A stretch of DNA of 64,000 bases from positions 1,798,001 to 1,862,000 of the forward strand of contig NZ_CP098415.1 in NCBI RefSeq assembly GCF_023702125.1, in the 5' to 3' direction. Below, piece by piece: positions 1-64,000 of this stretch. Numbering within the stretch: the stretch's first letter is position 1; each line of letters opens with the position of its first letter. The notes under the pieces were generated by a model. The model ran no database searches. It was not told the DNA's origin and worked only from the letters and a program-made list of their open reading frames with translations. Made by a program: the position numbers and the translations under genes. This stretch comes from Halorubrum hochsteinianum. GTDB taxonomy: Archaea; Halobacteriota; Halobacteria; Halobacteriales; Haloferacaceae.

Positions 1-2
1 GG

Positions 3-3000
3 AGTCAGTATTCAGATGGCCAGTTGCGACGTCGAGCGAGAGCGGACACGTGGGAGAACGCTGTTGAGCAACGGTCGGCGCTTCTCGCGACCACTCGCAA
101 CGCCAGCGCTGAGTTCGACGAGGTTGGCCGCTACGGCGATCTTGAAGACGAGTGGGACCGCGACCTCGTCGGCCAACCGCTCGGCGTACAAGTGCTTACA
201 GGAGCCTTCTCAGACGATCAGCACCTCGACACAGCAGAGCGAGAGACATCCGACAAATCCGATCAGATCTCTCGTCAGCTTGGAGATCTCCGTTGTGATG
301 AGGACGCAGGTCTCTGGATGGTTCAGCAGTACCCGGCTGTGTCGTCTGGGACAGTCCACCTCGATAAGGAGAGTCGGCCGGGTGAACTCTGGCAGCGTCT
401 TGTTGGGGTCCTCGAAGCCGATATTGCGCTCGCCGTGCGCGAACTCGTCGGTGGCGTCGCTGATGGGGTCGCCTGGCAGAGGCTTGAATCGATTATCGAC
501 GATCGGTTCGGGACAGTCGACCGAGAGGCCCTTCCAGACGCGGAGAGTCTGAACGGGTCGATCGTTGCGTCGACGCTGTTGAGCTTGTGTAAGGACGTTG
601 AGTCCGAGCAGCACCAGCAGGCGCTCGAACTGCTCGAGAGCTTTGGGAGCGCAGAGTTCGGCCCGCTTGGCATCGGGTTCCCTGGTGAGCTTGCGGATGT
701 TCGCCGGGTTGTGAAGCCGTTGCTCGCAGCCGCAGACCATACGCCGACACTCACTGTGCGGATCGATGAGTCATTCCGGGAGATCGGCCACGCCGACCAA
801 CGCCGGCGGATGGTCCAGCTGCTCAGTTGGCTTGGCCACGGTGTGGACGTCCGGGTCGTGTTTGAGTCGTCCATCTGGATGCGGCGCTTTGCTTGGAGTT
901 ATGATCCGGAAATCGGCGTCGACGAGTTGGATGGGAACGTCCCGGACGTGGCAGCGTTCGATGTGAGTTCACAATGCGATACAGGCCAGCGCGCTCACGG
1001 AACTGTCGACGACCATGTCGCAGCCGCGTGTGAGGCGCTTGAGGCGGACGGCGAGGTTGTCGCAACCCTCGCCCGTATTGGTGCGGAAGCCGGCCAGACA
1101 GCTAGCTACGAGGCGCTCTATGAGGCTGCTCCGTACGACGACCCCGACCAGTCCCGGAACAACGTCGCGTACCACCTGCGCCAGCTTCGCAAACACGAAC
1201 TCGTGACCGATCGCATCGCGACTAGCGACGGGAGCAAAGTCGCAATTCGCCCGGCTGGGGTACAATTCCTCGAAGAAATCGGCCGATCTGGAACGCGACA
1301 GAAACCTCTTCAAAATTTTGTGAGTCGGACCGGAAAATCCGCCGACAATCTGGAGTCTAGACCCGCGCACACACGTGAGGGGGGGACCGGCTGGAGCCGC
1401 GACCGCCTCCCAGCACTCCACACCATCCAGCCGCTTCCCCGCTCTACGTACCAGGCCGCCGTCGCGGCGACCCCCGAGAATGGCGTCGCAACTGTCGATG
1501 CGGCGGTCTCCGAGTGGGACGATCGAGCGGCTCCGCGCCGCTACATGGACTGGGACGAGAATCGCCTCGCTGTGGCCGCCGAGGTCGATAATCCGATGCA
1601 GTGGGCGGTCTGTACTGCTCGCTCGTTGGCTGATACATTTGTCTGGGACAATCTGCTAACTGACGACCGGCTCGACGAGAATGGCGACTTCCGCCGACTC
1701 CTCCAAGAGGCACCTGGAGTTCTCCAAAATAGTGCGTGCCTCGGGTGGATCGCTGAGGAAGACGAGCTGGTTGATGATATCGGTGAGTTTGGCGACCGAA
1801 TACAAGCTGTTCTCGAGGAGATTTGCGAAATGACGCGGGACATGACTCACGGCGAGTACCGCGAGTATAACTCTCGGACAGCCTTCCGGACGAAGATTCT
1901 CACCGAGTCTCTCGGTGTGATCGGCGTGATGACCCGATTACTGGACTTCGCCGGTGTCGACATCCTTCGAATCGGTCAGATGCCCCGGTTGAAGAGTGAT
2001 TTCGATGACGAGAAGCTCTCGAGTATCGCGAAGTTCGTCGGGATCAACTCGGCGATCGGGTCGAAGTACGGGATGGCGTCGGTGTTCCGGCAACTGTTCG
2101 AGGACCGTGACGAGGTGCTCCGGTGGTCGATGGACGTCGATGTCGACGCCGCAGAACCGTTCGGTGAACTCATCGGCTCGTGGTGTCTGTTTGCCGATTA
2201 CGGCGAGCGCCAGGAAGTGTTCGCTGAGAAGCTTCGATCCAACGTTTCGCCGAAGGACATCCGGGATGACGCCCCCGAGATCGGCGTCCGCGTCCCTGTC
2301 CAGACGTCGACGAGCCGAGCCCAGTACCGGGATCTGCTCGAAGAAGCGCTTGAGGAGAAGAATCTCCTCACGACTCCAGAGGCAGTATCGGTGCTTCACG
2401 GGTTGTGTCGGTCACCGCTCGCAATCGCGAACGGCGTCGCCCGAGGCTTGGAGCCGGAAGCCGAGACGCGACATATCCGGTCTGTCGAACTCAGACGTAT
2501 CATCGCAGCCCTGTCACCAGAGCAGGTCCTCCGGGATGCGTCGTCGACGCCGCGAAAGGCGCTCGTGGCACTCGCCGGCGCTGAAGAATTCCTGACGCAG
2601 TCAGCACTCGCCGAGAGAGCTGGTGTGTCGGCTCGCTCGCTTCGTGACCACCTCCCCGACCTCGTCGATGCTGGGATCGTCGCGACGGCAAATGCTGGCT
2701 ATCGACTCCAGCTGTCGTTTGAAGAGACGGACCGCAGCGACGGAAAACTGCCTGAACGGTACCGGGATATCTACCCACACTGGGTGAGCGATCCGACTGT
2801 TAGCAACGACGTCCACGCTGCGGCTGGAGCGTTACGGACAGCTCGGGATCATCACGGACCGGATGGACCCGTCTCACCAGAGGAAGTCGGGTTCGCTGGC
2901 GATGTCTTGCTGGAACTCACAGAGCCATGGCCGTTACTCGATGAGGTGCTCCCAGCGCTGTGGGCGGTGACCGCGAGAGCGTGCTATCGAGACGATGCCG

Positions 3001-3104
3001 CCGTCGCTGGTGGTGCCCTCGTTGAACGTGAGGCTGAGATAATGGGAAGACGCCCACGCCAGTTGAGCCTTCAAGAAGCGACTACTGGAGAGCTTGTCGG
3101 ATGA
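3..3104 (+). CDS. Large winged-helix haloarchaeal protein, 5' end outside window
   Basis: The reading frame is open from the first bases of the window, with no stop upstream of the TTG at 24, so the gene very probably begins before the window. About 1030 residues are visible. Counting from that TTG, a winged-helix-like segment lies at about residues 340-405 (ending in a pattern like HLRQLRKHELV) and a second HTH-like segment at about 855-900 (ALAERAGVSARSLRDHL). The segments between them are acidic and match no enzyme family I recognise. Two separate HTH units suggest a DNA-binding protein. Proteins of this size and layout are, from memory, carried on haloarchaeal plasmids and integrated elements, which fits the mobile-gene context. 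The exact role is unknown. Confidence 0.7.
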   Translation, partial: SQYSDGQLRRRARADTWENAVEQRSALLATTRNASAEFDEVGRYGDLEDEWDRDLVGQPLGVQVLTGAFSDDQHLDTAERETSDKSDQISRQLGDLRCDEDAGLWMVQQYPAVSSGTVHLDKESRPGELWQRLVGVLEADIALAVRELVGGVADGVAWQRLESIIDDRFGTVDREALPDAESLNGSIVASTLLSLCKDVESEQHQQALELLESFGSAEFGPLGIGFPGELADVRRVVKPLLAAADHTPTLTVRIDESFREIGHADQRRRMVQLLSWLGHGVDVRVVFESSIWMRRFAWSYDPEIGVDELDGNVPDVAAFDVSSQCDTGQRAHGTVDDHVAAACEALEADGEVVATLARIGAEAGQTASYEALYEAAPYDDPDQSRNNVAYHLRQLRKHELVTDRIATSDGSKVAIRPAGVQFLEEIGRSGTRQKPLQNFVSRTGKSADNLESRPAHTREGGTGWSRDRLPALHTIQPLPRSTYQAAVAATPENGVATVDAAVSEWDDRAAPRRYMDWDENRLAVAAEVDNPMQWAVCTARSLADTFVWDNLLTDDRLDENGDFRRLLQEAPGVLQNSACLGWIAEEDELVDDIGEFGDRIQAVLEEICEMTRDMTHGEYREYNSRTAFRTKILTESLGVIGVMTRLLDFAGVDILRIGQMPRLKSDFDDEKLSSIAKFVGINSAIGSKYGMASVFRQLFEDRDEVLRWSMDVDVDAAEPFGELIGSWCLFADYGERQEVFAEKLRSNVSPKDIRDDAPEIGVRVPVQTSTSRAQYRDLLEEALEEKNLLTTPEAVSVLHGLCRSPLAIANGVARGLEPEAETRHIRSVELRRIIAALSPEQVLRDASSTPRKALVALAGAEEFLTQSALAERAGVSARSLRDHLPDLVDAGIVATANAGYRLQLSFEETDRSDGKLPERYRDIYPHWVSDPTVSNDVHAAAGALRTARDHHGPDGPVSPEEVGFAGDVLLELTEPWPLLDEVLPALWAVTARACYRDDAAVAGGALVEREAEIMGRRPRQLSLQEATTGELVG

Positions 3105-3141
3105 GTGCTGGAGGAATTAAGATGTCTGTCATCGATGATCT

Positions 3142-3158
3142 GTAAAATCCGAGATTTA
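3142..3158. repeat. Direct repeat left of the pilin locus (copy 1)
   Basis: GTAAAATCCGAGATTTA here matches GTAAAACGCGAGATTTA at 4302-4318 at 15 of 17 positions. The two copies flank the pilin gene and its insertion. They could be shared promoter elements or remnants of a duplication. Confidence 0.35.
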
Positions 3159-3617
3159 ATCGACACGTGATATATAGCGAATCCAGGCAGCACTAACTCC
3201 GTGATTATATTACTGAGTAGCGAATAAATAAGATAATGAATCGGCAGGATCGCGCTGTCACTCCTGTTATCTCGACTATTCTCATGGTCGCTATTGTCGT
3301 TATTTTAGCTGCGACAGCCTCTGTGTTCTTTTTTGATGTTGCAGGAAGTGTCACTGAGCCCGCACCGAACGTCGCCGATACGACTGGTGAATTCGAAGTT
3401 GCCGATGGAAGAGCCGGTGACAAACAACTCGTTAAAATCACTCATATCGCTGGTGACGGGGTCCGGGTGAACGAATTGGAAATTGTTGTCCGGGCAACCG
3501 GCCCTGGCGTAGATACTGACGCTAGGTTGGTTGATCTTCCGGCTGATGGCTCATCATTTGAAAACAAGAACTTTGCTGACGGTGATCCTGATAATCTAAT
3601 TGATGATGGAGATAGTA

Positions 3618-4002
3618 GGCTCTGTTGAAATCCTATTCTTCAGACATATTCACGCCTGAAACAGCCGGTCGATGAGAACTGCTTACTGAACGGCGTCAGT
3701 GTCCGCGGACGCACCTACTGTACTCTTATTGCTACAAGCAACCCGTAAAGGGTTGTTCCCCCAGCAATTACACTTAATAAAAATGAGTTATAAGGAACCG
3801 AGAGCACAGCGGCGGTAATACCTACCAATGTGATCTCGATTGCGAATAGCATCTCTCTCAGATCGCCCATAGAAGTGTGTGAGTAGAATAACTATAATAA
3901 AGTAGCCATGTTTATTGAATCCTCCTTGGATCTTACATCCTTCGTCTGTACTGAGCGATTAAGGGTGTGAAACTATCAGATGCTGAGGATTTCAACAGAG
4001 CC
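3618..4002. mobile_element. 385-bp MITE-like element with 16-bp perfect inverted ends
   Basis: The left end GGCTCTGTTGAAATCC (3618-3633) is the exact reverse complement of the right end (3987-4002). The element is flanked by an 8-bp target duplication, AGATAGTA, at 3610-3617 and 4003-4010. No transposase is present; the only coherent ORF is a 51-codon one on the minus strand. The end resembles those of the insertion sequence at 10261-11195, and an 8-bp duplication is compatible with IS6- or IS5-type transposition. It is therefore a non-autonomous element mobilised in trans. The insertion has disabled the pilin gene. Confidence 0.9.
3715..3870 (-). CDS. 51-residue hydrophobic passenger ORF inside the MITE-like element
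   Basis: An ATG at 3870 opens a 51-codon frame ending in TAG at 3715. The product starts MGDLREMLFAIEITLVG and has two hydrophobic stretches separated by a short turn, so it would be a small two-helix membrane protein. It fills much of the element between the two ends. It may be a real cargo gene, since hydrophobic character over the whole length is unusual for a random frame. I do not recognise a family. Confidence 0.45.
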   Translation of the reverse strand: MGDLREMLFAIEITLVGITAAVLSVPYNSFLLSVIAGGTTLYGLLVAIRVQ

Positions 4003-4301
4003 AGATAGTACTAAAAATAGTGTTATCACATCGGATGGAATAGACGTGTGGTCTGCGGGCCAGACAATCACATTCCGAATAAATACTGGTACGGCTGATT
4101 TTCGTAAGGGCGAAACTCCAGATGCCGACGAAGTTGAAGTTGTGATTGTCCACACTCCGTCTGGGACGATTATATCACAGAATACGTTCACGGCCTAGCG
4201 ATTTGAAGAGAGTGTTCTGATACCTCAAGCCAAATTTCTCAGCGCTGTACCTGTGTTCTCTATACGGCACAACCTAGATCTGATTACTATCTCAGAGTAG
4301 C

Positions 4302-4318
4302 GTAAAACGCGAGATTTA
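4302..4318. repeat. Direct repeat right of the pilin locus (copy 2)
   Basis: This is the partner of the 17-bp sequence at 3142-3158 (two mismatches). It sits about 33 bp before the start of the TRAM-domain gene, so it may include that gene's promoter. Confidence 0.35.
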
Positions 4319-4351
4319 GGTACGTTGGATAGCTTAGACTCGTGATACTTG

Positions 4352-4783
4352 ATGATCGAGATTCCTGATTCGCTTCGCTCTGTATTCAGTGCTCAACTCG
4401 AAGAACGTGATGGGTCATATGTCGTCGATATTCCGGCGAGTGAAATCGAACATGACACGCTCGCTGCCAACGAAACGTACCGCGTCGCGATCTTGGCGTC
4501 AGAACTCTCGACAGACCAGAAGACTCACCAAGAGCAACAGCAATCGACTACACAAGATACGGCTCCGACGTCGGACGGTCCTCCGGTAAATGAAGGTGAG
4601 GTCCGCGACGTGACGATCGAAACGACTGGTGATCAGGGCGACGGCATCGCGAAGGTTGAACGCGGCTACGTCGTGATCGTCCCCGGCGGACAACCAGGTG
4701 ATGAGCCGACGGTCGAGATCGAACAAGTACAAGACAACGTCGCGTTCGCCAGCATCGCCGAACGCAACTCACGAGCGCTATAA
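4352..4783 (+). CDS. TRAM-domain protein
   Basis: The 143-residue product has a C-terminal TRAM domain (about residues 80-140) with the recognisable pattern VTIETTGDQGDGIAKVERGY followed by VVIVPG and a final AFASI strand. TRAM is an OB-fold RNA-binding module; stand-alone TRAM proteins in archaea act as RNA chaperones or regulators. The N-terminal half is acidic and Gln/Thr-rich and has no recognised fold. I chose the ATG at 4352 over the TTG one codon upstream. The gene sits alone between the pilin locus and the convergent DUF6788-like gene. The target RNA is unknown. Confidence 0.8.
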   Translation: MIEIPDSLRSVFSAQLEERDGSYVVDIPASEIEHDTLAANETYRVAILASELSTDQKTHQEQQQSTTQDTAPTSDGPPVNEGEVRDVTIETTGDQGDGIAKVERGYVVIVPGGQPGDEPTVEIEQVQDNVAFASIAERNSRAL

Positions 4784-4847
4784 CGTCGTTGTACTGGCGA
4801 CTTCTGTTGGTCGACGTCGTTGTGATCCTGACCGTCTCGATCCACTC

Positions 4848-5195
4848 CTACTCACTTCCGGGTTTCCCGACGTACTCCGATTTCATCGTCCCATTCTCAC
4901 GATAGTAACGATAGAGATACGGGCCATGCATATCTGCGGGATCCCCGCTAGCGCACTTACAATTATCGTCGCCACAGGTCACCTTCTCTTTGACGACGGT
5001 TCCGGTGCCCTCACTATCCGGCTCGTCGACGGGCTCGGCGGTCTCGGGGAGTTCATCGGTGTCGACAGACTGTTCGCGGTACTCGGTGAGCGCTTCCACG
5101 TAGGCCTGTACCTCGTGGAGCGTCTCCGTATCCTGTTTGGGGAGTCCCTCTGCGAGATACTTCGGGAGCGAGGCGGGTGGTGACGGCTGCTTCAT
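4848..5195 (-). CDS. DUF6788-like small protein
   Basis: The 115-residue acidic protein carries a conserved C-terminal motif: VTCGDDNCKC, then HGPYLYRYYRENG, then SEYVGK. This pattern occurs in small DUF6788-type proteins found on many haloarchaeal and bacterial mobile elements, often near transposition or replication genes. Two Cys pairs could bind zinc. The start codon ATG lies inside one arm of a perfect 12-bp inverted repeat, suggesting a leaderless, repressible promoter. No biochemical function is established. Confidence 0.65.
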   Translation of the reverse strand: MKQPSPPASLPKYLAEGLPKQDTETLHEVQAYVEALTEYREQSVDTDELPETAEPVDEPDSEGTGTVVKEKVTCGDDNCKCASGDPADMHGPYLYRYYRENGTMKSEYVGKPGSE

Positions 5196-5247
5196 ACCTT
5201 ATGTAACAATTGGAGTCACTTTAACGCTCGTCTGATACATAAGGTAT
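5194..5247. promoter_or_regulatory. Perfect 12-bp inverted repeat spanning a leaderless promoter
   Basis: ATACCTTATGTA (5194-5205) and its exact reverse complement TACATAAGGTAT (5236-5247) are separated by 30 bp. The first arm overlaps the ATG of the DUF6788-like gene. The spacer, read on the minus strand, contains GTTAAAG at TATA-box distance. The arrangement suggests two operator half-sites flanking a core promoter. Confidence 0.6.
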
Positions 5248-5282
5248 TGAGATCGCTCCACCAACTGTGAGCGCTTCAGTGA

Positions 5283-5438
5283 TTACTTGAGATCGTAGGC
5301 CGCAATCTCGTAAGAGCCACACTGTGGACATTCATCGACGTCCTTCTCGACGCTGTATCCACAGTAGCGACACTCGTGGTGCGTTGTCGATGGCGGCTCA
5401 AGCCTGACGATCTGCTTGATGAATTGTTTACTGAGCAT
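5283..5438 (-). CDS. Small zinc-ribbon protein (51 aa)
   Basis: Starting from the ATG at 5438, the product has one zinc ribbon formed by CRYCGYS and CPQCGSY near the C-terminus. Short zinc ribbons like this are common in haloarchaea and are often RNA- or protein-binding adaptors. The gene starts inside the end of the upstream small zinc-finger gene (11-nt overlap), so both are probably translated from one mRNA. A longer in-frame extension upstream would overlap that gene fully and was rejected. Confidence 0.6.
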   Translation of the reverse strand: MLSKQFIKQIVRLEPPSTTHHECRYCGYSVEKDVDECPQCGSYEIAAYDLK

Positions 5439-5595
5439 TAGTAGGGTCGACGATTTCGCCACAGCCGGGACATTCGGCCCACACGCCTGGGTCACCGCTA
5501 GCTGTTTCATAGTGGATGATCGCGTGTCGATCCGTGACTGTCTTGCCGCAGAACGAGCAGGTGCCACGGACTGTCTCTGGGTTGTCTGGAGTCAT
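5428..5595 (-). CDS. Small CxxC zinc-finger protein (55 aa)
   Basis: The product starts MTPDNPETVRGTCSFCGK and has a second pair, CPGCGE, giving a four-cysteine zinc finger. It is the first gene of a two-gene zinc-finger operon. Upstream lies a large nested inverted repeat (5624-5695). No specific family function is known to me. Confidence 0.6.
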   Translation of the reverse strand: MTPDNPETVRGTCSFCGKTVTDRHAIIHYETASGDPGVWAECPGCGEIVDPTNAQ

Positions 5596-5623
5596 CCTCA
5601 CGATCTCGGGAGCTATGTTTAGG

Positions 5624-5695
5624 GGAGAGGGAGCGTGTGACACTGTTTTAGACCTGACTCGGTTGTTAAAACCGACTCAGCTGTGCTCCCTCTCC
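5624..5695. promoter_or_regulatory. Nested inverted repeats upstream of the zinc-finger operon
   Basis: Outer arms GGAGAGGGAGC (5624-5634) and GCTCCCTCTCC (5685-5695) are perfect complements. Inner arms TGACTCGGTT (5655-5664) and AACCGACTCA (5670-5679) pair at 9 of 10 positions. The transcript of this stretch could fold into a long two-part hairpin in the leader of the operon, or the DNA could be a protein-binding site. The rest of 5696-5892 shows nothing I can assign. Confidence 0.5.
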
Positions 5696-5892
5696 TCAAA
5701 GTTAGAGACTCTGTAACTTATACTTCGGGCGAGCGGGGCGAAAGTACTGTTCCGGGACAGCAGTGTGACCGCTGATCGTGGGTAGCTATCACGCAGTCAC
5801 GATAACTATTGATCATAGTGGACGTCCAGCTGTCCTCAGGATCGACACGTTGTTCCGCAGCTCGTGGCACGCTCTCTCCAATCTGACCCCCT

Positions 5893-6549
5893 TCACCGAC
5901 GCGGTGGCTGTAGATTCTTCATTTTGAAATCCGACTGAGCGACAAACTGTCCGGCTAGTTCAGCTAACTTCCGGGTTCGCTGGATGTCGGCCAGATTGTG
6001 CTTACAGAGTGGAAGCCAGTCACCTGCCTGGAACGCGTCAACGGCTTCAGCGCTATCGTCGAACGGGTCGCACGTCTCCTCACCGACGAGGACATCATAC
6101 ACCCCAACGAGATCAGTTTGATCTTGTGTATTGAACCGGTCAACCACCTGTATCATATCGGCGTACGCGATGTCACCAAAGGGCCACCGCAGTCCATGTT
6201 GGAGAAATCGTGTCCGACAGAAGGGGAGATCGAACCCACCGTTCCATGTCTCACCGTTGAATGCGGTCACGTAGTGGGTGTCACCATCAAGTTGGTTCGT
6301 GACAAACGACGCGACCAGCTCAAGCAGTTCGCCCTCGTCAGCAACGACGTCGAGCTGGACCGTCCCAGTTGACTCCTCATCAAGCGCCCTCACCAGCGTG
6401 TTGCGATCTACCTCGCTGTGGCCGCCAGTATTGAGAATAAGCGATTCACCGAGACCGTGTGCGAACCCAGCAACGGTGATGACCGCGTCCGCATCGAATC
6501 CAGAAGTCTCGATGTCAAACGCAACTGGAGCGAGTCGTGAGTCACTCAT
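5893..6549 (-). CDS. DnaQ/RNase H-like 3'-5' exonuclease-type protein
   Basis: The 218-residue product has exonuclease-fold motifs in order: FDIETSGFD near the N-terminus (ExoI, D and E), TAFNGETWNGGFDLPF in the middle (ExoII) and CKHNLADIQRT near the C-terminus (ExoIII-like D). Such RNase H-fold exonucleases act on DNA or RNA ends with two metal ions. I chose the ATG at 6549 because it overlaps the end of the upstream nuclease-like gene by 8 nt, as expected for translational coupling. The pairing with a PD-(D/E)XK-like gene suggests DNA processing for a mobile element or defence. The substrate is unknown. Confidence 0.7.
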   Translation of the reverse strand: MSDSRLAPVAFDIETSGFDADAVITVAGFAHGLGESLILNTGGHSEVDRNTLVRALDEESTGTVQLDVVADEGELLELVASFVTNQLDGDTHYVTAFNGETWNGGFDLPFCRTRFLQHGLRWPFGDIAYADMIQVVDRFNTQDQTDLVGVYDVLVGEETCDPFDDSAEAVDAFQAGDWLPLCKHNLADIQRTRKLAELAGQFVAQSDFKMKNLQPPRR

Positions 6550-7147
6550 CTGTGAGGTCGATAATATCTTCAGATTTGAATTCATCTATCGAAACGCCCA
6601 ATCGCTTCAGAAGGAGATGCCACGATATTTGACGGCATCGTTGCTCACCCATCGTCACATGGTCTTCCAGAGACCACCTATCGAGAACGTCGTCAATCTT
6701 CTCAACAGGTACAATCAGTTTTCCCACTTCCTTTTCGATCCCATCTATAACGGCATACACGACAAAAAAGTAAATCGCTGTTCGTGAATCGTAAACTGAG
6801 TTTTCAGCTTGGAGTCGGTTATGATGAGGCCACCAGATCCGGAACTGACCGTATCGACCCAATTCTTTGTTGCTACTCTGATACCGGTTGACGCAGGACT
6901 TGACCTCTACATAGTAGGGTACCTCACCGCGAATGTAGGCGTCAACGTGAGGTTGTACTGACCACCGATTAATCAATCCCAATTCACTAAATATGGCGTT
7001 AGCGAGGCGTTCCGCGTTGTATCCCCGGCCAGAAGCAGTTTCTCGTCCCCGTCCTTCACATGTGTTGGCGTCTATTCCTTCGCGAACATCTTCCAACTTC
7101 ATCTCAGGATTGACGATGTCGGGATTACCAGAGGAGTTTGCTGTCAT
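6542..7147 (-). CDS. Putative PD-(D/E)XK-type nuclease
   Basis: The 201-residue protein has a core with strand AYIRGEVPYYVEVKSC, where the E-V-K triplet resembles the catalytic (D/E)-x-K of PD-(D/E)XK nucleases. An aromatic-rich segment (GQFRIWWPHHNRL) follows, seen in haloarchaeal viral and plasmid nucleases of this kind. An N-terminal GRGRETASGRGYNAE stretch precedes the core. It forms an operon with the exonuclease-like gene downstream. A Holliday-junction resolvase-like role is possible but not shown. Confidence 0.5.
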   Translation of the reverse strand: MTANSSGNPDIVNPEMKLEDVREGIDANTCEGRGRETASGRGYNAERLANAIFSELGLINRWSVQPHVDAYIRGEVPYYVEVKSCVNRYQSSNKELGRYGQFRIWWPHHNRLQAENSVYDSRTAIYFFVVYAVIDGIEKEVGKLIVPVEKIDDVLDRWSLEDHVTMGEQRCRQISWHLLLKRLGVSIDEFKSEDIIDLTDE

Positions 7148-7272
7148 AGAATCCTCATCGTTACCACGCCAGAGGCAAGCCTCGTGGGAAGTTGTTCATC
7201 AGATAGCTTCGCGGCTTCTGAACCCATTTGTTGAATGAGTCCATTCCGAGCCACTCGAAGCAGCGAACGATA

Positions 7273-7337
7273 TTGTGACACCATGGCTCACAAGTTGGAT
7301 ACGTAGAGCAAATATAAAAATCTCACTAATGAGTGAG
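7273..7337. promoter_or_regulatory. Operator-like palindromes between divergent genes
   Basis: TTGTGA (7273-7278) pairs with TCACAA (7288-7293), and CTCACT (7322-7327) pairs with AGTGAG (7332-7337). Both lie between the nuclease-like gene (leftward) and the PhiH1-repressor-like gene (rightward), so they are candidate operators for the latter. Confidence 0.4.
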
Positions 7338-7410
7338 GTTAAAATCATCAAATAGTTATCGCATCTGATATATCGGTCGGAAGGATGGTGGGGAATAGAG
7401 GAGAATCTGA

Positions 7411-7662
7411 GTGAGAGAGCCAGCGCCGTGGATGCAGATGCCGATTGACGATCGGATTCTCGAGGCGCTAGACACATCTGGGCTGGTCCTGTCACCATCT
7501 GTAATCGCATTCAACATCGACAAGTCGAGAAGTGAAGTGAACCGCCGACTCTCAGAACTTGTCGATCATGGCTTCGTCGAACGCGTCAAGCGAGGATACT
7601 ACGAAATCACTAACGCGGGCAAACAGTATTTGGCTGGAGATATCGATCCTAACGACATCTGA
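7411..7662 (+). CDS. PhiH1-repressor-like winged-helix regulator
   Basis: The 83-residue protein is one winged helix-turn-helix. IDDRILEALDTSGL forms helix 1, NIDKSRSEVNRRLSELVDHG carries the recognition helix, and VKRGYYEITNAGKQYL is the wing. It matches the compact repressors of haloarchaeal viruses such as PhiH1. The GTG at 7411 was chosen because the family usually starts with a short Arg-Pro-Trp-Met leader, seen here as REPAPWM. It is divergent from the nuclease pair and probably regulates that intergenic region. Confidence 0.75.
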   Translation: MREPAPWMQMPIDDRILEALDTSGLVLSPSVIAFNIDKSRSEVNRRLSELVDHGFVERVKRGYYEITNAGKQYLAGDIDPNDI

Positions 7663-7720
7663 GCGGACTACCCATCAATGCTGGTTCCTATTAACAAGCC
7701 CTGATGAGTTATATTTGATA

Positions 7721-8464
7721 ATGAGCGACGCAGGGACAGACATTATAATAAAAGGCGAGATACACAGTTCCAACGCCGATCTCGAGGAGGAACGCGAGAT
7801 CCTCGTTGAAGGGGTGGATCACCTCATTCTTGAAGGCCAAGCCGAGGAAGCCGAATACAGCCTCACACAGCAGTGGTACGGCTGGATAATGCTCATTTTT
7901 CAATATTTATTCGCTCGTCAAATCTACGCTGATCACACCATCCTCGAAGACCTTGCTGATGCGCAAGGCGCCGATACCGAGTACACCAGAAAAACCGATC
8001 TCGACGTCCTTCACAACTCACACGTACTCGTACAGATGTTCGCAGTCAGCCTCTTTTTTGTCCTTCTCACCTACTCGCTCTACATCGGGATGGATGGCAG
8101 AGTCTTGGCGGGCGCCGGTTGGCTGTTCGTCAGTTCGCTCCTGCCGCTCCTCGTCCTCCGCATTCACGAGTCTCGAAGGTCAGAGGGCGGTCGAGATGAG
8201 GTAATCGCCGAACAGATCACCGAAGCAGCTCGGGAAGGAGGTCGAGTCGTTGCCGTAGTTGGTAACGAACACGCCAAGAATATCCCTGACTACCTCCCCG
8301 ATGACTTACCCGAACCCGATGTGAGGCCTCCCCAGTACCCGTTCTTATCGATTTCGTCGTTAAAGAAACTCCTCTATCCCGGATTCGTGTTTTTCAGTGT
8401 TCTCTATGTCTTTTACACAATTCTCCTGAATTACGTCCAAATCCTACACATTCTGTTCACCTGA
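7721..8464 (+). CDS. TraB/TIKI-like membrane protein
   Basis: The 247-residue product opens with IIIKGEIHSSN, followed by DHLILEG, and later has a GGRVVAVVGNEHAKNI segment; these are the conserved strand motifs of the TraB/PrgY (TIKI) superfamily. Three to four hydrophobic segments (about residues 50-62, 105-145 and the C-terminus) make it a membrane protein. Family members include a pheromone-shutdown protein and predicted metalloproteases, but archaeal roles are unknown. The ATG at 7721 follows a short gap after the regulator gene. The location in a mobile region is unusual for a family that also has chromosomal members. Confidence 0.6.
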   Translation: MSDAGTDIIIKGEIHSSNADLEEEREILVEGVDHLILEGQAEEAEYSLTQQWYGWIMLIFQYLFARQIYADHTILEDLADAQGADTEYTRKTDLDVLHNSHVLVQMFAVSLFFVLLTYSLYIGMDGRVLAGAGWLFVSSLLPLLVLRIHESRRSEGGRDEVIAEQITEAAREGGRVVAVVGNEHAKNIPDYLPDDLPEPDVRPPQYPFLSISSLKKLLYPGFVFFSVLYVFYTILLNYVQILHILFT

Positions 8465-8574
8465 CCCTCAACCGAGTCATCCGAGAGAGATCACCACCCG
8501 CACCACGAATCCTGATGGTTTGCAACGCACGACAGAACTAACAGAGTTGCGTCTTGGAGTAGCCTCACAACGTA

Positions 8575-9576
8575 CTATTTGTGCGATTGCTCGTGGACTC
8601 TGGTAATGTGATTACTGCGTCCTCTTAATGTGTCGAATATTCTATCACACCCTTCCTCCGGGCATGGAATCCCTCCTTCTATATCTTTCTCTGGGTTAAT
8701 TTTATACAACTTCTCATGAGGGCCGCGACCGTCAGTTTCTCTCACTCCGCACTGAATAACGAAGCTCTCATCCTGAAGATGATTTACTCGGCTTCTCTCA
8801 GCTCCGACGGCGTTCCCAAATTCATTTGCTAGATCCGAGCTGGTAACCGGGCCATCTTCAGCAATCACTCGGAGCCTGTCGATTGAGTGGACTTGGAAAT
8901 CATAGTCCGTCGATGAGTCCTCTAAAATATGCCTCGTTGGGTGTCGTACTCGTCCAATATTATCATAAGACGTGTATTCAGCAATTTTCTTTTTTTCTAC
9001 CCCAGACTCAGCTAGAATGCGTACGAATGTCCGTTGGAGTGTGGGGTAAGCAATCTCATCAGTTAAGGAGGAACTCTCAACAACGGACTGGATCATTGAG
9101 GCAACGTTATTCCGATTGTAGGGGATTCCGGGACGTTCGAGAAGTTTAAACCACCGACGTAGTGCGATCTCTGCGCGATCAGAACGGACTGGAATAACCC
9201 GCTCTCTAGCTAATGATGAGCCGGCAGCTTTGTCGGAGGTTGAATATCCTTTAACCTCGAATCCATTAGTCTTGCCGTGATTCAAACACCACTGGCAGGG
9301 CTTGGAATCTTGAGTGTATTCTGGTGGTCGAGGATCCCACCTCAGATTACAGCAGGTATCTGTTGGAGGGACGTGAATCTCTACTGGCTGGTCGTCGAAT
9401 ATGGATGAATCACGCCAGTATATCCAGTCCGGGCGGAGATGTAGAAATTCAACCATACTCAGTCCGGTGTATGGCGGCACCTCGAATATGATGCGAGCAG
9501 TTGGTGATTTATGTCTCTCAGCTAGCTCAATGAGTTCATCTAGTTCGGTGCTTGTGAGGGCCAGTTGAGGTGCCAT
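8575..9576 (-). CDS. Degenerate tyrosine-recombinase-like protein with C-terminal C2H2 finger
   Basis: The 333-residue product keeps the integrase layout but not its catalytic residues. The first-Arg region reads PYTGLSMVEFLHLRPDWI (Ser where Arg is expected), the HxxR region reads YPTLQRTF, and no His-Tyr pair follows. About residues 90-115 hold Cys pairs (CC, CQWC) suggesting a metal site. After an HTH-like stretch, the C-terminus has a C2H2 finger (CPEEGCDRIF, then HITRVH). It starts within the stop of the upstream integrase (TAATG). It may be an accessory DNA-binding partner of the neighbouring recombinase. Confidence 0.65.
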   Translation of the reverse strand: MAPQLALTSTELDELIELAERHKSPTARIIFEVPPYTGLSMVEFLHLRPDWIYWRDSSIFDDQPVEIHVPPTDTCCNLRWDPRPPEYTQDSKPCQWCLNHGKTNGFEVKGYSTSDKAAGSSLARERVIPVRSDRAEIALRRWFKLLERPGIPYNRNNVASMIQSVVESSSLTDEIAYPTLQRTFVRILAESGVEKKKIAEYTSYDNIGRVRHPTRHILEDSSTDYDFQVHSIDRLRVIAEDGPVTSSDLANEFGNAVGAERSRVNHLQDESFVIQCGVRETDGRGPHEKLYKINPEKDIEGGIPCPEEGCDRIFDTLRGRSNHITRVHEQSHK

Positions 9577-10260
9577 TAGAACTCTTCATTTGCTTTCCAC
9601 TCACTATCTTGTACACTATCACGGTGCCGGAGATTCCACGCAGCTGAATAGTAGAGAGCCATCTCATAACTCCCGTGTCTCAGTTGTCGCATTCTCACAG
9701 TAGGTTCGAATCCTGCTGCTGCGAGCCGGCAACCAAATGTATGTCGGAGTGCGTGGGCATGAATGGGCCGATTGATGCCATCAAGATCGTCGTTATCCTC
9801 TGATAATGCGTTTGCACGGTCTCGTATTCTTTTAACATCACGTAGGACAGTCGAGGACGTCACAGGCCACTGCTGATCGGGTTGTAAGAAACCTTCCCAC
9901 TCTTTGATGGTCTCTAAAGCTGATTCTTTTGGGATACGCCATACCCTGTACTGGTATGATTTCTTCGATTTTGGGTGCCACGGTGTTTTTTCGTGAAACT
10001 CGTCGTCCACCCAATCTTTGTCGCTGTAACTTCTGTCTGAACACTGACTACAAGGTTCACTCGTGTTATGGAGGTCGGCACCAGTTGAGTTACCTTGACC
10101 TGCATCCGGGTTTCCATTTGTGCAGCGGGCACCTTTCGGAACATCGACGCACCAGTCTGCTTCTCTTGTTTTGGGATGCTTCTCACGAATCAACCACGAT
10201 GGTCGACTGTGGGCTAATTCACTTGACCTAAGACCATAATCAAGCAGAATTCGTCCAGTA
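9576..10260 (-). pseudogene. Tyrosine recombinase/integrase, 5' part removed by IS
   Basis: The C-terminal catalytic domain is present, with YGLRSSELAHSRPSWL (first Arg box), HAHALRHTFGCRLAAAG (HxxR box), RQLRHGS and ALYYSAAW (His and Tyr). An insert with Cys pairs (CSQCSD) resembles that of the partner protein. The N-terminal SAM-like DNA-binding domain is missing: reading upstream, the frame runs straight into the IS at 10261, and the sequence right of the IS does not supply the lost part. The frame stays open into the IS up to an ATG at 10430, so a chimeric protein is possible, but it would lack the core-binding domain. Confidence 0.8.
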
Positions 10261-11195
10261 TGCTTTGTTGAATCCGATGATGGCGTTGGGGTCACTGCTT
10301 GAGAGCCTGTTCGAGGTTGTAGACTGTGGCGGTCAACATGAGTTCGCGGAACTCGCGGTACCAAGCGCGAGGGTGGACAGCGGGGCCGAACCGACGCTTG
10401 ATGGCCGAAAAGGCAGTCTCGGCCATCCACCGCTGACCGTATAATTCGCTGTCCAACCGTGCGTTGTGTGCGTGATCGTACGCAGCGAACAGCCGGTGGC
10501 GCAGCAAGGGCCGGACGCCCTCTGAACGGAGGGCGTCCCGGAGCGATTGATCGTCATAGCCTTTGTCGCCGGCGAGACTCTCGATTTTCTCGGTGTTACG
10601 AAGGGCAACTCGACGGCCAGTTTGCGTGTCGTGAGGCCAGTGTGCCGAGCAGTGAATATCGAGGATGGCACACGAGTCGGTATCGACGAGTGCCGTCGTT
10701 TTGAGCGTGCGTATGTGGCGATCCGAGCGGTGTTGGTAGTGTCTCGATGCCGTTTCGCGGTCGAAGAACGTTGCATCGATGGCACCGTGCGAGCCCGGAT
10801 CGCAGATATTCGCGGACTCCCGAAGGAAGCCGCGCCACACCGACATGGGCACCCTCTCAAACGACCGGTACAGCGTTGAGGGTGCGGGAAATGCCGTTCG
10901 AGTGAGCTGTAACAGACCGCGAACACGATCCATCTCGCTCGCCCAATCAACGATCTCGCGGTACGTCGCATCCATGTGAACCCGCAAAAAGTGGAGCGTG
11001 ACATGCTTCCAACCGGGAAATCCGTTGCCAGTCGGATCACTCACCGCCGTTGGACTGGCGGCACAGCGCTTTTGAGCCAGCGACGCGGCTTGCTTAACGA
11101 AGCGGAAGAGTAGCTTGGACACATTCGACTCTTCCGCTTCGCTACTGCCTTCAGAGCGACGCTATCCCGCCGCCTTCTGCGGATTCAACAGAGCA
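10261..11195. mobile_element. IS5-family-type insertion sequence
   Basis: Inverted ends TGCTTTGTTGAATCC (10261-10275) and GGATTCAACAGAGCA (11181-11195) match at 14 of 15 positions and bracket one transposase gene. No target duplication is visible next to the ends, and the integrase on the left has lost its 5' part. This points to an adjacent deletion or to recombination between two copies. The ends are close to those of the MITE-like element at 3618-4002. Confidence 0.85.
10292..11122 (-). CDS. IS5-family-type transposase
   Basis: The 276-residue DDE transposase has its first Asp in GAIDATFFD, the second in LAGDKGYDD and the Glu in QRWMAETAFSAIKRRFG. The Y/R-x-E-K spacing of this last box is typical of the IS5/IS4 group common in haloarchaea. 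The length is normal and the frame is intact, so the element may still be active and could mobilise related elements in trans. It ends about 30 bp inside the left terminal repeat. Confidence 0.9.
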   Translation of the reverse strand: MSKLLFRFVKQAASLAQKRCAASPTAVSDPTGNGFPGWKHVTLHFLRVHMDATYREIVDWASEMDRVRGLLQLTRTAFPAPSTLYRSFERVPMSVWRGFLRESANICDPGSHGAIDATFFDRETASRHYQHRSDRHIRTLKTTALVDTDSCAILDIHCSAHWPHDTQTGRRVALRNTEKIESLAGDKGYDDQSLRDALRSEGVRPLLRHRLFAAYDHAHNARLDSELYGQRWMAETAFSAIKRRFGPAVHPRAWYREFRELMLTATVYNLEQALKQ

Positions 11196-11299
11196 GAGTG
11201 GTCACAATAGTGGCATTTATCCCCTCTTCGACATGCTGATATCAAGTTCTCACAGCTGAGGGGTGACGATTTTACTGGTTGATGCCTGTGCAATCAGTC

Positions 11300-12349
11300 C
11301 TATTCCCAAGAGATCCCGCGAGGGGTGGTTGGGGGCATGAGTGGACTCGACGGGAGGTCAGCGCTCGGCTCTGGGTCGTTGTAGGCCTTCGGAGCCACGT
11401 CGTTCGGTGCGTTCGGATAGAACAGCGACGCAATCGCATGGATGTGCTCACGGCCGACATCTAGCTCGAACTGGCCACCGCCGAACATCTGTATACCGTG
11501 TTCGCGGCAGTAATCAATCGTGTCGAAAAGCGACTGAACCGACCCGAATCGTGACGGCTTGATGTTGAGCCATTCTGGTTCCCACGGGAGATTCTCGACC
11601 GTCTCAACGCCCCGAATCGGGTAGTCCCATGTTACGCGCGCCTCCGCTCCCTCGAACAGCGGTCGCGTCTCTTCGTTCAGTTCCGGGTCTTCGATAAGTG
11701 CGCCGGGAAATCCTTCGACAATCCGTTCGTACAGTTCCGGATCAGCTGGTTGGTCAACGGTCGTCCCGTGGTACTGGCCCTTGAGATCTAGCGTCTGGAC
11801 TGCATCAGTCGCTGCAAGCCGTTCGACGACCTCAGCGGTCCACTCGGAGGTCGGATCAAGTTTGAACTCCAACTCGGGGTCTCGGTCAAGCCAATCCATG
11901 ATTCGGTCACCAGTTGGCGGGTCCTCCAAGCGTGTGCTCACGACGAATCGAACCGGCTCGTACGTACGGTTCAACTGCTCGGCGAGGTTCGCGTCTGCTT
12001 GTCTGAGCGCAAGGTCCAATGCAGCGCTCTCGAATGCCCACTGCCGATAGTTGTGGAAAATCGACTGTCCCGGGTCGTCACCGAGGAAGAAATCGATCTC
12101 AGAGAGTTGGCTTGAGAACTCATCGAGGGAGTATTCTCCTGTGACAGGGAAGTCTACGTCGGCGTCGTGAAGCGTATCGTGGGCCTCGTTATCGTATGTG
12201 ACATCCTCGCCACGACCGGTCTCACCGTCTCCGTGTAACGAGACGACAGTCGTTGCCCGGGTGAAACCACTGGACGTGGCTCGCTCGTGCTGTTCAAGGC
12301 TATAGTCCTCAATCTGGAATTCAAGGTCTGCGACGTGGTCATACAGCAT
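11300..12349 (-). CDS. Enolase-superfamily (mandelate racemase/muconate lactonizing-like) protein
   Basis: The 349-residue protein has the N-terminal capping fold and a barrel with FKLDPTSEW (Lys strand), LDLKGQYHG, ALIEDPELNEE, VTWDYPIRG and LNIKPSRFGSVQSLFD, ending in MFGGGQFELDVGR. This order matches the MR/MLE branch. The usual metal-ligand triad (D, E, D/E) is partly recognisable (IEDPE, WDYP), but spacing differs, so the substrate cannot be assigned. The ATG at 12349 gives the normal family length; the longer frame would add an unlikely leader. It is followed upstream by the DsrE gene on the same strand. Confidence 0.75.
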   Translation of the reverse strand: MLYDHVADLEFQIEDYSLEQHERATSSGFTRATTVVSLHGDGETGRGEDVTYDNEAHDTLHDADVDFPVTGEYSLDEFSSQLSEIDFFLGDDPGQSIFHNYRQWAFESAALDLALRQADANLAEQLNRTYEPVRFVVSTRLEDPPTGDRIMDWLDRDPELEFKLDPTSEWTAEVVERLAATDAVQTLDLKGQYHGTTVDQPADPELYERIVEGFPGALIEDPELNEETRPLFEGAEARVTWDYPIRGVETVENLPWEPEWLNIKPSRFGSVQSLFDTIDYCREHGIQMFGGGQFELDVGREHIHAIASLFYPNAPNDVAPKAYNDPEPSADLPSSPLMPPTTPRGISWE

Positions 12350-12441
12350 TCTGTGTTTTCGTACGAGAGGGGTCGAGTAAAAAGTCGGGCAGACGTCGGT
12401 CGAACCAGATAACACTCGTATCACTGCTGGGAGCTATTCGC

Positions 12442-12783
12442 TCACGGGACCTTGATGTAGCGGTAGCCCTCGTCTTGCAACTCGGTCAGCACGCCGACCG
12501 ATGTCGGGGCTGTCTCAGCCGCGTCATGAATATCGCCGACTGTCAATCCAGCAGCCTGCATCGATTTTTCGCATGCGATGAACTGAACATCGCCTTTAGA
12601 CAATTCGGTGATATCCTCGGCGTACGCTGAGTCCGCTCGAACGAGGTCGATACCAGATGCGTTGGCGACGACTGCGACGGCCTCGATTTCCACCGATTCG
12701 TCGCTGAAGATACCGCCGGCATATCTGATCGCAGCATCCAAAACCTCGTCGTCGCCATCCGAAACGTGAAAGACTGTCTTCAT
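12442..12783 (-). CDS. DsrE-family protein
   Basis: The 113-residue protein starts MKTVFHVSDGDDEVLDAAIR. It has IEAVAVVANASGIDLV and the conserved pattern FIACEKSMQAAGL, with one Cys at the family's active-site position. DsrE-like proteins handle sulfur transfer or act as small chaperones. The gene is divergent from a CoA-binding protein, a common neighbour in sulfur or energy metabolism islands. It ends about 92 bp upstream of the enolase-like gene and could be co-transcribed with it. Confidence 0.85.
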   Translation of the reverse strand: MKTVFHVSDGDDEVLDAAIRYAGGIFSDESVEIEAVAVVANASGIDLVRADSAYAEDITELSKGDVQFIACEKSMQAAGLTVGDIHDAAETAPTSVGVLTELQDEGYRYIKVP

Positions 12784-12955
12784 ACCGCAGGCATCCACCG
12801 GGGATTGGTAAGTGTTTTCGACACCAGCGGGTGGACGGCGCGAATTACCAGAACAGCCACACTGGAGTGAGGGTAGCTCGGTGAAGGATATAATTAGTCA
12901 AAAAGGGCTTGTCTTTCGGCAACACACTGATTTTCCATCGCCTGGTACTGGATGT

Positions 12956-13378
12956 ATGCCCATCGAAGACCCCGACGGACTTCGTCGGATTCTCGGATAC
13001 AACCGCGTTGCCGTAGTCGGGGCGTCGACATCGTACGAAAAAGCAGCACACATCGTGCCAGCGTATCTCAAACGTCATGGGTACGAACTCCGACCCGTCA
13101 ACCCAACCGCCGCTGAAATATTTGGCATCCAAGCGTATGATTCGCTGACCGACGTCAGGGAACCAATTGATATCGTCGAGGTCTTTCGGCCGAGCGATGA
13201 GGTTCCGGGAATCGTAGAGGCTGCACTCACTCGTGACGACGTGAAGGCGATCTGGATGCAACCCGGGATTCGGAACGACGACGCGGCCCGAAAAGCCGAA
13301 GCGAACGGAGTTGAAGTCGTCCAAGACCGGTGTATGAAAGTCGAACACGGACAGTTGATTCGTCACCCTATGGACTGA
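12956..13378 (+). CDS. CoA-binding (YccU-type) protein
   Basis: The 140-residue single-domain Rossmann protein carries VAVVGASTSYEKAAHIVPAY, LRPVNPTAAEIFG, DIVEVFRPSDEVPGI, IWMQPGIRNDDA and VVQDRCMKVEH. This is the complete motif series of the CoA_binding_2 family, which is like the nucleotide-binding part of succinyl-CoA synthetase but lacks the rest. The ATG at 12956 gives the standard N-terminus; the upstream extension lies in the intergenic region. The function in vivo is unknown. Confidence 0.85.
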   Translation: MPIEDPDGLRRILGYNRVAVVGASTSYEKAAHIVPAYLKRHGYELRPVNPTAAEIFGIQAYDSLTDVREPIDIVEVFRPSDEVPGIVEAALTRDDVKAIWMQPGIRNDDAARKAEANGVEVVQDRCMKVEHGQLIRHPMD

Positions 13379-13438
13379 TTCGCAGAGTGACCGACTTGCG
13401 CTTTGTATTCAGGATGGCTCCGAGAACATGTCACCAAA

Positions 13439-13454
13439 GGATTTCAACGGAGCC
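13439..13454. repeat. Solo terminal repeat of the GGCTCTGTTGAAATCC type
   Basis: GGATTTCAACGGAGCC differs at one base from the right end of the MITE-like element at 3987-4002. No matching left end was found within reach, so it is probably a remnant of a lost element. Confidence 0.5.
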
Positions 13455-13547
13455 GGAGCAGTATAACTCGTCGGCGGGACACAATCGATGTAGCGGCTAA
13501 GCTAATCGGAAAGTTGTGAACGAGGGTACTGATGATCGACCTCTGCC

Positions 13548-14282
13548 TCATCCAAGTTCTTCCAACGCTTCCGTCACTCGCTCGTCTTCCGCCGTGGCAT
13601 CCAGATACCACTGCTTCCGTTCTTCGTCTTGGTCGATTCGTGAAAGGGTCTGTCGGGTTGTATTCAACGGCTTTGCAGCTTGTCGATAGGACACCCCGTT
13701 CTCGATCTCTTCGAGTGACGCACGGATGTCGAGATACCCGTCTTCACTCGGCTCCGGATTGAGTAGTGGCTGGAGGTATCCCTGGTCGTTGCGCTGGAAA
13801 CCAACGGGCACTTCCCCTAACCACTTACCCTCGTTCCGTGCTCGTTGTATACCGGCGTGGACACGCTTTATCAGCCGACGTCGCTGATCTTCAGCAACGG
13901 CTGCGGAAATGTCTGCAATGAGTTTCCCTGTTCCATCTGGACGCACCTCATCGACCCAGCCATCAGTGATGGCGATGATCGTGTCTGATGCTTCCGCGAC
14001 CTCGAAGAACTCCTGGTGCGTCGAACCCAAGCGGGCTAATCTCGAAATCTCCCAGATGACGACGTAGTCGTAGCGACCGGCGCGCATTGCGTCGATCAGC
14101 TCTTCGAACTGTTCGCGCCCTGGGTCACCCCCCGACTGAGCGAGGTCTACGTACCGGTCGATCTCTGCTGGATCGAGGTCCCGCTGGTCAGCCCATTCGT
14201 CGATGTCGTCGTACTGGTGTTCGACAGTCTGCTTCTCCGTGCTACTTCGCACGTAGCACGCGACTTCCGGGTCAGTTCGCAT
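13548..14282 (-). CDS. Serine recombinase (resolvase/invertase family)
   Basis: The 244-residue protein has the resolvase catalytic domain: YVRSST with the predicted nucleophile Ser14, YVDLAQSGGDPGREQFEEL, and YDYVVIWEISRLARLG with the conserved Arg cluster. A long helix follows (EDQRRRLIKRVHAGIQRARNEG) and then a C-terminal HTH-like segment (YRQAAKPLNTTRQTLSRI). It resembles plasmid resolvases or invertases of haloarchaea. Upstream lie a TATA-like TTATAA and a strong inverted repeat at 14325-14343, probably regulating the gene or serving as its crossover site. Confidence 0.9.
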   Translation of the reverse strand: MRTDPEVACYVRSSTEKQTVEHQYDDIDEWADQRDLDPAEIDRYVDLAQSGGDPGREQFEELIDAMRAGRYDYVVIWEISRLARLGSTHQEFFEVAEASDTIIAITDGWVDEVRPDGTGKLIADISAAVAEDQRRRLIKRVHAGIQRARNEGKWLGEVPVGFQRNDQGYLQPLLNPEPSEDGYLDIRASLEEIENGVSYRQAAKPLNTTRQTLSRIDQDEERKQWYLDATAEDERVTEALEELG

Positions 14283-14324
14283 ACAGGGATGTTCGTCACG
14301 AAATCAGTTATAAAGTTGGAAAGT

Positions 14325-14363
14325 CGTGTACACCCTGTACACGGCCAAGTGTCCGTGTACACC
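14325..14363. promoter_or_regulatory. Inverted repeat plus third half-site upstream of the serine recombinase
   Basis: CGTGTACACCCTGTACACG (14325-14343) is a perfect 8-bp inverted repeat with a 3-bp spacer. A third copy of the half-site, CCGTGTACACC, follows at 14353-14363. The site lies about 43 bp upstream of the recombinase ATG, beyond its TATA-like element. It could be an operator or the recombination (res-like) site. Confidence 0.6.
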
Positions 14364-14385
14364 TTCGCATATGGTTAGAAAATTA

Positions 14386-14460
14386 GGCCCTGTTGAACAC
14401 TCAGAACTGACAGGAATCACCTACTGAATACGGAGAGCTACTCAGCGCGCCGACGTTAAC
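14386..14460. repeat. Decayed left end of a MITE-like element
   Basis: GGCCCTGTTGAACAC (14386-14400) resembles the left end at 3618, and the following bases (CACCTACTGAATACGG) resemble the internal sequence of that element (TGCTTACTGAACGG). No right end was found, so this appears to be a fragment. Confidence 0.35.
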
Positions 14461-14488
14461 CCGTACACGGATTACTTTAGGCTACAAC

Positions 14489-15589
14489 TCACCGTTTCCA
14501 TTCATCTTCCCAGCCACCAAGATGTATTGGAGCCAGAACTTCATCATCATTGAGATTCATTTTCTTCGCCCGTTCCTCCTGCTGGATCGCTAAAGACAGG
14601 TAGATGAGAGCAGATCTAGCCTTCCGCAGACTCTTTAGAGATAACTCCTCGAATTCGCTCCGATATATGGACATAGACAAGTCGTCCCGAAGCCTTGATT
14701 CGTCATCAGGACCGGTCCACATTGGTTCGTGGAGCTTTAAGTAACCGTGCTCAAGCTCGTTCCGAGTATCTCTCAGTTCCTTTGCTCCAGGATCCATTGA
14801 GTCTTCTACGTACATCTCACTGAAGAATTGGAGGTCCTTGCTCAACCAGAACAACCCTCGAAGCGGCCAGTTCTCACGGCCATCAAATGCCGGTGCTAAC
14901 TTGTTCCGTCCCTGCGACTTGTACCAGACGTTTCCGAAGTTGAGTTTGTGCGAGGGAATGTGAGAGAGGTCGAAATAGTACTGGATGAAGGATGCGATTT
15001 TATCGAAGAGCGACTAGGCCATCCGCATGGCGATCTGAACTTTCTCTGCGTTGAATGAATACACAGGGTAGTCGAGCGTGTTCTCTAAGCGGACGTCTTT
15101 ATCTGAGAAGTGGGGTTCGTCGTTCTGGAGGCCTTCATAGAGGAGGTATCGTGCCGATACATACTCCTGTTTCATTTGATTGTAGAATCCGACGGAGGAG
15201 ACTATTTTGCTGCTCTCTTCACCGGAAACTGAGCCGAGATGCAGGATGTCCTGTGCAGCGATTGAGTTCGACCCGATGTCATTGAGCGGGTTCAAGAACA
15301 GGTTTTGCTCTAAGCACCATTGACGGTACTTCTTTTCCTCATCAGAATCGCCCAATGAGTACTCATCAAACTCTATTTCATCGTCAAGGATTCCGGGTCT
15401 GAACTGGTCGGCGATATGCTGCTGAACGCCCTCAAAATACTCCTTCATCGGAGGGAAGAGGTCGTCAGCTGCTACTGCATCGTCTAGTTGCTCATATGCG
15501 GCGCGGAGAAAGATGACTGAATGCCCTCTGTCGTAGTGTGCTCGGGCGCACCGTCGCGGACCTCCAAGACTAACGCGGGTATTCTTCAC
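14489..15589 (-). pseudogene. LA2681-like HEPN protein gene, 5'-truncated and broken by an in-frame TAG
   Basis: One reading frame runs from 15589 to 14489 with a single amber stop at 15014-15016. On both sides it reads as one LA2681-type HEPN protein: NPLNDIGSNSIAAQDILHLG, MKQEYVSARYLLYEGL and HFSDKDVRLENTLDYP before the stop, then SLFDKIASFIQYYF and RGLFWLSKDLQFFSEM after it. The TAG falls where relatives, as I recall them, have Tyr (AYSLFDKIA), so a single base change explains it. The HEPN RNase motif R-x4-H (RNELEHGY) is intact downstream. The N-terminal TPR-like part of the family is missing; only its last helix (HYDRGHSVIFLRAAYEQL) remains. HEPN proteins are RNases in toxin and defence systems. 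Confidence 0.75.
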
Positions 15590-15681
15590 CTGTTAAGGGA
15601 GAAGACGAATTCTTTTCCAAGATACGGATTCGTGCCCTTGAGAGGGGGCAGCTACACGTTTCTTGACGAGGGTTTCTCGGG

Positions 15682-16482
15682 CTACGATTCGTCTCCTATC
15701 GAACTGATGTAGTCTTCGAGCGTGTCATAGACTGAGTTGAACTCGGGAAGATCCGCAACCAGGTCGGGGAGCGTATTCTGCCAGCCGTCACGGATTTTAT
15801 CCCGTTTCTCTCTGGGAAGTCCATCTCGGAGATCGATGTCCAGACCGTCGTGTTCACACTTTCGCGTGAATGCCGGAAGGATAACCGAGTCATCAACGTC
15901 AGTCTCGGTACTCATCCGATAGAGATCGTAGTAATCCCGAGCCTGTGATCGCTGATAGAGCGCTCGCAACTTCTCTGCGAAAATTTCCTCTAAGCTGTAC
16001 GCGGTCAACTCGAATTCCGGGACATCCTCGTAGCTGTGACGATGGCTTACCGAGGGGAACGCAACGTATTCATCGATCATAACGTCCAGACTCGTTGTGT
16101 TCTTGTGACCGAGCACAGCGTTGTACTGGATATCGATATCGACGTAGTGTGTCGGATACGCTTCTTTCTGTAACTCGCGGTGTTTGGTCACCTCGAAGTC
16201 CATACCGGAGGCTCTGGTAGCGTCTTCCAACACGTCTCGCAACTCCGCTTCGCTCCCCCGGTAATCTCCCTCGACACCGAAATCAAGATCCTCCGAATAG
16301 CGCCACGTCTCCGGGAAGTACAACTTACTGAGCGCAGTTCCGCCCTTGAACAGCAGGTTATCGCCGTATTGGCTCGTGTAGATCGCCCAGAGGATCCACG
16401 AATTAACGTAGTTCTTCTCCGCGTAGCCGAGGCGAACATCCAGATCTCTGGCCAGCCGTCGGAGTTGCGCTTCGGAAATCAT
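15682..16482 (-). CDS. abiEii: AbiEii/AbiGii-type nucleotidyltransferase toxin
   Basis: The 266-residue protein carries NLLFKGGTALSKLYFPE (the GS/GG-x-L nucleotidyltransferase motif), RYSEDLDFGVEG (the D-x-D metal site) and YSLEEIFAEKLRALYQRSQARDYYDLY (the conserved K and R-D-x-x-D boxes). This is the full motif set of the type IV AbiE toxin, a GTP- or nucleotide-dependent transferase that blocks growth during phage infection. The length is normal. Its ATG overlaps the stop of the antitoxin gene by one base (TAATG), showing a coupled operon. Confidence 0.93.
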   Translation of the reverse strand: MISEAQLRRLARDLDVRLGYAEKNYVNSWILWAIYTSQYGDNLLFKGGTALSKLYFPETWRYSEDLDFGVEGDYRGSEAELRDVLEDATRASGMDFEVTKHRELQKEAYPTHYVDIDIQYNAVLGHKNTTSLDVMIDEYVAFPSVSHRHSYEDVPEFELTAYSLEEIFAEKLRALYQRSQARDYYDLYRMSTETDVDDSVILPAFTRKCEHDGLDIDLRDGLPREKRDKIRDGWQNTLPDLVADLPEFNSVYDTLEDYISSIGDES

Positions 16483-17315
16483 TATGAGAAGTCCTCCGGC
16501 TGGAACGATTCGGGGCTGACATTCAGGCGGAGTTGGTACGTGCTGTCGCGGGTGCCCTTCGCTTCCTTCGTCGGATCAAGCAACGGGTACCCAGTCGTGA
16601 AGTCCTCAACGATCTCGTCGTACTCCGGAAGCTCGATGTCCAACTGGTCGGCGAGGTAGACGATTCGTTTCGTCGCAGCACCGTTCCTGACTCGCCGCAG
16701 ATACTCGACGACCCGCTTCCAGGAACATTGCACTTCTGCCGCGTTCTGCATTGCCTTTGCAAGCTCGTCGATGCCTCCACAGAACTCTGGATGGTCAGCG
16801 CAATCGACCAGCGTTTTCTCGATACTCGAAATATTCACTTGGTTAGACCCGACCGCAGTCGGTTGATAGCCGAAGAATTTCTGCTCAGTAACTGTCACCG
16901 GTCGATAAGTAACCCCGTGGATCTCGCGTTCTTGGGCGCGTTCTGTCGTCACGATGTACACAGTACGGGACAGCTGCTCTGTAAGCCCGTGATGGTTCAT
17001 CGCACACCAGTACCCGATGTACATCGGCTCGACGAGTGCGGACGCGATCACAAACTCGTGTTCGGTATAGACCGCGTTCTCGCCCGCAGCGAGCGGCAGG
17101 ATGAGATACTTCCCGTACGCGATCCGCTCAAGCCAGCCCTTCTCCTTGAGCGTATACGCCATATCCTTGGCTGACTTCCGAGGGATGTCTAGGACATCCG
17201 CGATATCACCGATGGTGATGATCTGCTGGCCCTCGCTTGCGAGCCGTGAGAGTGCCTGCGATTCACGTGTCGACAGACTCTTTCGTTGAGTCTCTTCTTC
17301 GTTTGTTGACCCCAT
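16482..17315 (-). CDS. abiEi: AbiEi-type winged-helix antitoxin
   Basis: The 277-residue protein has an N-terminal winged helix (about residues 15-75) with TIGDIADVLDIPRKSAKDMAY and LEKGWLERI-like elements, then the AbiEi antitoxin domain with YIGYWCAMNHHGLTEQL, TVYIVTTER and INISSIEKTLVDCADHPEFC. In AbiE systems this protein represses its own operon by binding repeats in the promoter and counteracts the toxin without direct complex formation. Two near-identical 24-bp direct repeats lie upstream (17320-17343 and 17403-17426). The ATG at 17315 begins just 5 bp after the first repeat. Confidence 0.92.
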   Translation of the reverse strand: MGSTNEEETQRKSLSTRESQALSRLASEGQQIITIGDIADVLDIPRKSAKDMAYTLKEKGWLERIAYGKYLILPLAAGENAVYTEHEFVIASALVEPMYIGYWCAMNHHGLTEQLSRTVYIVTTERAQEREIHGVTYRPVTVTEQKFFGYQPTAVGSNQVNISSIEKTLVDCADHPEFCGGIDELAKAMQNAAEVQCSWKRVVEYLRRVRNGAATKRIVYLADQLDIELPEYDEIVEDFTTGYPLLDPTKEAKGTRDSTYQLRLNVSPESFQPEDFS

Positions 17316-17319
17316 AGCC

Positions 17320-17343
17320 GCTCAGCGTACATAGAATCTAAAC
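17320..17343. promoter_or_regulatory. Candidate AbiEi operator, copy 1
   Basis: This 24-bp sequence with core TACATAGAATCTAAAC is repeated at 17403-17426 with one mismatch. It includes the small palindrome TAGAATCTA and lies directly before the abiEi start codon. Confidence 0.5.
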
Positions 17344-17402
17344 CCAGTCAGGAATAAAGGTATCTGTTAAGATTAAGTTTGATGAAAGTCGTTTCAGGAG
17401 AC

Positions 17403-17426
17403 GCTCAGAGTACATAGAATCTAAAC
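17403..17426. promoter_or_regulatory. Candidate AbiEi operator, copy 2
   Basis: This is the second copy of the direct repeat, 83 bp away from copy 1. It lies between the abiE operon and the divergent membrane-protein gene at 17474. Confidence 0.5.
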
Positions 17427-17473
17427 GCCTCGGCGAAACACTCTCTTTGCTACACTTCAGATTCGATGATAAG

Positions 17474-17824
17474 ATGCCGAATAGCGGTCATGGATTAGAA
17501 CGGGGGGTCGGGATAATAGTCGAAACAGCCGTTGTCGCTATCATCATCGGCGAGGTCGTCCCGCTCTTGGTTGAGCAAGGTCTCCTTCCTCGTGGGCTAT
17601 TCTGGTGGGTGATTCCTGTCTCAATCGTGAGCGTCGTGATGACTATCGACGCCTCCAGATACTGGTCGTGGGGGTACCTCGGCGGTGTCGTCATTGGTAT
17701 TTTCATCGCTCTCCCAATTTTTCTCGAAGCAGGATTACTGAGTGCGCTTGATTTGGTGATTTACAGCGCTCTCGCACTCGGAACGATTGCTCTCAGAGTG
17801 AAGATACACAGCTCAGGGTTCTGA
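17474..17824 (+). CDS. Small four-helix membrane protein of unknown function
   Basis: The 116-residue product starts MPNSGHGLERG and has four hydrophobic segments (VGIIVETAVVAIIIGEVV, LFWWVIPVSIVSVVM, YLGGVVIGIFIALPIFL and ALDLVIYSALALGTIAL). No conserved catalytic residue or known family is visible. The ATG at 17474 was preferred to the TTG nine codons upstream. It is divergent from abiE and shares the intergenic region with it; a link to that system cannot be shown. Confidence 0.6.
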   Translation: MPNSGHGLERGVGIIVETAVVAIIIGEVVPLLVEQGLLPRGLFWWVIPVSIVSVVMTIDASRYWSWGYLGGVVIGIFIALPIFLEAGLLSALDLVIYSALALGTIALRVKIHSSGF

Positions 17825-17897
17825 TTCTGTGATAAAGCAGATACTCTTAGTAGCCCGTCCAATACTTACATAAAACCAGACTGACTGTCTCCACCTG

Positions 17898-18606
17898 ATG
17901 GAAAAGAACGATATTCAACTTGTCCTCCTTACACTCTCTACTCTGGGGACTTTCGCTATCGTCTACCTCGATCTCCCTAACGAGGCAATCTCTCTCCCAT
18001 CAATACCACCGCTTGCCCAACAAATTGTCGGCGGTGTTATTGCTTCAGTCATCGCTGGTCTGATACTCTGGGGTCTATTCACCCTATACAATAACTCTAC
18101 TACCAGCGGTTCTGGCGGGTTGCTCAAAGACGCAACAGTCGATGTTTCTCTCCGAGATTCAGACGCAATCAAGGGTTGTAGAGAGAGAGGGTGTAGCGCG
18201 GCAAGGAACAGCCCACCTAAACAGAGGCGATATCACTAATATCGAAGTCCCGTTTGACCCAATCTGCCCAAACTGCCAAACAGGTTATATCGATACGACA
18301 GACGACCCATCTCCCAAAGACCAGCGGAAGAATCCAATCTATAGTCCTAAAGCGCAGTCAACGCCTGTATTCTCGTGTCCGAACGATAACTGCGGACATA
18401 CAGTCGAACGAGATGCTGAACAACACAAAGCGGCTCAGCAGCTCTTCGAGCGACATGCGAGACGAATTACGGAAAGTCAAGACGAAGACTACTCACTCCG
18501 AAGTCTCATCCTGAGCAACAACGGGCCTGTCACGCCGAAGAGAATCTGGGAGGAGTATTCCGAGGTCGTAGATGATGAACAGATCAGTACAAACTGCTTT
18601 CACTAA
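17898..18606 (+). pseudogene. Membrane protein with zinc-binding C-terminal part, probably frameshifted
   Basis: The first part (17898 onward) encodes two membrane helices: DIQLVLLTLSTLGTFAIVYL and IVGGVIASVIAGLILWGLF. Its frame then decays into CRERGCSAARNS and stops at 18239. The next frame continues sensibly as VVEREGVARQGTAHLNRGD, with two Cys pairs (CPNCQ and CPNDNC) and an acidic tail ending at 18606. Skipping one G in the GGG at 18173-18175 joins them as DSDAIKVVEREGVARQ. A single-base insertion is therefore likely, either a real mutation or a sequence error. If two genes exist instead, the second would start at the ATG at 18142 with a 98-nt overlap. Confidence 0.55.
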
Positions 18607-18608
18607 CG

Positions 18609-19511
18609 ATGGTAGATATAGTTAGTAGCATCTTCGGAATCGATATCCTCAGCCTTCTATTTGGAGTAGCAATCGGGCTTGTACCCACTATCGGTTTCCT
18701 CATCGTTCGGGGAACACTCTTCGAATATCAGGAGTGGCGGAAGCAGAAGCAAGAAGAGAAAGAGTGGTACAGCGATGTGTGGCGAACAGCTAACGGAATT
18801 CAACGGTCGTGGCACTACTCGGGTGTTCGCCCTGAAGACGAAGACCGTGAAAGAACCGCCGACCAAATGGATGAACTCACGGACGAGTTGAACCAGTACA
18901 AACGACACGAGAACGCCACCGACGAGATGGTCGAAGTCATGAACAGCATCATTGAGCGGTGGGATGGAAGCCGAGATATAATCCTTAGTCCTCACTCGAC
19001 TCAGCCATATCATATGCGAGGAGGTTTCATCTCTGATGACGCTGAAGAGCTGAAAGAGCAGGTCAACTGGGAACGCAATGGAAGAATCCGAAAGTTCGTG
19101 TACAGCCTTCCTTCAAGGATTCGGCGAAGTCTCGAACGACTTCAACTGTGGTGGTATGAACGCCAAGACCGACCGTTACCTTACGAGATCCATCAAGCGA
19201 TTCATCCCCATCTTACCGATGAACAACTCTCTGATTTCACTAACAGAGATGTGTTCCTTCGTGTCAACCGAGAATATGGGGCAGAAGCCGTGTACTATGA
19301 TGAAGATGAGATCAACTACAACTTCTTCCAGATCGACTCTAATAATGATGGAGAACTCGTTGTCATAGACAAGTATCCAGGAGGGACGCTTCCAGACGGC
19401 AGATTACTTGAGCGTCTGGAATCCGCAGAATCAGTTGGCACTATCCCCTATGACGAGATCGTCCCCGATGGGCAGTCCTTAGATGAGTTTGAGTATGAAG
19501 ATAGCACTTAG
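18609..19511 (+). CDS. Membrane-anchored coiled protein of unknown function
   Basis: The 300-residue product has one N-terminal hydrophobic segment (IDILSLLFGVAIGLVPTIGF) followed by a charged, helical cytoplasmic domain with long Lys/Glu stretches (EWRKQKQEEKEWYSDVW) and an acidic C-terminus. It starts 2 bp after the end of the zinc-binding gene, so they form an operon. No known family was recognised. Its position at the edge of the accessory region, next to mutY, makes a mobile-element or defence role possible but unproved. Confidence 0.6.
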   Translation: MVDIVSSIFGIDILSLLFGVAIGLVPTIGFLIVRGTLFEYQEWRKQKQEEKEWYSDVWRTANGIQRSWHYSGVRPEDEDRERTADQMDELTDELNQYKRHENATDEMVEVMNSIIERWDGSRDIILSPHSTQPYHMRGGFISDDAEELKEQVNWERNGRIRKFVYSLPSRIRRSLERLQLWWYERQDRPLPYEIHQAIHPHLTDEQLSDFTNRDVFLRVNREYGAEAVYYDEDEINYNFFQIDSNNDGELVVIDKYPGGTLPDGRLLERLESAESVGTIPYDEIVPDGQSLDEFEYEDST

Positions 19512-19733
19512 CGAACGGCCGCCCTTGAGACCATACCAGTAGACTCTGAGTGTGGAGTAGCGAACTCGTAGTGTAGTGGGATGTTCGGTGAGAGGTGTGT
19601 TCATCAACCCTCTCGTTCCCAACTGGTGTCGTGCTGACTAACACCTCGCTATACTGGGTGAATTCAATATTTCCACTCCCGCATATAACTCGTCTATGAC
19701 CCCTTAGAAGTAGTTCAGCGGACCTGAATCAGA
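19512..19733. other. Intergenic boundary between accessory genes and mutY
   Basis: No gene, tRNA or clear att-like repeat was found here. It is the convergent gap between the last accessory gene and mutY. Confidence 0.5.
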
Positions 19734-20750
19734 CTACTGGAGGCGAGCAATTATCTGAGTGTCTTCTTCCTCGATCTTGACGAGACCGTCGTCAGCGAGG
19801 TCGGAAAGGAGACCACGCAGCCACTCTCGCCCGTGCTCCCCATCGGGAGTGTAATCCACTCGGATCCGATGACCAAGCGTGTCCAGATCCATCTCGTCGT
19901 GTTCGCCGAGAAGTCGAACGATCCGACCCCGGAACTGGCGACGGCTTCCCTCGAAGCTCGGTTGGGTTGGCACGTCAGGCGCGGTAAAGTCGCCGGTCTG
20001 GTACGCGTGACACCACTCACGCCACGGGCAACTTGCCTCGTCACACCGTGGTTTCTTCCCGCAGGCGACGCCGCCGAGTTCCATAATCGCGTTGTTCCAG
20101 ATTCGGGACTCTCCGGCCGGCATAAGGGCGTTCGCAACGGTTTCGTAGTCCGGATCGTCCGCATTATGGATTTCTGCAAACGCGCGGTACAGCACCCGCT
20201 TCACGTTGGTGTCGACGACCGCGTCGCCGTTGTCGAACGCGAACGACGCCACCGCGTTGGCGGTGTACGGGCCGACGCCCATCAGTTCCTGTAGCTCGTC
20301 AGGCGTCTCCGGGAACGCGCCGCCGTACTCGGACTCGACCTGACCCGCCGCCTCGTGGAGGTACTTCGCGCGGTTGTTGTACCCCAGCGAGTGGTCGGAC
20401 CAGAAGGCGACCACGTCGGCGCGGTCGGCCGCCGCGAGGTCGGCGGTCGTCGGCCACTCGTCGAGGAAGTCCTCCCACGCCGGCACGACCCGGTCGAGCT
20501 GGGTCTGCTGGCTCATCACCTCGCTGACGAGGATCTCGTAGGCGTCCTCCGTGCGCCGCCACGGGAAGTCCCGGTGGTCGGCCTCGTACCAGTCGACGAG
20601 CGCGCCGCGGACCGCGCCGAGGTCGGCCGGGAGGCCCGGCGCGTCCCCGCTGCCGCCGTCTGTCCCCCCGCCGTCCGCCTCGTGGTCGCCGCCCGAGGCG
20701 GCCTCGGAGTCGTCGCTCGCGTCCGCGGCCGCGGCGTCCGAATCGGTCAT
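19734..20750 (-). CDS. mutY: A/G-specific adenine glycosylase
   Basis: The 338-residue base-excision repair enzyme removes A opposite 8-oxoG. It shows the catalytic Glu region (ILVSEVMSQQTQ), the helix-hairpin-helix (LMGVGPYTANAVASFAF), the catalytic Asp (VVDTNVKRVLYR) and four Cys for an Fe-S cluster (CGKKPRC...SCPWREWC). An acidic, low-complexity leader of about 45 residues precedes the domain. Codon use changes inside the gene. The N-terminal two thirds, from about 20185 up, use almost only G/C third positions, while the C-terminal part has many A/T third positions like the accessory region to the left. Confidence 0.93.
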   Translation of the reverse strand: MTDSDAAAADASDDSEAASGGDHEADGGGTDGGSGDAPGLPADLGAVRGALVDWYEADHRDFPWRRTEDAYEILVSEVMSQQTQLDRVVPAWEDFLDEWPTTADLAAADRADVVAFWSDHSLGYNNRAKYLHEAAGQVESEYGGAFPETPDELQELMGVGPYTANAVASFAFDNGDAVVDTNVKRVLYRAFAEIHNADDPDYETVANALMPAGESRIWNNAIMELGGVACGKKPRCDEASCPWREWCHAYQTGDFTAPDVPTQPSFEGSRRQFRGRIVRLLGEHDEMDLDTLGHRIRVDYTPDGEHGREWLRGLLSDLADDGLVKIEEEDTQIIARLQ

Positions 20751-20774
20751 ATTTCCGGTCCGGCCGGCGGCGGC

Positions 20775-21464
20775 TTATCGGTGCTGGTCCCGGTCGGCGC
20801 GGGTCGGCGCGGCCGTTCGCGGGTCGCGGTCGGGACCGGGGTACTCCCCGCCGACCGCCTCCGGGTAGAGCTTCGCCGGGTCGAACACCGTCGCGAACGC
20901 CCGCGGCTCCCGGACGCTCACGGGCAGGCGGTCGCGCAGCCCGGCGGCGGCCCGCGGCCCGGTCAGCGCGGGGTCGAGGCTCACGACCTGCATCGCGCCG
21001 CCCCGGTACGCGGACGCCAGCGCGGGGTGATCGCCCGCCGGCTGGGCGACCGGCTCGCGCCACGCCTCGACGACCGCGCGCCAGTCGGCCGCCAGTTCGG
21101 GGTCCGCGAGCGCCGCGATCACCGCCTCGGCGTCGTCGAGCAGCCGGTCGCTGGCGACGAGGGTCGTCCACGCGTGCGACCGGAGGCGATCGAGGGTGTC
21201 GCGGGCGGCCCCGCCGACGAGGAGGTCCGCGGCGAGCGCGCCCGCGTCGACGACGACGCGGGCCGGCTCCGGATCGAGGGGATCGGCGACCGCGCCGTCG
21301 CCCGCCCCGTCCCCCGCGTCGCTCCCGCTGTCGCCGCCGCTCTCGTCGTCCTCGGCGTCCGCGGTCGCCGTCGAGCGCACCTCGTCGAGCGCGCGTCGCA
21401 CGTCCGCCTCGTCGACGTCGCCGCCGACCGCTGCCGCGCGGTCGAACAGGTCGTCGAAGGTCAT
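20775..21464 (-). CDS. PIN-like (DUF7384-type) protein
   Basis: The 229-residue protein begins MTFDDLFDRAAAVGGDVDEA and has an acidic linker, then VVVDAGALAADLLVGG and TTLVASDRLLDDAEAVIAAL, which resemble the first strand and helices of a PIN-domain fold with an early Asp. Later segments (YRGGAMQVVSLDPAL, FATVFDPAKLYPEA) are conserved in haloarchaeal homologues. A nuclease role is only suggested by the fold. The start was placed at the ATG at 21464, since the longer frame lies opposite the nitrilase gene. Confidence 0.7.
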   Translation of the reverse strand: MTFDDLFDRAAAVGGDVDEADVRRALDEVRSTATADAEDDESGGDSGSDAGDGAGDGAVADPLDPEPARVVVDAGALAADLLVGGAARDTLDRLRSHAWTTLVASDRLLDDAEAVIAALADPELAADWRAVVEAWREPVAQPAGDHPALASAYRGGAMQVVSLDPALTGPRAAAGLRDRLPVSVREPRAFATVFDPAKLYPEAVGGEYPGPDRDPRTAAPTRADRDQHR

Positions 21465-21602
21465 GCCAGACCGTCGGTGCCCCGGCGGTATCGTCCTTGC
21501 GGCCGCGGCGCGGTCGGCGACCCCCGCCCCGGAGGTCGGTCGACGCCTCGGAGGTCGGTCGACGCCCCGGACGTTATCGGTCGCCGCGCCGAAGGGGGCG
21601 AC

Positions 21603-22415
21603 GTGAGCGACCGACCACCAGACGACCCGACCGTCGCCGTCCCGCAGACGCCGGTCGACGACCTCGACGTTGAGGCGAACGTCGACCGGTTCCGGAGCCG
21701 CGCCGCCGCGCTCCCCCCGTCCGTCGACCTCGTCGTCTTCCCCGAGTACGCGCTCACGGGGTTCGCGGCCGACGAGCGCCTCCGGACGGCCGCGCTCCCG
21801 CGGGCCGAGGCGCTCGACCGGCTCGAAGCGGTCGCGGCCGCCGCCGACGCGGCCGTGATCGCGGGGTACGCGGAGCGCGAGGGGGAGACCGTGTACAACG
21901 CGAGCGCGTACGTCCCGCCCCCGGACCGGCCCCCGACCGAGGACCGTGGATCGGGCTCCGTCTACCGCAAGCGACACCTGTGGGACGAGGAGGGCGAGTG
22001 GGTCGAGCCGGGCGAGGAGCGCGTCGTCGTCGAGACCGCCGCCGGCTCGACCGGCCTGCTGACCTGTTACGACCTCAACTTCGTCGCGGAGAGCGCGTGG
22101 TTCGCCGAGCGCGCGGTCGACGCGCTCGCCGTCGTCGGGGCGTGGCCCGCGGACCACGCCGCGAACTGGAGGCTCCTCCTCCGGGCCCGCGCGCTCGACG
22201 GCGTCAGGTGGGTCGTCGGTGCCGGTCGGACCGGGACCGCGGGCGGCGAGCGCGCCCCCGCCGACGCCGCGTACGCCGGCAACTCCCTCGTCGCCCGACC
22301 GGACGGGGCGGTCGCGGCCGAACTGGACCGGGGGGCGACGACGCTGACCGCGACGCTCGACCGCGACACGCTCGCGACGCAGCGGGACCTCGTCGGGGCC
22401 GTGGACGACGCGTAG
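21603..22415 (+). CDS. Nitrilase-superfamily carbon-nitrogen hydrolase
   Basis: The 270-residue protein has the Glu-Lys-Cys triad of the superfamily: FPEYALTGF (Glu48), VYRKRHLWDEEG (Lys123) and LLTCYDLNF (Cys155). These enzymes hydrolyse amides or nitriles, or transfer amide groups. The GTG at 21603 gives a start just before the first strand (VAVPQTPV); no better start is present, and the longer upstream frame is antisense to the PIN-like gene. The natural substrate is unknown. It is divergent from the PIN-like gene. Confidence 0.88.
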   Translation: MSDRPPDDPTVAVPQTPVDDLDVEANVDRFRSRAAALPPSVDLVVFPEYALTGFAADERLRTAALPRAEALDRLEAVAAAADAAVIAGYAEREGETVYNASAYVPPPDRPPTEDRGSGSVYRKRHLWDEEGEWVEPGEERVVVETAAGSTGLLTCYDLNFVAESAWFAERAVDALAVVGAWPADHAANWRLLLRARALDGVRWVVGAGRTGTAGGERAPADAAYAGNSLVARPDGAVAAELDRGATTLTATLDRDTLATQRDLVGAVDDA

Positions 22416-22439
22416 AAAATAATTTTGTTAATCTCGAAA

Positions 22440-22495
22440 GAGTAGTTTCCACAGTAGGAACCATTAAGTGGGTCGCGCGCGTATGTATGATTGAA
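22440..22495 (+). promoter_or_regulatory. dpsA promoter region
   Basis: A small dyad, TTCC-ACAGTA-GGAA, and a TATA-like CATTAAG lie upstream of the dpsA ATG, at distances compatible with a short-leader transcript. The dyad is a candidate metal- or redox-regulator site. Confidence 0.35.
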
Positions 22496-23044
22496 ATGAG
22501 TACCCAGAAGCAGGCCCGTCAGCGGTACGGCGACGTTCACGAGAGCGAAGCGCTCCGCGTCCCCGAGGAGAAGGCCGAACAGCTCGTCGACGCGCTCAAC
22601 AGCGATCTGGCGGCGACGTACGTGCTCTACCACCAGATCAAAAAGCACCACTGGCTCGTCGAGGGCGCTGAGTTCCTCGGCATCCACGAGTACCTCGGCG
22701 AGGTCGCGGCCGACCTCGAGGAGGGCGCTGACGTGCTCGCGGAGCGCGCGCAGGCGCTCGGCGGCGTGCCCCTCTCCGGCGGCGCGAACTACGAGGAACA
22801 CGCGCCGGTGACTCCCGAGGACGCCGACGCCTACGACATCCGCACGTCGCTGGAACACGACCTCGAGATCTTCGGCGACATCACCGAGCAGCTCCGCGAG
22901 CACGTCCAGCTCGCCAACAACCTCGGCGACTACAACACCGAGGAACAGCTCCGCGAGATCCTCGAGACCGTCGAGGAACACGGTCACCACATCGAGCACT
23001 ACCTCGAAGATGACACGCTCGTCACGAGCGAAACGCTCGAATAG
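22496..23044 (+). CDS. dpsA: DNA-protecting ferritin-like protein Dps
   Basis: The 182-residue four-helix ferritin-like protein shows the Dps ferroxidase residues in KKHHWLVEGAEFLGIHEYLGE and ADLEEGADVLAERAQALGG. The length and sequence match haloarchaeal DpsA, a dodecameric iron store that oxidises Fe(II) with peroxide and protects DNA. The conserved C-terminal helix has a His-rich end (EEHGHHIEHYLED). The gene stands alone after the nitrilase gene with its own promoter, as expected for stress and iron control. Confidence 0.95.
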   Translation: MSTQKQARQRYGDVHESEALRVPEEKAEQLVDALNSDLAATYVLYHQIKKHHWLVEGAEFLGIHEYLGEVAADLEEGADVLAERAQALGGVPLSGGANYEEHAPVTPEDADAYDIRTSLEHDLEIFGDITEQLREHVQLANNLGDYNTEEQLREILETVEEHGHHIEHYLEDDTLVTSETLE

Positions 23045-23135
23045 ACCGACCCCGACGGGCCACCGCGACCCGATCGAACGCTGACCGCTTTTTCGACCGA
23101 ACTCCCGATCCCGAAGAGAGCGCTCGCCGCGCAGA

Positions 23136-23681
23136 TTAATCGAGGTCCGGCGTCCGCTCGCCGGCGGGGATCACGATCTCCAGCCAGTTCTCCTCCGGCG
23201 GGAGCGGACAGGAGAACGTCTCGCTGTACGCGCAGAAGGGGCTGTACGCGAGGTTGAAGTCGACGGTGACGGTGTCGCCGTCGGAGAGGTCCCGCTCGGG
23301 CGCGAGCTCCATGTACCGACCCTGATGGTAGGTCTGCTGCCCCGTCGTCTTGTCGCGGAAGGGGACGAAGATCGCCCCGTCGTCGCCCTCCTGTCGGTAC
23401 CCCGCGAGCGTGTGTTCCTCGCCGCCGACCTCGAACGCGAAGGTGACGACCCGGAGGTACCGGACCGGGTTGCTCGCGGTCGTCTCCATCTCGACCGGCT
23501 CCGGCTCGTCGTGGACGGTGACGGTCGCCTCCACGCGGTAGGTCGGGTCCGGCTCGAAGTAATTGAGCCCGTCGAACTCGTCGCGCTGCTCCGGCGGGAT
23601 CGGCGACTGCTGGTGCTCGGCGAAGAACTCATCTTTCTCCCGGCGGTTCGCGCGGAGCCGCTCGGCGTAGTCGTCGCTCAT
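23136..23681 (-). CDS. DUF1684 protein
   Basis: The 181-residue protein has the full DUF1684 pattern: an N-terminal RREKDEFF and SPIPPEQRDEFDGLNYFEPD, then GGEEHTLAGYR, GAIFVPFRDKTTG, TYHQGRYMEL and VDFNLAYSPFCAYSETFSCPLPP ENWL (with a short break). The family is widespread and presumed to bind a small ligand, but its function is unknown. It is monocistronic here, with the conserved Tyr-Gly-Arg and Cys residues all present. Confidence 0.88.
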   Translation of the reverse strand: MSDDYAERLRANRREKDEFFAEHQQSPIPPEQRDEFDGLNYFEPDPTYRVEATVTVHDEPEPVEMETTASNPVRYLRVVTFAFEVGGEEHTLAGYRQEGDDGAIFVPFRDKTTGQQTYHQGRYMELAPERDLSDGDTVTVDFNLAYSPFCAYSETFSCPLPPEENWLEIVIPAGERTPDLD

Positions 23682-23811
23682 ACGCGGCCGAACGGTCGCC
23701 CGCGGTTTCAGGGCCGCGGTTCGGCGGTCGGACCGGCCGAGACCGGGGGCGTCGGTCCGGTGGGGACCGAGGGCGTCGACGCGGGCGACACCGGCGGACC
23801 CGTCGCCGCGC

Positions 23812-24513
23812 TTACAGCGCTTGGAGGTCCGCGAGGCAGTCGTCGAGGTCGCGGTTGGAGGTCGCCAGCGACACGCCGTCGACGCGGGCGAGATCGGCCG
23901 CGTGGTCCCACAGGTCGCCGTCCTCGATGCCGTGGAGGACGACTGCGTTCGGCGTCGGGCTGACGACGCGGAGCGCGACGAGCGGAGACTCGCCGCGGGT
24001 CACCCGCGTGAACACGAGCGCGCGGTTCGTCGACTGGCCGTACAGCCGGTAGAACTCCTCGCTGGAGAGTCGCGTGATCGCCTGGATCGAGTCGATGACG
24101 GTGTGACCGTTCACGTGGTCGTGGTCGCCGCGGACGATCTCCGTCGCGCCCATCGCCTCGTAGAACTCCTCTAGGGGGACCGCCGTCGAGTACTCGCGGA
24201 GGTCGTGGACGATGTCGCTCTCGAACCCGGCCGAGAGCACCCGGGCGTGCTGCCGGAGCCGCCCGCCGCCGCGCCGCTCGTCGATGTCGAGGAGGCCGTC
24301 GACGGTCCGGCGCACGACCCCGATCCCGGGGCTCTCGCGGCGACCGCTCTCGTAGTCGGAGATGACCGACGAGGAGACGCCGAGCTGGTCGGCCAGCTCG
24401 GTCTGGGAGACGTCGAAGTCGGTCCGCCACTTCCGGAGGGTCGCCCCCGGGTCGTCGCTGAGCGTTATCTCGCCGGCGATCCGGCGGGAGAGCTCCTCGC
24501 GTGCGTCGCTCAT
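23812..24513 (-). CDS. XRE-type helix-turn-helix regulator (haloarchaeal family)
   Basis: The 233-residue protein has an HTH at about residues 25-75 (LRKWRTDFDVSQTELADQLG, then SSSVISDYESGRR) followed by a larger conserved domain containing FYEAMGATEIVRGDHDHVNG, LYGQSTNRALVFTRVTRG and VVLHGIEDGDLWDHAADLA. The second part may sense a ligand. Related proteins are conserved one-copy regulators in haloarchaea. The start is the ATG at 24513; the longer frame upstream has no supporting homology. Confidence 0.8.
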   Translation of the reverse strand: MSDAREELSRRIAGEITLSDDPGATLRKWRTDFDVSQTELADQLGVSSSVISDYESGRRESPGIGVVRRTVDGLLDIDERRGGGRLRQHARVLSAGFESDIVHDLREYSTAVPLEEFYEAMGATEIVRGDHDHVNGHTVIDSIQAITRLSSEEFYRLYGQSTNRALVFTRVTRGESPLVALRVVSPTPNAVVLHGIEDGDLWDHAADLARVDGVSLATSNRDLDDCLADLQAL

Positions 24514-24664
24514 ACCGCGAATTGAGTACCGAACGCCGCAAAAGGCTACCGAAAGCGGGGTTCGTCGCGCGTCGACATCGAGGGGCCGCCGGGAGCCGTC
24601 CTCGCGCATCCGACCGCCGTCCGCGCGTTTTCGAACCCCGTCCGGCTCGTCCGCGAACCGAGCG

Positions 24665-24943
24665 TCACTCCAGGTACAGCGAGTAGACGATGACGCCGAA
24701 CCCCACGGCCGTGAGGAGGCCGTCGACGGCGATCCCGACCGCGAGGTCGGCTCCGATGATCTGGTGGGAGACGCCGCCCAGCAGCGCCCCCACGGTGACG
24801 ATGCCGAAGCCGACGCCGAGCTCCCGCAGCGACCGGTCTCCGGTCCGGTCGTACGCGCGGAGCGCGTAGTAGGTGATACTGCCACCGAGCACCAGGATGG
24901 CTGTCTTTGCGGCGATGATAGTCAGGTCGATGTACGGATTCAT
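24665..24943 (-). CDS. DUF7521-like three-helix membrane protein
   Basis: The 92-residue protein has three hydrophobic segments: LTIIAAKTAILVLGGSITYYAL, ELGVGFGIVTVGALLGGVSH and AVGIAVDGLLTAVGFGVIVYSLY. Its ATG overlaps the stop of the upstream ArsR-type regulator by 4 nt (ATGA), an arrangement repeated in many haloarchaeal genomes. The regulator and membrane protein probably act together, but no substrate or signal is known. Confidence 0.75.
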   Translation of the reverse strand: MNPYIDLTIIAAKTAILVLGGSITYYALRAYDRTGDRSLRELGVGFGIVTVGALLGGVSHQIIGADLAVGIAVDGLLTAVGFGVIVYSLYLE

Positions 24944-25338
24944 GTTTCCTCTCGTAGCTCAGACCACAGGTCTGCCAGTCGCTCGTCTCGGGTCCGTTCC
25001 GGCCGGGAGAACTCCACGTCGAACTCGCGGCGGTCCTCGTCGTTCTCCGCGCCGTCGTCGACGGAGACGGTGACGGCGTCGAACGACACCGAGTACCGCG
25101 TCGTGTGTTGCCCGTCCCGTCGGATGTCGGTCGACTCCGACAGCAGGGAGGCGTCGGTGAGCATCTCCAGTTTCCGGTAGGTCGTCGACAGGGGGATGTC
25201 GCACTCCTCGGAGAGCTCGCTCGCGGTCTTCGGCTCGGTGAGCGCCGCGACGATCCGACGGGCCGCGTCGTCGGCCAGCGCGTCGAGCACCTCGTCGACC
25301 GACGGCGGCTCCGGGTCTCGCGACGGGTCCCGCACCAT
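24940..25338 (-). CDS. ArsR-type winged-helix regulator
   Basis: The 132-residue protein has an N-terminal winged helix (LDALADDAARRIVAALTEPK, ASELSEECDIPLSTTYRKLE, LLSESTDI) and an acidic C-terminus (VDDGAENDEDRREFDVEF). It is the first gene of a two-gene unit with the DUF7521-like membrane protein. The TTYRKLEML recognition helix is typical of haloarchaeal HTH_20 regulators. Confidence 0.85.
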   Translation of the reverse strand: MVRDPSRDPEPPSVDEVLDALADDAARRIVAALTEPKTASELSEECDIPLSTTYRKLEMLTDASLLSESTDIRRDGQHTTRYSVSFDAVTVSVDDGAENDEDRREFDVEFSRPERTRDERLADLWSELREET

Positions 25339-25498
25339 GCGTGACGGTTCGGCCCGCCGAACTTAAAGGATCGAAAATCGTCCGGCGACGGTCGCCGCGT
25401 CGTCCGACGACGGCCGCCGCGGCCCTCGCCGCGCCCCGGCCTCGGCGAAGGGTCGCGATGCCGCCCGCTTTTGTGTGGCGGTGTCGTACGCCGTACCG

Positions 25499-27136
25499 AT
25501 GGACTCGTGGAAGCGTCGCGTGGTGTTGTACGTCGCGTTCCTCGGCGTCGTGATCACGTTCACCGCGCTCACCTACCGATGGGGGATGCGCGTGTTCGAG
25601 AGCGACCCGCGCACGCTGATCGAGTCGTTCCAGTTCGCGATCGAAATGTTCACGACGACCGGCTTCGGCGGAGACTCTTCCGACTGGCAGACCCAGGAGA
25701 TGCACGCGTTCATCGCCGTGATGGACTTGGTCGGCATGGTGCTTCTCATCGGCGCGCTGCCGGTCGTCGCCACGCCGCTCCTCGAATCCGCGTTCTCCAC
25801 GACCGTCCCCCGATCGCTTCAGGACGACGCGACGGGGCACGTCGTGGTCTGTTCCGACACCACGCGCTCCGACGCGCTGCTCGACGAGTTCGAGTCCGAG
25901 GGCGTCCCGTACGTGGTCGTCGAGCCCGACCCCGACCGCGCGCTGGCGCTGTACGAAGACGGCCACAGGGCGATCCGCGCGGACCCCGAGACGACCGCGG
26001 GGCTGGAAGGGGCCGGCCTGGGGTCGGCCCGTGCGCTGGTCACCGACGTCTCCGACCGCGTGGACGCGAGCATCGTCCTCGCCGCGAAGGAGCTGTCGAC
26101 CGACGTCCGCGTCATAAGCGTCGTCGAAGACCCGAGCCGCGAGCGGTACCACCGGCTCGCCGGGGCCGACGAGGTGCTCTCCCCGCGGTCGCTGCTCGGC
26201 GAGAGCCTCGCCTCGAAGGTGACGACGGCCGTGCGGACCGACCTCGACGAGGCGGTGGCGATCGGCGAGTCGCTCCGGATCGCGGAGGTGTCGGTCCACC
26301 ACGGGAGCGGCCTGGCGGGGTCGACGCTCGCCGGCAGCCGGATCGGCGAGCGGACCGGCGTCGACGTGATCGGCGCGTGGTTCAACGGGGCGTTCGAGGC
26401 GGCACCGTCGCCGGACGCGACGCTGTCGGCCGGCACCGTCCTGCTCGTGTCCGGGACCGAGGGACAGGTGGAGCGGCTCGTCGACCTGACCAACTCCGCG
26501 GCGCGGCGGTTCGGCGCGGGCGAGACGATCGTTGTCGGCCACGGGCAGGTCGGGAAGTCCGTCTCCAACGCGCTCGAGGCCGCCGACCTCCCCGTCACCG
26601 TCGTCGACCGGGAGGACGGCGAGGCGGTCGACGTCGTCGGCGACGCGACCGACCCGGAGACGCTGCGGGCGGCCGGGGTCGCCGACGCCCAGACCGTCGT
26701 CCTCGCGCTCCCGGACGACGCGACCGCCGAGTTCGCGACGCTCGTGGTCCGCGATCTCGCGCCGAACGTGGAGCTACTGGCGCGGGTCGCGGACCCGGAG
26801 AGCGTGCCGAAGATGCACCGCGCCGGCGCGGACTACGTCCTCTCCCTCTCGCTCGTGACCGGGCGGATGTCGGCGTCGGCGGTCCTCACCGACCGGGACG
26901 TGCTCTCCTTGGACACGCACGTCGAGGTCGTCAGGAGCGAGACGCCGACGCTGGTCGGCCGGACCATCGGAGAGGCCTCCGTCCGCGAGCGGACCGGCTG
27001 TACCGTCATCGCGATCGAGCGGGGCGACGAGCTCGTCACCGACGTGGGCCCGGAGACCCGGATCGAGCGGGGCGATGAGCTCGTCGTCGCGGGCACCGAC
27101 GAGGGCGTCCGGGCGTTCGAGCGCGCGTTCGCCTGA
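25499..27136 (+). CDS. Potassium channel with two TrkA regulatory units
   Basis: The 545-residue protein starts with two membrane helices (VVLYVAFLGVVITFTALTY and AFIAVMDLVGMVLLIGALPVV) around a pore loop, FTTTGFGGDSSDW, close to the TxGxG selectivity filter. Two TrkA_N-like Rossmann units follow (TGHVVVCSDT and ETIVVGHGQVGKSV), each with a TrkA_C domain (IAEVSVHHGSGLAGSTL and VEVVRSETPTLVGRTI). This is the layout of ligand-gated archaeal K+ channels. High intracellular K+ makes such channels central in haloarchaea. I chose the ATG at 25499, eight codons inside the longest frame. Confidence 0.88.
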   Translation: MDSWKRRVVLYVAFLGVVITFTALTYRWGMRVFESDPRTLIESFQFAIEMFTTTGFGGDSSDWQTQEMHAFIAVMDLVGMVLLIGALPVVATPLLESAFSTTVPRSLQDDATGHVVVCSDTTRSDALLDEFESEGVPYVVVEPDPDRALALYEDGHRAIRADPETTAGLEGAGLGSARALVTDVSDRVDASIVLAAKELSTDVRVISVVEDPSRERYHRLAGADEVLSPRSLLGESLASKVTTAVRTDLDEAVAIGESLRIAEVSVHHGSGLAGSTLAGSRIGERTGVDVIGAWFNGAFEAAPSPDATLSAGTVLLVSGTEGQVERLVDLTNSAARRFGAGETIVVGHGQVGKSVSNALEAADLPVTVVDREDGEAVDVVGDATDPETLRAAGVADAQTVVLALPDDATAEFATLVVRDLAPNVELLARVADPESVPKMHRAGADYVLSLSLVTGRMSASAVLTDRDVLSLDTHVEVVRSETPTLVGRTIGEASVRERTGCTVIAIERGDELVTDVGPETRIERGDELVVAGTDEGVRAFERAFA

Positions 27137-27235
27137 TCCCGTCCCTCGCGCGCGGCGCGCCCCGCGGTCCCCGTCGAGACGGCCGCGCCGGGACGAGTCG
27201 AACGCTTCAAGTATTCGCTGGCTGTTCGTATCCGT

Positions 27236-27607
27236 ATGAAAGACCAGGGACGCTCCACGCGCAAGCGCACCGGCGGCCGACTCAAGCACGCCTCGAACAA
27301 GAAGCGCCACCAGCTCGGCCGCGAGCCGGCCGAGACCACGGTCGGCGAGACGCGCCTCCAGTACATCGACGCCCGCGGCACGGACAAGAAGGTCCGCGCG
27401 CTCTCGACGAACGTCGCGCAGGTCGCCGACGGCGGCGAGGTCAGCGAGGCCGAGATCGAGAACGTCGTCGACAACCCCGCGAACGTCAACTACGCCCGCC
27501 GGAACATCGTCACCAAGGGCGCGGTCATCGAGACGTCCGCCGGCCGCGCGCGCGTCACCTCGCGACCCGGCCAGACCGGTCAGGTCAACGCGGTCCTGCT
27601 CGACTGA
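27236..27607 (+). CDS. rps8e: 30S ribosomal protein S8e
   Basis: The 123-residue protein begins MKDQGRSTRKRTGGRLK and contains KKRHQLGREPAETTVGETR and the conserved C-terminal TKGAVIETSAGRARVTSRPG and QVNAVLL. It is the complete archaeal form of S8e, part of the small ribosomal subunit. Its promoter lies in the short gap after the channel gene. rnhB follows in the same direction. Confidence 0.96.
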   Translation: MKDQGRSTRKRTGGRLKHASNKKRHQLGREPAETTVGETRLQYIDARGTDKKVRALSTNVAQVADGGEVSEAEIENVVDNPANVNYARRNIVTKGAVIETSAGRARVTSRPGQTGQVNAVLLD

Positions 27608-27660
27608 GTCCGCGTCCGCCTTTCTGAAGGTATTTGTCCCCGCCGCACCACCACCGACGC

Positions 27661-28371
27661 GTGTACCTCGGCGTCGACGAAGCCGGCAAGGGACCCGCGC
27701 TCGGACCGATGGTCGCGGCCGCGGTGATCGCCGCCCCGTCGAGCCTCCCGGCCGACGTGGACGACTCCAAGCGAATCGCGCCGGACAGGCGCGAGGCGAT
27801 GGCCGCGGCCCTCGACGAGGACCCCGAGGTCGCCGTCGGCGTCGCGCGCGTCGAGCCGGCGGAGATAGATCGTCCGGACACCGACATGAACACGCTCACC
27901 GTCCGCGGACAGGCGCGGGCGGTCCGGGCCGCGCTCGCCGACCGCCCCGCCGGGATCGGCGAGCCGGTCCGCGTCGTCGCGGACGCGGGCGACACCAGCG
28001 AGGAGCGGTTCGCGCGGCGGCTCCGCGAGTTCGTCGCGGCGGGCGAGGACGGAGACCGAGCGGAGGGGGGCGACCCTGTTCCCGCGGTCGACGTGACCGC
28101 CGCGCACGGCGCGGACGCGGACGACCCGCTCGTCGGTGCCGCGAGCGTCGTCGCCAAGGTGACCCGCGACGCCGCGATGGCGACCGTCGACGCCGCCTAC
28201 CCCGAGTACGACGACGTCGGCAGCGGCTACCCGAGCGACCCGGCCACCCGGTCGTTCATCGCCGCCTACGTCGGCGACCACGGGCGGCTGCCGGACTGCG
28301 CGCGCGAGTCGTGGGCAACCTGTGAGGACGCGCTGGCGGCCGCCGAGCAGTCGGGGTTAGACGAGTTCTGA
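27661..28371 (+). CDS. rnhB: Ribonuclease HII
   Basis: The 236-residue enzyme removes ribonucleotides and RNA primers from DNA. It begins VYLGVDEAGKGPALGPMVAA, holding the first Asp-Glu pair, and has DDSKRIAPDRREAM, VRVVADAGDTS and DPLVGAASVVAKVTRDAAM (the last conserved Asp/Lys box). I chose the GTG at 27661, since the TTG upstream adds only a His-rich leader. It is 53 bp after rps8e and may be co-transcribed. Confidence 0.93.
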   Translation: MYLGVDEAGKGPALGPMVAAAVIAAPSSLPADVDDSKRIAPDRREAMAAALDEDPEVAVGVARVEPAEIDRPDTDMNTLTVRGQARAVRAALADRPAGIGEPVRVVADAGDTSEERFARRLREFVAAGEDGDRAEGGDPVPAVDVTAAHGADADDPLVGAASVVAKVTRDAAMATVDAAYPEYDDVGSGYPSDPATRSFIAAYVGDHGRLPDCARESWATCEDALAAAEQSGLDEF

Positions 28372-28404
28372 GTTCCGAACTGAGGAGGTCGCGGCGCGGC
28401 CTTT

Positions 28405-29115
28405 TCAGACCAGTCCGGCGACGAGGCCGCCGACCGCCCCGACGAACGCCTCCCACACCGAGAAGCCGGTCGCGATCGACAGGACGGTGTCCGCGCCGAA
28501 GAAGGCGAAGAGCAACGCGGAAGCGAGGTGCGCGAACCGCATGTCGACGCGCCCGGCGAACTTGTGGAAGAAGTACGCGTTCGCGAGGCTCACGGGGATG
28601 ATCGCGAGCATCTCGCCGGCCCAGATTGCGGAGGTCGCCCCGTACTGGGCCGCCAGCCCGATGGTGACGAGCTGCGTCTTGTCGCCGAACTCCCCGGTCG
28701 CGGTGAGCGCGAAGATCGGGAGGAAGCCGCCGAGCGACCCCGAGTACCGGTCGAGCCGCCCCGGCAGCGAGAGGTCGTCGAACGCCGCCAGCCCGCCGTC
28801 GGTGCGCTCCTCGCCCGTCCCGCCGCTCGCCGCCCCGCGCGACGGGGCGGAGCGGTACAGCAGGACCGCGAAGACGAAGAACAGCACCGCGGTCACGACG
28901 TTGAGCGCGAGCGGCGGCAGCGCCGACTGGAGCGCCTGCCCGAACGCGATCTCGACCGCGGTCCAGCCGGCGAACGCGGTGCCGGCGGCCGCGACGACGA
29001 TCTTCGGGTCGTACTTCGTCGCGAGTCCCGCAATCATGAGCTGGACCTTTTCGCCCGGCAACACGGCGAGCTGGGCGGCGAACGCGATGACGAGGATCTC
29101 GGCGTAGCCGGTCAT
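28405..29115 (-). CDS. GDT1/TMEM165-family divalent-cation transporter
   Basis: The 236-residue membrane protein has six hydrophobic segments and two halves related by an internal repeat. The second half has the signature FALTATGEFGDKTQLVTIGL (ExGD-K/R-T/S), while the first half has the diverged copy AVLPGEKVQLMIAGL. A loop of about 25 hydrophilic residues separates the halves. Family members move Mn2+ or Ca2+; bacterial MneA exports Mn2+. Its ATG overlaps the end of a DtxR-type metal regulator by 4 nt, which strongly suggests metal export or homeostasis. Confidence 0.85.
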   Translation of the reverse strand: MTGYAEILVIAFAAQLAVLPGEKVQLMIAGLATKYDPKIVVAAAGTAFAGWTAVEIAFGQALQSALPPLALNVVTAVLFFVFAVLLYRSAPSRGAASGGTGEERTDGGLAAFDDLSLPGRLDRYSGSLGGFLPIFALTATGEFGDKTQLVTIGLAAQYGATSAIWAGEMLAIIPVSLANAYFFHKFAGRVDMRFAHLASALLFAFFGADTVLSIATGFSVWEAFVGAVGGLVAGLV

Positions 29116-29816
29116 GCGTCACCCGCCTCCTGCCCGTCGGCCGCCGCGGTCGACTCCGCGGCGCGGTGGACGTACACGCGGTCCGCGACCGCCTCCGGCA
29201 GCCCGTGTTCGTCCCCGTCGTCGGTCCGGACCGTGACCAGTCCGAACGACGTGATCTCGGCGACCTCGACGGTCGTTCCGGGCGTGATGTCGGCGTCGAC
29301 GAGGAACTCCAGCACGTCCGGGTCGCGGTCGCTCACGCGGACGACCGTCCCCCGCTCGCCCGGCTCCAGCGCCGCGACGAGCATCGTCCCGGAGTCCTCC
29401 GGCGTCGACAGGTCCGCCGGGGGGATCGGGTCCCCGTGAGGGTCGGCGGCGGGGTAATCGAGGAGGCGTTCGACCCGCCGGGTGAACTCCTCGCTGACGT
29501 GGTGTTCGAGCGCGTCGGCCTCGTCGTGGACCTCCGTCGGCTCGTAGTCCAACTGCTCGGCGAGGAACGACTCGATGAGTCGGTGTCGGCGCACGACCTC
29601 CAGCGCGGCGACCTCGCCGGCGGGCGTGAGTTCGACCCCCTTGTACTTCTCGCGGGAGAGCAGCCCGCGGTCGGCGAGCGTCTCGACCATGCTCGTCACG
29701 GTCGCGGGGGTCTTCTCCAGCGATTCCGCGATCTGCGATGTGGAAACGGGGGGACCGCCCCGCGACTCGATCCGGTAGATCGCCTTGAGATAGTCCTCGA
29801 CTGTGTCGGTGGGCAT
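29112..29816 (-). CDS. DtxR/MntR-type metal-dependent regulator
   Basis: The 234-residue protein has the N-terminal winged helix (DTVEDYLKAIYRIE, VSTSQIAESLEKTPATVTSM), the dimerisation and metal domain (RRHRLIESFLAEQL, HDEADALEHHVSEEF) and a C-terminal FeoA/SH3-like domain (GTTVEVAEITSFGLVTVRTD). His and Glu residues in HRLIE and EADALEHH match metal ligands of the family. It is the first gene of an operon with a GDT1-type transporter and probably represses it in response to Mn2+ or Fe2+. A 16-bp palindrome just upstream is a likely operator. Confidence 0.9.
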   Translation of the reverse strand: MPTDTVEDYLKAIYRIESRGGPPVSTSQIAESLEKTPATVTSMVETLADRGLLSREKYKGVELTPAGEVAALEVVRRHRLIESFLAEQLDYEPTEVHDEADALEHHVSEEFTRRVERLLDYPAADPHGDPIPPADLSTPEDSGTMLVAALEPGERGTVVRVSDRDPDVLEFLVDADITPGTTVEVAEITSFGLVTVRTDDGDEHGLPEAVADRVYVHRAAESTAAADGQEAGDA

Positions 29817-29822
29817 GGACGG

Positions 29823-29838
29823 TTTTGACCGGTCTAAA
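29823..29838. promoter_or_regulatory. Candidate DtxR-family operator
   Basis: TTTTGACCGGTCTAAA is palindromic with one mismatched pair and contains perfect GACCGGTC. It lies 6 bp upstream of the regulator's ATG, between a TATA-like TATTAATTTA and the start, where a bound repressor would block a leaderless transcript. Confidence 0.6.
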
Positions 29839-30167
29839 TTAATAGTTTGTCGGACCGTCTCCCGACTCGTGAGGCACGCCGCTTTTCGTCCGACCTGAAC
29901 GACGAACGATGGATTCGCGCCGACGTGCGCGACAGAACTGATCGATCGTCACATCGACTCGGGGACGCGAGGCGGACGGCGGCCGTGAGACCGGTCGTCG
30001 GGTGGGTGACACGGCGGCGGGAGGGGTGACAAGCAGGAGGAGCGACGGCAGGAAAAAGTGAAAACAGAAAGAGCGACGGAAGAAAGGCGTGAGCGGGGGG
30101 ACGGAAGAGGGGCGCGAGCGGAGCGGCGGTGAGGCGTTCGGAGCGGGCTACCCCCTCCGGTCGCCGA
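29839..30167. other. Intergenic region with a likely secD terminator
   Basis: No gene is supported here. On the minus strand, 30051-30075 is T-rich (reverse complement of GGAAAAAGTGAAAACAG) about 95 bp after the secD stop, consistent with an archaeal oligo-T terminator. The remaining part is purine-rich on the plus strand without clear structure. Confidence 0.4.
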
Positions 30168-31757
30168 TCACCTGACCGTCAGGAGGCGGCGGAGGATGTC
30201 GCCGTACGCGGGGCGGGTGACCAGCACGCCTATCAGCACGCCGAGGATGGTGAAGATGGCGAACCCGGAGAGGTCGCCGAGCGAGAGCACCATCAGCGGC
30301 GACATCGCGATGACGGTCGTCGCCGCGGCCGCGCCGATGACCCAGAAGGCCTGTCGGAACCGCGAGTCGAACACGGTCCGGGAGCTCACGTCGCCCTCGC
30401 TCATCACCTGATCGGCGATGATGACGAGGTCGTCGACGCCGGTCCCGACGACCGCGATGAAGCCCGCGATCACCGAGAGTTCGAGCGGGTAGCCGAGCAG
30501 GGCGGCGAAGCCGAGCAGCGCGTACACCTCGGCCAGCGCCGTGACGATCATCGGCAGGGCGACGCGCGGCTCGCGGTAGCGGAGGAACACCATCCCCGCG
30601 ACGGCGAGCACCGAGAGGAGCCCGATGACGAGCGAGTACGTCCGGAAGTTCTCCCCCTGCGAGGCCGAGATGGACGAGGAGGTCCCCTCGCCGCTGATGT
30701 CGAGGTCGGCCGGGAGCGCGCCGGCCCGGAGGTTCAGCGAGATGGTCTGGGCCTCGCTGAACTCGCCGGTCGTGAGCCGGAACCGCCCGGTCTCCGCCCA
30801 CGAGCCGGCGGCCATGTCGTCCGCGAGCCCCGAGTCCATCCCGAAGGAGTTGACGACCTCGTCGTTGACGACGAGCAGCAGGCACGGGTTCCGCTCGCCG
30901 GAGAGCGAGCCGTTGGCGTACTCACACCGGTCGGCCCGGGTCTCGTACGCGTCGGGGAAGCCGCGCTGGACCACGGCGTCTTGGAAGGAGAAGGCGGGGG
31001 ACTGACCGTCCTCGTCGGTGTTGCGGACCGTGACCGGGACGTACGACCCCGTGCCCTGGTCGCTCTGCGTGGCGGTCCCGATCTCGTCGAAGTTCTCCTG
31101 GACCAGCACGCTCTCGTCGACGGCGGTCCGGTTCCCGTCGGCGTACGCGATGTCGATCCGGACGGTCCCGCGCTCCTCGAGGAGGTCGACCACGTCCTGT
31201 CGACCCTCGCCGGGGACTTCGACGAGGATGAAATACTCGCCGGTGATCGACTGGACCTGCTGGACGCTGCCGCCCGAGAGCCCCGCCTCGTTGATCTTCC
31301 CCTGGATGACGTTCATCGTCTCGTCGCGCGTCTCCTGCGTGACGCCCGAGCGAACGTCGCCGTACGCGTACCCGCTGGCGTCCATCGCCCGCCTGAACTG
31401 GTCCTCGGTGACGGACGCCTCCGTGACTTCCACGGCGCTCTCCCCGGGAACCGCCCCGACGTTCCGCGCCGAGGCGTTGTCGAGTTCGGCCGCAACCGTC
31501 TCCGCGACCGTCGTCGGGCTGTCGCCGCCGAACTCGACGTCGGTCGCGGTGTAACCCGACAGCGGCGCGCGGACCCGCGTCCCGCCGGCCAGGTCCAGCC
31601 CGTACTGGAGGTTCGTGATCCCCTCTCGGGCCTCGCTCACGTCCTCGCCGGGAGCCGGCTCCGGCCCGAATCCGGGGGCGAAAAGCGCCACCGTGGCACC
31701 GATCACGACGACGACGAGGAGCAGGATCCGCCAGTTCTCCTTGATCGGTTCGAGCAT
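30168..31757 (-). CDS. secD: Protein-export membrane protein SecD
   Basis: The 529-residue RND-type membrane protein has an N-terminal helix (WRILLLVVVVIGATVALF), the conserved LQYGLDLAGGTRVRAPL, a large exterior P1-like domain and five C-terminal helices with AGFIAVVGTGVDDLVIIADQ. SecD and SecF form a complex that assists Sec-dependent export, important in haloarchaea although many substrates use Tat. It starts in the secF stop (TAATG overlap) in the usual archaeal order secF-secD. Confidence 0.95.
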   Translation of the reverse strand: MLEPIKENWRILLLVVVVIGATVALFAPGFGPEPAPGEDVSEAREGITNLQYGLDLAGGTRVRAPLSGYTATDVEFGGDSPTTVAETVAAELDNASARNVGAVPGESAVEVTEASVTEDQFRRAMDASGYAYGDVRSGVTQETRDETMNVIQGKINEAGLSGGSVQQVQSITGEYFILVEVPGEGRQDVVDLLEERGTVRIDIAYADGNRTAVDESVLVQENFDEIGTATQSDQGTGSYVPVTVRNTDEDGQSPAFSFQDAVVQRGFPDAYETRADRCEYANGSLSGERNPCLLLVVNDEVVNSFGMDSGLADDMAAGSWAETGRFRLTTGEFSEAQTISLNLRAGALPADLDISGEGTSSSISASQGENFRTYSLVIGLLSVLAVAGMVFLRYREPRVALPMIVTALAEVYALLGFAALLGYPLELSVIAGFIAVVGTGVDDLVIIADQVMSEGDVSSRTVFDSRFRQAFWVIGAAAATTVIAMSPLMVLSLGDLSGFAIFTILGVLIGVLVTRPAYGDILRRLLTVR

Positions 31758-32638
31758 TACCGCGCCACCCCCTCGAACTTGTGCCAGCGAAGCAACGAGA
31801 CGTTCATCAGGTACGTGTTCATCAGGTCGGCACACAGTCCGACCGAGAGGATGATCCCGATGTCACGGAGGAGGCCGATGCCGAACGCGGCGGCGACGAC
31901 CGCCATCACGATCATCGCCGCGATGGAGGTGAGCGTCATCGTCACCCCGGTCCGCATCGCGCGGCTCACCGACTCGTAGAACGCGCCCGTCCGGCGCAGC
32001 ACCGAGTCGTTCAACAGGATGTCCGAGTCGACGCTGTACCCGATGATCATCAGGAGCGCCGCGATCGTCCCGAGCGTCATCTGGATGCCGAGCAGGTTCA
32101 TCGCCGCGATCGGGATCACCAGGTCGGAGAACGCGGACGCCACGACCGCGATCGAGGGGACGAACGTCCGGAACAGCGCGAACACGAGCACGCTCATCCC
32201 GAGGAAGGCGAGGGCCACGCCGAAGAGGGCGGTCCGCGCGGTGTCGCTCGCGAAGCTCGGCGACACTTGGTCGACCGCGGTCGTGGTCAACCCCGCCGCG
32301 TCCGCCTGGTCTTGGAGGTCGTTCGCGAGCCCCTCCGGGTCGTCCTCGGCCGCTTGGAAGGTGACCACCACGACGTCGTCGCCGGGGATCGCGCGGGTCG
32401 AGTCCGGCTCCCGGTCGAACGCCGTCTGGATCTGCTGTTCGACGTTGTCCCCGTCGTCGGCGATCCGCAGTTCGACGCCGCCGGTGAACTCCAGTCCGAG
32501 ATTCGCCGGGGCCCCGGTGGCGACGAACCACCCGCCGATGATCGCCAGCGCGAGGACCAGAAACGCGAGCGGCACCGCCGCAAGCTGCCGGTTTGTGTAG
32601 TCGGTGTAGTCGACTTCCGGCACCTCGATCGCTACCAT
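31757..32638 (-). CDS. secF: Protein-export membrane protein SecF
   Basis: The 293-residue protein has six hydrophobic segments and the SecF signatures LGLEFTGGVELRI, ALFGVALAFLGMSVLVFALF and IGYSVDSDILLNDSVLR. I chose the ATG at 32638; a GTG two codons upstream is possible. It is first in the secF-secD operon. Confidence 0.95.
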   Translation of the reverse strand: MVAIEVPEVDYTDYTNRQLAAVPLAFLVLALAIIGGWFVATGAPANLGLEFTGGVELRIADDGDNVEQQIQTAFDREPDSTRAIPGDDVVVVTFQAAEDDPEGLANDLQDQADAAGLTTTAVDQVSPSFASDTARTALFGVALAFLGMSVLVFALFRTFVPSIAVVASAFSDLVIPIAAMNLLGIQMTLGTIAALLMIIGYSVDSDILLNDSVLRRTGAFYESVSRAMRTGVTMTLTSIAAMIVMAVVAAAFGIGLLRDIGIILSVGLCADLMNTYLMNVSLLRWHKFEGVAR

Positions 32639-32721
32639 AATCACCGCTTCCCCCGCGGGCGCGAATAAGCCTTCTTATCTGGTGAGCCGCGACGGCGTCG
32701 TGCGCGCTCTGACCGCCCGCG

Positions 32722-33192
32722 CTACGGGAGGTATCGCACCGCGACGACGCCCGGCTCCGACCGGATCTCGACGCGGTTCACGCCCAGCCGGGCCGCCCGC
32801 GAGAGCGTCCCCTCGCGGTCGTCGATCACGTCCGCGACGGCGTCCTCCGTCTCCGACTCCGGCGGCGTCAACACGTGGACCTCGCCGACCCCGGCGCGCG
32901 GCTCCCGGGACAGCTCTCCGGTCGGCGTCTCCGCGGCCAGTTCGCGCTCGTGGACGGTCGGCGGCTCCGGGCTCTCCTCGATCGACAGCGGGCGACGTTC
33001 CGCGACCTCGATCACCTGATAGGTGACCTCCATCGGCGGGTCGGGGGCGACGGTCGCCTCGACGGCGTCGTCGACGTCGAGTCCGGGGTTCGAACTCAGC
33101 GTGTGGACCTGCCCGTCGTGGACGTCTTTCAGTACGGCTGAGTCGCTCTCGATGTGCGTGACGAGGAACGTGCTCTCCTTCTCGTCGGTCAT
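32722..33192 (-). CDS. DUF5812 protein
   Basis: The 156-residue acidic protein begins MTDEKESTFLVTHIESDSAVLKDVHDGQVH and ends with IRSEPGVVAVRYLP (only short parts quoted elsewhere). It is a conserved haloarchaeal family, often beside DUF7536-type membrane genes and secF as here. The predicted fold is a small beta-domain followed by an alpha/beta part. No function is known. Confidence 0.75.
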   Translation of the reverse strand: MTDEKESTFLVTHIESDSAVLKDVHDGQVHTLSSNPGLDVDDAVEATVAPDPPMEVTYQVIEVAERRPLSIEESPEPPTVHERELAAETPTGELSREPRAGVGEVHVLTPPESETEDAVADVIDDREGTLSRAARLGVNRVEIRSEPGVVAVRYLP

Positions 33193-33247
33193 TGTCTCCG
33201 GTAGACGCTCGGGCGACTTCCGGCTTTCGAGGCGCGGCGGGGCTCCG

Positions 33248-33790
33248 CTACGCCGCGTCGGTCTCCGGCGTCGCCCCGGCGTCCGACCCGCCGCGGAGCC
33301 GGAAGTGCGTCGCGAAGACGACGAGCGCGGCCGCGACGGGCGGAACGAACCCCGCCAGCTGCGGGAGCCCGTACAGCGCGTTGATCACGGCCGAGCCGCT
33401 CGGGTCCCGCAGGTCCGCGGGTGCCGAAATCACCATCGCGAGGTACAGCGAGACGAGGAAGAGGAAGCCGGCGACGCCCATCCACCGGTCGTAGCCGGCC
33501 GCGACCGGGTCGTTCCGGCGGTGACGACGGGCGACGAACAGGATCGGTGCGAGCAGCGGGCCGACGGCGGCGAGGCCGGCGACCACGAACAGCGACCGCG
33601 AGAAGAGGAACGTCCCCCCCTGCGCCGAGACGGTTTCGCCCATCCAGACGACGAGCCCGAGCGTGACCACGACCGCGACGAACCCGGCCGTCAGCGCGCC
33701 GAGGGCGGCGTACGCGCGCATCGTCCACGACTCGGTGGCGCGGAACGCGTAAGGGATCGCGCCGAACACCCCGCGGTAACTGTCTGCCAT
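33248..33790 (-). CDS. DUF7536-like membrane protein
   Basis: The 180-residue protein has four hydrophobic segments: ALGALTAGFVAVVVTLGLVV, SLFVVAGLAAVGPLLAPILF, WMGVAGFLFLVSLYLAMVIS and LAGFVPPVAAALVVFATHF. Basic residues lie in the loops and the tail is acidic. It is conserved in haloarchaea without known function. It lies upstream of DUF5812 on the same strand. Confidence 0.7.
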   Translation of the reverse strand: MADSYRGVFGAIPYAFRATESWTMRAYAALGALTAGFVAVVVTLGLVVWMGETVSAQGGTFLFSRSLFVVAGLAAVGPLLAPILFVARRHRRNDPVAAGYDRWMGVAGFLFLVSLYLAMVISAPADLRDPSGSAVINALYGLPQLAGFVPPVAAALVVFATHFRLRGGSDAGATPETDAA

Positions 33791-33869
33791 CGGCCCCGGT
33801 AGGTGCGTCGGCGAATTAAACCCCTCGTCGGCGGGAAGCCATTTATACGTGCGAGCGGATCGCTCTCAC

Positions 33870-34532
33870 GTGGGTCTCTACGACGCGTACCTCGCGACGC
33901 GCCACCGCCTCCACGACGCCGCGCCGCCGGCGCACGTCGCGCTCGTCGTCACGGAGCGCGACCTCCTCGCCGACGGCGCGTTCGACACGCTCTCGTCGGC
34001 GATCGGCTGGGCGTTCGAATACGGGGCCGAGCGCGTCACGGTCTCCGTCTCCGTCCTTGACCGGGCGGTCGCCCCGACGCTGGTCCGCGAGCTGCGCCGG
34101 CTCGACGCCCCCGCCGAGACCGTGGTCCGCGGCCCGGACGCCGACGAGTCAACCGCGGGGCCCGCCGACCCGCTCGACAGCGGCGACTCGGTCGACGCCG
34201 CCGACGCGGACGCCCCGGTCCGGATACTCGTCGGTCTCGGCGGGAAAGCGGAGTTCGCCGGTGCGGTCCGCGAACTGGCGCACGACGTGGCCGACGGGGA
34301 GATAACGCCGGAAGCCATCGACGAGAGCGACGTCGCCGACCGGCTGCTGTTCCCCGAGGAGCCGGACCTCGTGATCAAGACCGGTGCCGAGCGGCTCTCC
34401 GACTTCGCCATCTGGCAGTCGGTGTACGCCGAGCTCTACTTCACCGACGTGAACTGGCGCGACTTCCGCAGGCGCGAGTACCTGCGCGCGGTCCTGGACT
34501 TCCAGGACAGACAGCGGCGGTTCGGCCGGTAA
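33870..34532 (+). CDS. Undecaprenyl diphosphate synthase-family protein lacking the catalytic motif
   Basis: The C-terminal half is clearly of the cis-prenyltransferase family: EEPDLVIKTGAERLSDFAIW, WQSVYAELYFTDVNW and RAVLDFQDRQRRFG. At the N-terminus, where active enzymes have a DGNGRWA box with the catalytic Asp, this 220-residue protein has HVALVVTERDLLADGAF, so the box is missing. It may be a non-catalytic partner of a second synthase, as NgBR is in eukaryotes, or an altered enzyme. I chose the GTG at 33870. It is divergent from the membrane gene to its left. Confidence 0.8.
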   Translation: MGLYDAYLATRHRLHDAAPPAHVALVVTERDLLADGAFDTLSSAIGWAFEYGAERVTVSVSVLDRAVAPTLVRELRRLDAPAETVVRGPDADESTAGPADPLDSGDSVDAADADAPVRILVGLGGKAEFAGAVRELAHDVADGEITPEAIDESDVADRLLFPEEPDLVIKTGAERLSDFAIWQSVYAELYFTDVNWRDFRRREYLRAVLDFQDRQRRFGR

Positions 34533-34556
34533 CCGCCTTCGGCCGCCGAGGTCCGG

Positions 34557-35723
34557 CTACCAGACGAACGCGAAGAGCAGGGTGAACGTCACCAGCGCGC
34601 CGACCGTGGAGAGGATCGGCACGACGTTTTGCATCAGCACGACGCGCGCGCTCGTCCCCGGGTTGAACAGGTCCGACGCCGAGGGGACGTCGCTCGCGTC
34701 CCCCTCGCCGATCTCCGGCATCTCGTCGGCCGCCAGCGCGCCGACGGAGACCGTCGGCTCCTTCTCGCCGCTGATCCCCTGTCGGACCGTCACCGTGCGG
34801 GTCGCGCGCCCCCAGCCCAGCCCGACGATCGACATCGTCGCGATGATAACGAACGAGGCGGGGATCCCGACCGCGGAGAGGCTGATGACGATCCCCGAGG
34901 AGACGACCGCCACGACGATGGCGGCCGTCAGCGGGAGGTCCGTGATGTCGTTGCCGAGCGTGTCGAGCGTCCGCCGGGCGATGGTGAACGCGCCCACCGC
35001 GACCGCGGCGCTGCCGAGCAGGATCATCGGCGTCATCTCCACGCCGTCGAGCGCGACGAGGGGTGCGATGGCGTTCGCGATGTTCGAGGTGCCCGACGAG
35101 AACGCCATCAGACAGCCGATGGCGATGACGACGAAGCCGCCGAACAGCTCGCGGCGTGTCGTGTTCGGCCCGGGGACGGGCTTCGGGATCAGCCCCGACC
35201 GGTCGAACTCGAACAGCGCCCCCTCGGTGCTGTCTATCGCCACCCAGTCGTCGATGGCCGAGTAGAAGTACCGGCCGACGACGCCCGACACCCAGAACCC
35301 GATGATCGGGGCGACGAGCCACCAGATCGCGATCTCCCCCATCACGGCCCAGTCGAGGGTGTTCGTCGCGACGCCGAGTCCGGCGATGGAGCCGACGGCC
35401 GTCATCGACGTCGAGGCCGGGACGCCGGCGAAGTTGCCGACGAACAGCGCGCCGCCGATGAAAAAGAGGACGATGATGCTCGTCTCCAGCGTGAACACGT
35501 TCGCGCCCGTGACGAGGTCCTCCCCCAGCGTCGTCACCACCCGCTGGCCGAGCGTTCCCGCTCCGACGAAGAAAAACACGGACATCAGCGCCGCCGCGCC
35601 CGACTTCGACAGCACGTCCGCGCCCACGGCCGGGCCGAACGCCGGTCCCGTCGTCGCCCCGCCGATGTTGTACCCGACGAACGCCGCCACCGCGACTCCC
35701 ACGAGAAGAAGAATCTCTACCAT
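34557..35723 (-). CDS. Pit-family inorganic phosphate transporter
   Basis: The 388-residue protein has about ten hydrophobic segments and the inverted signature repeats of the family: VGYNIGGATTGPAFG near the N-terminus and FSSGTSNIANAIAPLVAL in the second half (the GANDxANA-type box). Pit proteins carry phosphate with a cation. The start was placed at the ATG at 35723, before the first helix. No DUF47 regulator is adjacent, although it often accompanies Pit genes. Confidence 0.9.
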   Translation of the reverse strand: MVEILLLVGVAVAAFVGYNIGGATTGPAFGPAVGADVLSKSGAAALMSVFFFVGAGTLGQRVVTTLGEDLVTGANVFTLETSIIVLFFIGGALFVGNFAGVPASTSMTAVGSIAGLGVATNTLDWAVMGEIAIWWLVAPIIGFWVSGVVGRYFYSAIDDWVAIDSTEGALFEFDRSGLIPKPVPGPNTTRRELFGGFVVIAIGCLMAFSSGTSNIANAIAPLVALDGVEMTPMILLGSAAVAVGAFTIARRTLDTLGNDITDLPLTAAIVVAVVSSGIVISLSAVGIPASFVIIATMSIVGLGWGRATRTVTVRQGISGEKEPTVSVGALAADEMPEIGEGDASDVPSASDLFNPGTSARVVLMQNVVPILSTVGALVTFTLLFAFVW

Positions 35724-36252
35724 ATACGCGAACAGAGTACGCACGCGCTGTTAAACGGACGGGGTCCGTCGGCGTCGACCCGCGCGCGCCACACCCGTGT
35801 CACGGTCACGGGCCTGACGGGTGCGAACGCGCGCGGTAGCCGAGTAACGACGAGTTCTGTTCCGGGTTACTTCGAACAAAAGAGTCGGTGGCGCGTGCCT
35901 GCGAGCGGCGCGAAGCGCCGCGAGCCAGCACGCGCGAGGGAGTCGCTGGTCCCGGAGCGAAGCGGAGGGACCAGCGACGAGGCTGGGGAGGCGTGAGGTT
36001 CGGTCGCTGTGCGTTCCCGCGAGCGGAGCGAGCGGGAGCACGGAAGTCGCAGCCCGCGCAGCGAAGCGAGCAGGAACGCCTTCCGGAGGGGCGGGACTCA
36101 AAACGGCAGCCGGCGAGGGCAGCGTTCGACGGCGATCTGCGACCCTCGCTTGTGAACGGTTAGTTGAGGTGTGAGATGTTCCCCGCAGCATCAGCCGCGG
36201 CTGATAGCGTTCAATTCTCTCTCGGTGATTTTGCTCACTCCGTTCGCAGAAT
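35724..36252. other. 529-bp intergenic region with structured repeat copy A
   Basis: No gene is supported. It is dominated by the repeat at 35886-36015 and further stem-loop-forming sequence to about 36115. A perfect CAGCCGCGGCTG palindrome lies near 36193. Confidence 0.5.
35886..36015 (+). repeat. Dispersed structured intergenic repeat, copy A
   Basis: The segment starts CGGTGGCGCGTGCCTGCGAG and ends with GCGAGGCTGGGGAGGCGTGA plus a GTGCG end. It has two internal stem-loops (for example GGCGC-GAA-GCGCC). The same framework occurs in inverse orientation at 50224-50347, with different stem sequences that still pair. Confidence 0.75.
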
Positions 36253-36322
36253 GCACCGGCCGAGATTTGAACTCGGGTTGCAACCATGGCAAGGTTGCGT
36301 GATACCACTACACTACCGGTGC
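36253..36322 (-). tRNA. tRNA-Gly (GCC)
   Basis: Read on the minus strand, the acceptor arm GCACCGG pairs with CCGGTGC. The D arm is GTGTAGTGGTATCAC, the anticodon stem-loop GCAACC-TTGCCAT-GGTTGC carries anticodon GCC, and the T arm contains CGAG-TTCAAAT-CTCG. No intron is present. Confidence 0.95.
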
Positions 36323-36413
36323 GTGCTTCGCATCCGGCAGTTGGCCGGAGACTCACTTAAGTCTATCACATCCGGACGACGGGGCGGCGCGGTCGCCGCC
36401 CCCGTCGTCCCGG

Positions 36414-37121
36414 TCACTCCTCGTTCCGCCGGGCGATCGCCTCCGCGTGGGCATCGTGGAGGTCGGCGAACGCCTCGGCCTCCGCGCGTTCCCGCGTCTC
36501 GTCGTCTCGTCGGTCGCGGAGCCGGCGCTTGATCGCCGCGAGCGCGTCGGACTCCCCCGCCGCGACCTCGTCGGCCACCGACCGGGGGTCGTCGACGACG
36601 CGCGAGACGAGTCCCGTCCGGCGGGCCTCTTCCGCGTCGAGGACGCGCCCCGACAGCGCGAAATCGAGCGCGTCGCCCTCGCGCATGACCCGCGGGAGCC
36701 TGACCGTGCCGCCCCACGCGCCGAACAACCCGAAGTCGACGCCCGGCTCGCCGAACGTCGCCCGCGGCGTCGCCACGCGCACGTCGGCCGCCAGCGCCAG
36801 TTCGACGCCGCCGCCGCGGGCCGCGCCGTCGACCCCGCAGACGACGACCGACGGCGACTCCTCGATCGCGGCGGCGACGCGTTGCCCCCGTCGCGCGAAC
36901 GCCTCCGGGTCGTCGAGGTCGGCGACCGCGTCGAGGTCCGCGCCGGCACAGAAGGCGTCGCCCGCGCCGCGGAGGTACGTCACCGGCGGGGTCGCCTCGC
37001 TTTCCGCCCCTTCGAAGACCTCCCGCAGAGAGCGCAGGTCCTGCGGTCTGAGCGCGTTGCGCGCCGCCGGGCGGTCGAGCGTGACGACGCGCACGCCGCC
37101 GTCGGTTCGGGTTCGGATCAC
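36414..37121 (-). CDS. Enoyl-CoA hydratase/isomerase-family protein
   Basis: The 235-residue crotonase-fold protein has VTLDRPAARNAL, the CoA-binding and oxyanion segment AGDAFCAGADLDAV, and VCGVDGAARGGGVELALAAD, then FGEPGVDFGLFGAWGGTVRL. The second glutamate position of classical hydratases appears to be Ala-Trp-Gly here, so isomerase or another crotonase activity is possible. The GTG at 37121 was chosen over a longer start that would overlap the divergent gene. It acts in fatty-acid or related CoA metabolism. Confidence 0.82.
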   Translation of the reverse strand: MIRTRTDGGVRVVTLDRPAARNALRPQDLRSLREVFEGAESEATPPVTYLRGAGDAFCAGADLDAVADLDDPEAFARRGQRVAAAIEESPSVVVCGVDGAARGGGVELALAADVRVATPRATFGEPGVDFGLFGAWGGTVRLPRVMREGDALDFALSGRVLDAEEARRTGLVSRVVDDPRSVADEVAAGESDALAAIKRRLRDRRDDETRERAEAEAFADLHDAHAEAIARRNEE

Positions 37122-37180
37122 GGGACGTGGTCCCGTTCGTTTCCAAAGGTCTTTGCCCTTCGCTCGTCTACCGAACGACA

Positions 37181-37846
37181 ATGGACGATGCCGCGCGAGC
37201 GCGTGACGCCGCGCGCGAGGCGCTCGCGGACGTCGAACCCGAACAGCTCCGCGAGGCCCTCGACTCCCGGATCGGCGACGCGGCGGTGACCCCCGGCGTG
37301 CTGGCGCTGGTCACCGCGCGCGCGCTGGAGCCGGAGGTCGACCTCGGCGACGTGGCCGACCGCGCCGCGGGCGTGCAGCTCATCTACGAGGGGTTGCGCC
37401 TCACCCGGACGGTCGCCCGCGAGGAGCCGTGGGTGACCGCGCCGACCGCCGCGGCCGACATCGACGCGGACATGGAGATCCTCGCCGCCGACGTGCTCGT
37501 CTCGCGCGGCTTCTCGCTCTTAGCGTGTACCGACGCCGCCCGCCCCGCGGTCGACGTAGTACGCGCGTTCGGCCGCGACCAGACGCTGCGCGACCGCGAG
37601 GACGCCGACGCGGAGACGGCGGCCGCGCTCGACCGCAACCTGGAGGTGGACGCCCTCGAACTCGCGGTCGTCGCCGGGGCCACCGCGGTCGGCGGCGACA
37701 CCCCCGAGGAGCTGCTCGCGTACGCCCGCGACCTCGCCGCCGACTGCGACGGCGAGTTCCCGCCCGCCGGCAGCGCGCTGCCGGAGGCGACCGCCGACCG
37801 CATCGCGGACATCTCCGAGCGCGCCGTCAGCGCGACGGACCGGTGA
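37181..37846 (+). CDS. DUF7114-like haloarchaeal protein
   Basis: The 221-residue, Ala-rich, all-helical acidic protein contains RAAGVQLIYEGLRLTRTV, DMEILAADVLVSRGFSLLA and EVDALELAVVAGATAVGGD. The pattern of helices with buried Asp and His-poor cores resembles polyprenyl-synthase-like helical folds but lacks DDxxD motifs. It is conserved in haloarchaea with unknown function. It is divergent from the enoyl-CoA hydratase gene. Confidence 0.7.
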   Translation: MDDAARARDAAREALADVEPEQLREALDSRIGDAAVTPGVLALVTARALEPEVDLGDVADRAAGVQLIYEGLRLTRTVAREEPWVTAPTAAADIDADMEILAADVLVSRGFSLLACTDAARPAVDVVRAFGRDQTLRDREDADAETAAALDRNLEVDALELAVVAGATAVGGDTPEELLAYARDLAADCDGEFPPAGSALPEATADRIADISERAVSATDR

Positions 37847-37936
37847 GTCGACGCGGGCGACGGGGGGGGTCGATCCCCCGACGCCGCGCCCGCAAATCGA
37901 AACCCCTAAAGTCGAATCCGGTCAACGACCAATCGC

Positions 37937-38008
37937 GCCTGGGTAGCTTAGCGGTAAAGCGCGTCCTTGGTAAGGACGAGACCCCGAGTTCAAATCTCGG
38001 CCTAGGCT
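37937..38008 (+). tRNA. tRNA-Thr (GGT)
   Basis: Acceptor GCCTGGG pairs with CCTAGGC (one G-U). The D arm is GCTTAGCGGTAAAGC, the anticodon arm CGTCCTTGGTAAGGACG has anticodon GGT, and the T arm is CCGAG-TTCAAAT-CTCGG. It marks the left edge of a lower-G+C patch with toxin-antitoxin genes. Confidence 0.95.
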
Positions 38009-38365
38009 CTTTCCTCCGTACACTCCTTGTGCGCACACTTTTCTGTCCACGCTCGTTTGAACGAAACCTGCTCAAGATTCGCTTCTCTCGCTAAACAGGA
38101 CATCCCTCGCCGTATGGCGATTCGATTAAATGTCAGGACACACAAACAAACCCGCAGACTACGGCGGGATAGACCCGAAATCAACCGGGAGCGCGTCCCC
38201 TCAGGAACACTCCGGATTTCGCTAATTCGCGCTTATAGAGGAACGAGTGAAGCATAGTCAGGAATATGATAGAACAACCGCCTCGATGCGGCTATCCACG
38301 ATGATTATGTGGCGAGTGGGGTTCCGGCGGAACGACTATTGGTAAGACCAGCGTATTACATCTAT
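38009..38365. other. Intergenic region between tRNA-Thr and the RHH/RelE locus
   Basis: No gene is supported. A T-rich stretch follows the tRNA. The last part (about 38327-38365) is the leader of the toxin-antitoxin locus and recurs in the relic at 39950-40077. I looked for a repeat of the tRNA 3' end further right and found none. Confidence 0.5.
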
Positions 38366-38647
38366 ATGTCCGAAGCGGCCACAAACGACGACGGCGGAGA
38401 CGACATCGCCACGGTGAATTTCAAAGTCACCGAGTCGTTCCTCGAACAGATAGACGATACGTGGCAGGGACGCGGGTTCAACAGTCGAAGCGAGTTCATC
38501 CGGTACACGCTTCGAGACGCCATCGAGTTCCCGACGTTCGACCGGGACGAACTCGTCGCTCTGCTCGAAGCCGAGGAGGACATCCGCGAGGGGCGAACAA
38601 CGAGCGCCGAGGAAGCCCGCGAGCGGTTCGGCACGAGCGATGAGTGA
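38366..38647 (+). CDS. Ribbon-helix-helix antitoxin
   Basis: The 93-residue protein has an RHH DNA-binding fold: ATVNFKVTESFLEQID forms the strand and first helix, and FNSRSEFIRYTLRDAIE is the second helix. The acidic, extended C-terminus (RDELVALLEAEEDIREGRTT) probably wraps the toxin. It overlaps the RelE-like gene by 8 nt, the usual order of antitoxin before toxin. Autoregulation through the promoter is expected. Confidence 0.88.
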   Translation: MSEAATNDDGGDDIATVNFKVTESFLEQIDDTWQGRGFNSRSEFIRYTLRDAIEFPTFDRDELVALLEAEEDIREGRTTSAEEARERFGTSDE

Positions 38648-38924
38648 CGACGGGTGGACGTGGGAACTCTCCTCGACAGCCGAGGACGACCTCGACGGTC
38701 TATCTCCCGCCGAGCAAGACCGGATACTCGACAAGCTCGATGAAAACGTCTCCTCGCCGTGGCGCGACCCGCCGGACTATGGGGAGCCACTCCAGAACAG
38801 TCCACACAAGAAGATACGCATCGGAGAGTTCCGTCTCTCCGTGACATTCCGTCAGGACGATGAGCGACTCGTCGTCGCACGTATCAAGCGTCGTGGCGGC
38901 GCGTACACCGCTGACGACGACTAA
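38640..38924 (+). CDS. RelE/ParE-type toxin
   Basis: The 94-residue product has the RelE fold order: WTWELSSTAEDDLDGLSPAEQDRIL, then a Pro-rich turn (DPPDYGEPLQNSPH), KKIRIGEFRLSVTFRQDDERL and VVARIKRRGGAYT. The basic residues of the last strands match the RNase-active or gyrase-binding surface of the family; which activity applies cannot be told. It is paired with the RHH antitoxin. A deletion-derived relic of the same locus lies at 39950-40077. Confidence 0.88.
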   Translation: MSDDGWTWELSSTAEDDLDGLSPAEQDRILDKLDENVSSPWRDPPDYGEPLQNSPHKKIRIGEFRLSVTFRQDDERLVVARIKRRGGAYTADDD

Positions 38925-39095
38925 GCGACGAAACGCCCTCGATGCGGCGAGATACAGGTAGAGGATGTCGATGAAGTCGCACGCGTCGCCCACGTATTCG
39001 CGCATCTGGAGACGAAGCCGGAGAAAATCCTCGCGTACGTCAGTTACTGACGATACGACTCCGCCGCTCGCGTACGTTCGAGAGACGCGTCGGAG

Positions 39096-39563
39096 TCAGT
39101 CTCGAAGGAACTCGTTCAGCTCGGCGAACTCGTCGGGGGACAGAATGACCTCGGTCTCGAACGCGTCGAACCGTTCGAAGTCGTCGTCGATCGTCAGCAC
39201 CGTCGTCGCTCCCTCGTCGATCGCGACCTGCGCGTAGTACCCGTCCCATCCGCCGACGTTCGCCTCGCTCGCGCGTGACAACCCGCCTCGGACCGCGTCT
39301 CGGGGCATCCGGTCGTACCAGTGGATCCGGCTCGCGTCCGTGAAGTTCCGGAGCAGACGCGACGCGTCTCCGTTCGAATACCCGTAGTATGTCGTGAGGA
39401 CGGTGTGGGCTCCGAACAGGGCCGGATACGGAACGACGGCGTCGATCTCTCCGGCGACGGCCTCCCGAACGTACGAGAGTGCGGTGTCGCGAACCGGTGC
39501 CGACGAGTGTGCGAGGGCGATCACTCCGACGTCGAACAGATACGGGCCACCGACGTCACTCAT
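39096..39563 (-). CDS. VapC-like PIN-domain toxin
   Basis: The 155-residue protein carries PYLFDVGVIALAHSSAP (first conserved Asp), VVPYPALFGAHTVLTTYYG and TTVLTIDDDFERFD (the C-terminal acidic cluster). This is the PIN RNase layout. The canonical Thr/Ser after the first Asp is replaced by Val. Its start overlaps the AbrB-type antitoxin gene by 8 nt. The target RNA is unknown. Confidence 0.85.
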   Translation of the reverse strand: MSDVGGPYLFDVGVIALAHSSAPVRDTALSYVREAVAGEIDAVVPYPALFGAHTVLTTYYGYSNGDASRLLRNFTDASRIHWYDRMPRDAVRGGLSRASEANVGGWDGYYAQVAIDEGATTVLTIDDDFERFDAFETEVILSPDEFAELNEFLRD

Positions 39564-39840
39564 CGCGGTGCTTCTCCGCCCCTCGCCGAACCACCTCTCT
39601 GTGCTTTCGGGCGATCGGATCGGCCCCTTCGGGAAGCGGCGTCGTCTCCTCCCCGTTCGAAGCCGCCTCCGCGACGAGCCGTTCCATCCGTTCCAGAATC
39701 GCGTCGGGATCGTCTTCGGGCTTCACGACCGCCTTTCCGTCCTCTTCGCGGACCTCCACCTCCGTACCCGGAGTGATGTCGAGACGCTCCCGAACCTCCT
39801 GTGGGAGAACGATTCGGCCCTTCGAGTCCACTTTGGTCAT
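39556..39840 (-). CDS. AbrB/MazE-type (VapB-like) antitoxin
   Basis: The 94-residue protein opens with a swapped-hairpin domain, MTKVDSKGRIVLPQEVRERL followed by DITPGTEVEVREEDGKAVV, typical of AbrB-type antitoxins. The acidic C-terminus (AILERMERLVAEAAS) would neutralise the PIN toxin. I chose the ATG at 39840, directly after the DNA palindrome at 39842-39860, which is a probable operator. Confidence 0.88.
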   Translation of the reverse strand: MTKVDSKGRIVLPQEVRERLDITPGTEVEVREEDGKAVVKPEDDPDAILERMERLVAEAASNGEETTPLPEGADPIARKHREVVRRGAEKHRDE

Positions 39841-39841
39841 G

Positions 39842-39860
39842 TTCCCACTTAGTGTGGGAA
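39842..39860. promoter_or_regulatory. Palindromic operator of the vapBC-like operon
   Basis: TTCCCACTTAGTGTGGGAA has perfect 7-bp arms and a 5-bp centre. It begins one base upstream of the antitoxin ATG, with a TATA-like ACTATATTTT on the far side. Confidence 0.6.
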
Positions 39861-39949
39861 AAATATAGTCGTTCGGGTAAGTCCTGTTCCTAGCCTCGTT
39901 TCCGAATAACGGAACCGTGCCACCGACTGCTGGTACGCGGCGCACGGGG

Positions 39950-40077
39950 CTCCGCCGAAACGACTGTCGGTGAGACCGGTGTATCTCGTCGGCACGAAGA
40001 GAGAGTGACGACGGGTGAGTCGTCGTCGCGCGTATCGAGCGCCGTGACGGCGCGTACGCCGCCGAAAACGAGTAAAT
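39950..40077 (+). pseudogene. Collapsed relic of a second RHH/RelE locus
   Basis: Three segments match the intact locus in order. A leader piece (AACGACTGTCGGTGAGACC) is like 38333-38349. A piece around the antitoxin end and toxin start (GAGTGACGACGGGTG) is like 38642-38656. The toxin tail, ending at 40076, translates as VVARIERRDGAYAAENE and corresponds to VVARIKRRGGAYTADDD. Two internal deletions therefore removed the antitoxin body and most of the toxin. The matches are diverged, so the duplicate is not recent. Confidence 0.75.
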
Positions 40078-40162
40078 CGGTGAAAAATACGCCGATAGGC
40101 ATTTCTCAGTGCCTGACTGACTGTCCCGATACCGCTCCCCGCGTCGACGAGGTGAGAGCGAG

Positions 40163-40366
40163 ATGAGCCTCCTAACCGCTTACAACGCCGTGTTGCTTCG
40201 GGTCGGGCTGTATCTACTCGTCTTTTGGCCCACTATCGGCTACTACGTGTACTCCGATTCGGAGAAGCGGGGGTTCTCCAGTCCGCGACTCCGGGGTGTC
40301 GTCTTGGGATTCTTGGGTATCCCCGGATTGCTCGTTCATCTGTCCCTCGTCCGACGGCGGGATTGA
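40163..40366 (+). CDS. Small two-helix membrane protein (67 aa)
   Basis: The product starts MSLLTAYNAVLLRVGLYLLV and has two hydrophobic segments separated by YSDSEKRGFSSPRLR, ending in a positively charged tail, VRRRD. It resembles other small haloarchaeal phospholipase-D-nuclease-like membrane anchors but lacks catalytic residues. The function is unknown. Confidence 0.55.
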   Translation: MSLLTAYNAVLLRVGLYLLVFWPTIGYYVYSDSEKRGFSSPRLRGVVLGFLGIPGLLVHLSLVRRRD

Positions 40367-40480
40367 GCACTTTCATCGTTTTCGCTCGACTCGACGGTGA
40401 GGGGAACGCTCCCGCGAAAGCCCACACGGCTCTCCTCCGACGCCGGATATACCCCACCGAGTCGCCAACCCGGATCCGAG

Positions 40481-41485
40481 ATGAGTTCCGAGATGGACGC
40501 GTACGTGATCGACGAGTTCGGCGGCCCGGACGCATTCGAGCGGCGAACGGTCGAGATTCCCGACCCCGACCCGGACGAAGTCCGCGTCGAGGTCGTCGCC
40601 TCCAGCGTTAACCCGGTCGACTACAAGATCCGCCGGGGCCACATCCCCGACTTCGCGCCGGCGTTCCCGGCGACGCTCGGGTGTGACGTGGCCGGCGTCG
40701 TCGACGCCGTCGGCGAGGACGTCGACGCCTTCGAACCGGGCGACGAGGTGTACGGGATGCCCGGCGGCGCGGGGCGGCAGGGCGCGCTCGCCGACTACGT
40801 GGTCGGCCACGCGGGGACGTTCGCGCACGCCCCCGAGTCGATCCCGCTCGAAGACAGCGCCGCGCTGCCCGTGGTCGCCCTGACCGCGTGGGAGATGCTC
40901 GCCGACAAGGCTAGTGTCGACATCGGCGACGACGTGCTGGTGTACGGCGCGACGGGCGGCGTCGGCCACGTCGGCGTCCAGCTCGCCGACTGGTTCGGCG
41001 CGACCGTCACCGCGACCGGGTCGACCGCCGAGAAGCGGTCGCTGGCGGCCGACCTCGGAGCCGACGCGACCGTCGACTACACGGAGACGAGCGTCGAGTC
41101 GTACGTCGACGAGCACGCCGGCGGCGTCGGCTTCGATGTCGTGTTCGACCCGGTCGGCGACGACCACCTGAACGCGTCGTTCGAGGCGGTCCGTCCCTTC
41201 GGCTCCGTGGTCACGACCGAGTCGAGCGACGCCGACGGCGTCGACCTGTCGCCGATGCACGCCACGTCGCTCTCGCTCGGCGTCGTCCTCGTCATCCTCC
41301 CGGTGCTGCTCGGCGACGGGCAGGAGCGCGTCGGGAACGAACTGGAGACGATCGCCTCGCTCGTCGACAAGGGCGCGGTCGCGCCGCATATCGACGAGCG
41401 GTACGCCTTCGCGGACGTCGCGGACGCGCACCGCCGCGCCGAGGCCGGCGACTTCGTCGGGAAGCTCCTGCTCGTCAACGAATAG
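40481..41485 (+). CDS. NADPH:quinone reductase-like MDR protein
   Basis: The 334-residue medium-chain dehydrogenase has a GroES-like N-terminus (VVASSVNPVDYKIRRG, FPATLGCDVAGVV), the nucleotide-binding motif VLVYGATGGVGHVGVQLADW, and FDPVGDDHLNASFEAVRPFG. The zinc-ligand cysteines are absent, so it belongs to the zinc-independent quinone reductase group. It probably reduces quinones or enones with NADPH. It stands alone at the right edge of the toxin-antitoxin patch. Confidence 0.88.
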   Translation: MSSEMDAYVIDEFGGPDAFERRTVEIPDPDPDEVRVEVVASSVNPVDYKIRRGHIPDFAPAFPATLGCDVAGVVDAVGEDVDAFEPGDEVYGMPGGAGRQGALADYVVGHAGTFAHAPESIPLEDSAALPVVALTAWEMLADKASVDIGDDVLVYGATGGVGHVGVQLADWFGATVTATGSTAEKRSLAADLGADATVDYTETSVESYVDEHAGGVGFDVVFDPVGDDHLNASFEAVRPFGSVVTTESSDADGVDLSPMHATSLSLGVVLVILPVLLGDGQERVGNELETIASLVDKGAVAPHIDERYAFADVADAHRRAEAGDFVGKLLLVNE

Positions 41486-41560
41486 ATCGCCAGAGCCCTG
41501 AGCGGCCGGCCCGCCGCCGTACGTGCTTTTTTATCTCCCACTCTCCGAGCGACACACCAC

Positions 41561-42562
41561 ATGGGCAAACACGAGCGCGGCTGGGTCGAGGCCACGGAGC
41601 GGCTGACGGCGCGGCTCGCGAACGGCGCGGAGCCGGGCGGCGACCTGATCGACGACGGCCGACGCGACCTCGCCGAGGCGCTCGCGGACCGGCTCCGGAG
41701 CGACTTCCCGGACCGGACCGCGGTGCGACACGCCGGCAACTCCTACGACTCGCTCGGAGACCTCGTCGTCGAGTCGCCAGACGGCGAGACGTTCGTCGAG
41801 GCCAAGTTCGTCGCCAGCGGCGGCACGCGGGCGAACCTCGGGCAGGACACGTTGACCGACTTCGGGCTGTTCAGAGACGCCACCGCGTGGAGCGACTTCC
41901 GCGAGGAGATCGGGTTCCCGGAGGACCGCGAGGCGCTGCTCCGGCAGTTCGACGACTACCCCGACGACGTGCGCGACTGGTCGTACAAGTCGGCGGTGTA
42001 CGACCGGGCGAAACACCTCAAGAACGTCGTCGACGTGTCGCGGGGGCAGAACACGGGGTCGCGCGCCGACGAGGTCCTCGCGGACCCGGACGCCTCGGAG
42101 ACGGAGCGGGAGGCGGCGCGGATCATCGACGAGATACTCGAACTCGACAGGGAGGAGAAGCTGGCGTACTTCGACCACCTCCGCGCGGCGGAGCAGGACC
42201 CCCGGGCCATCGAGACGTTCGCGCACCTGATCGTCTGCGGCTACCACACCGCTGACGCGCTCGAAGCGCACTTCGACCGCGACCTCGACGAGATCAAGCG
42301 GCTGATCGAGACGGACGCCTACCGCCTCTACGAGGTGAACAGGAACACCGGAGCGGTGACCGTCGAGAACCCGGCGGATCTCCTCGCGGGCTTCGAGTGG
42401 AGGGACACGCGGATCGAAATCCCGGAGGACGGCACCTCCGTGAGCGTCGTGACCGGACCGCCGGACGACCGGCGGCGCGTGCTCAACATCGCGTACAACT
42501 GGAAGAACAAGTTCCAGGGGATCCAGACGCCGTCGATGAACGTGTTCGTCCCCGAGGCGTAA
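41561..42562 (+). CDS. Orphan PD-(D/E)XK-like protein
   Basis: The 333-residue protein has YDSLGDLVVESPDGETFVEAKF at about residues 62-83. The D...E-x-K spacing matches the catalytic core of PD-(D/E)XK nucleases. The centre is helical and rich in charged residues (YKSAVYDRAKHLKNVVDVSR) and the C-terminus has LNIAYNWKNKFQGIQTPS. No methyltransferase is adjacent, so it is not an ordinary restriction-modification pair. Homologues appear to be restricted to haloarchaea, from memory. A nuclease activity is inferred from the motif only. Confidence 0.5.
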   Translation: MGKHERGWVEATERLTARLANGAEPGGDLIDDGRRDLAEALADRLRSDFPDRTAVRHAGNSYDSLGDLVVESPDGETFVEAKFVASGGTRANLGQDTLTDFGLFRDATAWSDFREEIGFPEDREALLRQFDDYPDDVRDWSYKSAVYDRAKHLKNVVDVSRGQNTGSRADEVLADPDASETEREAARIIDEILELDREEKLAYFDHLRAAEQDPRAIETFAHLIVCGYHTADALEAHFDRDLDEIKRLIETDAYRLYEVNRNTGAVTVENPADLLAGFEWRDTRIEIPEDGTSVSVVTGPPDDRRRVLNIAYNWKNKFQGIQTPSMNVFVPEA

Positions 42563-42686
42563 ATCGAGAGGCCGGTCCGCGCCGACGGCGTCGGCCCGCC
42601 CGGTTCGAGACGCATCAGCCCTGTGTCGCCCTCGGTCCGTGCGGGTTCGGACACCCTTTTTTCTCGGCGGACCGACGACCGAATCG

Positions 42687-43445
42687 ATGTCATTCGAACC
42701 GACGGCGCTCGACGGAGAGGTCGCGATCGTCACCGGCGCTTCCTCCGGCATCGGCGCGGCGACCGCGGAGGCGCTCGCGGACGCCGGGGCCAGCGTGGCC
42801 GTGGCCGCCCGCCGCGAGGCGGCGCTCGAAACGGTGGCCGACCGCATCGAGGCGGACGGCGGGGAGGCGCTCGTCGTCCCGACCGACGTCACCGACGAGG
42901 CGGCGGTCGAGGACCTGATCGAAACGACCGTCGACGAGTTCGGCCGACTGGACGTGCTCGTCAACAACGCCGGCGTCATGCTGCTGGAGGCGGTCGAGGA
43001 CGCCGACACGGACAACTGGCGGCAGATGGTCGAGGTGAACCTCCTCGGGCTGATGAACGCCACCCACGCCGCTCTGCCGGTCATGCAGGAACAGGGCGGC
43101 GGCCACGTCGTCCACGTCTCCTCGGTTGCCGGGCGGCGGGCCTCCGCGACCGCCAGCGGCTACAACGCCACCAAGTTCGGCGTCAACGGATTCACGGAGG
43201 CGTTCCGCCAGGAGGTCGCCGCCGACGGCATCCGCACCACCGTCGTCGAGCCCGGACTGGTCGAGACGGAGCTACAGGAGCACATCCCCGACGAGGAGAT
43301 CCGCGAGCAGACCGAGGAGTGGGTCGGGTCGCTCGACGCGCTCCAGCCGGAAGACATCGCGCGGTCGATCCGGTTCGCCGTCGCCCAGCCCGCCCACGTG
43401 AGCCTCAACGAACTGCTGATCCGGCCGACCGAACAGGAGCGCTGA
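42687..43445 (+). CDS. Short-chain dehydrogenase/reductase
   Basis: The 252-residue classical SDR has the cofactor motif VTGASSGIGAATAEALADAG, the VNNAGV motif, the catalytic Ser in VHVSSVAGRRAS and the Y-x3-K in YNATKFGVNGF, then VEPGLVETEL. An Arg pair after the second strand (AARREAAL) favours NADP(H). Its substrate is unknown. It is followed by a 17-bp tandem repeat. Confidence 0.9.
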   Translation: MSFEPTALDGEVAIVTGASSGIGAATAEALADAGASVAVAARREAALETVADRIEADGGEALVVPTDVTDEAAVEDLIETTVDEFGRLDVLVNNAGVMLLEAVEDADTDNWRQMVEVNLLGLMNATHAALPVMQEQGGGHVVHVSSVAGRRASATASGYNATKFGVNGFTEAFRQEVAADGIRTTVVEPGLVETELQEHIPDEEIREQTEEWVGSLDALQPEDIARSIRFAVAQPAHVSLNELLIRPTEQER

Positions 43446-43453
43446 ATCGGGAG

Positions 43454-43518
43454 ACCGACCGAGCGCCCGGACCGACCGAGCGCCCGGACCGACCGAGCGC
43501 CCGGACCGACCGAGCGTC
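43454..43518. repeat. 17-bp tandem repeat, nearly four copies
   Basis: The unit ACCGACCGAGCGCCCGG is repeated at 43454-43470, 43471-43487 and 43488-43504, with a partial fourth copy to about 43518. It lies between two oxidoreductase genes. Confidence 0.85.
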
Positions 43519-43654
43519 TGATCGCCGGGGGCGACGGGTGCGCTCTACGAGTGCGCTCGGCCGGTCGGGATCCCCCGCCGACTTGTCGGTGTCGGTGGCG
43601 GCGAGGGGGTTGGCGAGCCGTGGGCGCATACCCGTCCGGCCCCGATCGTCGGCC

Positions 43655-44671
43655 ATGCGAGCCTACGAGGTTCAGGAGGAGACGACGGACTACGAGGGAG
43701 TCGTCGAGGTCGAGCGGGAGCGCCCCGAACCGGCGGCCGACGAGGCGCAGATCCGGATTCACGCGGCGTCGCTCAACTACCGCGACCTCGCGATCGCCGA
43801 CGAGGGCCTGACGTATCCGGGCGCGGAGCTTCCCGTCATCCCGTTCTCGGACGGGGCGGGCGAGGTCGTCGCGGTCGGGGAGGACGTCGACCTGCTCTCC
43901 GCCGGCGACCGCGTCGCGACGCCGTTCGCTCCCGACTGGCTCGACGGCGAGTACGCGCCCGAGAAGGGGGCCCGAACCACCGGCGGGAACATCGACGGCG
44001 CGCTCGCGGAGTACGTCACCTTCCCCGCGGCGAGTCTCACGACGCTCCCCGACCACCTCTCGTACGAGGAGGGGGCCTGCCTCTCGTGTGCGGGGCTCAC
44101 CGCGTGGCGGTCGCTCGTCGAGGACGGCGGGCTCTCGGCCGGCGAGACGGTGCTCGCGCTCGGGACGGGCGGCGTCGCGACGTTCGCGCTCCAGTTCGCC
44201 GAGGACCACGGGGCCCGGACGGTCGTCACCTCCTCCAGCGACGACAAGCTGGCGACCGCCCGCGAGCTGGGTGCCGACGTGACGATCAACTACGAGGAGA
44301 CGCCGGAGTGGGGCGACGCCGTCGCCGAGTCGACCGGCGGCGTCGACCACGTCGTCGAGGTCGGCGGCGCGGGGACCCTCCAGCAGTCGCTCGACGCCGC
44401 GGCCCCGGGCGGTCACGTCCACCTCATCGGCGTCCTCGCCGGCGGCGAGGGGCGCGTCCACCCCGGCCCGATCCTCGGCAAGGGGCTGACGGTCGAGGGC
44501 GTGATGGGCGTGGGCAGTCAGGCGATGTTCGAGCGCATGACCGACGCGCTGGCGGCGACGGGCACGACGCCGGTCGTCGACAGCGTCTTCCGGTTCGACG
44601 AGGTCCGCGAGGCGTACCGGTACGTCGAGCGCGGCGAGCATCAGGGGAAGGTCGTCGTCTCGCTCGACTGA
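43655..44671 (+). CDS. Zinc-independent alcohol dehydrogenase-like MDR protein
   Basis: The 338-residue protein has LNYRDLAIADEGLTYPG, VIPFSDGAGEVVAVGEDVD, CLSCAGLTAWRSL and the dinucleotide motif VLALGTGGVATFALQFAED. It resembles the quinone-reductase and crotonyl-reductase branch. The structural zinc lobe is absent. The ATG at 43655 gives the normal length. It probably reduces an unsaturated carbonyl with NADPH, but the substrate is unknown. Confidence 0.88.
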   Translation: MRAYEVQEETTDYEGVVEVERERPEPAADEAQIRIHAASLNYRDLAIADEGLTYPGAELPVIPFSDGAGEVVAVGEDVDLLSAGDRVATPFAPDWLDGEYAPEKGARTTGGNIDGALAEYVTFPAASLTTLPDHLSYEEGACLSCAGLTAWRSLVEDGGLSAGETVLALGTGGVATFALQFAEDHGARTVVTSSSDDKLATARELGADVTINYEETPEWGDAVAESTGGVDHVVEVGGAGTLQQSLDAAAPGGHVHLIGVLAGGEGRVHPGPILGKGLTVEGVMGVGSQAMFERMTDALAATGTTPVVDSVFRFDEVREAYRYVERGEHQGKVVVSLD

Positions 44672-44722
44672 CCGGGTCGGATCGACCCGCACCCTTTTGC
44701 GCTCGGACGCCAAGGGTCAGGT

Positions 44723-45661
44723 ATGCAACGCGGCCGCCGGAAGCCGGACTGGCTGAAGTCGCGCCCGCCGTCCGGGAGTCGGTTCACCGAGATCAAGTCC
44801 ACCCTCCGCGACCACGACCTCCACACGGTCTGCGAGGAGGCGAACTGCCCGAACATGGGCGAGTGCTGGTCGGGGAACGACGGGCCGGGCACGGCGACGT
44901 TCATGCTCATGGGCGACCGCTGCTCGCGCGGCTGTAACTTCTGTGACGTCGAGACCGGGGGGATGGAACCGCTCGACCCCGACGAGCCGGCGAACGTCGC
45001 CGACGCGGTCGCGGAGATCGGGCTCGACTACGTCGTCCTCACCTCCGTCGACCGCGACGACCTCGCGGACGGCGGGTCGGCGCACTTCGCCGAGACGATC
45101 CGGGCGATCAAGCGCCGCGACCCGGAGGTGCTCGTCGAGACGCTCATCCCGGACTTCGGCGGCGACCCCGATGCAGTCCGCCGGATCATCGACGCGGAGC
45201 CGGACGTGATCGCGCACAACGTCGAGACCGTCGAGCGGCTCCAGTGGCCGGTGCGGGACCGCCGCGCGAACTACGAGCAGTCCCTGTCGGTCCTCGATCA
45301 GGTCGACCTCGAGTCCGACATCCACACGAAGACGAGCCTCATGCTCGGCGTCGGCGAGTACGACCACGAGGTGTACCGGACGCTCGGCGACCTCCGCGAG
45401 GTCGGCGTCGACGTGGTCACGTTCGGCCAGTACCTCCAACCCTCGCGGTCCCACCTCGACGTCTTCGAGTACGTCCACCCCGACGTCTTCGAGACGTGGC
45501 GGCGGGTCGCGGAGGAGGAGTTCGACTTCCTCTACTGCGCGTCGGGCGCGATGGTCCGGTCGTCGTACAAGGCCGGCGAACTGTTCGTCGAGGCGCTCGT
45601 CCGCGAGGGTCGGTCGCCAGAGGACGCGCGTCGCCACGCGCGGGCCGCGGGCGGCGACTGA
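44723..45661 (+). CDS. lipA: Lipoyl synthase
   Basis: The 312-residue radical-SAM enzyme inserts two sulfur atoms into octanoyl groups. It has the auxiliary cluster motif CEEANCPNMGECW, the radical-SAM motif CSRGCNFCDV, and the conserved DVETGGMEPLDPDEP and TFGQYLQPSRSHL. All cysteines are present. It works with lipoate-dependent 2-oxoacid dehydrogenases, whose genes are not in this window. No lipoyl transferase lies next to it. Confidence 0.96.
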   Translation: MQRGRRKPDWLKSRPPSGSRFTEIKSTLRDHDLHTVCEEANCPNMGECWSGNDGPGTATFMLMGDRCSRGCNFCDVETGGMEPLDPDEPANVADAVAEIGLDYVVLTSVDRDDLADGGSAHFAETIRAIKRRDPEVLVETLIPDFGGDPDAVRRIIDAEPDVIAHNVETVERLQWPVRDRRANYEQSLSVLDQVDLESDIHTKTSLMLGVGEYDHEVYRTLGDLREVGVDVVTFGQYLQPSRSHLDVFEYVHPDVFETWRRVAEEEFDFLYCASGAMVRSSYKAGELFVEALVREGRSPEDARRHARAAGGD

Positions 45662-45744
45662 ACCGCGGGCGGCGACGACCGCGGCGGTGCGTGGAACCGT
45701 TCCCGTCTCCCGACAGCTGTCAGGCGCTTTCGACGTTTTGACGA

Positions 45745-45756
45745 TTGTTCGAACAA
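45745..45756. promoter_or_regulatory. Palindrome upstream of the liv operon
   Basis: TTGTTCGAACAA is a perfect 12-bp palindrome. It lies just upstream of a TATA-like TTATTTA (about 45761) and 50 bp before the livH ATG. It could be an activator or Lrp-type binding site. Confidence 0.5.
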
Positions 45757-45805
45757 CGAGTTATTTACCTCTCGGTGACTCACCCTGCGTCAGTGAGACG
45801 CACAC

Positions 45806-46927
45806 ATGGGAACAACTGACTCGTCGATCGTCGACGCCGCACGGGCCCGGCCGGGTCTCCTCTTCGTCGTCCTTCTCGGCGGCCTACTCCTCGTCGACCT
45901 CGCGGCGAAGCTCGGAGGGGTCGGTCTCGGCCCGATCGGGGGGTCGGTCTCGGTCGACCGACTCGGCTCGAACCTCTGGAACGGCGTCGTCATCGGGCTC
46001 GTGATCGGACTGGCCGGAATCGGGCTCTCGATGACGTACAGCATCCTCTCGTTCGCGAACTTCTCGCACGGCGACCTCGTCAGCGTCGGCGCGTTCTCGG
46101 GTTGGGGCGTCGCCTTCCTGATCGCCGGATTCGGCGATGTGCCAATTCGCGCGCTCTTGACCGTCCGGGACGCCGGGAACGCCTCGCCGGGTGACATCGG
46201 CGCGCACATCCTCTCGACGCCCGGCGCGATCCTCGTCGGACTGGTCGCCGCGTTCGTCGTCACCGCGCTGCTCGCGGTGGCGCTCGACCGGGCGTTCTAC
46301 AAGCCGATGCGCGACCGCGACGGCATCTCGCTGCTCATCGCCTCCATCGGCGCGGCGCTGATCGTGCGCTACCTGCTCCAGTTCGGCTACGGCTCCGACC
46401 GGCGGGGCGTGACCGCCAGCGTCGAGCAGTCGAACCTCGCGTTCGGTCCCCTCGGGATATCGGTGAACGCGCACGAACTCACCATCCTCGTGGCCGCGGT
46501 CGGACTGATGCTCGCGATGCACGCCATGCTCCAGCACACGAAGCTCGGCACGGCGATGCGCGCGATGGCCGACAACAAGGACCTCGCGCTCATCACCGGG
46601 ATCCCGGCCGAGCGCGTCGTCACCGCGACGTGGATCATCGGCGGCGGGCTCGCGGGCGCGTCCGGCTACCTCTACGTCCTGCTCCGCGGCACGATCCAGT
46701 TCGACTTCGGCTGGCTCCTCCTCCTCCTCATCTTCGCGGCCGTGATCCTGGGCGGGATCGGCTCCGTCTACGGGGCCATCGTCGGCGGACTGGTCATCGG
46801 GGTCGTGTTCACCACCTCGACGATCTGGATCCCGTCCGACTTCAATCAGGCCGCGGCGTTCGCCGTGATGATCCTGATGCTGCTCCTTCGCCCCGAGGGG
46901 CTGTTCGGAGGTGTTTCGACCGCATGA
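45806..46927 (+). CDS. livH: Branched-chain amino acid ABC transporter permease LivH
   Basis: The 373-residue membrane protein has about eight helices and the LivH signatures GIGLSMTYSILSFANFSHGD near the N-terminus, ALIVRYLLQFGYGSD and MADNKDLALITGIPAERVV (the EAA-type cytoplasmic loop). It forms the heterodimeric channel with LivM. It begins the livHMGF operon; its stop overlaps the livM start by 4 nt. Confidence 0.94.
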   Translation: MGTTDSSIVDAARARPGLLFVVLLGGLLLVDLAAKLGGVGLGPIGGSVSVDRLGSNLWNGVVIGLVIGLAGIGLSMTYSILSFANFSHGDLVSVGAFSGWGVAFLIAGFGDVPIRALLTVRDAGNASPGDIGAHILSTPGAILVGLVAAFVVTALLAVALDRAFYKPMRDRDGISLLIASIGAALIVRYLLQFGYGSDRRGVTASVEQSNLAFGPLGISVNAHELTILVAAVGLMLAMHAMLQHTKLGTAMRAMADNKDLALITGIPAERVVTATWIIGGGLAGASGYLYVLLRGTIQFDFGWLLLLLIFAAVILGGIGSVYGAIVGGLVIGVVFTTSTIWIPSDFNQAAAFAVMILMLLLRPEGLFGGVSTA

Positions 46928-48249
46928 GCGACGCAGACTCGGCCGCTCCGGAGCCCGACGCGCCCGACAGCGCCACGGCGGCGGTGATCGCGGCCGCGAA
47001 GGAGAGCGACTTCGCGCTCGTCGTCGGGACGCTGCTCGCCATCTACGCGGCCGCGGCGCTGCTCTCGTTCACCGACGGTCTCAACAGCGTCGTCGGACTC
47101 ATGGAGACGCTGACGTTCCTCGGCCTCGTCTACGCGCTCACCGCGCTCGCCTTGAACCTCCAGTGGGGCTACACCGGGCTGTTCAACATCGGCGTCGCCG
47201 GCTTCATGGCCGTCGGCGTGTACACGATGGGAATGGTCGTCCGGTCGCCGGACCCGGCCTTCGGCCCCCCCGGACTGGGGCTCCCGCTCCCGGTCGGTAT
47301 CCTCGCCGGGATGGGGATGGCGGCGCTGCTCGGGGGAATCGCGGCGCTGCCGGCGCTCCGGCTCAAGGCCGACTACCTCGCGATCGTGACGCTCGGCCTC
47401 TCCGAGATCATCCGGCTCTCGCTGCAGTCGAGCGCCTTCGACAACTTCCTGCGCGACGCGATCGGTGCCGGGACGGGCGGCGGCCGCGGGATGGGAATGC
47501 CGGACAACCCCGTCCGCGGCTTGTTCTTAGTCGACGGACAGGCGGGGAACCCGACCGCGCTCGGCGACCTCGTCTTCGGGATATTCGGGACCGACGGGCT
47601 GGGGATCTCGCACACCATCCTCATCGGCTGGGGGTACATCGCCGTCCTCGCCGGCTTCCTCGTCGGCTTCTACCTCCTGCTCGAACGCCTCGGCCGCTCG
47701 CCGTTCGGGCGGACGATGAAGGCGATCCGCGAGGACGAACTCGTCGCCAACTCGCTGGGCAAGGACGTGAACCTCGTGAAGATCAAGGTGTTCGTCATCG
47801 GCTGCGCGCTGATGGGCCTCGCCGGCATCCTCTGGTTCGGCAGTCAGGGCAACGTCTCGCCCACGCCGCAGTTCCGGCCGCTGCTCACGTTCTACGTGTT
47901 CATCGCGGTGATCATCGGCGGCTCCGGGTCGAACACCGGCTCCGTCCTCGGCGGCATCGTCTTCGCCGCGGTGCTGTTCGAGGGGCCGCGGCGCGTCGGC
48001 GGGGCCGTCCGCGGGCTCATCGACGCCGAGACGCCCAGCTCCTTCGCTGACGCGCTCGTCACGCTGGACCCGGTGACGCTCCTCGCGTACGCGACCGAAA
48101 ACGTCGCGCCGCTCCAGTTCGTCTTCCTCGGCCTCGTCTTAGTGTTCATCATCCACCGGCGGCCGGAGGGGGTCCTCGGCGACCGGATCGAGACGGCCGC
48201 GGCCGTCGACCTCTCCGAGCGGCCCGCCGGAGGTGAGTCCGATGAGTAG
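46924..48249 (+). CDS. livM: Branched-chain amino acid ABC transporter permease LivM
   Basis: The 441-residue permease has TALALNLQWGYTGLFNIGVA, ALRLKADYLAIVTLGLSEII and GRTMKAIREDELVANSLGKD (the EAA-type loop), and about ten helices. It is translationally coupled to livH (ATGA) and its end overlaps livG. The acidic N-terminal extension is typical of haloarchaea. Confidence 0.94.
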   Translation: MSDADSAAPEPDAPDSATAAVIAAAKESDFALVVGTLLAIYAAAALLSFTDGLNSVVGLMETLTFLGLVYALTALALNLQWGYTGLFNIGVAGFMAVGVYTMGMVVRSPDPAFGPPGLGLPLPVGILAGMGMAALLGGIAALPALRLKADYLAIVTLGLSEIIRLSLQSSAFDNFLRDAIGAGTGGGRGMGMPDNPVRGLFLVDGQAGNPTALGDLVFGIFGTDGLGISHTILIGWGYIAVLAGFLVGFYLLLERLGRSPFGRTMKAIREDELVANSLGKDVNLVKIKVFVIGCALMGLAGILWFGSQGNVSPTPQFRPLLTFYVFIAVIIGGSGSNTGSVLGGIVFAAVLFEGPRRVGGAVRGLIDAETPSSFADALVTLDPVTLLAYATENVAPLQFVFLGLVLVFIIHRRPEGVLGDRIETAAAVDLSERPAGGESDE

Positions 48250-49162
48250 CGACGCCCCCGATCCGAACGATCCGGCCGACGTCGCCGATGCGAGCGACGT
48301 CGCCGACGCCGTGGACGCGTCGGCCCCGGCCGCCGACGAACCGGAGGCGAATGACGGCGAGGTCGAGGAGGCGGCGAAACGCGTGCCGTCCGGGTCGCCC
48401 CCGCTCCGCGTCGAGGGGCTGGTGAAGCGGTTCGGCGGCGTCACCGCCGTCGACGGGGCCTCCTTCGAGGTCGAGTCCGGGTCGCTCACCGGGCTCATCG
48501 GCCCGAACGGCGCGGGGAAGTCGACCACGTTCAACTGTATCACCGGCGTCCACGAGCCGACCGCCGGGACGGTGTCCTTCCAGGGCGAGGACGTGACGGG
48601 GCTCAAACCGTACCAGATCGCGCGGAAGGGGCTGGTTCGGACGTTCCAGATCGCCCGGGAGCTCTCCGAGATGACCGTCTTGGAGAACCTGATGCTCGCG
48701 CCGCAGGGACAGCTCGGCGAGTCCGCGATCCGCGCGGTGACGCCCGGCCTCCGCGGCGCGGTCGTCGAGGAGGAGACGGCGCTGCGCGAGCGCGCCTGGG
48801 AGACGCTGGAGTTCTTCGAGATCGATCACCTCGCGCACGAGCACGCGGGGAACCTCTCCGGCGGGCAGCGGAAGCTGCTGGAGATGGCCCGCGTGCTGAT
48901 GACCGACCCCGAGATGGTGCTGCTCGACGAGCCGCTCGCCGGGGTCAACCCGACCTTAGAGGAGAAGCTGTTGGACCGGATCCACGACCTGCGCGCGGAC
49001 GGCTACACCTTCCTGCTCGTCGAACACGACATGGACGTCATCATGGACAACTGCGAACGCGTCATCGTCATGCATCAGGGAAGCGTGCTCGCCGAGGGGA
49101 CCGGCGACGAGATACGGAACGACGAGCGGGTCATCGAGGCGTACCTGGGGGAGGACCTATGA
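48242..49162 (+). CDS. livG: Branched-chain amino acid ABC transporter ATP-binding protein LivG
   Basis: The 306-residue ATPase has a Walker A (GLIGPNGAGKSTTF), a Q loop, the signature LSGGQRKLLEMAR and a Walker B (EMVLLDEPLAGVNP). An acidic leader of about 50 residues precedes the domain. I chose the ATG at 48242, 3 codons after a possible GTG. It overlaps livM and livF. Confidence 0.94.
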   Translation: MSSDAPDPNDPADVADASDVADAVDASAPAADEPEANDGEVEEAAKRVPSGSPPLRVEGLVKRFGGVTAVDGASFEVESGSLTGLIGPNGAGKSTTFNCITGVHEPTAGTVSFQGEDVTGLKPYQIARKGLVRTFQIARELSEMTVLENLMLAPQGQLGESAIRAVTPGLRGAVVEEETALRERAWETLEFFEIDHLAHEHAGNLSGGQRKLLEMARVLMTDPEMVLLDEPLAGVNPTLEEKLLDRIHDLRADGYTFLLVEHDMDVIMDNCERVIVMHQGSVLAEGTGDEIRNDERVIEAYLGEDL

Positions 49163-50022
49163 GCGCCGACGACGCGAACGACGACATCGCGGATCCGCCC
49201 GAGACGACCGAACCCGGGGCGGAGAGCGACGGCCCGCCGACCGAATCCGGGGCGGAGAGCGGCGACTCGCCCACCGACGCCGAGGTCAGCGCGGGGACGG
49301 ACCACGCGCTCGGCGGCGACGCGATCCTGCGGATCCGCGACCTCGACGCCGGCTACGGCGACCTCCAGATCCTCTCGGACGTGGTCCTCGACGTCGCCGA
49401 CGAGGAGTACGTCACCATCGTCGGCCCGAACGGGGCCGGCAAGTCGACGGTGATGAAGACGGTCTTCGGGCTCACGACCCACATGGGCGGCACCGTCGAG
49501 TTCGAGGGCGAGCCGATCCACGGGCTCGCGCCCGAGCAGATCATCCGCGAGGGGATCGGGTTCGTCCCGCAGAACGACAACGTCTTCCCCGGACTCAGCG
49601 TCCGCGAGAACCTGGAGATGGGCGCGTACATCCTCGACGAGGTGCCCGAAGACCAGATCGAGACGATCTACGACCGGTTCCCCATCCTCCGCGAGCGCAG
49701 CGAGCAGAAGGCGGGGACGCTCTCCGGCGGTCAGCGGCAGATGGTGGCGATGGGGCGGGCGCTCATGCTCGACCCCGACCTCCTGCTGCTCGACGAGCCG
49801 TCGGCGGGGCTCGCGCCCGACCTCGTCGACGACATGTTCGACCGGATCGACCGGATCAACGACTCGGGGACGGCGGTGCTGATGGTCGAGCAGAACGCGA
49901 AGGAGGCGCTCCGCCGCTGCGACCGCGGCTACGTGCTGGTGAACGGCGGGAACCGGTACACCGACCGCGGCGACGTGCTGCTCGCCGACGAGGACGTGCG
50001 GCGCGACTTCCTCGGCGGATAA
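49159..50022 (+). CDS. livF: Branched-chain amino acid ABC transporter ATP-binding protein LivF
   Basis: The 287-residue ATPase has Walker A (TIVGPNGAGKSTVMKTVF), the signature LSGGQRQMVAMGRAL and Walker B (DLLLLDEPSAGLAP). It is the last gene of livHMGF and overlaps livG by 4 nt. Its acidic N-terminal extension has a short duplicated segment (PTESGAESG-like). Confidence 0.94.
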   Translation: MSADDANDDIADPPETTEPGAESDGPPTESGAESGDSPTDAEVSAGTDHALGGDAILRIRDLDAGYGDLQILSDVVLDVADEEYVTIVGPNGAGKSTVMKTVFGLTTHMGGTVEFEGEPIHGLAPEQIIREGIGFVPQNDNVFPGLSVRENLEMGAYILDEVPEDQIETIYDRFPILRERSEQKAGTLSGGQRQMVAMGRALMLDPDLLLLDEPSAGLAPDLVDDMFDRIDRINDSGTAVLMVEQNAKEALRRCDRGYVLVNGGNRYTDRGDVLLADEDVRRDFLGG

Positions 50023-50387
50023 GCGTCCGTACTCGGGTGTCGTCGGCGGTCGACTGCGGATCGGTTTTGTCGATGTCTCGGCCGTACGGCGCTGTCTGTC
50101 GTAAAACGCTGATCGACGTGACCGAGACCGCCGAAGCCCCAACCGTGAGGCGGGCGCACGCTCGCTGCGGTCCTTACTTCGCCTGCGCCCGCCTCACGGC
50201 TGCCCCTTCGAGTCCCACCCCGCACAGCCCCGCACCTCACGCCTCCCCAGCCTCGCGGCTCCCTTCGGTCGCCGCGTCCCTCGCGCGTGCTGTCTCGCGG
50301 CCGCCTTCGGCGGCACGCTCGCAGGCACGCGCCACCGCATCGGCTGGCGGGCGAAAAATCGGAGAAGAGTTCAGTTCGGGCGGATCC
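50023..50387. other. Convergent intergenic region with repeat copy B
   Basis: No gene is supported. The region separates livF from the convergent binding-protein gene and carries the structured repeat at 50224-50347. Left of it is an inverted stretch with CGTGAGGCGGGCGCA and TGCGCCCGCCTCACG (about 50144-50197), a strong hairpin that may end transcription from either side. Confidence 0.55.
50224..50347 (-). repeat. Dispersed structured intergenic repeat, copy B
   Basis: In reverse complement it reads CGGTGGCGCGTGCCTGCGAG, then a stem-loop (TGCCGCC-GAA-GGCGGC), then CAGCACGCGCGAGGG, another stem-loop and GCGAGGCTGGGGAGGCGTGA. It shares all fixed blocks with copy A at 35886-36015 but has different paired stems. 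Confidence 0.75.
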
Positions 50388-51770
50388 CTACTGGTTCAGC
50401 ACGCTCGACCACTGGCTGGTGTACGTCGCCTGGTTCGGCTCGAAGGAGACGCGCTGGTCGATGGTGCCGTCTCGTTCCTCGAAGGCGGCGACGTACGACT
50501 CTTCGAGCGACTGGCCGTAGGCGTCGTTGAGGTACAGCGTGCCGGAAGTCTCCGCGCCGACGATGTCGCCGACGGCCAGGTCGGCCATCGCGGGCCCCTG
50601 AAGCAGGTCGGACGGGGCGGTCCGGAAGATGTAGTCGTTGTCGTCTAAGTCCGTGACGTTCGGGTCCGTCGACGACGGCGAGATGCCCACGACGCCGTTC
50701 GGGATGAACACCTGATCGGACACCTGGAGGTTGACGTTCGAGGAGGCGGGACCGACGACCGCTCCGAAGCCCGCGTTGACGAGGGCGTTCGCGCCGGAGA
50801 TGCCGGCCTGCGGGTCGGTCTGGGTGTCCTCGACTCTGGTCTCGACGTCGACGTTGATGTCGGCGTCGTTGACCTGCGTGGCGGCCAGCAGCGCGCCGTC
50901 GCGGATCGGTCCGCCGAGCGGCCCGAGGTCACCGGTTTCCGGCATCAGCACGCCGACGCGCGCGGTGAACGAGTCGACGCCGACCGGGTCCGCGGCCGTC
51001 GCGTTCCGGTCCTCGTCGGAGAGTTCGTTCCCGAACTCGACGGTGTCGAGGGTGACAAGTTCCCCGTCCTGGAAGTCGGTGATGTCGTACGCGGCGGTGG
51101 CCATGTCGCCGTTGACGTCGAAGTTGACGCTGGAGGACGCGCCAACGTAGTGGACCGGGTCGCCCGCGGCGACCGTCTCGACCGCCTCGGGGAGGTTCGA
51201 GGGGCCGAACTCCTCGCCGCCGGGGTTGGCGACCGTGCGGACGCGGTCGCGGATCGCCTCGCCGCTGTTCTCGCCCGCGGCGGTGGCCGCGAGGATCTCG
51301 ACTGCCATGGCGTCGTACGCCTGCGAGGTGAACACGCCCGGCTCCTCGTCGTACTCCTCCTGATACGACTCGGCGAAGAAGTCGGCCCCGGGGCCGCCGG
51401 CCGAGGGTGCCGTGCCGATGACGTTGTTCATGTCGTTGTCGACCTCGCCGGGGAGGTCCCCGTCGATCAGCCCGTCGGGGACGATGATGTCCAGATCCGG
51501 CGCGCTGTCGGCGAACTCCGCGTAGAAGTCGCGGAACAGCTGGATGCCGGACTGCGGGAACCCGACGACCATCACGGCGTCGGGGACGGACGCGGAGTCC
51601 CCGCCGTCGCCGCCGTCCTCGCCGTCCATGCCGTCGTCGCCGTCCTCGCCGTCCATGCCGTCGCCGCCGTCCTCGCCGTCGCCGCTCTCGGTCGAGCAGC
51701 CGGCGATCCCCGCGATCCCGACCGCACCGGCACCTCTGAGTACGTCGCGTCGCTGGATTCTTCGCGTCAT
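50388..51770 (-). CDS. Liv-type amino acid-binding lipoprotein with circularly permuted order
   Basis: The 460-residue protein has a Tat-type signal (RRIQRRDVLRGAGAVG) and a lipobox ending at Cys25, then an acidic Gly-Asp-Met repeat linker to about residue 62. The family normally starts with a strand like ARVGVLMPETGDLGPLGGPI and runs through ATYTSQWSSVLNQ into PDAVMVVGFPQSGIQLFRDF. Here PDAVMVVGFPQSG comes first, at residue 63. It runs to the usual C-terminal end (YVGASSSVNFDVNGDM, VEFGNEL), and only then follows ARVGVLMPETGDLG at about residue 270. The protein stops at SQWSSVLNQ, exactly where the first half should have continued. All parts of the fold are present once. It is presumably the partner of livHMGF, encoded convergently. 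The start is the ATG at 51770. Confidence 0.8.
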   Translation of the reverse strand: MTRRIQRRDVLRGAGAVGIAGIAGCSTESGDGEDGGDGMDGEDGDDGMDGEDGGDGGDSASVPDAVMVVGFPQSGIQLFRDFYAEFADSAPDLDIIVPDGLIDGDLPGEVDNDMNNVIGTAPSAGGPGADFFAESYQEEYDEEPGVFTSQAYDAMAVEILAATAAGENSGEAIRDRVRTVANPGGEEFGPSNLPEAVETVAAGDPVHYVGASSSVNFDVNGDMATAAYDITDFQDGELVTLDTVEFGNELSDEDRNATAADPVGVDSFTARVGVLMPETGDLGPLGGPIRDGALLAATQVNDADINVDVETRVEDTQTDPQAGISGANALVNAGFGAVVGPASSNVNLQVSDQVFIPNGVVGISPSSTDPNVTDLDDNDYIFRTAPSDLLQGPAMADLAVGDIVGAETSGTLYLNDAYGQSLEESYVAAFEERDGTIDQRVSFEPNQATYTSQWSSVLNQ

Positions 51771-52030
51771 TCTGTGACGGTATACCATACGAGTCGTTAT
51801 AAGTGTATCCACGGGCACAAATACGACACCGCGGGCAGTCGAACGATCAGACCGGACTGCTTCCCGTCTACCGCGTTTTTACGGCCGGTTCGCTCAGCGA
51901 GGATCGGGCGCGGAACGCGCTTCGTTCCACGGGCGTGACAGGAAGGGCGTCCGCGGCTGGAGGGGATCCGTTACAGAAACGAGGTCGCCGCCGCGGTCGC
52001 GGCCACGACCGGCCCCCTGCTCGTCGCGTC
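51771..52030. other. Promoter region of the binding-protein gene
   Basis: On the minus strand a TATA-like CTTATAACG lies about 30 bp upstream of the binding-protein ATG. Nothing else is recognised between it and the gamma-glutamyltransferase stop. Confidence 0.4.
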
Positions 52031-53689
52031 TCAGTACCCCTGCGCGTTCCCGTCCTTCCGGGGTTCGGTGGCGGCCGAGAGGACGCCCTTCCGGTTCCGG
52101 GCGATCTGCGCGCCGCCGAACATGACCGGCGAGAGCGTCCGCACGTCGTGGTCCTTCCGGACCAACTTGGCCGCGGCGTCGTCGTCGAAGTGCGGTTCGA
52201 GCGCCAGTTCGCCGCTCTCCCGGTACCGCCACCGCGGCTCGTCGAGCGCCCGCTGGAGGGGCATCTCGTAGTCGACGAGGTTCGAGATCACCTGGACGTG
52301 GCCCTGCGGCTGCATGTAGCCGCCCATCACGCCGAACGCCGCCCAGTCGTCCTCGTCGAACTTTACGACGCCCGGGATGAGCGTGTGGAAGGGGCGCTTG
52401 CCGGGTTCGAGTGCGTTCGGGTGGTCCGGGTCAAGAGAGAACGACGCCCCGCGGTTCTGAAGGGCGATCCCCGTGTCGCCCGCGACGAGGCCGGAGCCGA
52501 AGCCGGCGAACCGCGAGTTGATGTAGGAGACGACGTTGCCGTCCTCGTCGGCGACGGTGAGGAGGACGGTGTCGGCGTCCTCGGCGTTCGCGTTCGGCAC
52601 GCCGAAGGAGACGTCGTGCGAGGCCGTCTCGCCCACGCCCGCGGCGCGCTCGGCCGCCCACTCCTCGGACGCCAGCGGCGGGATTTCCTCGTACTCGGGG
52701 TCGGTGATGTAGCGGTGGCCGTCGTGGAAGGCCCGCTTCAACGCCTCGGCGAAGTAGTGGACGCGCTCCGGGGAGTCGTAGTCGTACTCGCCCGCGCCGA
52801 GTTCGGACGCGACGTTGAGCGCCTCCAAGGCGATCAGCCCTTGGTTGTTCGGCGGCAGTTCGTACACCTCGGCCCCGTTGTAGGTGGTCGACACCGGGTC
52901 GGGCCACTCGACCTCGAAGTCGGCGAGGTCGTCGACGGTCATGAACCCGCCCTGCGACTGGACCTCCTCGGCGATCGCCTCGGCGATCTCACCCTCGTAG
53001 ACCACGTCGGCCCCCTCCTCGGCGATCCTCCGCATCGACTCGCCGAGCCGGGGGAGCGTCACCGTTTGACCGATCTCCGGCGGCTCGCCGTCGAACAGGA
53101 ACGCCTCGCGGGCGTGGTCGTCGGTGAACAGCGCGTCGGCGCTCGCCCAGTAGGAGGCGATGACCTCCGACACCGGGTAGCCCTCGGTCGCGTAGCGGAT
53201 GGCGGGTGAGAGCGCGTCCGCGAGGCTCAGTCGGCCCAGTTCCTCGACGGTCGCCTCCCAGCCCCGCGCCGTCCCGGGCACCGTGACCGCGTGCGGGCCG
53301 TAGAAGGGCATCCCGGCCTCGCCGGCGTCGTCGACCGCGTAGCCCCCGTCGTCGGGGTAGTACGAGTCCGCGTCGTCGTCCTCGGCCAGCGCGGCCCGGA
53401 CGTTCTCGATCGTCGCGTCGGCGGGCGCGCCGCCGCACGAGCGCATCGCGCCGACCTCGCCGTCGGCGGTCCGGTACAGCGCGAACACGTCGCCGCCGAG
53501 CCCGGTCGAGGTCGGTTCGACGACGTTGAGCGCGGCCGCGGTCGCCACCGCGGCGTCGAACGCGTTGCCGCCCTCGCGTAGCACTTCGATCCCCGCCTCG
53601 CTGGCGAGCGGCTGACTGGTCGCCACCACGCCGCGCTGCCCGTACACGGTCGATCGGCGCGACGTGAATCGGTCCAAGTCTGGCTCCAT
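52031..53689 (-). CDS. ggt: Gamma-glutamyltransferase-family Ntn hydrolase
   Basis: The 552-residue precursor would be cut before Thr374 (ADTVLLTVADEDGNVVSYIN), which becomes the N-terminal nucleophile of the small subunit. Other signatures are GGNAFDAAVATAAALNVVEP, STGLGGDVFAL, PPNNQGLIALEALN, GFGSGLVAGDTGIALQNRG and MGGYMQPQGHVQVI. It cleaves or transfers gamma-glutamyl groups. Haloarchaea use gamma-glutamylcysteine as their main thiol, which is a plausible substrate. The start at 53689 has no obvious signal peptide, so it is probably cytoplasmic. Confidence 0.88.
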   Translation of the reverse strand: MEPDLDRFTSRRSTVYGQRGVVATSQPLASEAGIEVLREGGNAFDAAVATAAALNVVEPTSTGLGGDVFALYRTADGEVGAMRSCGGAPADATIENVRAALAEDDDADSYYPDDGGYAVDDAGEAGMPFYGPHAVTVPGTARGWEATVEELGRLSLADALSPAIRYATEGYPVSEVIASYWASADALFTDDHAREAFLFDGEPPEIGQTVTLPRLGESMRRIAEEGADVVYEGEIAEAIAEEVQSQGGFMTVDDLADFEVEWPDPVSTTYNGAEVYELPPNNQGLIALEALNVASELGAGEYDYDSPERVHYFAEALKRAFHDGHRYITDPEYEEIPPLASEEWAAERAAGVGETASHDVSFGVPNANAEDADTVLLTVADEDGNVVSYINSRFAGFGSGLVAGDTGIALQNRGASFSLDPDHPNALEPGKRPFHTLIPGVVKFDEDDWAAFGVMGGYMQPQGHVQVISNLVDYEMPLQRALDEPRWRYRESGELALEPHFDDDAAAKLVRKDHDVRTLSPVMFGGAQIARNRKGVLSAATEPRKDGNAQGY

Positions 53690-53792
53690 ACACACCCGTC
53701 CGGCGGCCGGGAGAATAAAGCCCCGACCGGATGTGTTCGGTGTCTCTCCCGACCGCCCGGTTCGGGCATCGCCCGCCGTGACGCGCGGGCGT

Positions 53793-53978
53793 TCAGGAGT
53801 GCTTCGCGGCGAGGACCTCGATCTCGTCGATCTGGGGGTCTTCGACGAACAGCTCGTCGGCGCGGTCCAGCAGCTCCGCGGCGATCTCGCCGTCGAGGTG
53901 CGCCTGTCGGCCATCCTCGTCGGCCTTCTCTGGCTTCGCTTCGAGCCGTGCCTGAAGCGCGTACTCGGAGTCGGACAT
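53793..53978 (-). CDS. Conserved small acidic protein (61 aa)
   Basis: The product starts MSDSEYALQARLEAKPEKAD and is rich in Ala, Glu and Asp, with a predicted helix-turn-helix-like hairpin around AAELLDRADELFVEDPQIDE. The ATG at 53978 is well placed and codon use is fully G/C-biased, supporting a real gene. The function is unknown. Confidence 0.6.
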   Translation of the reverse strand: MSDSEYALQARLEAKPEKADEDGRQAHLDGEIAAELLDRADELFVEDPQIDEIEVLAAKHS

Positions 53979-54076
53979 TCCGACAGGTCGGAGGGCTGCG
54001 ACGCGTAAAACCCCCGTGACACCGGGTATCCGGAAACAGCGGAGCGGTCGCCTCGGCGCTCCTCGCCGCCCCCGCG

Positions 54077-54280
54077 TCACCCCTCGAACTCGGCGTAGTG
54101 ACGCACCAGTCCGCACTCGGGGCACATCACCGTCGTCAGCGACTTCCGCTCGTTCATCCCGAGCTTGCCGAGCAGTCCCGTCCGCTTCTCGCCGGTCCTG
54201 ACGTGCGCGTTCCACGCGTCGTCCATGCCGAACTCGACCTCCTCCATCGTGACGCCGCAGTCGGGACAGCGGTGGTCCAT
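54077..54280 (-). CDS. Small zinc-ribbon protein (67 aa)
   Basis: The product has two CxxC pairs, HRCPDCGVTMEEVEF at the N-terminus and TVMCPECGLVRHYAEFEG at the C-terminus, forming one zinc ribbon around a basic loop (RTGEKRTGLLGKLGMNERK). It is a common haloarchaeal small protein type without defined function. The start is the ATG at 54280; it is divergent from the DsbA-like gene. Confidence 0.75.
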   Translation of the reverse strand: MDHRCPDCGVTMEEVEFGMDDAWNAHVRTGEKRTGLLGKLGMNERKSLTTVMCPECGLVRHYAEFEG

Positions 54281-54373
54281 GGGCGGCGAGTCGCGCGGCG
54301 ACCCCAAAACGGTTGGCTCACTTCGGTCGGAGTTTGAACAAGCGCTAAACGCTCCCGCACCGTACGTCGGGAC

Positions 54374-55045
54374 ATGAATCGACGACGGGCGCTGACGCTC
54401 GCCGGCGCGGCCGCGGTCGGCTCGCTCGCGGGATGCGCCGGCGGCGGCTCCGGCGAGTCCGGCGGCGAGGGCGGGCAGCCGCTGCGGGAGCATCCGGCCG
54501 CCGCGGGGCTGGACGGACTGCCGCGCCGCGGGTCGCTGGACGGACACGCGATCCTCACCTTCGAGGACCCGTCCTGTACCAGGTGCCGGGCCTTCCACGA
54601 GGAGGTCGTTCCCCGGATACGGTCGAACGTCGTCGACCCGGGTGAAGGCGCGTACGTGCTCCGCACTTACCCCGTCGTCTACCCGTGGGGCGAGTCGGCG
54701 ACGCAGGCGCTCGCGTCGACGCACGTCCGGAGCGAGCCGGCGTTCTGGTCGCTGCTCGACCACTACTTCGCCACTCAGGGGCAGTTCGACGCGGACAACG
54801 TCCTCGACCGGACCGAGGCGTTCCTCGACGCGCAGACCGACCTCGACGGCGGCGCGGTCGTCGCCGACGCCGCGAACGAGGCCCACGACGAGGCGGTCCG
54901 GGGCAACCTCGACGCCGCCGACGCCGCCGGTCTCGGGCGGACCACCCCCGTCGTCCTGCTGTTCCGAGACGGGGAGTACGTCACCTCGGCCAACGGGAGC
55001 GTGAGCTACGACCTCATCGCGGAGACGCTCGGAGTCGACGGCTGA
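54374..55045 (+). CDS. DsbA-like thioredoxin-fold lipoprotein
   Basis: The 223-residue protein has a Tat/lipoprotein signal (MNRRRALTLAGAAAVGSLAG, Cys21) and a thioredoxin-like domain with CTRC in ILTFEDPSCTRCRAFHEEVV, a helical insert and a cis-Pro segment (GRTTPVVLLF). It is exported and anchored outside, where it likely catalyses disulfide exchange. Its stop overlaps the start of a membrane-protein gene by one base (TGATG), so the two are made together. Confidence 0.85.
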   Translation: MNRRRALTLAGAAAVGSLAGCAGGGSGESGGEGGQPLREHPAAAGLDGLPRRGSLDGHAILTFEDPSCTRCRAFHEEVVPRIRSNVVDPGEGAYVLRTYPVVYPWGESATQALASTHVRSEPAFWSLLDHYFATQGQFDADNVLDRTEAFLDAQTDLDGGAVVADAANEAHDEAVRGNLDAADAAGLGRTTPVVLLFRDGEYVTSANGSVSYDLIAETLGVDG

Positions 55046-55647
55046 TGGGCGCGCTCGGCCGCGGCGTCCGACTCCCGACGGGGCGCGACGACCTGCGGCT
55101 GATGGGCCGGACCGCGCGGCTGGTCCTGACGGTGCCGGCCTACGCCGCCGTCGCGGTCCTCGCGGCCGCCCTCTCCCTGACGGCGTTCGTGGCGTCGCTG
55201 AACGTCGGGTTCGTCCTCGACGTCGTCGTGGGCGGGTCGCTTCCGCTCGGGAGCCGGCTGACGATCCTGAGCGAACTCTACCCCTTCGTGGGCACCTCCT
55301 TCGGTCCCGCGCAGGGGAGCCTGCTCGTCGTCGTGGCGCTGTTGACCGGCCTCGACGTCGCGATGGCGACGTACCACTTCCGCGAACACGGGCTGGACCT
55401 CCGACAGGGCGGTGCCGGTGCCGCGGGCGTCGTCCTCGGAACGCTGGGAGCGGGCTGTGCGGCCTGTGGGTCGGCGGTGCTACTCGGACTACTCTCGCTT
55501 CTGGGCGTCTCGACGTCGCTCCTGTTCCTCCCGCTGGACGGACTGGAGTTCGCGCTTGGCGCGCTCGTCGTCCTGACCCTCTCGATCTACTGGCTCGCCG
55601 ACGGCATGCGCGGCGGGGAGATCAACGGCTGTCCGGTCGACGTGTAG
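55045..55647 (+). CDS. Membrane protein with an intramembrane Cys pair, partner of DsbA-like protein
   Basis: The 200-residue protein has four to five hydrophobic segments. LGTLGAGCAACGSAVLLGLL contains a Cys-x-x-Cys pair inside a predicted helix, and a further Cys lies in the C-terminal tail (GCPVDV). The one-base overlap with the DsbA-like gene suggests it re-oxidises or reduces that protein, as DsbB, VKOR or CcdA do, but it does not match those families clearly. It could also be a metal-handling protein. Confidence 0.65.
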   Translation: MGALGRGVRLPTGRDDLRLMGRTARLVLTVPAYAAVAVLAAALSLTAFVASLNVGFVLDVVVGGSLPLGSRLTILSELYPFVGTSFGPAQGSLLVVVALLTGLDVAMATYHFREHGLDLRQGGAGAAGVVLGTLGAGCAACGSAVLLGLLSLLGVSTSLLFLPLDGLEFALGALVVLTLSIYWLADGMRGGEINGCPVDV

Positions 55648-56234
55648 TCGGGGGAGATCGTCCGTCGCTCGGTCGCGTCGACCCGCGTTCGCGTGGAGTG
55701 AAAGAGGCCTCGGTACTCATAGGGCTCGTCGCCGCCGGGTGCCGAGTCCGGCTCGGAGCGGTGGTTCGTCATCGGCCGCTCGTCGGTAGCGGCGGAGACA
55801 CCTAAAAAGGCCCGACCGTGTCGCGTCCCGGCCGTCGCCGCCTCAATGCGACGAGCCGGCGTACGCGTTCCAGCGGTCGGTCCCGTTCGCTATCCGGCGG
55901 GCGTCCGACGGGTCGAACGTCCCCGCCGCCTGCGCGACCGCCTCGGCCGCGGTCGGCAGGTCGTCTGGACCCTCCTTCGCGTCGTCACCGTCCGAATCGG
56001 CGGACGGCTCCGATCGATCGATACGTCGCTCGGTCTCGGTCGCCTCGCGCGTGCTCGGACCGCCGGGACCGGTCGTCGTCCCCGCCGTCGAGCGTGCGTC
56101 AGTCGTGTACTACGGGCGGCACGTATCACTTCACGGGCGTATCCTTCATAATTGTTTATGTTGGTATGAGGATCGCCGGTCGCGCTGGCTACCGGGCCGA
56201 CCGCGCGGTGACTACTAGGCCGGCCACGCGGTGA
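55648..56234. other. 587-bp gap with a startless ORF remnant
   Basis: On the minus strand, a frame from a TAG near 56125 to a TGA at 55840 reads as an acidic C-terminus (RRIDRSEPSADSDGDD, then TFDPSDARRIANGTDRW) but has no ATG, GTG or TTG. A 61-codon ATG frame also exists at 55772-55587 but overlaps the membrane gene. Neither is convincing. A short AT-rich run lies near 56145-56160. Confidence 0.4.
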
Positions 56235-56258
56235 CTACCAGGCCGACCACGCGGTGAG
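56197..56258. repeat. 23-bp tandem repeat over the end of the HVO_0476-like gene
   Basis: Units at 56197-56219, 56220-56242 and a partial one from 56243 share CCACGCGGTGACTACYAGG with a few changes. The last unit contributes the final codons of the zinc-finger gene. Confidence 0.7.
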
Positions 56259-56891
56259 CGTCTCGTCGCGGGCGTACACCCGCTTGAGGTCCTTCGCGTA
56301 GGCGAGGTCGCCGGGGTGATCGAGCTTCTCGTGGCGGTACTCGGGGGCGTCCTCGCGGATCTGGAGCCCCTCGACGGTGAACTGCTCCTCGCCGAACTCG
56401 ACCGTCTCGTCGACGGTGAACTCGTAGTCGCCGGGGACGTTCACGCGCAGCGAGCGCGTCTGGTCGGCCTCGCCGTCCTTCGGGTGGAGCGTGACGGGCA
56501 CGGCGACGTTGTCGACCGCGCGGGTCCACAGCGTCTCCACGTCGGTGATGTCCGCCTCCTCGACGCGCTGTTCGGGACCGAGCTCGACGTCCGTGATCCG
56601 CACCTGCATCAGCGCGTCGTCGGTGTCGACGACGAACTCCTCGCCCGTGCCGACGTCGCCGTCGGCGGGGACGTCCATCCGCGTCGTGAACGAGTCGCCG
56701 TCCTGCGAGACGACGATCGTCACGGAGACGGTCTCTTCCTCGGGAATCCCTGACTTGTGCGTGTGATCGCACTTGGTACAGCGCACGGTGGCCTGCCCGC
56801 CGGGGCTGAGGACCTCGTGGACGGTCGGCTCGGAGGGCGAACACGACGGACAGGGGAGCCCGACGCGCGCGCCGGCTTCGGTGTCGCTCAT
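56235..56891 (-). CDS. HVO_0476-type zinc-finger protein
   Basis: The 218-residue protein has an N-terminal zinc finger, LPCPSCSPSEP and VRCTKCDHTHK, followed by acidic beta-rich domains (VSVTIVVSQDGDSFTTRMDV, VTLHPKDGEADQTRSL) and ends in RVYARDETLTAWSAW. It is a conserved haloarchaeal family, possibly nucleic-acid binding. A 23-bp tandem repeat covers its last codons. It is divergent from prs. Confidence 0.82.
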   Translation of the reverse strand: MSDTEAGARVGLPCPSCSPSEPTVHEVLSPGGQATVRCTKCDHTHKSGIPEEETVSVTIVVSQDGDSFTTRMDVPADGDVGTGEEFVVDTDDALMQVRITDVELGPEQRVEEADITDVETLWTRAVDNVAVPVTLHPKDGEADQTRSLRVNVPGDYEFTVDETVEFGEEQFTVEGLQIREDAPEYRHEKLDHPGDLAYAKDLKRVYARDETLTAWSAW

Positions 56892-57053
56892 TGGGCGCTC
56901 GTACCCGCCGCGCCCGTAAATATCCGCCCCTGTGCGGTCGGTGTGGGCCGCGCTCGCGTGGCGCGCGGCGGACGCCGGCCCTCGGCCCGCTTCGACCGCG
57001 GAGCGCCGCGCGGTAAGGAAACTGGTTTACCGGAGTCCGCGGAACGGTCGCCC

Positions 57054-57914
57054 ATGATCGTACCCGGGTCCAGCTCCCAGCAGCTCGCGGCCGCGCTCGC
57101 CGAGGAGACGGGCCGGTCGCTCGCGACGCCCACCTACGACCGGTTCCCGGACGGGGAAGGGCTCGCCGCGGTGCCCGACTTCGACGGCGGCGAGGCCGTG
57201 ATCGTCGCCGCGACCGACTCCGACGAGGCGTGGGTCGAACTGCTCCAGCTACAGGACGCCGTCCGCGAGGCCGGCGCGACGGACGTGACGACCGTGATCC
57301 CGTACATGGGCTACGCGCGGCAGGACGACTCCTTCGGCGACGGGGAACCGGTGTCCGCCCGCGCGATGGCGAGGGCCATCTCCACCGGCACCGACCGCGT
57401 CCGCCTCGTCAACCCCCACGAGGCGACCGTCGCCGACTTCTTCGACGTGCCCGTCGAGGCGGTCGACGCCGCGGGGGTCCTCGCCGAGCCGCTCCCGACC
57501 GACCTCGACGACCCGCTCTTCCTCGCGCCCGACGAGGGGGCCGTCGGCGTGGCCGCGGCCGTCCGCGACGCCTACGGGACCGGCGAGACGGACTACTTCG
57601 AGAAGCACCGCGACCGCGAGACGGGTGCCGTCGCGGTGTCGCCCTCCGACGCCACCGCGGCCGACCGCGACGTGGTCGTCGTCGACGACATCATCGCCAC
57701 CGGGTCGACGATGAGCGAGTCGGTCGCCGTCCTCACCGACCGCGGCGCGGCGCGGGTCCTCGCCGCCTGCGTCCACCCCGTCCTCGCGGCCAACGCGGTG
57801 ACGAAGCTCCGCGCGGCCGGCGTCGACCGGATCGTCGGCACCGACACCGTCGAGCGCGGCTGTAGCGTCGTCAGCGCCGCGCCCGCCGTGGCCGACGCGC
57901 TGGATCCGGCCTGA
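57054..57914 (+). CDS. prs: Ribose-phosphate pyrophosphokinase
   Basis: The 286-residue enzyme makes PRPP from ribose 5-phosphate and ATP. It has IVPGSSSQQLAAALAEE, the flexible-loop region IPYMGYARQDDSFGDGEPVS, VNPHEATVADFF (catalytic His) and the PRPP loop VVVVDDIIATGSTMSE. The archaeal short form is complete. I chose the ATG at 57054. It ends one base before the convergent acetyltransferase gene. Confidence 0.95.
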   Translation: MIVPGSSSQQLAAALAEETGRSLATPTYDRFPDGEGLAAVPDFDGGEAVIVAATDSDEAWVELLQLQDAVREAGATDVTTVIPYMGYARQDDSFGDGEPVSARAMARAISTGTDRVRLVNPHEATVADFFDVPVEAVDAAGVLAEPLPTDLDDPLFLAPDEGAVGVAAAVRDAYGTGETDYFEKHRDRETGAVAVSPSDATAADRDVVVVDDIIATGSTMSESVAVLTDRGAARVLAACVHPVLAANAVTKLRAAGVDRIVGTDTVERGCSVVSAAPAVADALDPA

Positions 57915-58505
57915 TCAGTCGGTCGTCTCCGACGAGTCCGTCTCCGCCCCGCCGATCCGTCGGATCTCCTCCGCGGGATTTCCCCCGACGACCGTCCGGG
58001 CCGGCACGTCGTCGACGACGACGGCCCCGGCCGCGACGACCGCCCCGTCGCCGACCTCGACCCCCGGAGTGATTACCGCCCGCCCCCCGATCCAGATGTC
58101 GTCGCCGACGGTCACGGGGTCGCCGAACTCCCGGCCCGCGGCGCGCTCCTCGGGGTCGATCGGGTGCGTCGACGTGTAGACGTGGACGCCCGGCCCGAGC
58201 AGGCAGTTCTCGCCGAACGCGACCGGCGCGGCGTCCAGGAAGACGCAGCCGTAGTTCGCGAAGAAGCCGTCGCTGACCCCGACGTTGTACCCGTAGTCGC
58301 AGCGGACCGGCGGCTCGACGACCGCGTCGCCGCCGACCTCGCCGAACAGCTCGCGCAGCAGCCGCTCCCGCCGGTCGGTCTCCGTCGGCGCGGTGGCGTT
58401 GTAGCGGCGGCAGCGGTCGCTCGCCCGCCGGCGGTCGGCGACGAGCTCCGGGTCCGTCGGGTCGTACGCCTTGCCGGCGAACATCCGCTCTTTCTCACGT
58501 CCCAT
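57915..58505 (-). CDS. Sugar O-acetyltransferase (LbH family)
   Basis: The 196-residue protein has the maltose/galactoside acetyltransferase layout: an N-terminal helical part (ERMFAGKAYDPTDPELVADR), then hexapeptide repeats forming a left-handed beta-helix (DYGYNVGVSDGFFANYGCVF, VTVGDDIWIGGRAVITPGV, GAVVAAGAVVVDDV) with catalytic His in TSTHPIDPEER. It moves acetyl from acetyl-CoA to a sugar hydroxyl. The acceptor is unknown. Confidence 0.88.
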   Translation of the reverse strand: MGREKERMFAGKAYDPTDPELVADRRRASDRCRRYNATAPTETDRRERLLRELFGEVGGDAVVEPPVRCDYGYNVGVSDGFFANYGCVFLDAAPVAFGENCLLGPGVHVYTSTHPIDPEERAAGREFGDPVTVGDDIWIGGRAVITPGVEVGDGAVVAAGAVVVDDVPARTVVGGNPAEEIRRIGGAETDSSETTD

Positions 58506-58602
58506 ACGCCACGCGCCGCGGCGAGCGACAAAGCTCTGTCCGTCGGGGACCGACGACGCGCCCGGCCCGACGCCCGAGGGGCCGTGCCCGCGGGCGCTCC
58601 GC

Positions 58603-59730
58603 TCAGACGATCCTCATCATCCGCGTCTCGAACTTCCCGACGCGGACGCGGACCCACCCCGCGAGTTCGGCGTCGAGGTCGGGATCGTCGGTGTCGACGT
58701 GGAGCGCACGCACGTCGTCGAGCTTGGCGCGCGACGCGACGATCCGGAGGTCACAGCGCCGGATCACGGCCGGCGAGATCTGGGGGTTGCCGCGGCCGAA
58801 GACGAACCCCTGCCCCCCGATGGGCGAGACGACGATCACGTTCTCCTCGCCGAGCGCGCCGAGAATTTCCGCCTCCGTGGCGTCGCGGGCGATCACCTCG
58901 CCGTCACGCCAGAGGTCGACGCCGATCGGCGACGGCTCGAAGCCGAGTTCGTCCTTGATCGCCCCGACGGTGGATCCCGGCCCGAGGACGAAGGTGACGC
59001 CCTCGCCGTCGCGCTCGCGGATGTCGGCCGCGACTCCCTCCGCCAGCGACTCGACGGTCCCGCTCGCGGTCTGTTTCGACGACTGGAGGTCGTCGGCGAC
59101 GGGGACGTGTGCGACCCCCCGAAGCTCCGGGTGGACCTCCCCCTCGCGGTAGGCGTCCTCGTCGATGTCCATCACCTCGCGGCGCTCGGTCCGCGAGAAC
59201 GACGCCGCGACCTCGGCGGCGTCCTCCGGCGACACCGCGAACACCGACGAGTACACCTTCACGCCGGCGGGGACGCCGAGCATCGGCACGTCGCTCCCCT
59301 CCAGCGCGCCGGCCACGTCCGCGGCGGTCCCGTCGCCCCCGACGAACAGGACGAGGTCGACGGGGCCGGCGTCGTCGGGGCCGCTCTCGCTCCCGCTCTC
59401 GTCGAGCCCGGCGAACGCCCGCACGACCGCCGCCGTGTGGGTCGCGGTCGTTTCGGTCGGGTCCGGCGTCGCGCCGTCGAACGGGTCGACCACGCGGACC
59501 GGGTCGAAGCTGGCCTCGCGGGCGATCGACTCGCCCATCGGGTCCCCGGCGACGGAGACGCGCGTCTCGGGGGCGACGGCGGCCAACCGGTCGAGCGTCC
59601 GCTTCGCCCGGTCCGGGGCCCGCGGCTCCGCGCCGCGCTCGACCGCCTCGGCCACCTTCCCGTCGGTTCCCTTCAGTCCGACGCGACCCCCCATCCCGGC
59701 GACCGGGTTCACCGCGATCCCCACGTGCAT
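58603..59730 (-). CDS. ATP-NAD/AcoX-type kinase
   Basis: The 375-residue protein starts MHVGIAVNPVAGMGGRVGLK and has DLVLFVGGDGTAADVAGAL (the GGDGT kinase motif), MLGVPAGVKVYSSVFAVSP and FVLGPGSTVGAIKDEL. This is the archaeal AcoX-like branch of NAD kinases. It probably phosphorylates NAD or a related compound; classical NAD kinases exist separately in haloarchaea, so the substrate is open. Confidence 0.85.
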   Translation of the reverse strand: MHVGIAVNPVAGMGGRVGLKGTDGKVAEAVERGAEPRAPDRAKRTLDRLAAVAPETRVSVAGDPMGESIAREASFDPVRVVDPFDGATPDPTETTATHTAAVVRAFAGLDESGSESGPDDAGPVDLVLFVGGDGTAADVAGALEGSDVPMLGVPAGVKVYSSVFAVSPEDAAEVAASFSRTERREVMDIDEDAYREGEVHPELRGVAHVPVADDLQSSKQTASGTVESLAEGVAADIRERDGEGVTFVLGPGSTVGAIKDELGFEPSPIGVDLWRDGEVIARDATEAEILGALGEENVIVVSPIGGQGFVFGRGNPQISPAVIRRCDLRIVASRAKLDDVRALHVDTDDPDLDAELAGWVRVRVGKFETRMMRIV

Positions 59731-60094
59731 GCCCGACGTTCACCGCGCCGGCCTCTTAAGCGAGACGCGTCGGACCGAGGCGGAGCGGCGGAGCGGCGTC
59801 GCGCGTCGACGGCTCACCGGACGACACATAAAGCCCCCCAACAACCGGACACGGGAACCAACCGATTCCCGCTCCTTCGTCAAAGTGCCGATGGAGTGAG
59901 CCCGCCATCGGCGCGCGAACAGCTCGTCTCACCGGGACCGGATCCCTTCAGTGGAAGCTGCCACACGCCCACGCCGCCCGGTTCCGTTTTCTCGCGACGC
60001 GACGCCGTGACCCCCGCCCCGACGGCCGACCCGCTCGGATGTCCGTCTCGCCCGAGAATCAATACTTAAGACACCGCCAGAACAACGGCGAATC
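59731..60094. other. 364-bp intergenic region
   Basis: No gene or RNA could be supported. A TATA-like CTTAAG (about 60065) lies 30 bp before the 37-residue gene at 60095. A hairpin-forming pair (TGCCGATGG and CCATCGGCG) occurs at about 59886-59912. Confidence 0.4.
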
Positions 60095-60208
60095 ATGATC
60101 CTCGAAGCCGCCGTGACGGAGCCGTTGCCGATAAGCGAGACCGCGACCGCGGTCCTGCTCGCGAGCCTCGCCCTCGCCGTCGTGTGGGTCGCGTACCTCT
60201 ACCGCTGA
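60095..60208 (+). CDS. 37-residue single-helix membrane protein
   Basis: An ATG at 60095 opens a frame for MILEAAVTEPLPISETATAV followed by a hydrophobic helix (LLASLALAVVWVAYLYR) and a stop at 60208. It has a proper TATA-like element upstream and strongly biased codons. From memory, haloarchaea carry very similar mini-proteins. It may be a stand-alone membrane peptide or complex subunit. Confidence 0.6.
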   Translation: MILEAAVTEPLPISETATAVLLASLALAVVWVAYLYR

Positions 60209-60226
60209 ACGGCGTCCCCCGCCGCC

Positions 60227-60292
60227 GGCCTACTCCGCCCGCTTACTCCGCCCCGCCCGCTTACTCCGCCCGCTTACTCCGCTCCGCCGACC
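60227..60292. repeat. Short imperfect tandem repeat
   Basis: Copies of GCTTACTCCGCCC and shortened variants follow one another here, between the small membrane protein and the end of the CinA-like gene. Confidence 0.7.
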
Positions 60293-60984
60293 GACTCCCG
60301 CTCCACCGCGTCCGCGTGGTCGCGGACCCACGCGGCCGCGCGCTCCACCTCCGCCTCGTCCTCGCCCGTGAGCTTCACCGTCACGACCTGCCCCGGGTAC
60401 GAGCCGACGCGCACGTCGAACCGCTCGCGGAGCGACGCGAACCGGTCGAGCAGTTCGCTCTCCGGCTCGTCGACGTCGACGGTCGCGACGTGGGTCCGCG
60501 TCCCGGCGAACTCCCCCTCGACAGACTCGAACATCGCCTTCATCTCGCCCGGGACTCCCGGGAGGACGTAGACGGACTCGACGACGGCCCCGGGGGCCAC
60601 GCCCGCCTCGTTCCGGAGCGGCCGGCAGTCGACGGGGAGGTGCGTCGTCTCCGCCGCGAGGTCGCCGCCGCTGTACCCCCGCTCGGCGAGCCACGCGGCC
60701 GCCTCCTCGTTCTCCTCGACGCCGCGCCCGAACGCGGCCGCGACCGCCTCCATCGTCACGTCGTCGTGCGTCGGTCCGAGTCCGCCGGTGACGATCACCG
60801 CGTCGTACTCGGCGTGGTACTCGTTGACTACTCGCGCGATTTCGGCCACCTCGTCCGGCACGACGGTCACCCGTCGGACCCCGACGCCCCGGGCGTCGAG
60901 GCGGTCGCAGAGCCAGGTCGCGTTCGTGTTCTCGGTGTCGCCGACGAGGAGTTCGTCCCCGACGGTGACGACGGCGGTGTTCAT
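60274..60984 (-). CDS. CinA N-terminal/molybdopterin-binding-domain protein
   Basis: The 236-residue protein matches the MoCF-biosynthesis domain of CinA: AVVTVGDELLVGDTENTNAT, ARVVNEYHAEYDAVIVTGGL followed by GPTHDD, VESVYVLPGVPGEMKAMFES and RVGSYPGQVVTVKL. The C-terminal nicotinamide-nucleotide deamidase domain of bacterial CinA is absent. A role in ADP-ribose or NAD-derivative breakdown is possible from the family. Confidence 0.88.
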   Translation of the reverse strand: MNTAVVTVGDELLVGDTENTNATWLCDRLDARGVGVRRVTVVPDEVAEIARVVNEYHAEYDAVIVTGGLGPTHDDVTMEAVAAAFGRGVEENEEAAAWLAERGYSGGDLAAETTHLPVDCRPLRNEAGVAPGAVVESVYVLPGVPGEMKAMFESVEGEFAGTRTHVATVDVDEPESELLDRFASLRERFDVRVGSYPGQVVTVKLTGEDEAEVERAAAWVRDHADAVERESVGGAE

Positions 60985-61051
60985 ACCGACTCAAGCGGCG
61001 CGCGGTAGAAAAGGACCGCGGCGCGGGCGCGCTCCGGTGCGGCCGCGCTCG

Positions 61052-61831
61052 TCAGAGCCAGCCGTCGTCATCGTCGTCCTCGTTGACCCGCAGTCCGAGG
61101 TCGCGGCGGCGGTCGCGGAGCGCCTCCAGCTGTCGCCGGAAGTAGAGCGTCCCCGCGATCGCGGCGACGACCGCGACGGCGAGGATGACGCCGAACACCA
61201 GCAGGTCGCCCTCGCGGTACGACTGGACGACGACCGACCCGCTCGTCACCTCGTCCCAGACGATCCGGTCGCGGTCGCCGACCGTCTCGACCGCGTGGTC
61301 GCGCGGCGACACGTGGCCGACGATCGGCGCGTCCGTGCTGAAGCCCGGCGGCAGCGTCACCGCGTACGACCCCTCGACGTACGCGCGCATGGTGAAGCGG
61401 CGCGGCGAGCCGTCGCCGGCGAACGCGAGCCTGCCGCCGGCCATGTCGTCGGCGAAGCGGATCCACGTCTCGTCGGTCGTCCGCTCGATCTCGCCACCGC
61501 GGGCGCGGAACTCGCTCCCGTTCACCACCTCGCCGTCGGGGTACTGGTACCGGAGCGCCTCGAACTCCATCGGCTCGTCGCCCGAGTACGGCGTCTGCTC
61601 GTAGAGGCGCAGCTCCTCGCGGTCGCCGATCGCGTACACGACGGTGTACGTCGCGTCGGTCGAGAGGTCGAACGCGGCGTCCCGGTCCGTGTCGAAGTCG
61701 TACTCGCGCGGCGGCTCGGCGTCGAGGGTCTCGTTCGTCACCTCGCCGCCGCCGGTCGCGTAGCCGAGACAGCCGGCGCTGACCGCGAGGAGGGCGATCG
61801 CCGCCACCGCGAGCGCGAAGCGTCGGTTCAC
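61052..61831 (-). CDS. DUF5803 lipoprotein
   Basis: The 259-residue protein has a lipoprotein signal (FALAVAAIALLAVSAGC, Cys21), an exterior beta-rich domain and one C-terminal helix (LLVFGVILAVAVVAAIAGTLYF) followed by a cytoplasmic basic-acidic tail ending DDDDDGWL. It is a conserved haloarchaeal family downstream of DUF2110 and tfe. The function is unknown. Confidence 0.8.
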   Translation of the reverse strand: MNRRFALAVAAIALLAVSAGCLGYATGGGEVTNETLDAEPPREYDFDTDRDAAFDLSTDATYTVVYAIGDREELRLYEQTPYSGDEPMEFEALRYQYPDGEVVNGSEFRARGGEIERTTDETWIRFADDMAGGRLAFAGDGSPRRFTMRAYVEGSYAVTLPPGFSTDAPIVGHVSPRDHAVETVGDRDRIVWDEVTSGSVVVQSYREGDLLVFGVILAVAVVAAIAGTLYFRRQLEALRDRRRDLGLRVNEDDDDDGWL

Positions 61832-61845
61832 GTGTTCAACTCACC

Positions 61846-62541
61846 TCAGACGACACAGCGCATCTCGGCCGGGAGGTACGAGCCGATCGCCGCGAGCAGC
61901 CCCGGCGGGTCGGTCCCCTCCGCGCAGACGATGCTCTGTTCCAACAGACCGAGCCGCTCGACGGTGACGATGTCCTGCGCGTGGCCCGCGCGGTTCACCG
62001 TCGCGCGCGTCTCGCCGCGCGTCGCGGAGTTGACGTTCACCCGGCCGTCGCCGCGCTGCCAGTCGTACAGGCGGTCGCGCTCGGCGTCCGCGAGCCGGGA
62101 GGGCTCCGCGTCCTCGTCGCCGGCGTCGCCGCCGTAGACGAACCGCAAGGGGAGGTGCTGGACGAGACCGAACCGCTCGACGACCTGCTCCGGCGAGCCG
62201 ACGCCGAGGCCGAGCTCGTCGGCGGGGACGAACACGTCGACGCCCGCGTCGAGGGTGAAGCCCACGTCGTCCCACGATTCGAGGGTACCGACGTACTCCT
62301 CGCCCGCTTCGAGACCGCCGTCGTGGGCGACGACCTCGCCCCACGTCTCCGCGAGGACGTTGCGCGCGACCGTGGCGTCCTCGCCCGTCACGTCCACCTG
62401 AACGAAGTCGTCGTCGCGGACGCCCACCTGCCAGTCGACGTCGAGGTCGCCGACGTCGTTGGCCACCAGCGAGTTCATGCCGTCGAGCGCGCGGTCGCGG
62501 GCGTCGCCCTCGACGTAGCACTTGGTTGCGAGGACGACCAT
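61846..62541 (-). CDS. DUF2110 protein
   Basis: The 231-residue protein starts MVVLATKCYVEGDARDRALD and has GEEYVGTLESWDDVGFTLDA, DVFVPADELGLG and a C-terminal domain. The central part resembles an S1/OB-like fold. DUF2110 is an archaeal family almost always beside tfe, as here, where their stop and start overlap by one base (TGATG). A role with transcription or RNA is suggested by this link only. Confidence 0.85.
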   Translation of the reverse strand: MVVLATKCYVEGDARDRALDGMNSLVANDVGDLDVDWQVGVRDDDFVQVDVTGEDATVARNVLAETWGEVVAHDGGLEAGEEYVGTLESWDDVGFTLDAGVDVFVPADELGLGVGSPEQVVERFGLVQHLPLRFVYGGDAGDEDAEPSRLADAERDRLYDWQRGDGRVNVNSATRGETRATVNRAGHAQDIVTVERLGLLEQSIVCAEGTDPPGLLAAIGSYLPAEMRCVV

Positions 62542-63065
62542 CAGCCGGTCACGTCCACGTTGAGTTCGTCGCGGAGCTTCCCGATCCGCTCGTCCATCGC
62601 GTCGCGGAGCCGGTCGTTGTCCATCGCGTCGAGCGGCGAGCCGCACTCGGGGCACTCGAAGCCGAAGTCCATCGCCTCGCCGAACTCGAAGCGGATGGAA
62701 CACACCTCACAGAGGTAGAACTCGTGGGTGCGCTCGTACTCCTCGCGCTCTTCGAGGGCGTCGAGCAGCCGGTACATCTCCTCTTGGAGGTTCTCCGGGA
62801 TGTTGTCGTAGTGGAACGTCCACAGGTACGTGAGCCACCCGGAGTCCTCGTCGCGGACGCGGCGGTACGTCGCCAGGTCGTTCTCGTACAGGATGAACAG
62901 CGCGCGCCGCACGTCGTTGAGCTCCAAGCCCAGCTCCTCGGCCAACTCCTCGTCGGTGACCTCGCCGTCCGGCGGCGCGGCCGCGACCGGCATCCCCGTC
63001 GGCCCCACCAGCTCGTGGAGGTACTTCTGGATGACGGGGTCGTTCAGTAGATCCTCAAAAGCCAT
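62541..63065 (-). CDS. tfe: Transcription initiation factor TFE (alpha)
   Basis: The 174-residue protein has the winged-helix domain (FEDLLNDPVIQKYLHELVG, DEELAEELGLELNDVRRALF, YENDLATYRRVRDEDSGWLT) and a zinc ribbon (CEVCSIRFEFGEAM, CPECGSPLD). It helps open the promoter and contacts RNA polymerase stalk and clamp. It heads the tfe-DUF2110-DUF5803 cluster. A TATA-like CTTTTAACC is seen upstream. Confidence 0.96.
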   Translation of the reverse strand: MAFEDLLNDPVIQKYLHELVGPTGMPVAAAPPDGEVTDEELAEELGLELNDVRRALFILYENDLATYRRVRDEDSGWLTYLWTFHYDNIPENLQEEMYRLLDALEEREEYERTHEFYLCEVCSIRFEFGEAMDFGFECPECGSPLDAMDNDRLRDAMDERIGKLRDELNVDVTG

Positions 63066-63284
63066 TACGGAAATCTGGTGGCGGAAACCGGTTAAAAGCT
63101 CCGAAAGGCGCGGTCGCGGCCGCCACGACGCGCCGGGCGATCCGGTGCCCGGAATCGCGTTCCCGGCCGCCGGCGATCGCTCCGCGCTCGCGGACCGCCG
63201 CCGCTCGCTCCGCGCTCCCAAGCCGCCGGCGACCGACCCGCGGGTTCGGCAGAGCTTTACCGTCCGTGGCTCACACTCGCTGGT

Positions 63285-64000
63285 ATGACCGACTCGGTCG
63301 ACGGCGGCGGGCGTCGCGCGCTCGGTGCTGTCGCGCTCCTCGCGGTCCCCGCCGTCTTGGCGGCGGTCGCGCTCGTCCCGCTCGCCGCGCTGCTCGGTCC
63401 GGGCGGGATCGGAGTCCTCCCGGTCGGCGGGCTCGGCGGGCTGCTCGCGGCCGTCGTCGTCGGGCCCCCCGGCTCCGCGCTCCTCGGGCCGGTCCTCGTC
63501 GACCGCCGGATCGCGCGGCTCCCCGAGGCCGATCTCGACGACCGCCGCGCCGGCTTCGTCGCCGACCGCGTCGAGCGGCTCGCGGCCGACGTCGGCGTCG
63601 ACGCCCCCGAGGTGACCGCGGTCCGCGCCGACGCCGCGAACGTCGCCGTCGCGGACGGCCACCGCGGCTCCCGGCTGGTCGTCTCGACGCGGCTGCTCGG
63701 GCTCCCAGAGGCCGACCGCGACGCCGCGCTGCGTCACGCCCTCGTCAGGCTCCGGACCAAACAAGCCATGCTCACGACCGCGACGCTGCCGGCGCTGGCG
63801 GCGGTCGAGACCGCGGCGCTGCTCGCGACGCTCCTCGTCGGCCGCCGCGGGGACCGCACCGCCGCCGACCGGCGCGTCAACCGGATCCACGGGTACGAGC
63901 CGGACCGCGAGCGCGTCCCGTCGTGGGCCTACGTGATCGCCGGTGTCCTGCTCTGGCTGGCGCTACTCCCGGCGTGGATCCCCGCGACCGTCGGCGACCG
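63285..64000 (+). CDS. M48-like membrane protein with altered HExxH, 3' end outside window
   Basis: The frame from the ATG at 63285 is open to the window end (238 codons). It encodes two N-terminal helices, then LPEADLDDRRAGFVADRVER and ADVGVDAPEVTAVRADAANV, a pattern like the HtpX/M48 peptidases, and STRLLGLPEADRDAALRHALVRLRTK, where an active enzyme would have HExxH. Here the motif is HALVR, so the Glu and second His are lost. Two more helices follow. It may be a non-catalytic homologue. Confidence 0.55.
   Translation, partial: MTDSVDGGGRRALGAVALLAVPAVLAAVALVPLAALLGPGGIGVLPVGGLGGLLAAVVVGPPGSALLGPVLVDRRIARLPEADLDDRRAGFVADRVERLAADVGVDAPEVTAVRADAANVAVADGHRGSRLVVSTRLLGLPEADRDAALRHALVRLRTKQAMLTTATLPALAAVETAALLATLLVGRRGDRTAADRRVNRIHGYEPDRERVPSWAYVIAGVLLWLALLPAWIPATVGD

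Follow-up and report, generated by a model that had tools for sequence, protein, structure and literature searches.

A 385-bp insertion in a haloarchaeal type IV pilin gene as a probable member of a cassette family with IS5-type ends and small membrane-protein cargo

The 64,000-nucleotide stretch of DNA analysed here (the window; G000:C1:1798001-1862000) comes from a two-contig genome of 3.06 Mb and contains a type IV pilin gene disrupted by a transposon-type insertion. The insert is very probably a non-autonomous cassette that was moved in trans into the pilin gene; its ends would be recognised by an IS5-family transposase, it encloses a gene for a small membrane protein, probably with its own promoter, and it belongs to a family in which cargo is probably gained by end-skipping. 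The coordinates of the relevant features are listed in Table 1.

Table 1. Features of the interrupted pilin locus (positions in the window)
Feature	Position	Strand	Basis or remark
Type IV pilin gene, 5' part	3236..3628	+	Frame stops within the element, 130 aa; Pilin_N PF07790
Target duplication AGATAGTA, left copy	3610..3617	+	Sequence
Putative non-autonomous cassette, 385 bp	3618..4002	-	Inverted ends, duplication, full-length relatives
A end, ~65 bp	3618..3682	+	96.9% to the family A-end consensus; conserved across unrelated cargo
Predicted cargo gene, 51-aa hydrophobic protein	3715..3870	-	57 aa in relatives; extra base near the end gives a shorter tail
TATA-like stretch	3893..3901	-	23-31 bases 5' of the cargo start; read from upstream sequence
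B end (subtype B2), ~56 bp	3946..4002	-	91.2% to the B2 consensus
Target duplication AGATAGTA, right copy	4003..4010	+	Sequence
Pilin gene, 3' part including stop codon	4011..4198	+	In frame with the 5' part

The product of the interrupted pilin frame exceeds the Pilin_N cut-off of 25.2 bits with a score of 55.3. With the insert present the frame terminates at a stop supplied by the element; upon removal of 393 bp the flanks, which share the same frame, join into 570 nt coding for 189 residues and a stop. A first-pass annotation of this DNA had described such an interruption, with the element contributing the stop codon and a 189-residue pilin restored on removal, and all of this agrees with the uninterrupted gene at the corresponding empty site of Halorubrum persicum (L011 5001-5570, 189 aa). 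The joined pilin flanks align with this site over 561 bp at 90.2% identity and with no gaps, which contradicts the possibility that the 385 bp are a fixed part of an intact gene shared by relatives. The H. persicum contig aligns with window positions 3172-3617 and 4004-5790; since the alignment starts only at about 3172, the upstream neighbourhood of the pilin gene differs in that species. An open frame of 1026 aa lies 5' of the pilin gene (window 24-3104, plus strand). The named relatives found to carry the pilin are three in number, all of them Halorubrum. Relatives of the first 127 residues occur in 98 of 167 genomes of the host family (E 1e-8), the nearest (in G020) being 91% identical and lacking an internal stop.

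The element is flanked by identical copies (8/8) of AGATAGTA, the 8-bp target duplication reported in the first-pass annotation. Its inverted ends are perfect, as stated there, over 17 bp and not the 16 bp then given, and they are ~77% complementary over 39 bp. The conservation of the A end extends far past these 17 bp, and this end holds an inner TTCAG...CTGAA inverted repeat. Among the matches listed, full-length relatives (84-85%) were found in two genomes (L015 and L016), and 51 of the 52 genus genomes contain matches to the element, mostly to just its first 50-85 bp. The end sequence, with up to two mismatches, occurs 23 times in the source genome, compared to no occurrence in a backwards control; the ends are thus found at many other places and are not peculiar to this locus. 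A search of a phage collection with the 385-bp element gave no match.

The earlier designation of the insert as a MITE holds in part: the element is short, has inverted ends and a duplication, and lacks a transposase, but the non-coding character implied by this term does not apply, as the element contains a conserved ORF of 51-57 aa. Judged by its pattern of substitutions, the element is more than a non-coding MITE and carries a predicted, conserved small gene on the minus strand. The 51-residue protein of the window copy shows two hydrophobic stretches. The versions in L015 and L016 have 57 residues; one additional base late in the gene has cost the window copy its arginine-rich tail. Pairwise dN/dS values are 0.28-0.34, derived from 6-9 substitutions in each class for every pair, and the window element differs from that of L015 at 14 of 155 coding positions, compared to 31 of 138 interior non-coding ones. 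The protein was found in four of the 167 genomes of the host family, each time within a stretch that matches the window element. Because the window copy is frameshifted and the G035 copy contains a stop codon, the gene may be decaying in places.

In the source genome, the 23 end matches delimit eight duplication-bounded elements of 341, 348, 385, 469, 605, 967, 1418 and 1594 bp (the last with a duplication of 7/8); the others represent a decayed 383-bp element, a decayed remnant at C1:327924 and four solitary ends. Leaving out the C1:327924 remnant, eight of the nine elements contain a hydrophobic or lipoprotein-like ORF. The ninth is the 967-bp cassette (L003 1501-2467; G000:C1:1903321-1904287), whose two genes exceed the cut-offs for HVO_A0114 and the toxin model TumE and form a probable toxin-antitoxin pair. 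The window itself also contains a solitary end-like stretch (13421-13454, minus strand), consisting of GGCTCCGTTGAAATCC and some inner similarity (78-79%), for which no partner was found in the window.

The wider distribution of the ends was assessed by scanning 150 loci (L001-L153 minus L011-L013), including 80 regions fetched by the A end, for inverted ends bordered by matching 8-mers. The scan gave 54 distinct bounded pairs, of which 45 were kept under the rule that each end have no more than three mismatches and that the A end be recognisable. The kept elements measure 341-2466 bp, and 41 of them are flanked by perfect 8-bp duplications. The nine pairs dropped by the rule include seven with perfect duplications; two of these (L073 and L143) are related to IS5 more distantly and have ends of their own. 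The regions fetched by the A end contributed 28 of the 45 kept elements, from 27 regions, the other 53 yielding none. The family is thereby defined by two fixed ends, A (~65 bp) and B (~56 bp, with three subtypes distinguished by eye), around unrelated interiors. An initial clustering of the interiors produced one group of 15 that was chained via end-like stretches. Masking resulted in 35 groups, or 38 after splitting one six-member group that had been joined by matches of 32-72 bp. The A end is present in 120 of 170 genomes of the host family, representing 23 of 28 genera, as well as in 59 plasmid records; the plasmid matches listed are from haloarchaea, among them Haloarcula, Haloferax and Natrinema.

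The cargo of these elements was examined with a membrane-span rule (hydropathy of 1.9 over 19 residues in an ORF of at least 45 codons), a single threshold of our own choosing. Among the 27 independent groups with short cargo (up to 800 bp), 20 possess an ORF that spans the membrane by this hydropathy rule; pieces of flanking DNA of equal length averaged 2.6 such groups (maximum 7) and first-order shuffles 0.9 (maximum 4), with 200 draws of each. When the longest ORF itself had to qualify, the corresponding numbers were 17 of 27 groups, 1.8 (maximum 6) and 0.6 (maximum 3). Overall, 30 of the 38 groups contain such an ORF, the controls covering the 27 short groups. The seven short groups that fail the rule comprise three with lipoprotein-like starts (L043, L084 and L141), two just below the threshold (L026 and L133), one whose protein has no such stretch (L030) and one of low complexity (L081). 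In L038, L081 and L100 the interior is a low-complexity, GC-rich repeat with arginine-, alanine- and serine-rich frames and no clear gene.

In four cargo groups represented by more than one element, dN/dS values fall between 0.21 and 0.34, except for one pair with saturated dS; as far as codon comparisons reveal it, these values show purifying selection in all four groups. The A+T content upstream of the cargo starts (47 ORFs) peaks at 0.70 between -30 and -25, compared to 0.50-0.61 elsewhere. Twelve Pfam families were matched above cut-offs by the 47 cargo proteins, each by one protein, among them a histidine kinase (L125), a PBP-like lipoprotein (L113), a trypsin-like protease (L124), a PIN-domain protein (L025) and DUF5518 (L019). 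Two other proposals were set aside. An anti-virus function for the cargo was not adopted, PADLOC having given four family matches, with one protein each, among the 47 proteins, and the relative of the window cargo in L016 having given one weak match to a PHROG membrane protein (E 1.7e-4). The same was true for a preferred orientation of the cargo toward the A end, which was seen in only 23 versus 16 of 39 elements.

Five of the 45 kept elements encode a transposase, and all five have the same A end as the cassettes, albeit in weaker form in L057. The best NCBIfam model for the transposase is that of the IS5 family (NF033579; 218.7 bits against a cut-off of 140), whereas the score with the IS4 model, 42.7 bits, stays below its cut-off of 115; within the IS5 family, ISH1 is a candidate subgroup. 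An intact gene is located at C2:66878-67696, within the 1418-bp element, which is bounded by a perfect duplication. All five elements also hold a separate hydrophobic ORF. Their B ends match those of the cassettes over only 20-34 bp. The window element accordingly shares with them the A end, the duplication length and part of the B end, as would a derivative of an IS5-family element, and the pairing of the cassettes with an IS5-family transposase is strongly suggested by these comparisons. Three additional transposase elements (L058, L059 and L067) display perfect duplications and a diverged A end, and may perhaps represent a second end type of the same enzyme family. In the window, a frame of 289 aa (10301-11110, minus strand; G000:C1:1808301-1809110) codes for a distant IS5-type transposase, 41% identical to that of the 1418-bp element.

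Relics of inner ends are evident in four of the 45 elements (L025, L075, L076 and L113). In L025, an inner A end (91% identity) bounds a unit of 478 bp that has its B end in common with the outer element, and the extra 1.07 kb contains a PIN-domain gene together with a small gene that has no Pfam match; L076 consists of a cassette and a transposase element placed back to back. Such nested inner ends suggest capture by end-skipping. Pack-TYPE elements are gene-capturing transposons, in which the cargo is traceable to resident host genes. Two cargo families of the present elements, found in 36 and 18 of the 167 genomes, form bounded cassettes at 2 of 30 and 3 of 18 examined loci, respectively. 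Since several of their copies sit amid flanks that are conserved across genomes, both families also live as resident genes. These conserved chromosomal places could point to a Pack-TYPE origin of the cargo, but the nearest unbounded copies resemble decayed cassettes. L214 and L217 were considered as free donors of a 121-aa cargo and rejected, because the inner parts of both ends seem to be retained; these remnants indicate that the two loci are probably decayed cassettes.

Taken together, the proposed course of events would be as follows. An IS5-family transposase would recognise the two conserved ends around one small membrane-protein gene, which in the window insert has a probable promoter of its own. 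Supplied in trans, with the 1418-bp element of contig C2 as one possible source, the enzyme would have inserted the cassette into the pilin gene, creating the 8-bp duplication and cutting the pilin to 130 residues. The same ends would ferry many unrelated genes, often those of small membrane proteins or lipoproteins and including at least one toxin-antitoxin-like pair, and new cargo would probably be acquired whenever the enzyme passes over an inner end and acts on one farther out. Movement in trans, expression of the cargo and capture by end-skipping are what we infer from the arrangement of the sequences.

Alternatively, the insert could be an ordinary non-coding MITE, its interior mere filler, its small ORF accidental and the broken pilin its only biological consequence. 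Its size of 385 bp, the inverted ends, the duplication and the lack of a transposase would all be in keeping with this, as would the shortness of the cargo frame, its frameshift in the window copy and its stop codon in G035. We nevertheless consider this unlikely in view of the dN/dS of 0.28-0.34 and the lower divergence of the coding part, the large excess of hydrophobic ORFs over both controls across independent interiors, and the comparable dN/dS in three further cargo groups. The identity of the mover can also be questioned: the terminal letters and the 8-bp duplication presumably resemble those of haloarchaeal IS6 elements, which would favour an IS6-type transposase, the IS5-type elements having merely acquired the same ends, and the fact that the transposase elements share just the outer part of the B end would fit such an origin. 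That five of the 45 kept elements, all sharing the A end, contain the IS5-family gene makes a different mover, such as an IS6-type enzyme, quite improbable, and no IS6-type gene was noted among the 45, as viewed without a model search. IS6 ancestry had been the leading idea, and was abandoned once an IS5-family transposase gene had been recognised in elements that share the A end.

To our knowledge, exact restoration of an insertion site by an IS5-family enzyme is not routinely expected. A phase switch, in which precise excision would restore the pilin and alter adhesion, draws on the pilin flanks having remained in frame, and on a report in which Haloquadratum is proposed to lose transposons without trace by deletion between their target duplications and in which transposon mutations of Halobacterium are described as reverting at a high rate (PMC3119063). 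Because such a deletion has been proposed, reversion of the pilin gene by a host route is possible. The locus is nonetheless seen in one state only, in a single assembly, nothing links the interrupted pilin to adhesion, and relatives of the element occur elsewhere with other cargo, as for a general mobile element, all of which renders a dedicated switch very unlikely.

With the insert regarded as a cassette, the closest known kind is the mobile insertion cassette (MIC) of the IS231/MIC231 type, of which the present family looks like an IS5-type, archaeal variant rich in membrane proteins. In MIC231, passenger genes lie between IS ends, with or without a transposase gene. The modular IS-plus-passenger design of IS231/MIC231 has been described in Bacillus cereus (PMC2266710), and the window element likewise has IS-type ends around a non-transposase gene. 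Its ends and the associated transposase are not of the IS231/IS4 type: IS231/MIC231 belongs to the IS4 family and to Bacteria, whereas the present family is IS5-type and archaeal, with many more types of cargo, mostly small hydrophobic proteins. The ISH2-type MITEs of Halobacterium and Haloquadratum are likewise haloarchaeal and devoid of a transposase, with lengths of ~520-531 bp, and their one ORF is reported to be expressed and the elements to be moved in trans; they differ in their ISH8-related ends, 10-bp duplications and single type of ORF (PMC3119063, PMC10264941). The Tn3-derived TIMEs of Pseudomonas are also non-autonomous ends that mobilise the DNA between them, in mosaics of 262-3892 bp, but are bacterial members of the Tn3 family with 38-bp ends and duplications of 5-6 bp (PMC4133298). 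Hlac_3088, a passenger of a Halorubrum lacusprofundi transposon, is similarly a surface protein with a membrane span, described as a single case and proposed to be a virus-exclusion factor (PMC10544981). A 2024 review of prokaryotic MITEs includes few archaeal cases (PMC10969869). In the literature searched (open-licence papers), no description of the present cassette family was recognised.

Elements of this size are readily overlooked as non-coding MITEs. Their hydrophobic bias raises the question of whether the cargo influences competition, the surface of the cell or its susceptibility to viruses. As a speculative and rather doubtful extension, haloarchaeal envelope genes may travel widely by means of a single IS5-type transposase with its pair of ends, a common carrier by which dozens of unrelated genes for small membrane proteins and lipoproteins would be acquired, dispersed and lost again; the cargo would be favoured for changing encounters with viruses or rivals, through virus exclusion or as small membrane toxins, and some copies would become resident. 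If the elements are indeed gene cassettes, a second IS family, in Archaea, would have a modular design like that of IS231/MIC231, genes of unknown function could be grouped by their vehicle, and some of the orphan small membrane proteins of haloarchaea would have a route by which to spread.

Follow-up and report, generated by a model that had tools for sequence, protein, structure and literature searches.

A Type I substrate-binding protein with a naturally permuted chain has been described before. TpMglB-2 (Tp0684) of Treponema pallidum is a binding lipoprotein of the sugar-binding MglB family whose structure has been solved; it binds glucose, changes conformation, and has a fourth crossing between the lobes, and its authors proposed the subclass "Type Ic / Cluster Bc" for it (PMC4990184). 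In that protein the cut lies in the N lobe, so that only three strands move, the moved part has almost no sequence similarity, and the permutation was not described as recurrent beside normal forms at one locus. The Liv-type (HAAT) amino-acid-binding proteins, which include LivJ/LivK and the solved proteins 3TD9, 4N0Q, and 4GNR (Pfam PF13458, Peripla_BP_6), are partners of the LivHMGF transporter components. No natural Liv-type or haloarchaeal permutant was found in the open-access literature searched, to which subscription papers did not belong, and in this respect the statement of a first-pass annotation that no such case had been described holds. Here we describe a permuted Liv-type binding protein encoded in a 64,000-nucleotide stretch of the Halorubrum hochsteinianum genome (NCBI RefSeq assembly GCF_023702125.1, contig NZ_CP098415.1, positions 1,798,001 to 1,862,000; referred to here as the window) and its distribution in the Halobacteriales.

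A permuted Liv-type binding protein

The binding protein gene is an open reading frame of 460 codons with an ATG start, or 476 codons if the frame is read from an upstream GTG at 51818. The protein begins with a twin-arginine signal (a weak match to TAT_signal) and a lipobox, followed by a Gly/Asp-rich tether. It matches Pfam Peripla_BP_6 above the gathering score (99.7 bits against 31.7), as do 16 of 16 permuted members, but positions 2 to 186 of the model fall on the C-terminal half of the protein. Besides the signal, the only other matches were to ANF_receptor and, weakly, to Peripla_BP_5 and LppC, and homology to MglB was not found. Residues 63 to 245 match the end of solved Liv proteins, and residues 272 to 460 match the beginning. 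A profile of 16 permuted proteins aligned its positions 204 to 397 to residues 13 to 202 of the Thermotoga protein 3TD9 and its positions 5 to 170 to residues 205 to 349, which places the cut between residues 202 and 205. The half that is normally C-terminal (segment B) matched only the C-terminal half of 3TD9 and 4GNR when it was searched alone. The chain therefore begins in the middle of the usual sequence, reaches the old C terminus, passes through a 26-residue linker into the old N terminus (segment A), and stops just before the point where it began. In contrast to TpMglB-2, about half of the chain is moved. The first-pass annotation, which had proposed a natural circular permutation of a Liv-type binding protein, was correct in this and in its placement of the ends and linker.

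Table 1. Features of the permuted binding protein locus and related loci. Coordinates without a prefix refer to the window; prefixed coordinates refer to the genome (G) or locus (L) named.
Feature	Coordinates	Strand	Remarks
Permuted amino-acid-binding lipoprotein gene	50388..51770	-	460 aa, ATG start
Twin-arginine signal and lipobox	51696..51770	-	RRIQRRDVLRGAG...IAGC
Gly/Asp-rich tether	51585..51695	-	Between lipobox Cys and the domain
Segment B	51036..51584	-	Normally the C-terminal half, here first; PDAVMVVGFPQS...LDTVE
Linker	50958..51035	-	26 residues joining the old C terminus to the old N terminus; FGNELSDEDRNATAADPVGVDSFTAR
Segment A	50391..50957	-	Normally the N-terminal half, here last; VGVLMPETG...SVLNQ, followed by the stop
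LivH-like permease	45806..46927	+	Convergent to the binding protein
LivM-like permease	46924..48249	+	
LivG-like ATPase	48233..49162	+	
LivF-like ATPase	49159..50022	+	Tail to tail with the binding protein gene
Gamma-glutamyltransferase	52031-53767	-	Just upstream of the binding protein
Thioredoxin-like lipoprotein with a lipobox	54374-55045	+	Weak match to NCBIfam NF041057
C/D box guide RNA sR-tMet	55706-55777	-	Rfam RF02163, 69.6 bits
Normal-order paralogue in the same genome	G000:C1:1658076-1659212		Both halves in normal order
Permuted gene interrupted by an insertion	L147:4198-5364		Genome G016
Tandem permuted genes	L113:4666-7489		
Tandem permuted genes	L114:4799-7630		

The permuted order is not an assembly error, and the gene is not decayed. 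Colinear relatives were present in 49 of 53 genomes of the genus, 32 of them at 74 to 97% identity and 17 at about 50%, whereas three others carried a normal-order relative and one had none above the threshold. Named strains with the permuted form include H. tebenquichense, H. coriense, H. sodomense, and H. lipolyticum. Substitutions between close relatives were concentrated at third codon positions (e.g., 7/5/39 against H. tebenquichense). In one of the 32 genomes the gene was split by an insertion of about 1.4 kb, whose 388-residue open reading frame looks like an insertion sequence transposase; the two parts of the gene flank it. Each segment occurs once in the window protein, and no open reading frame among the loci examined had two copies of either half.

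Distribution and genomic context

Among 394 genomes drawn from the Halobacteriales, 161 carried a permuted form; these belong to 37 genera and 9 families. The threshold of 1e-75 was set so that split normal-order matches, the best of which reached 5.3e-73, could not pass. In a sample of the phylum, matches outside the order covered one half per match, and the four relatives fetched were in normal order. The plasmid matches listed came in two pieces, which is what normal order gives, and phage matches covered one half only. The form is widespread and not the isolated case as which the first-pass annotation had treated it.

Normal-order relatives are common as well. In most loci of this family, whether permuted or normal, the binding protein gene stands tail to tail with livF, followed by livG, livM, and livH, although some loci were too short or showed only part of this arrangement and two (L142 and L146) differed. 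Normal-order relatives at the same convergent liv locus (e.g., loci L088 to L093, L128, and L129) were about 55 to 69% identical in each half for those measured. The gamma-glutamyltransferase gene upstream of the binding protein is kept in nearly all loci of the window's type and might supply the importer with amino acids from gamma-glutamyl compounds; one normal-order genome of the genus (G042, locus L093) has the same upstream gene at 81% identity. An Rfam search near the binding protein gene gave nothing that bears on it. Species of the window's genus (L093, L070, L045, and others) carry one of three versions of this importer, two of them permuted (P1 and P2, defined below) and one of normal order, with liv permeases as low as 41 to 61% identical between versions, as if whole cassettes had been exchanged. 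Two permuted binding protein genes were found in tandem beside one liv gene set in two genomes (L113 and L114), and the second copies lack a lipobox cysteine.

The cut site is the same in every permuted group. When each protein was split into segments A and B with profiles, the distance from the end of the A profile to the stop was 5 residues in all members of the P1, P3, and P4 clades and 4 to 8 residues in P2, while 49 of 54 normal proteins ran 6 residues to the start of B. Segment B starts directly after the tether with the motif (P/V)(D/E/G)xxx(V/I)(I/V)G(Y/F)P. The linkers are 22 to 28 residues long, and those of P1 differ in sequence from those of P2 and P3.

Phylogeny of permuted and normal forms

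To ask whether the permuted genes share one origin, the segments of all proteins were put in one order and trees were built. The permuted proteins fell into four clades: P1 (the Halorubrum type of this window), P2 (the most widespread), and P3 and P4 (both in family f4, one of the families in our sample of the order). P1 was nested among normal-order genes. The binding protein tree needs at least four changes of order, also in the 5 to 95% range of bootstraps, and the starred branches alone force two or three. The transporter genes, an independent data set, gave the same picture with five changes and, with long branches removed, rejected a single permuted clade on LivHMGF alone (AU test, p = 5e-84). 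A single clade was also rejected on the binding protein (p = 0.02) and on segment A alone (p = 0.014) but not on segment B alone (p = 0.59 in a quick and 0.22 in a careful analysis). In pairwise tests on the binding protein plus transporter, joining was rejected for P1+P2 (4e-5), P1+P3 (4e-6), P1+P4 (6e-5), P2+P3 (0.003), and P2+P4 (0.005), but P3+P4 was not rejected (0.38) and may represent one event. On the binding protein alone, P1+P2 (0.004) and P1+P3 (0.008) were rejected, and P2+P3 was borderline (0.05). It should be noted that the clades tested pairwise were named after the tree had been seen, which the AU test does not allow for, and that the outgroup used for parsimony is distant. With this outgroup, 4 to 5 gains of the permuted order compare with 1 gain plus 5 to 8 losses.

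We consider it likely, although not certain, that normal order is ancestral and that the permuted order arose at least three times (P1, P2, and P3/P4) at the same bond, in genes with the same convergent liv neighborhood. The identical cut site in every clade would, however, be expected from a single origin. One ancient permutation near the base of the haloarchaeal family, followed by several reversions to normal order that would each be a second permutation, would explain the shared site without a hotspot, and the tandem permuted pairs offer a substrate from which normal order could be remade. This scenario is less parsimonious, P1 lies beside normal-order sisters in the binding protein, segment B, and transporter trees, the P1 linker differs from that of P2, and the outgroups are in normal order; we regard it as possible but unlikely. 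In either case several permutation events between the same two orders are needed. It is also conceivable that a single permuted gene spread by lateral transfer and recombined with resident genes, so that segment A and the transporter look local while segment B keeps the common ancestry. Within segment B the permuted clades are slightly more alike than expected (P1-P3, 59%, against 58% for P1 and its normal sisters; P1-P2, 54%, against 51% for those sisters and P2). The free segment B tree nevertheless gave four permuted groups, with P1 beside normal genes of the same sister group as in the other trees, and this explanation appears doubtful but, in the absence of a breakpoint scan, is not ruled out.

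The reasons for the repeated use of one site are less clear. The first-pass annotation had suggested that the Gly-Asp linker could have mediated a tandem duplication followed by trimming. Similarity of the tether DNA to the cut site would give a mechanism for repeated deletion, but in 36 normal-order genes the cut site was no more similar to the linker DNA than other sites (mean percentile, 0.55). No remnants of the removed halves were found next to permuted genes, apart from the tandem permuted pairs, and no fused tandem intermediates were seen. A duplication route remains plausible on general grounds, but nothing here shows it. Adaptation to lipid anchoring, put forward for TpMglB-2 (PMC4990184), also seems an improbable driving force: permuted forms are nearly all lipobox proteins (45 of 48), but normal-order relatives are lipobox proteins just as often (39 of 42) with tethers of the same length (p = 0.96), although an effect of tether position alone would escape this comparison. 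We hypothesize that the reason is structural. By analogy with LivJ/LivK, the cut falls in a loop between a helix and a strand that is expected to lie in lobe 2, away from the three hinge crossings, and it may be that few other breaks keep lobe closing and transporter docking intact.

Inferred function and implications

By homology and gene neighborhood, the protein is inferred to be the lipid-anchored amino acid receptor of a haloarchaeal LivHMGF-type ABC importer. Motifs like GPASS, SPSST, and PDG, which in LivJ/LivK probably hold the amino and carboxyl groups of the ligand, are conserved among the permuted proteins. After Tat export and lipidation, the ordinary two-lobed fold and amino acid cleft should form, with the membrane tether moved to lobe 2 and an extra connection between the lobes. 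AlphaFold, run with a shallow alignment, gave no usable model (pLDDT 36), and this fold is therefore inferred from sequence alone.

Domain searches see only half of these proteins well, and the cut offers a naturally tested site for sensor design with Liv-type proteins. Natural circular permutants are mostly known as single old events between distant proteins. In the haloarchaea, permuted and normal forms of a working importer are both common, are about 50 to 69% identical, share their neighbors, and appear to have switched several times at one site. This gives replicated natural material for asking what limits circular permutation and whether the tether position or an extra connection between the lobes changes binding or docking.
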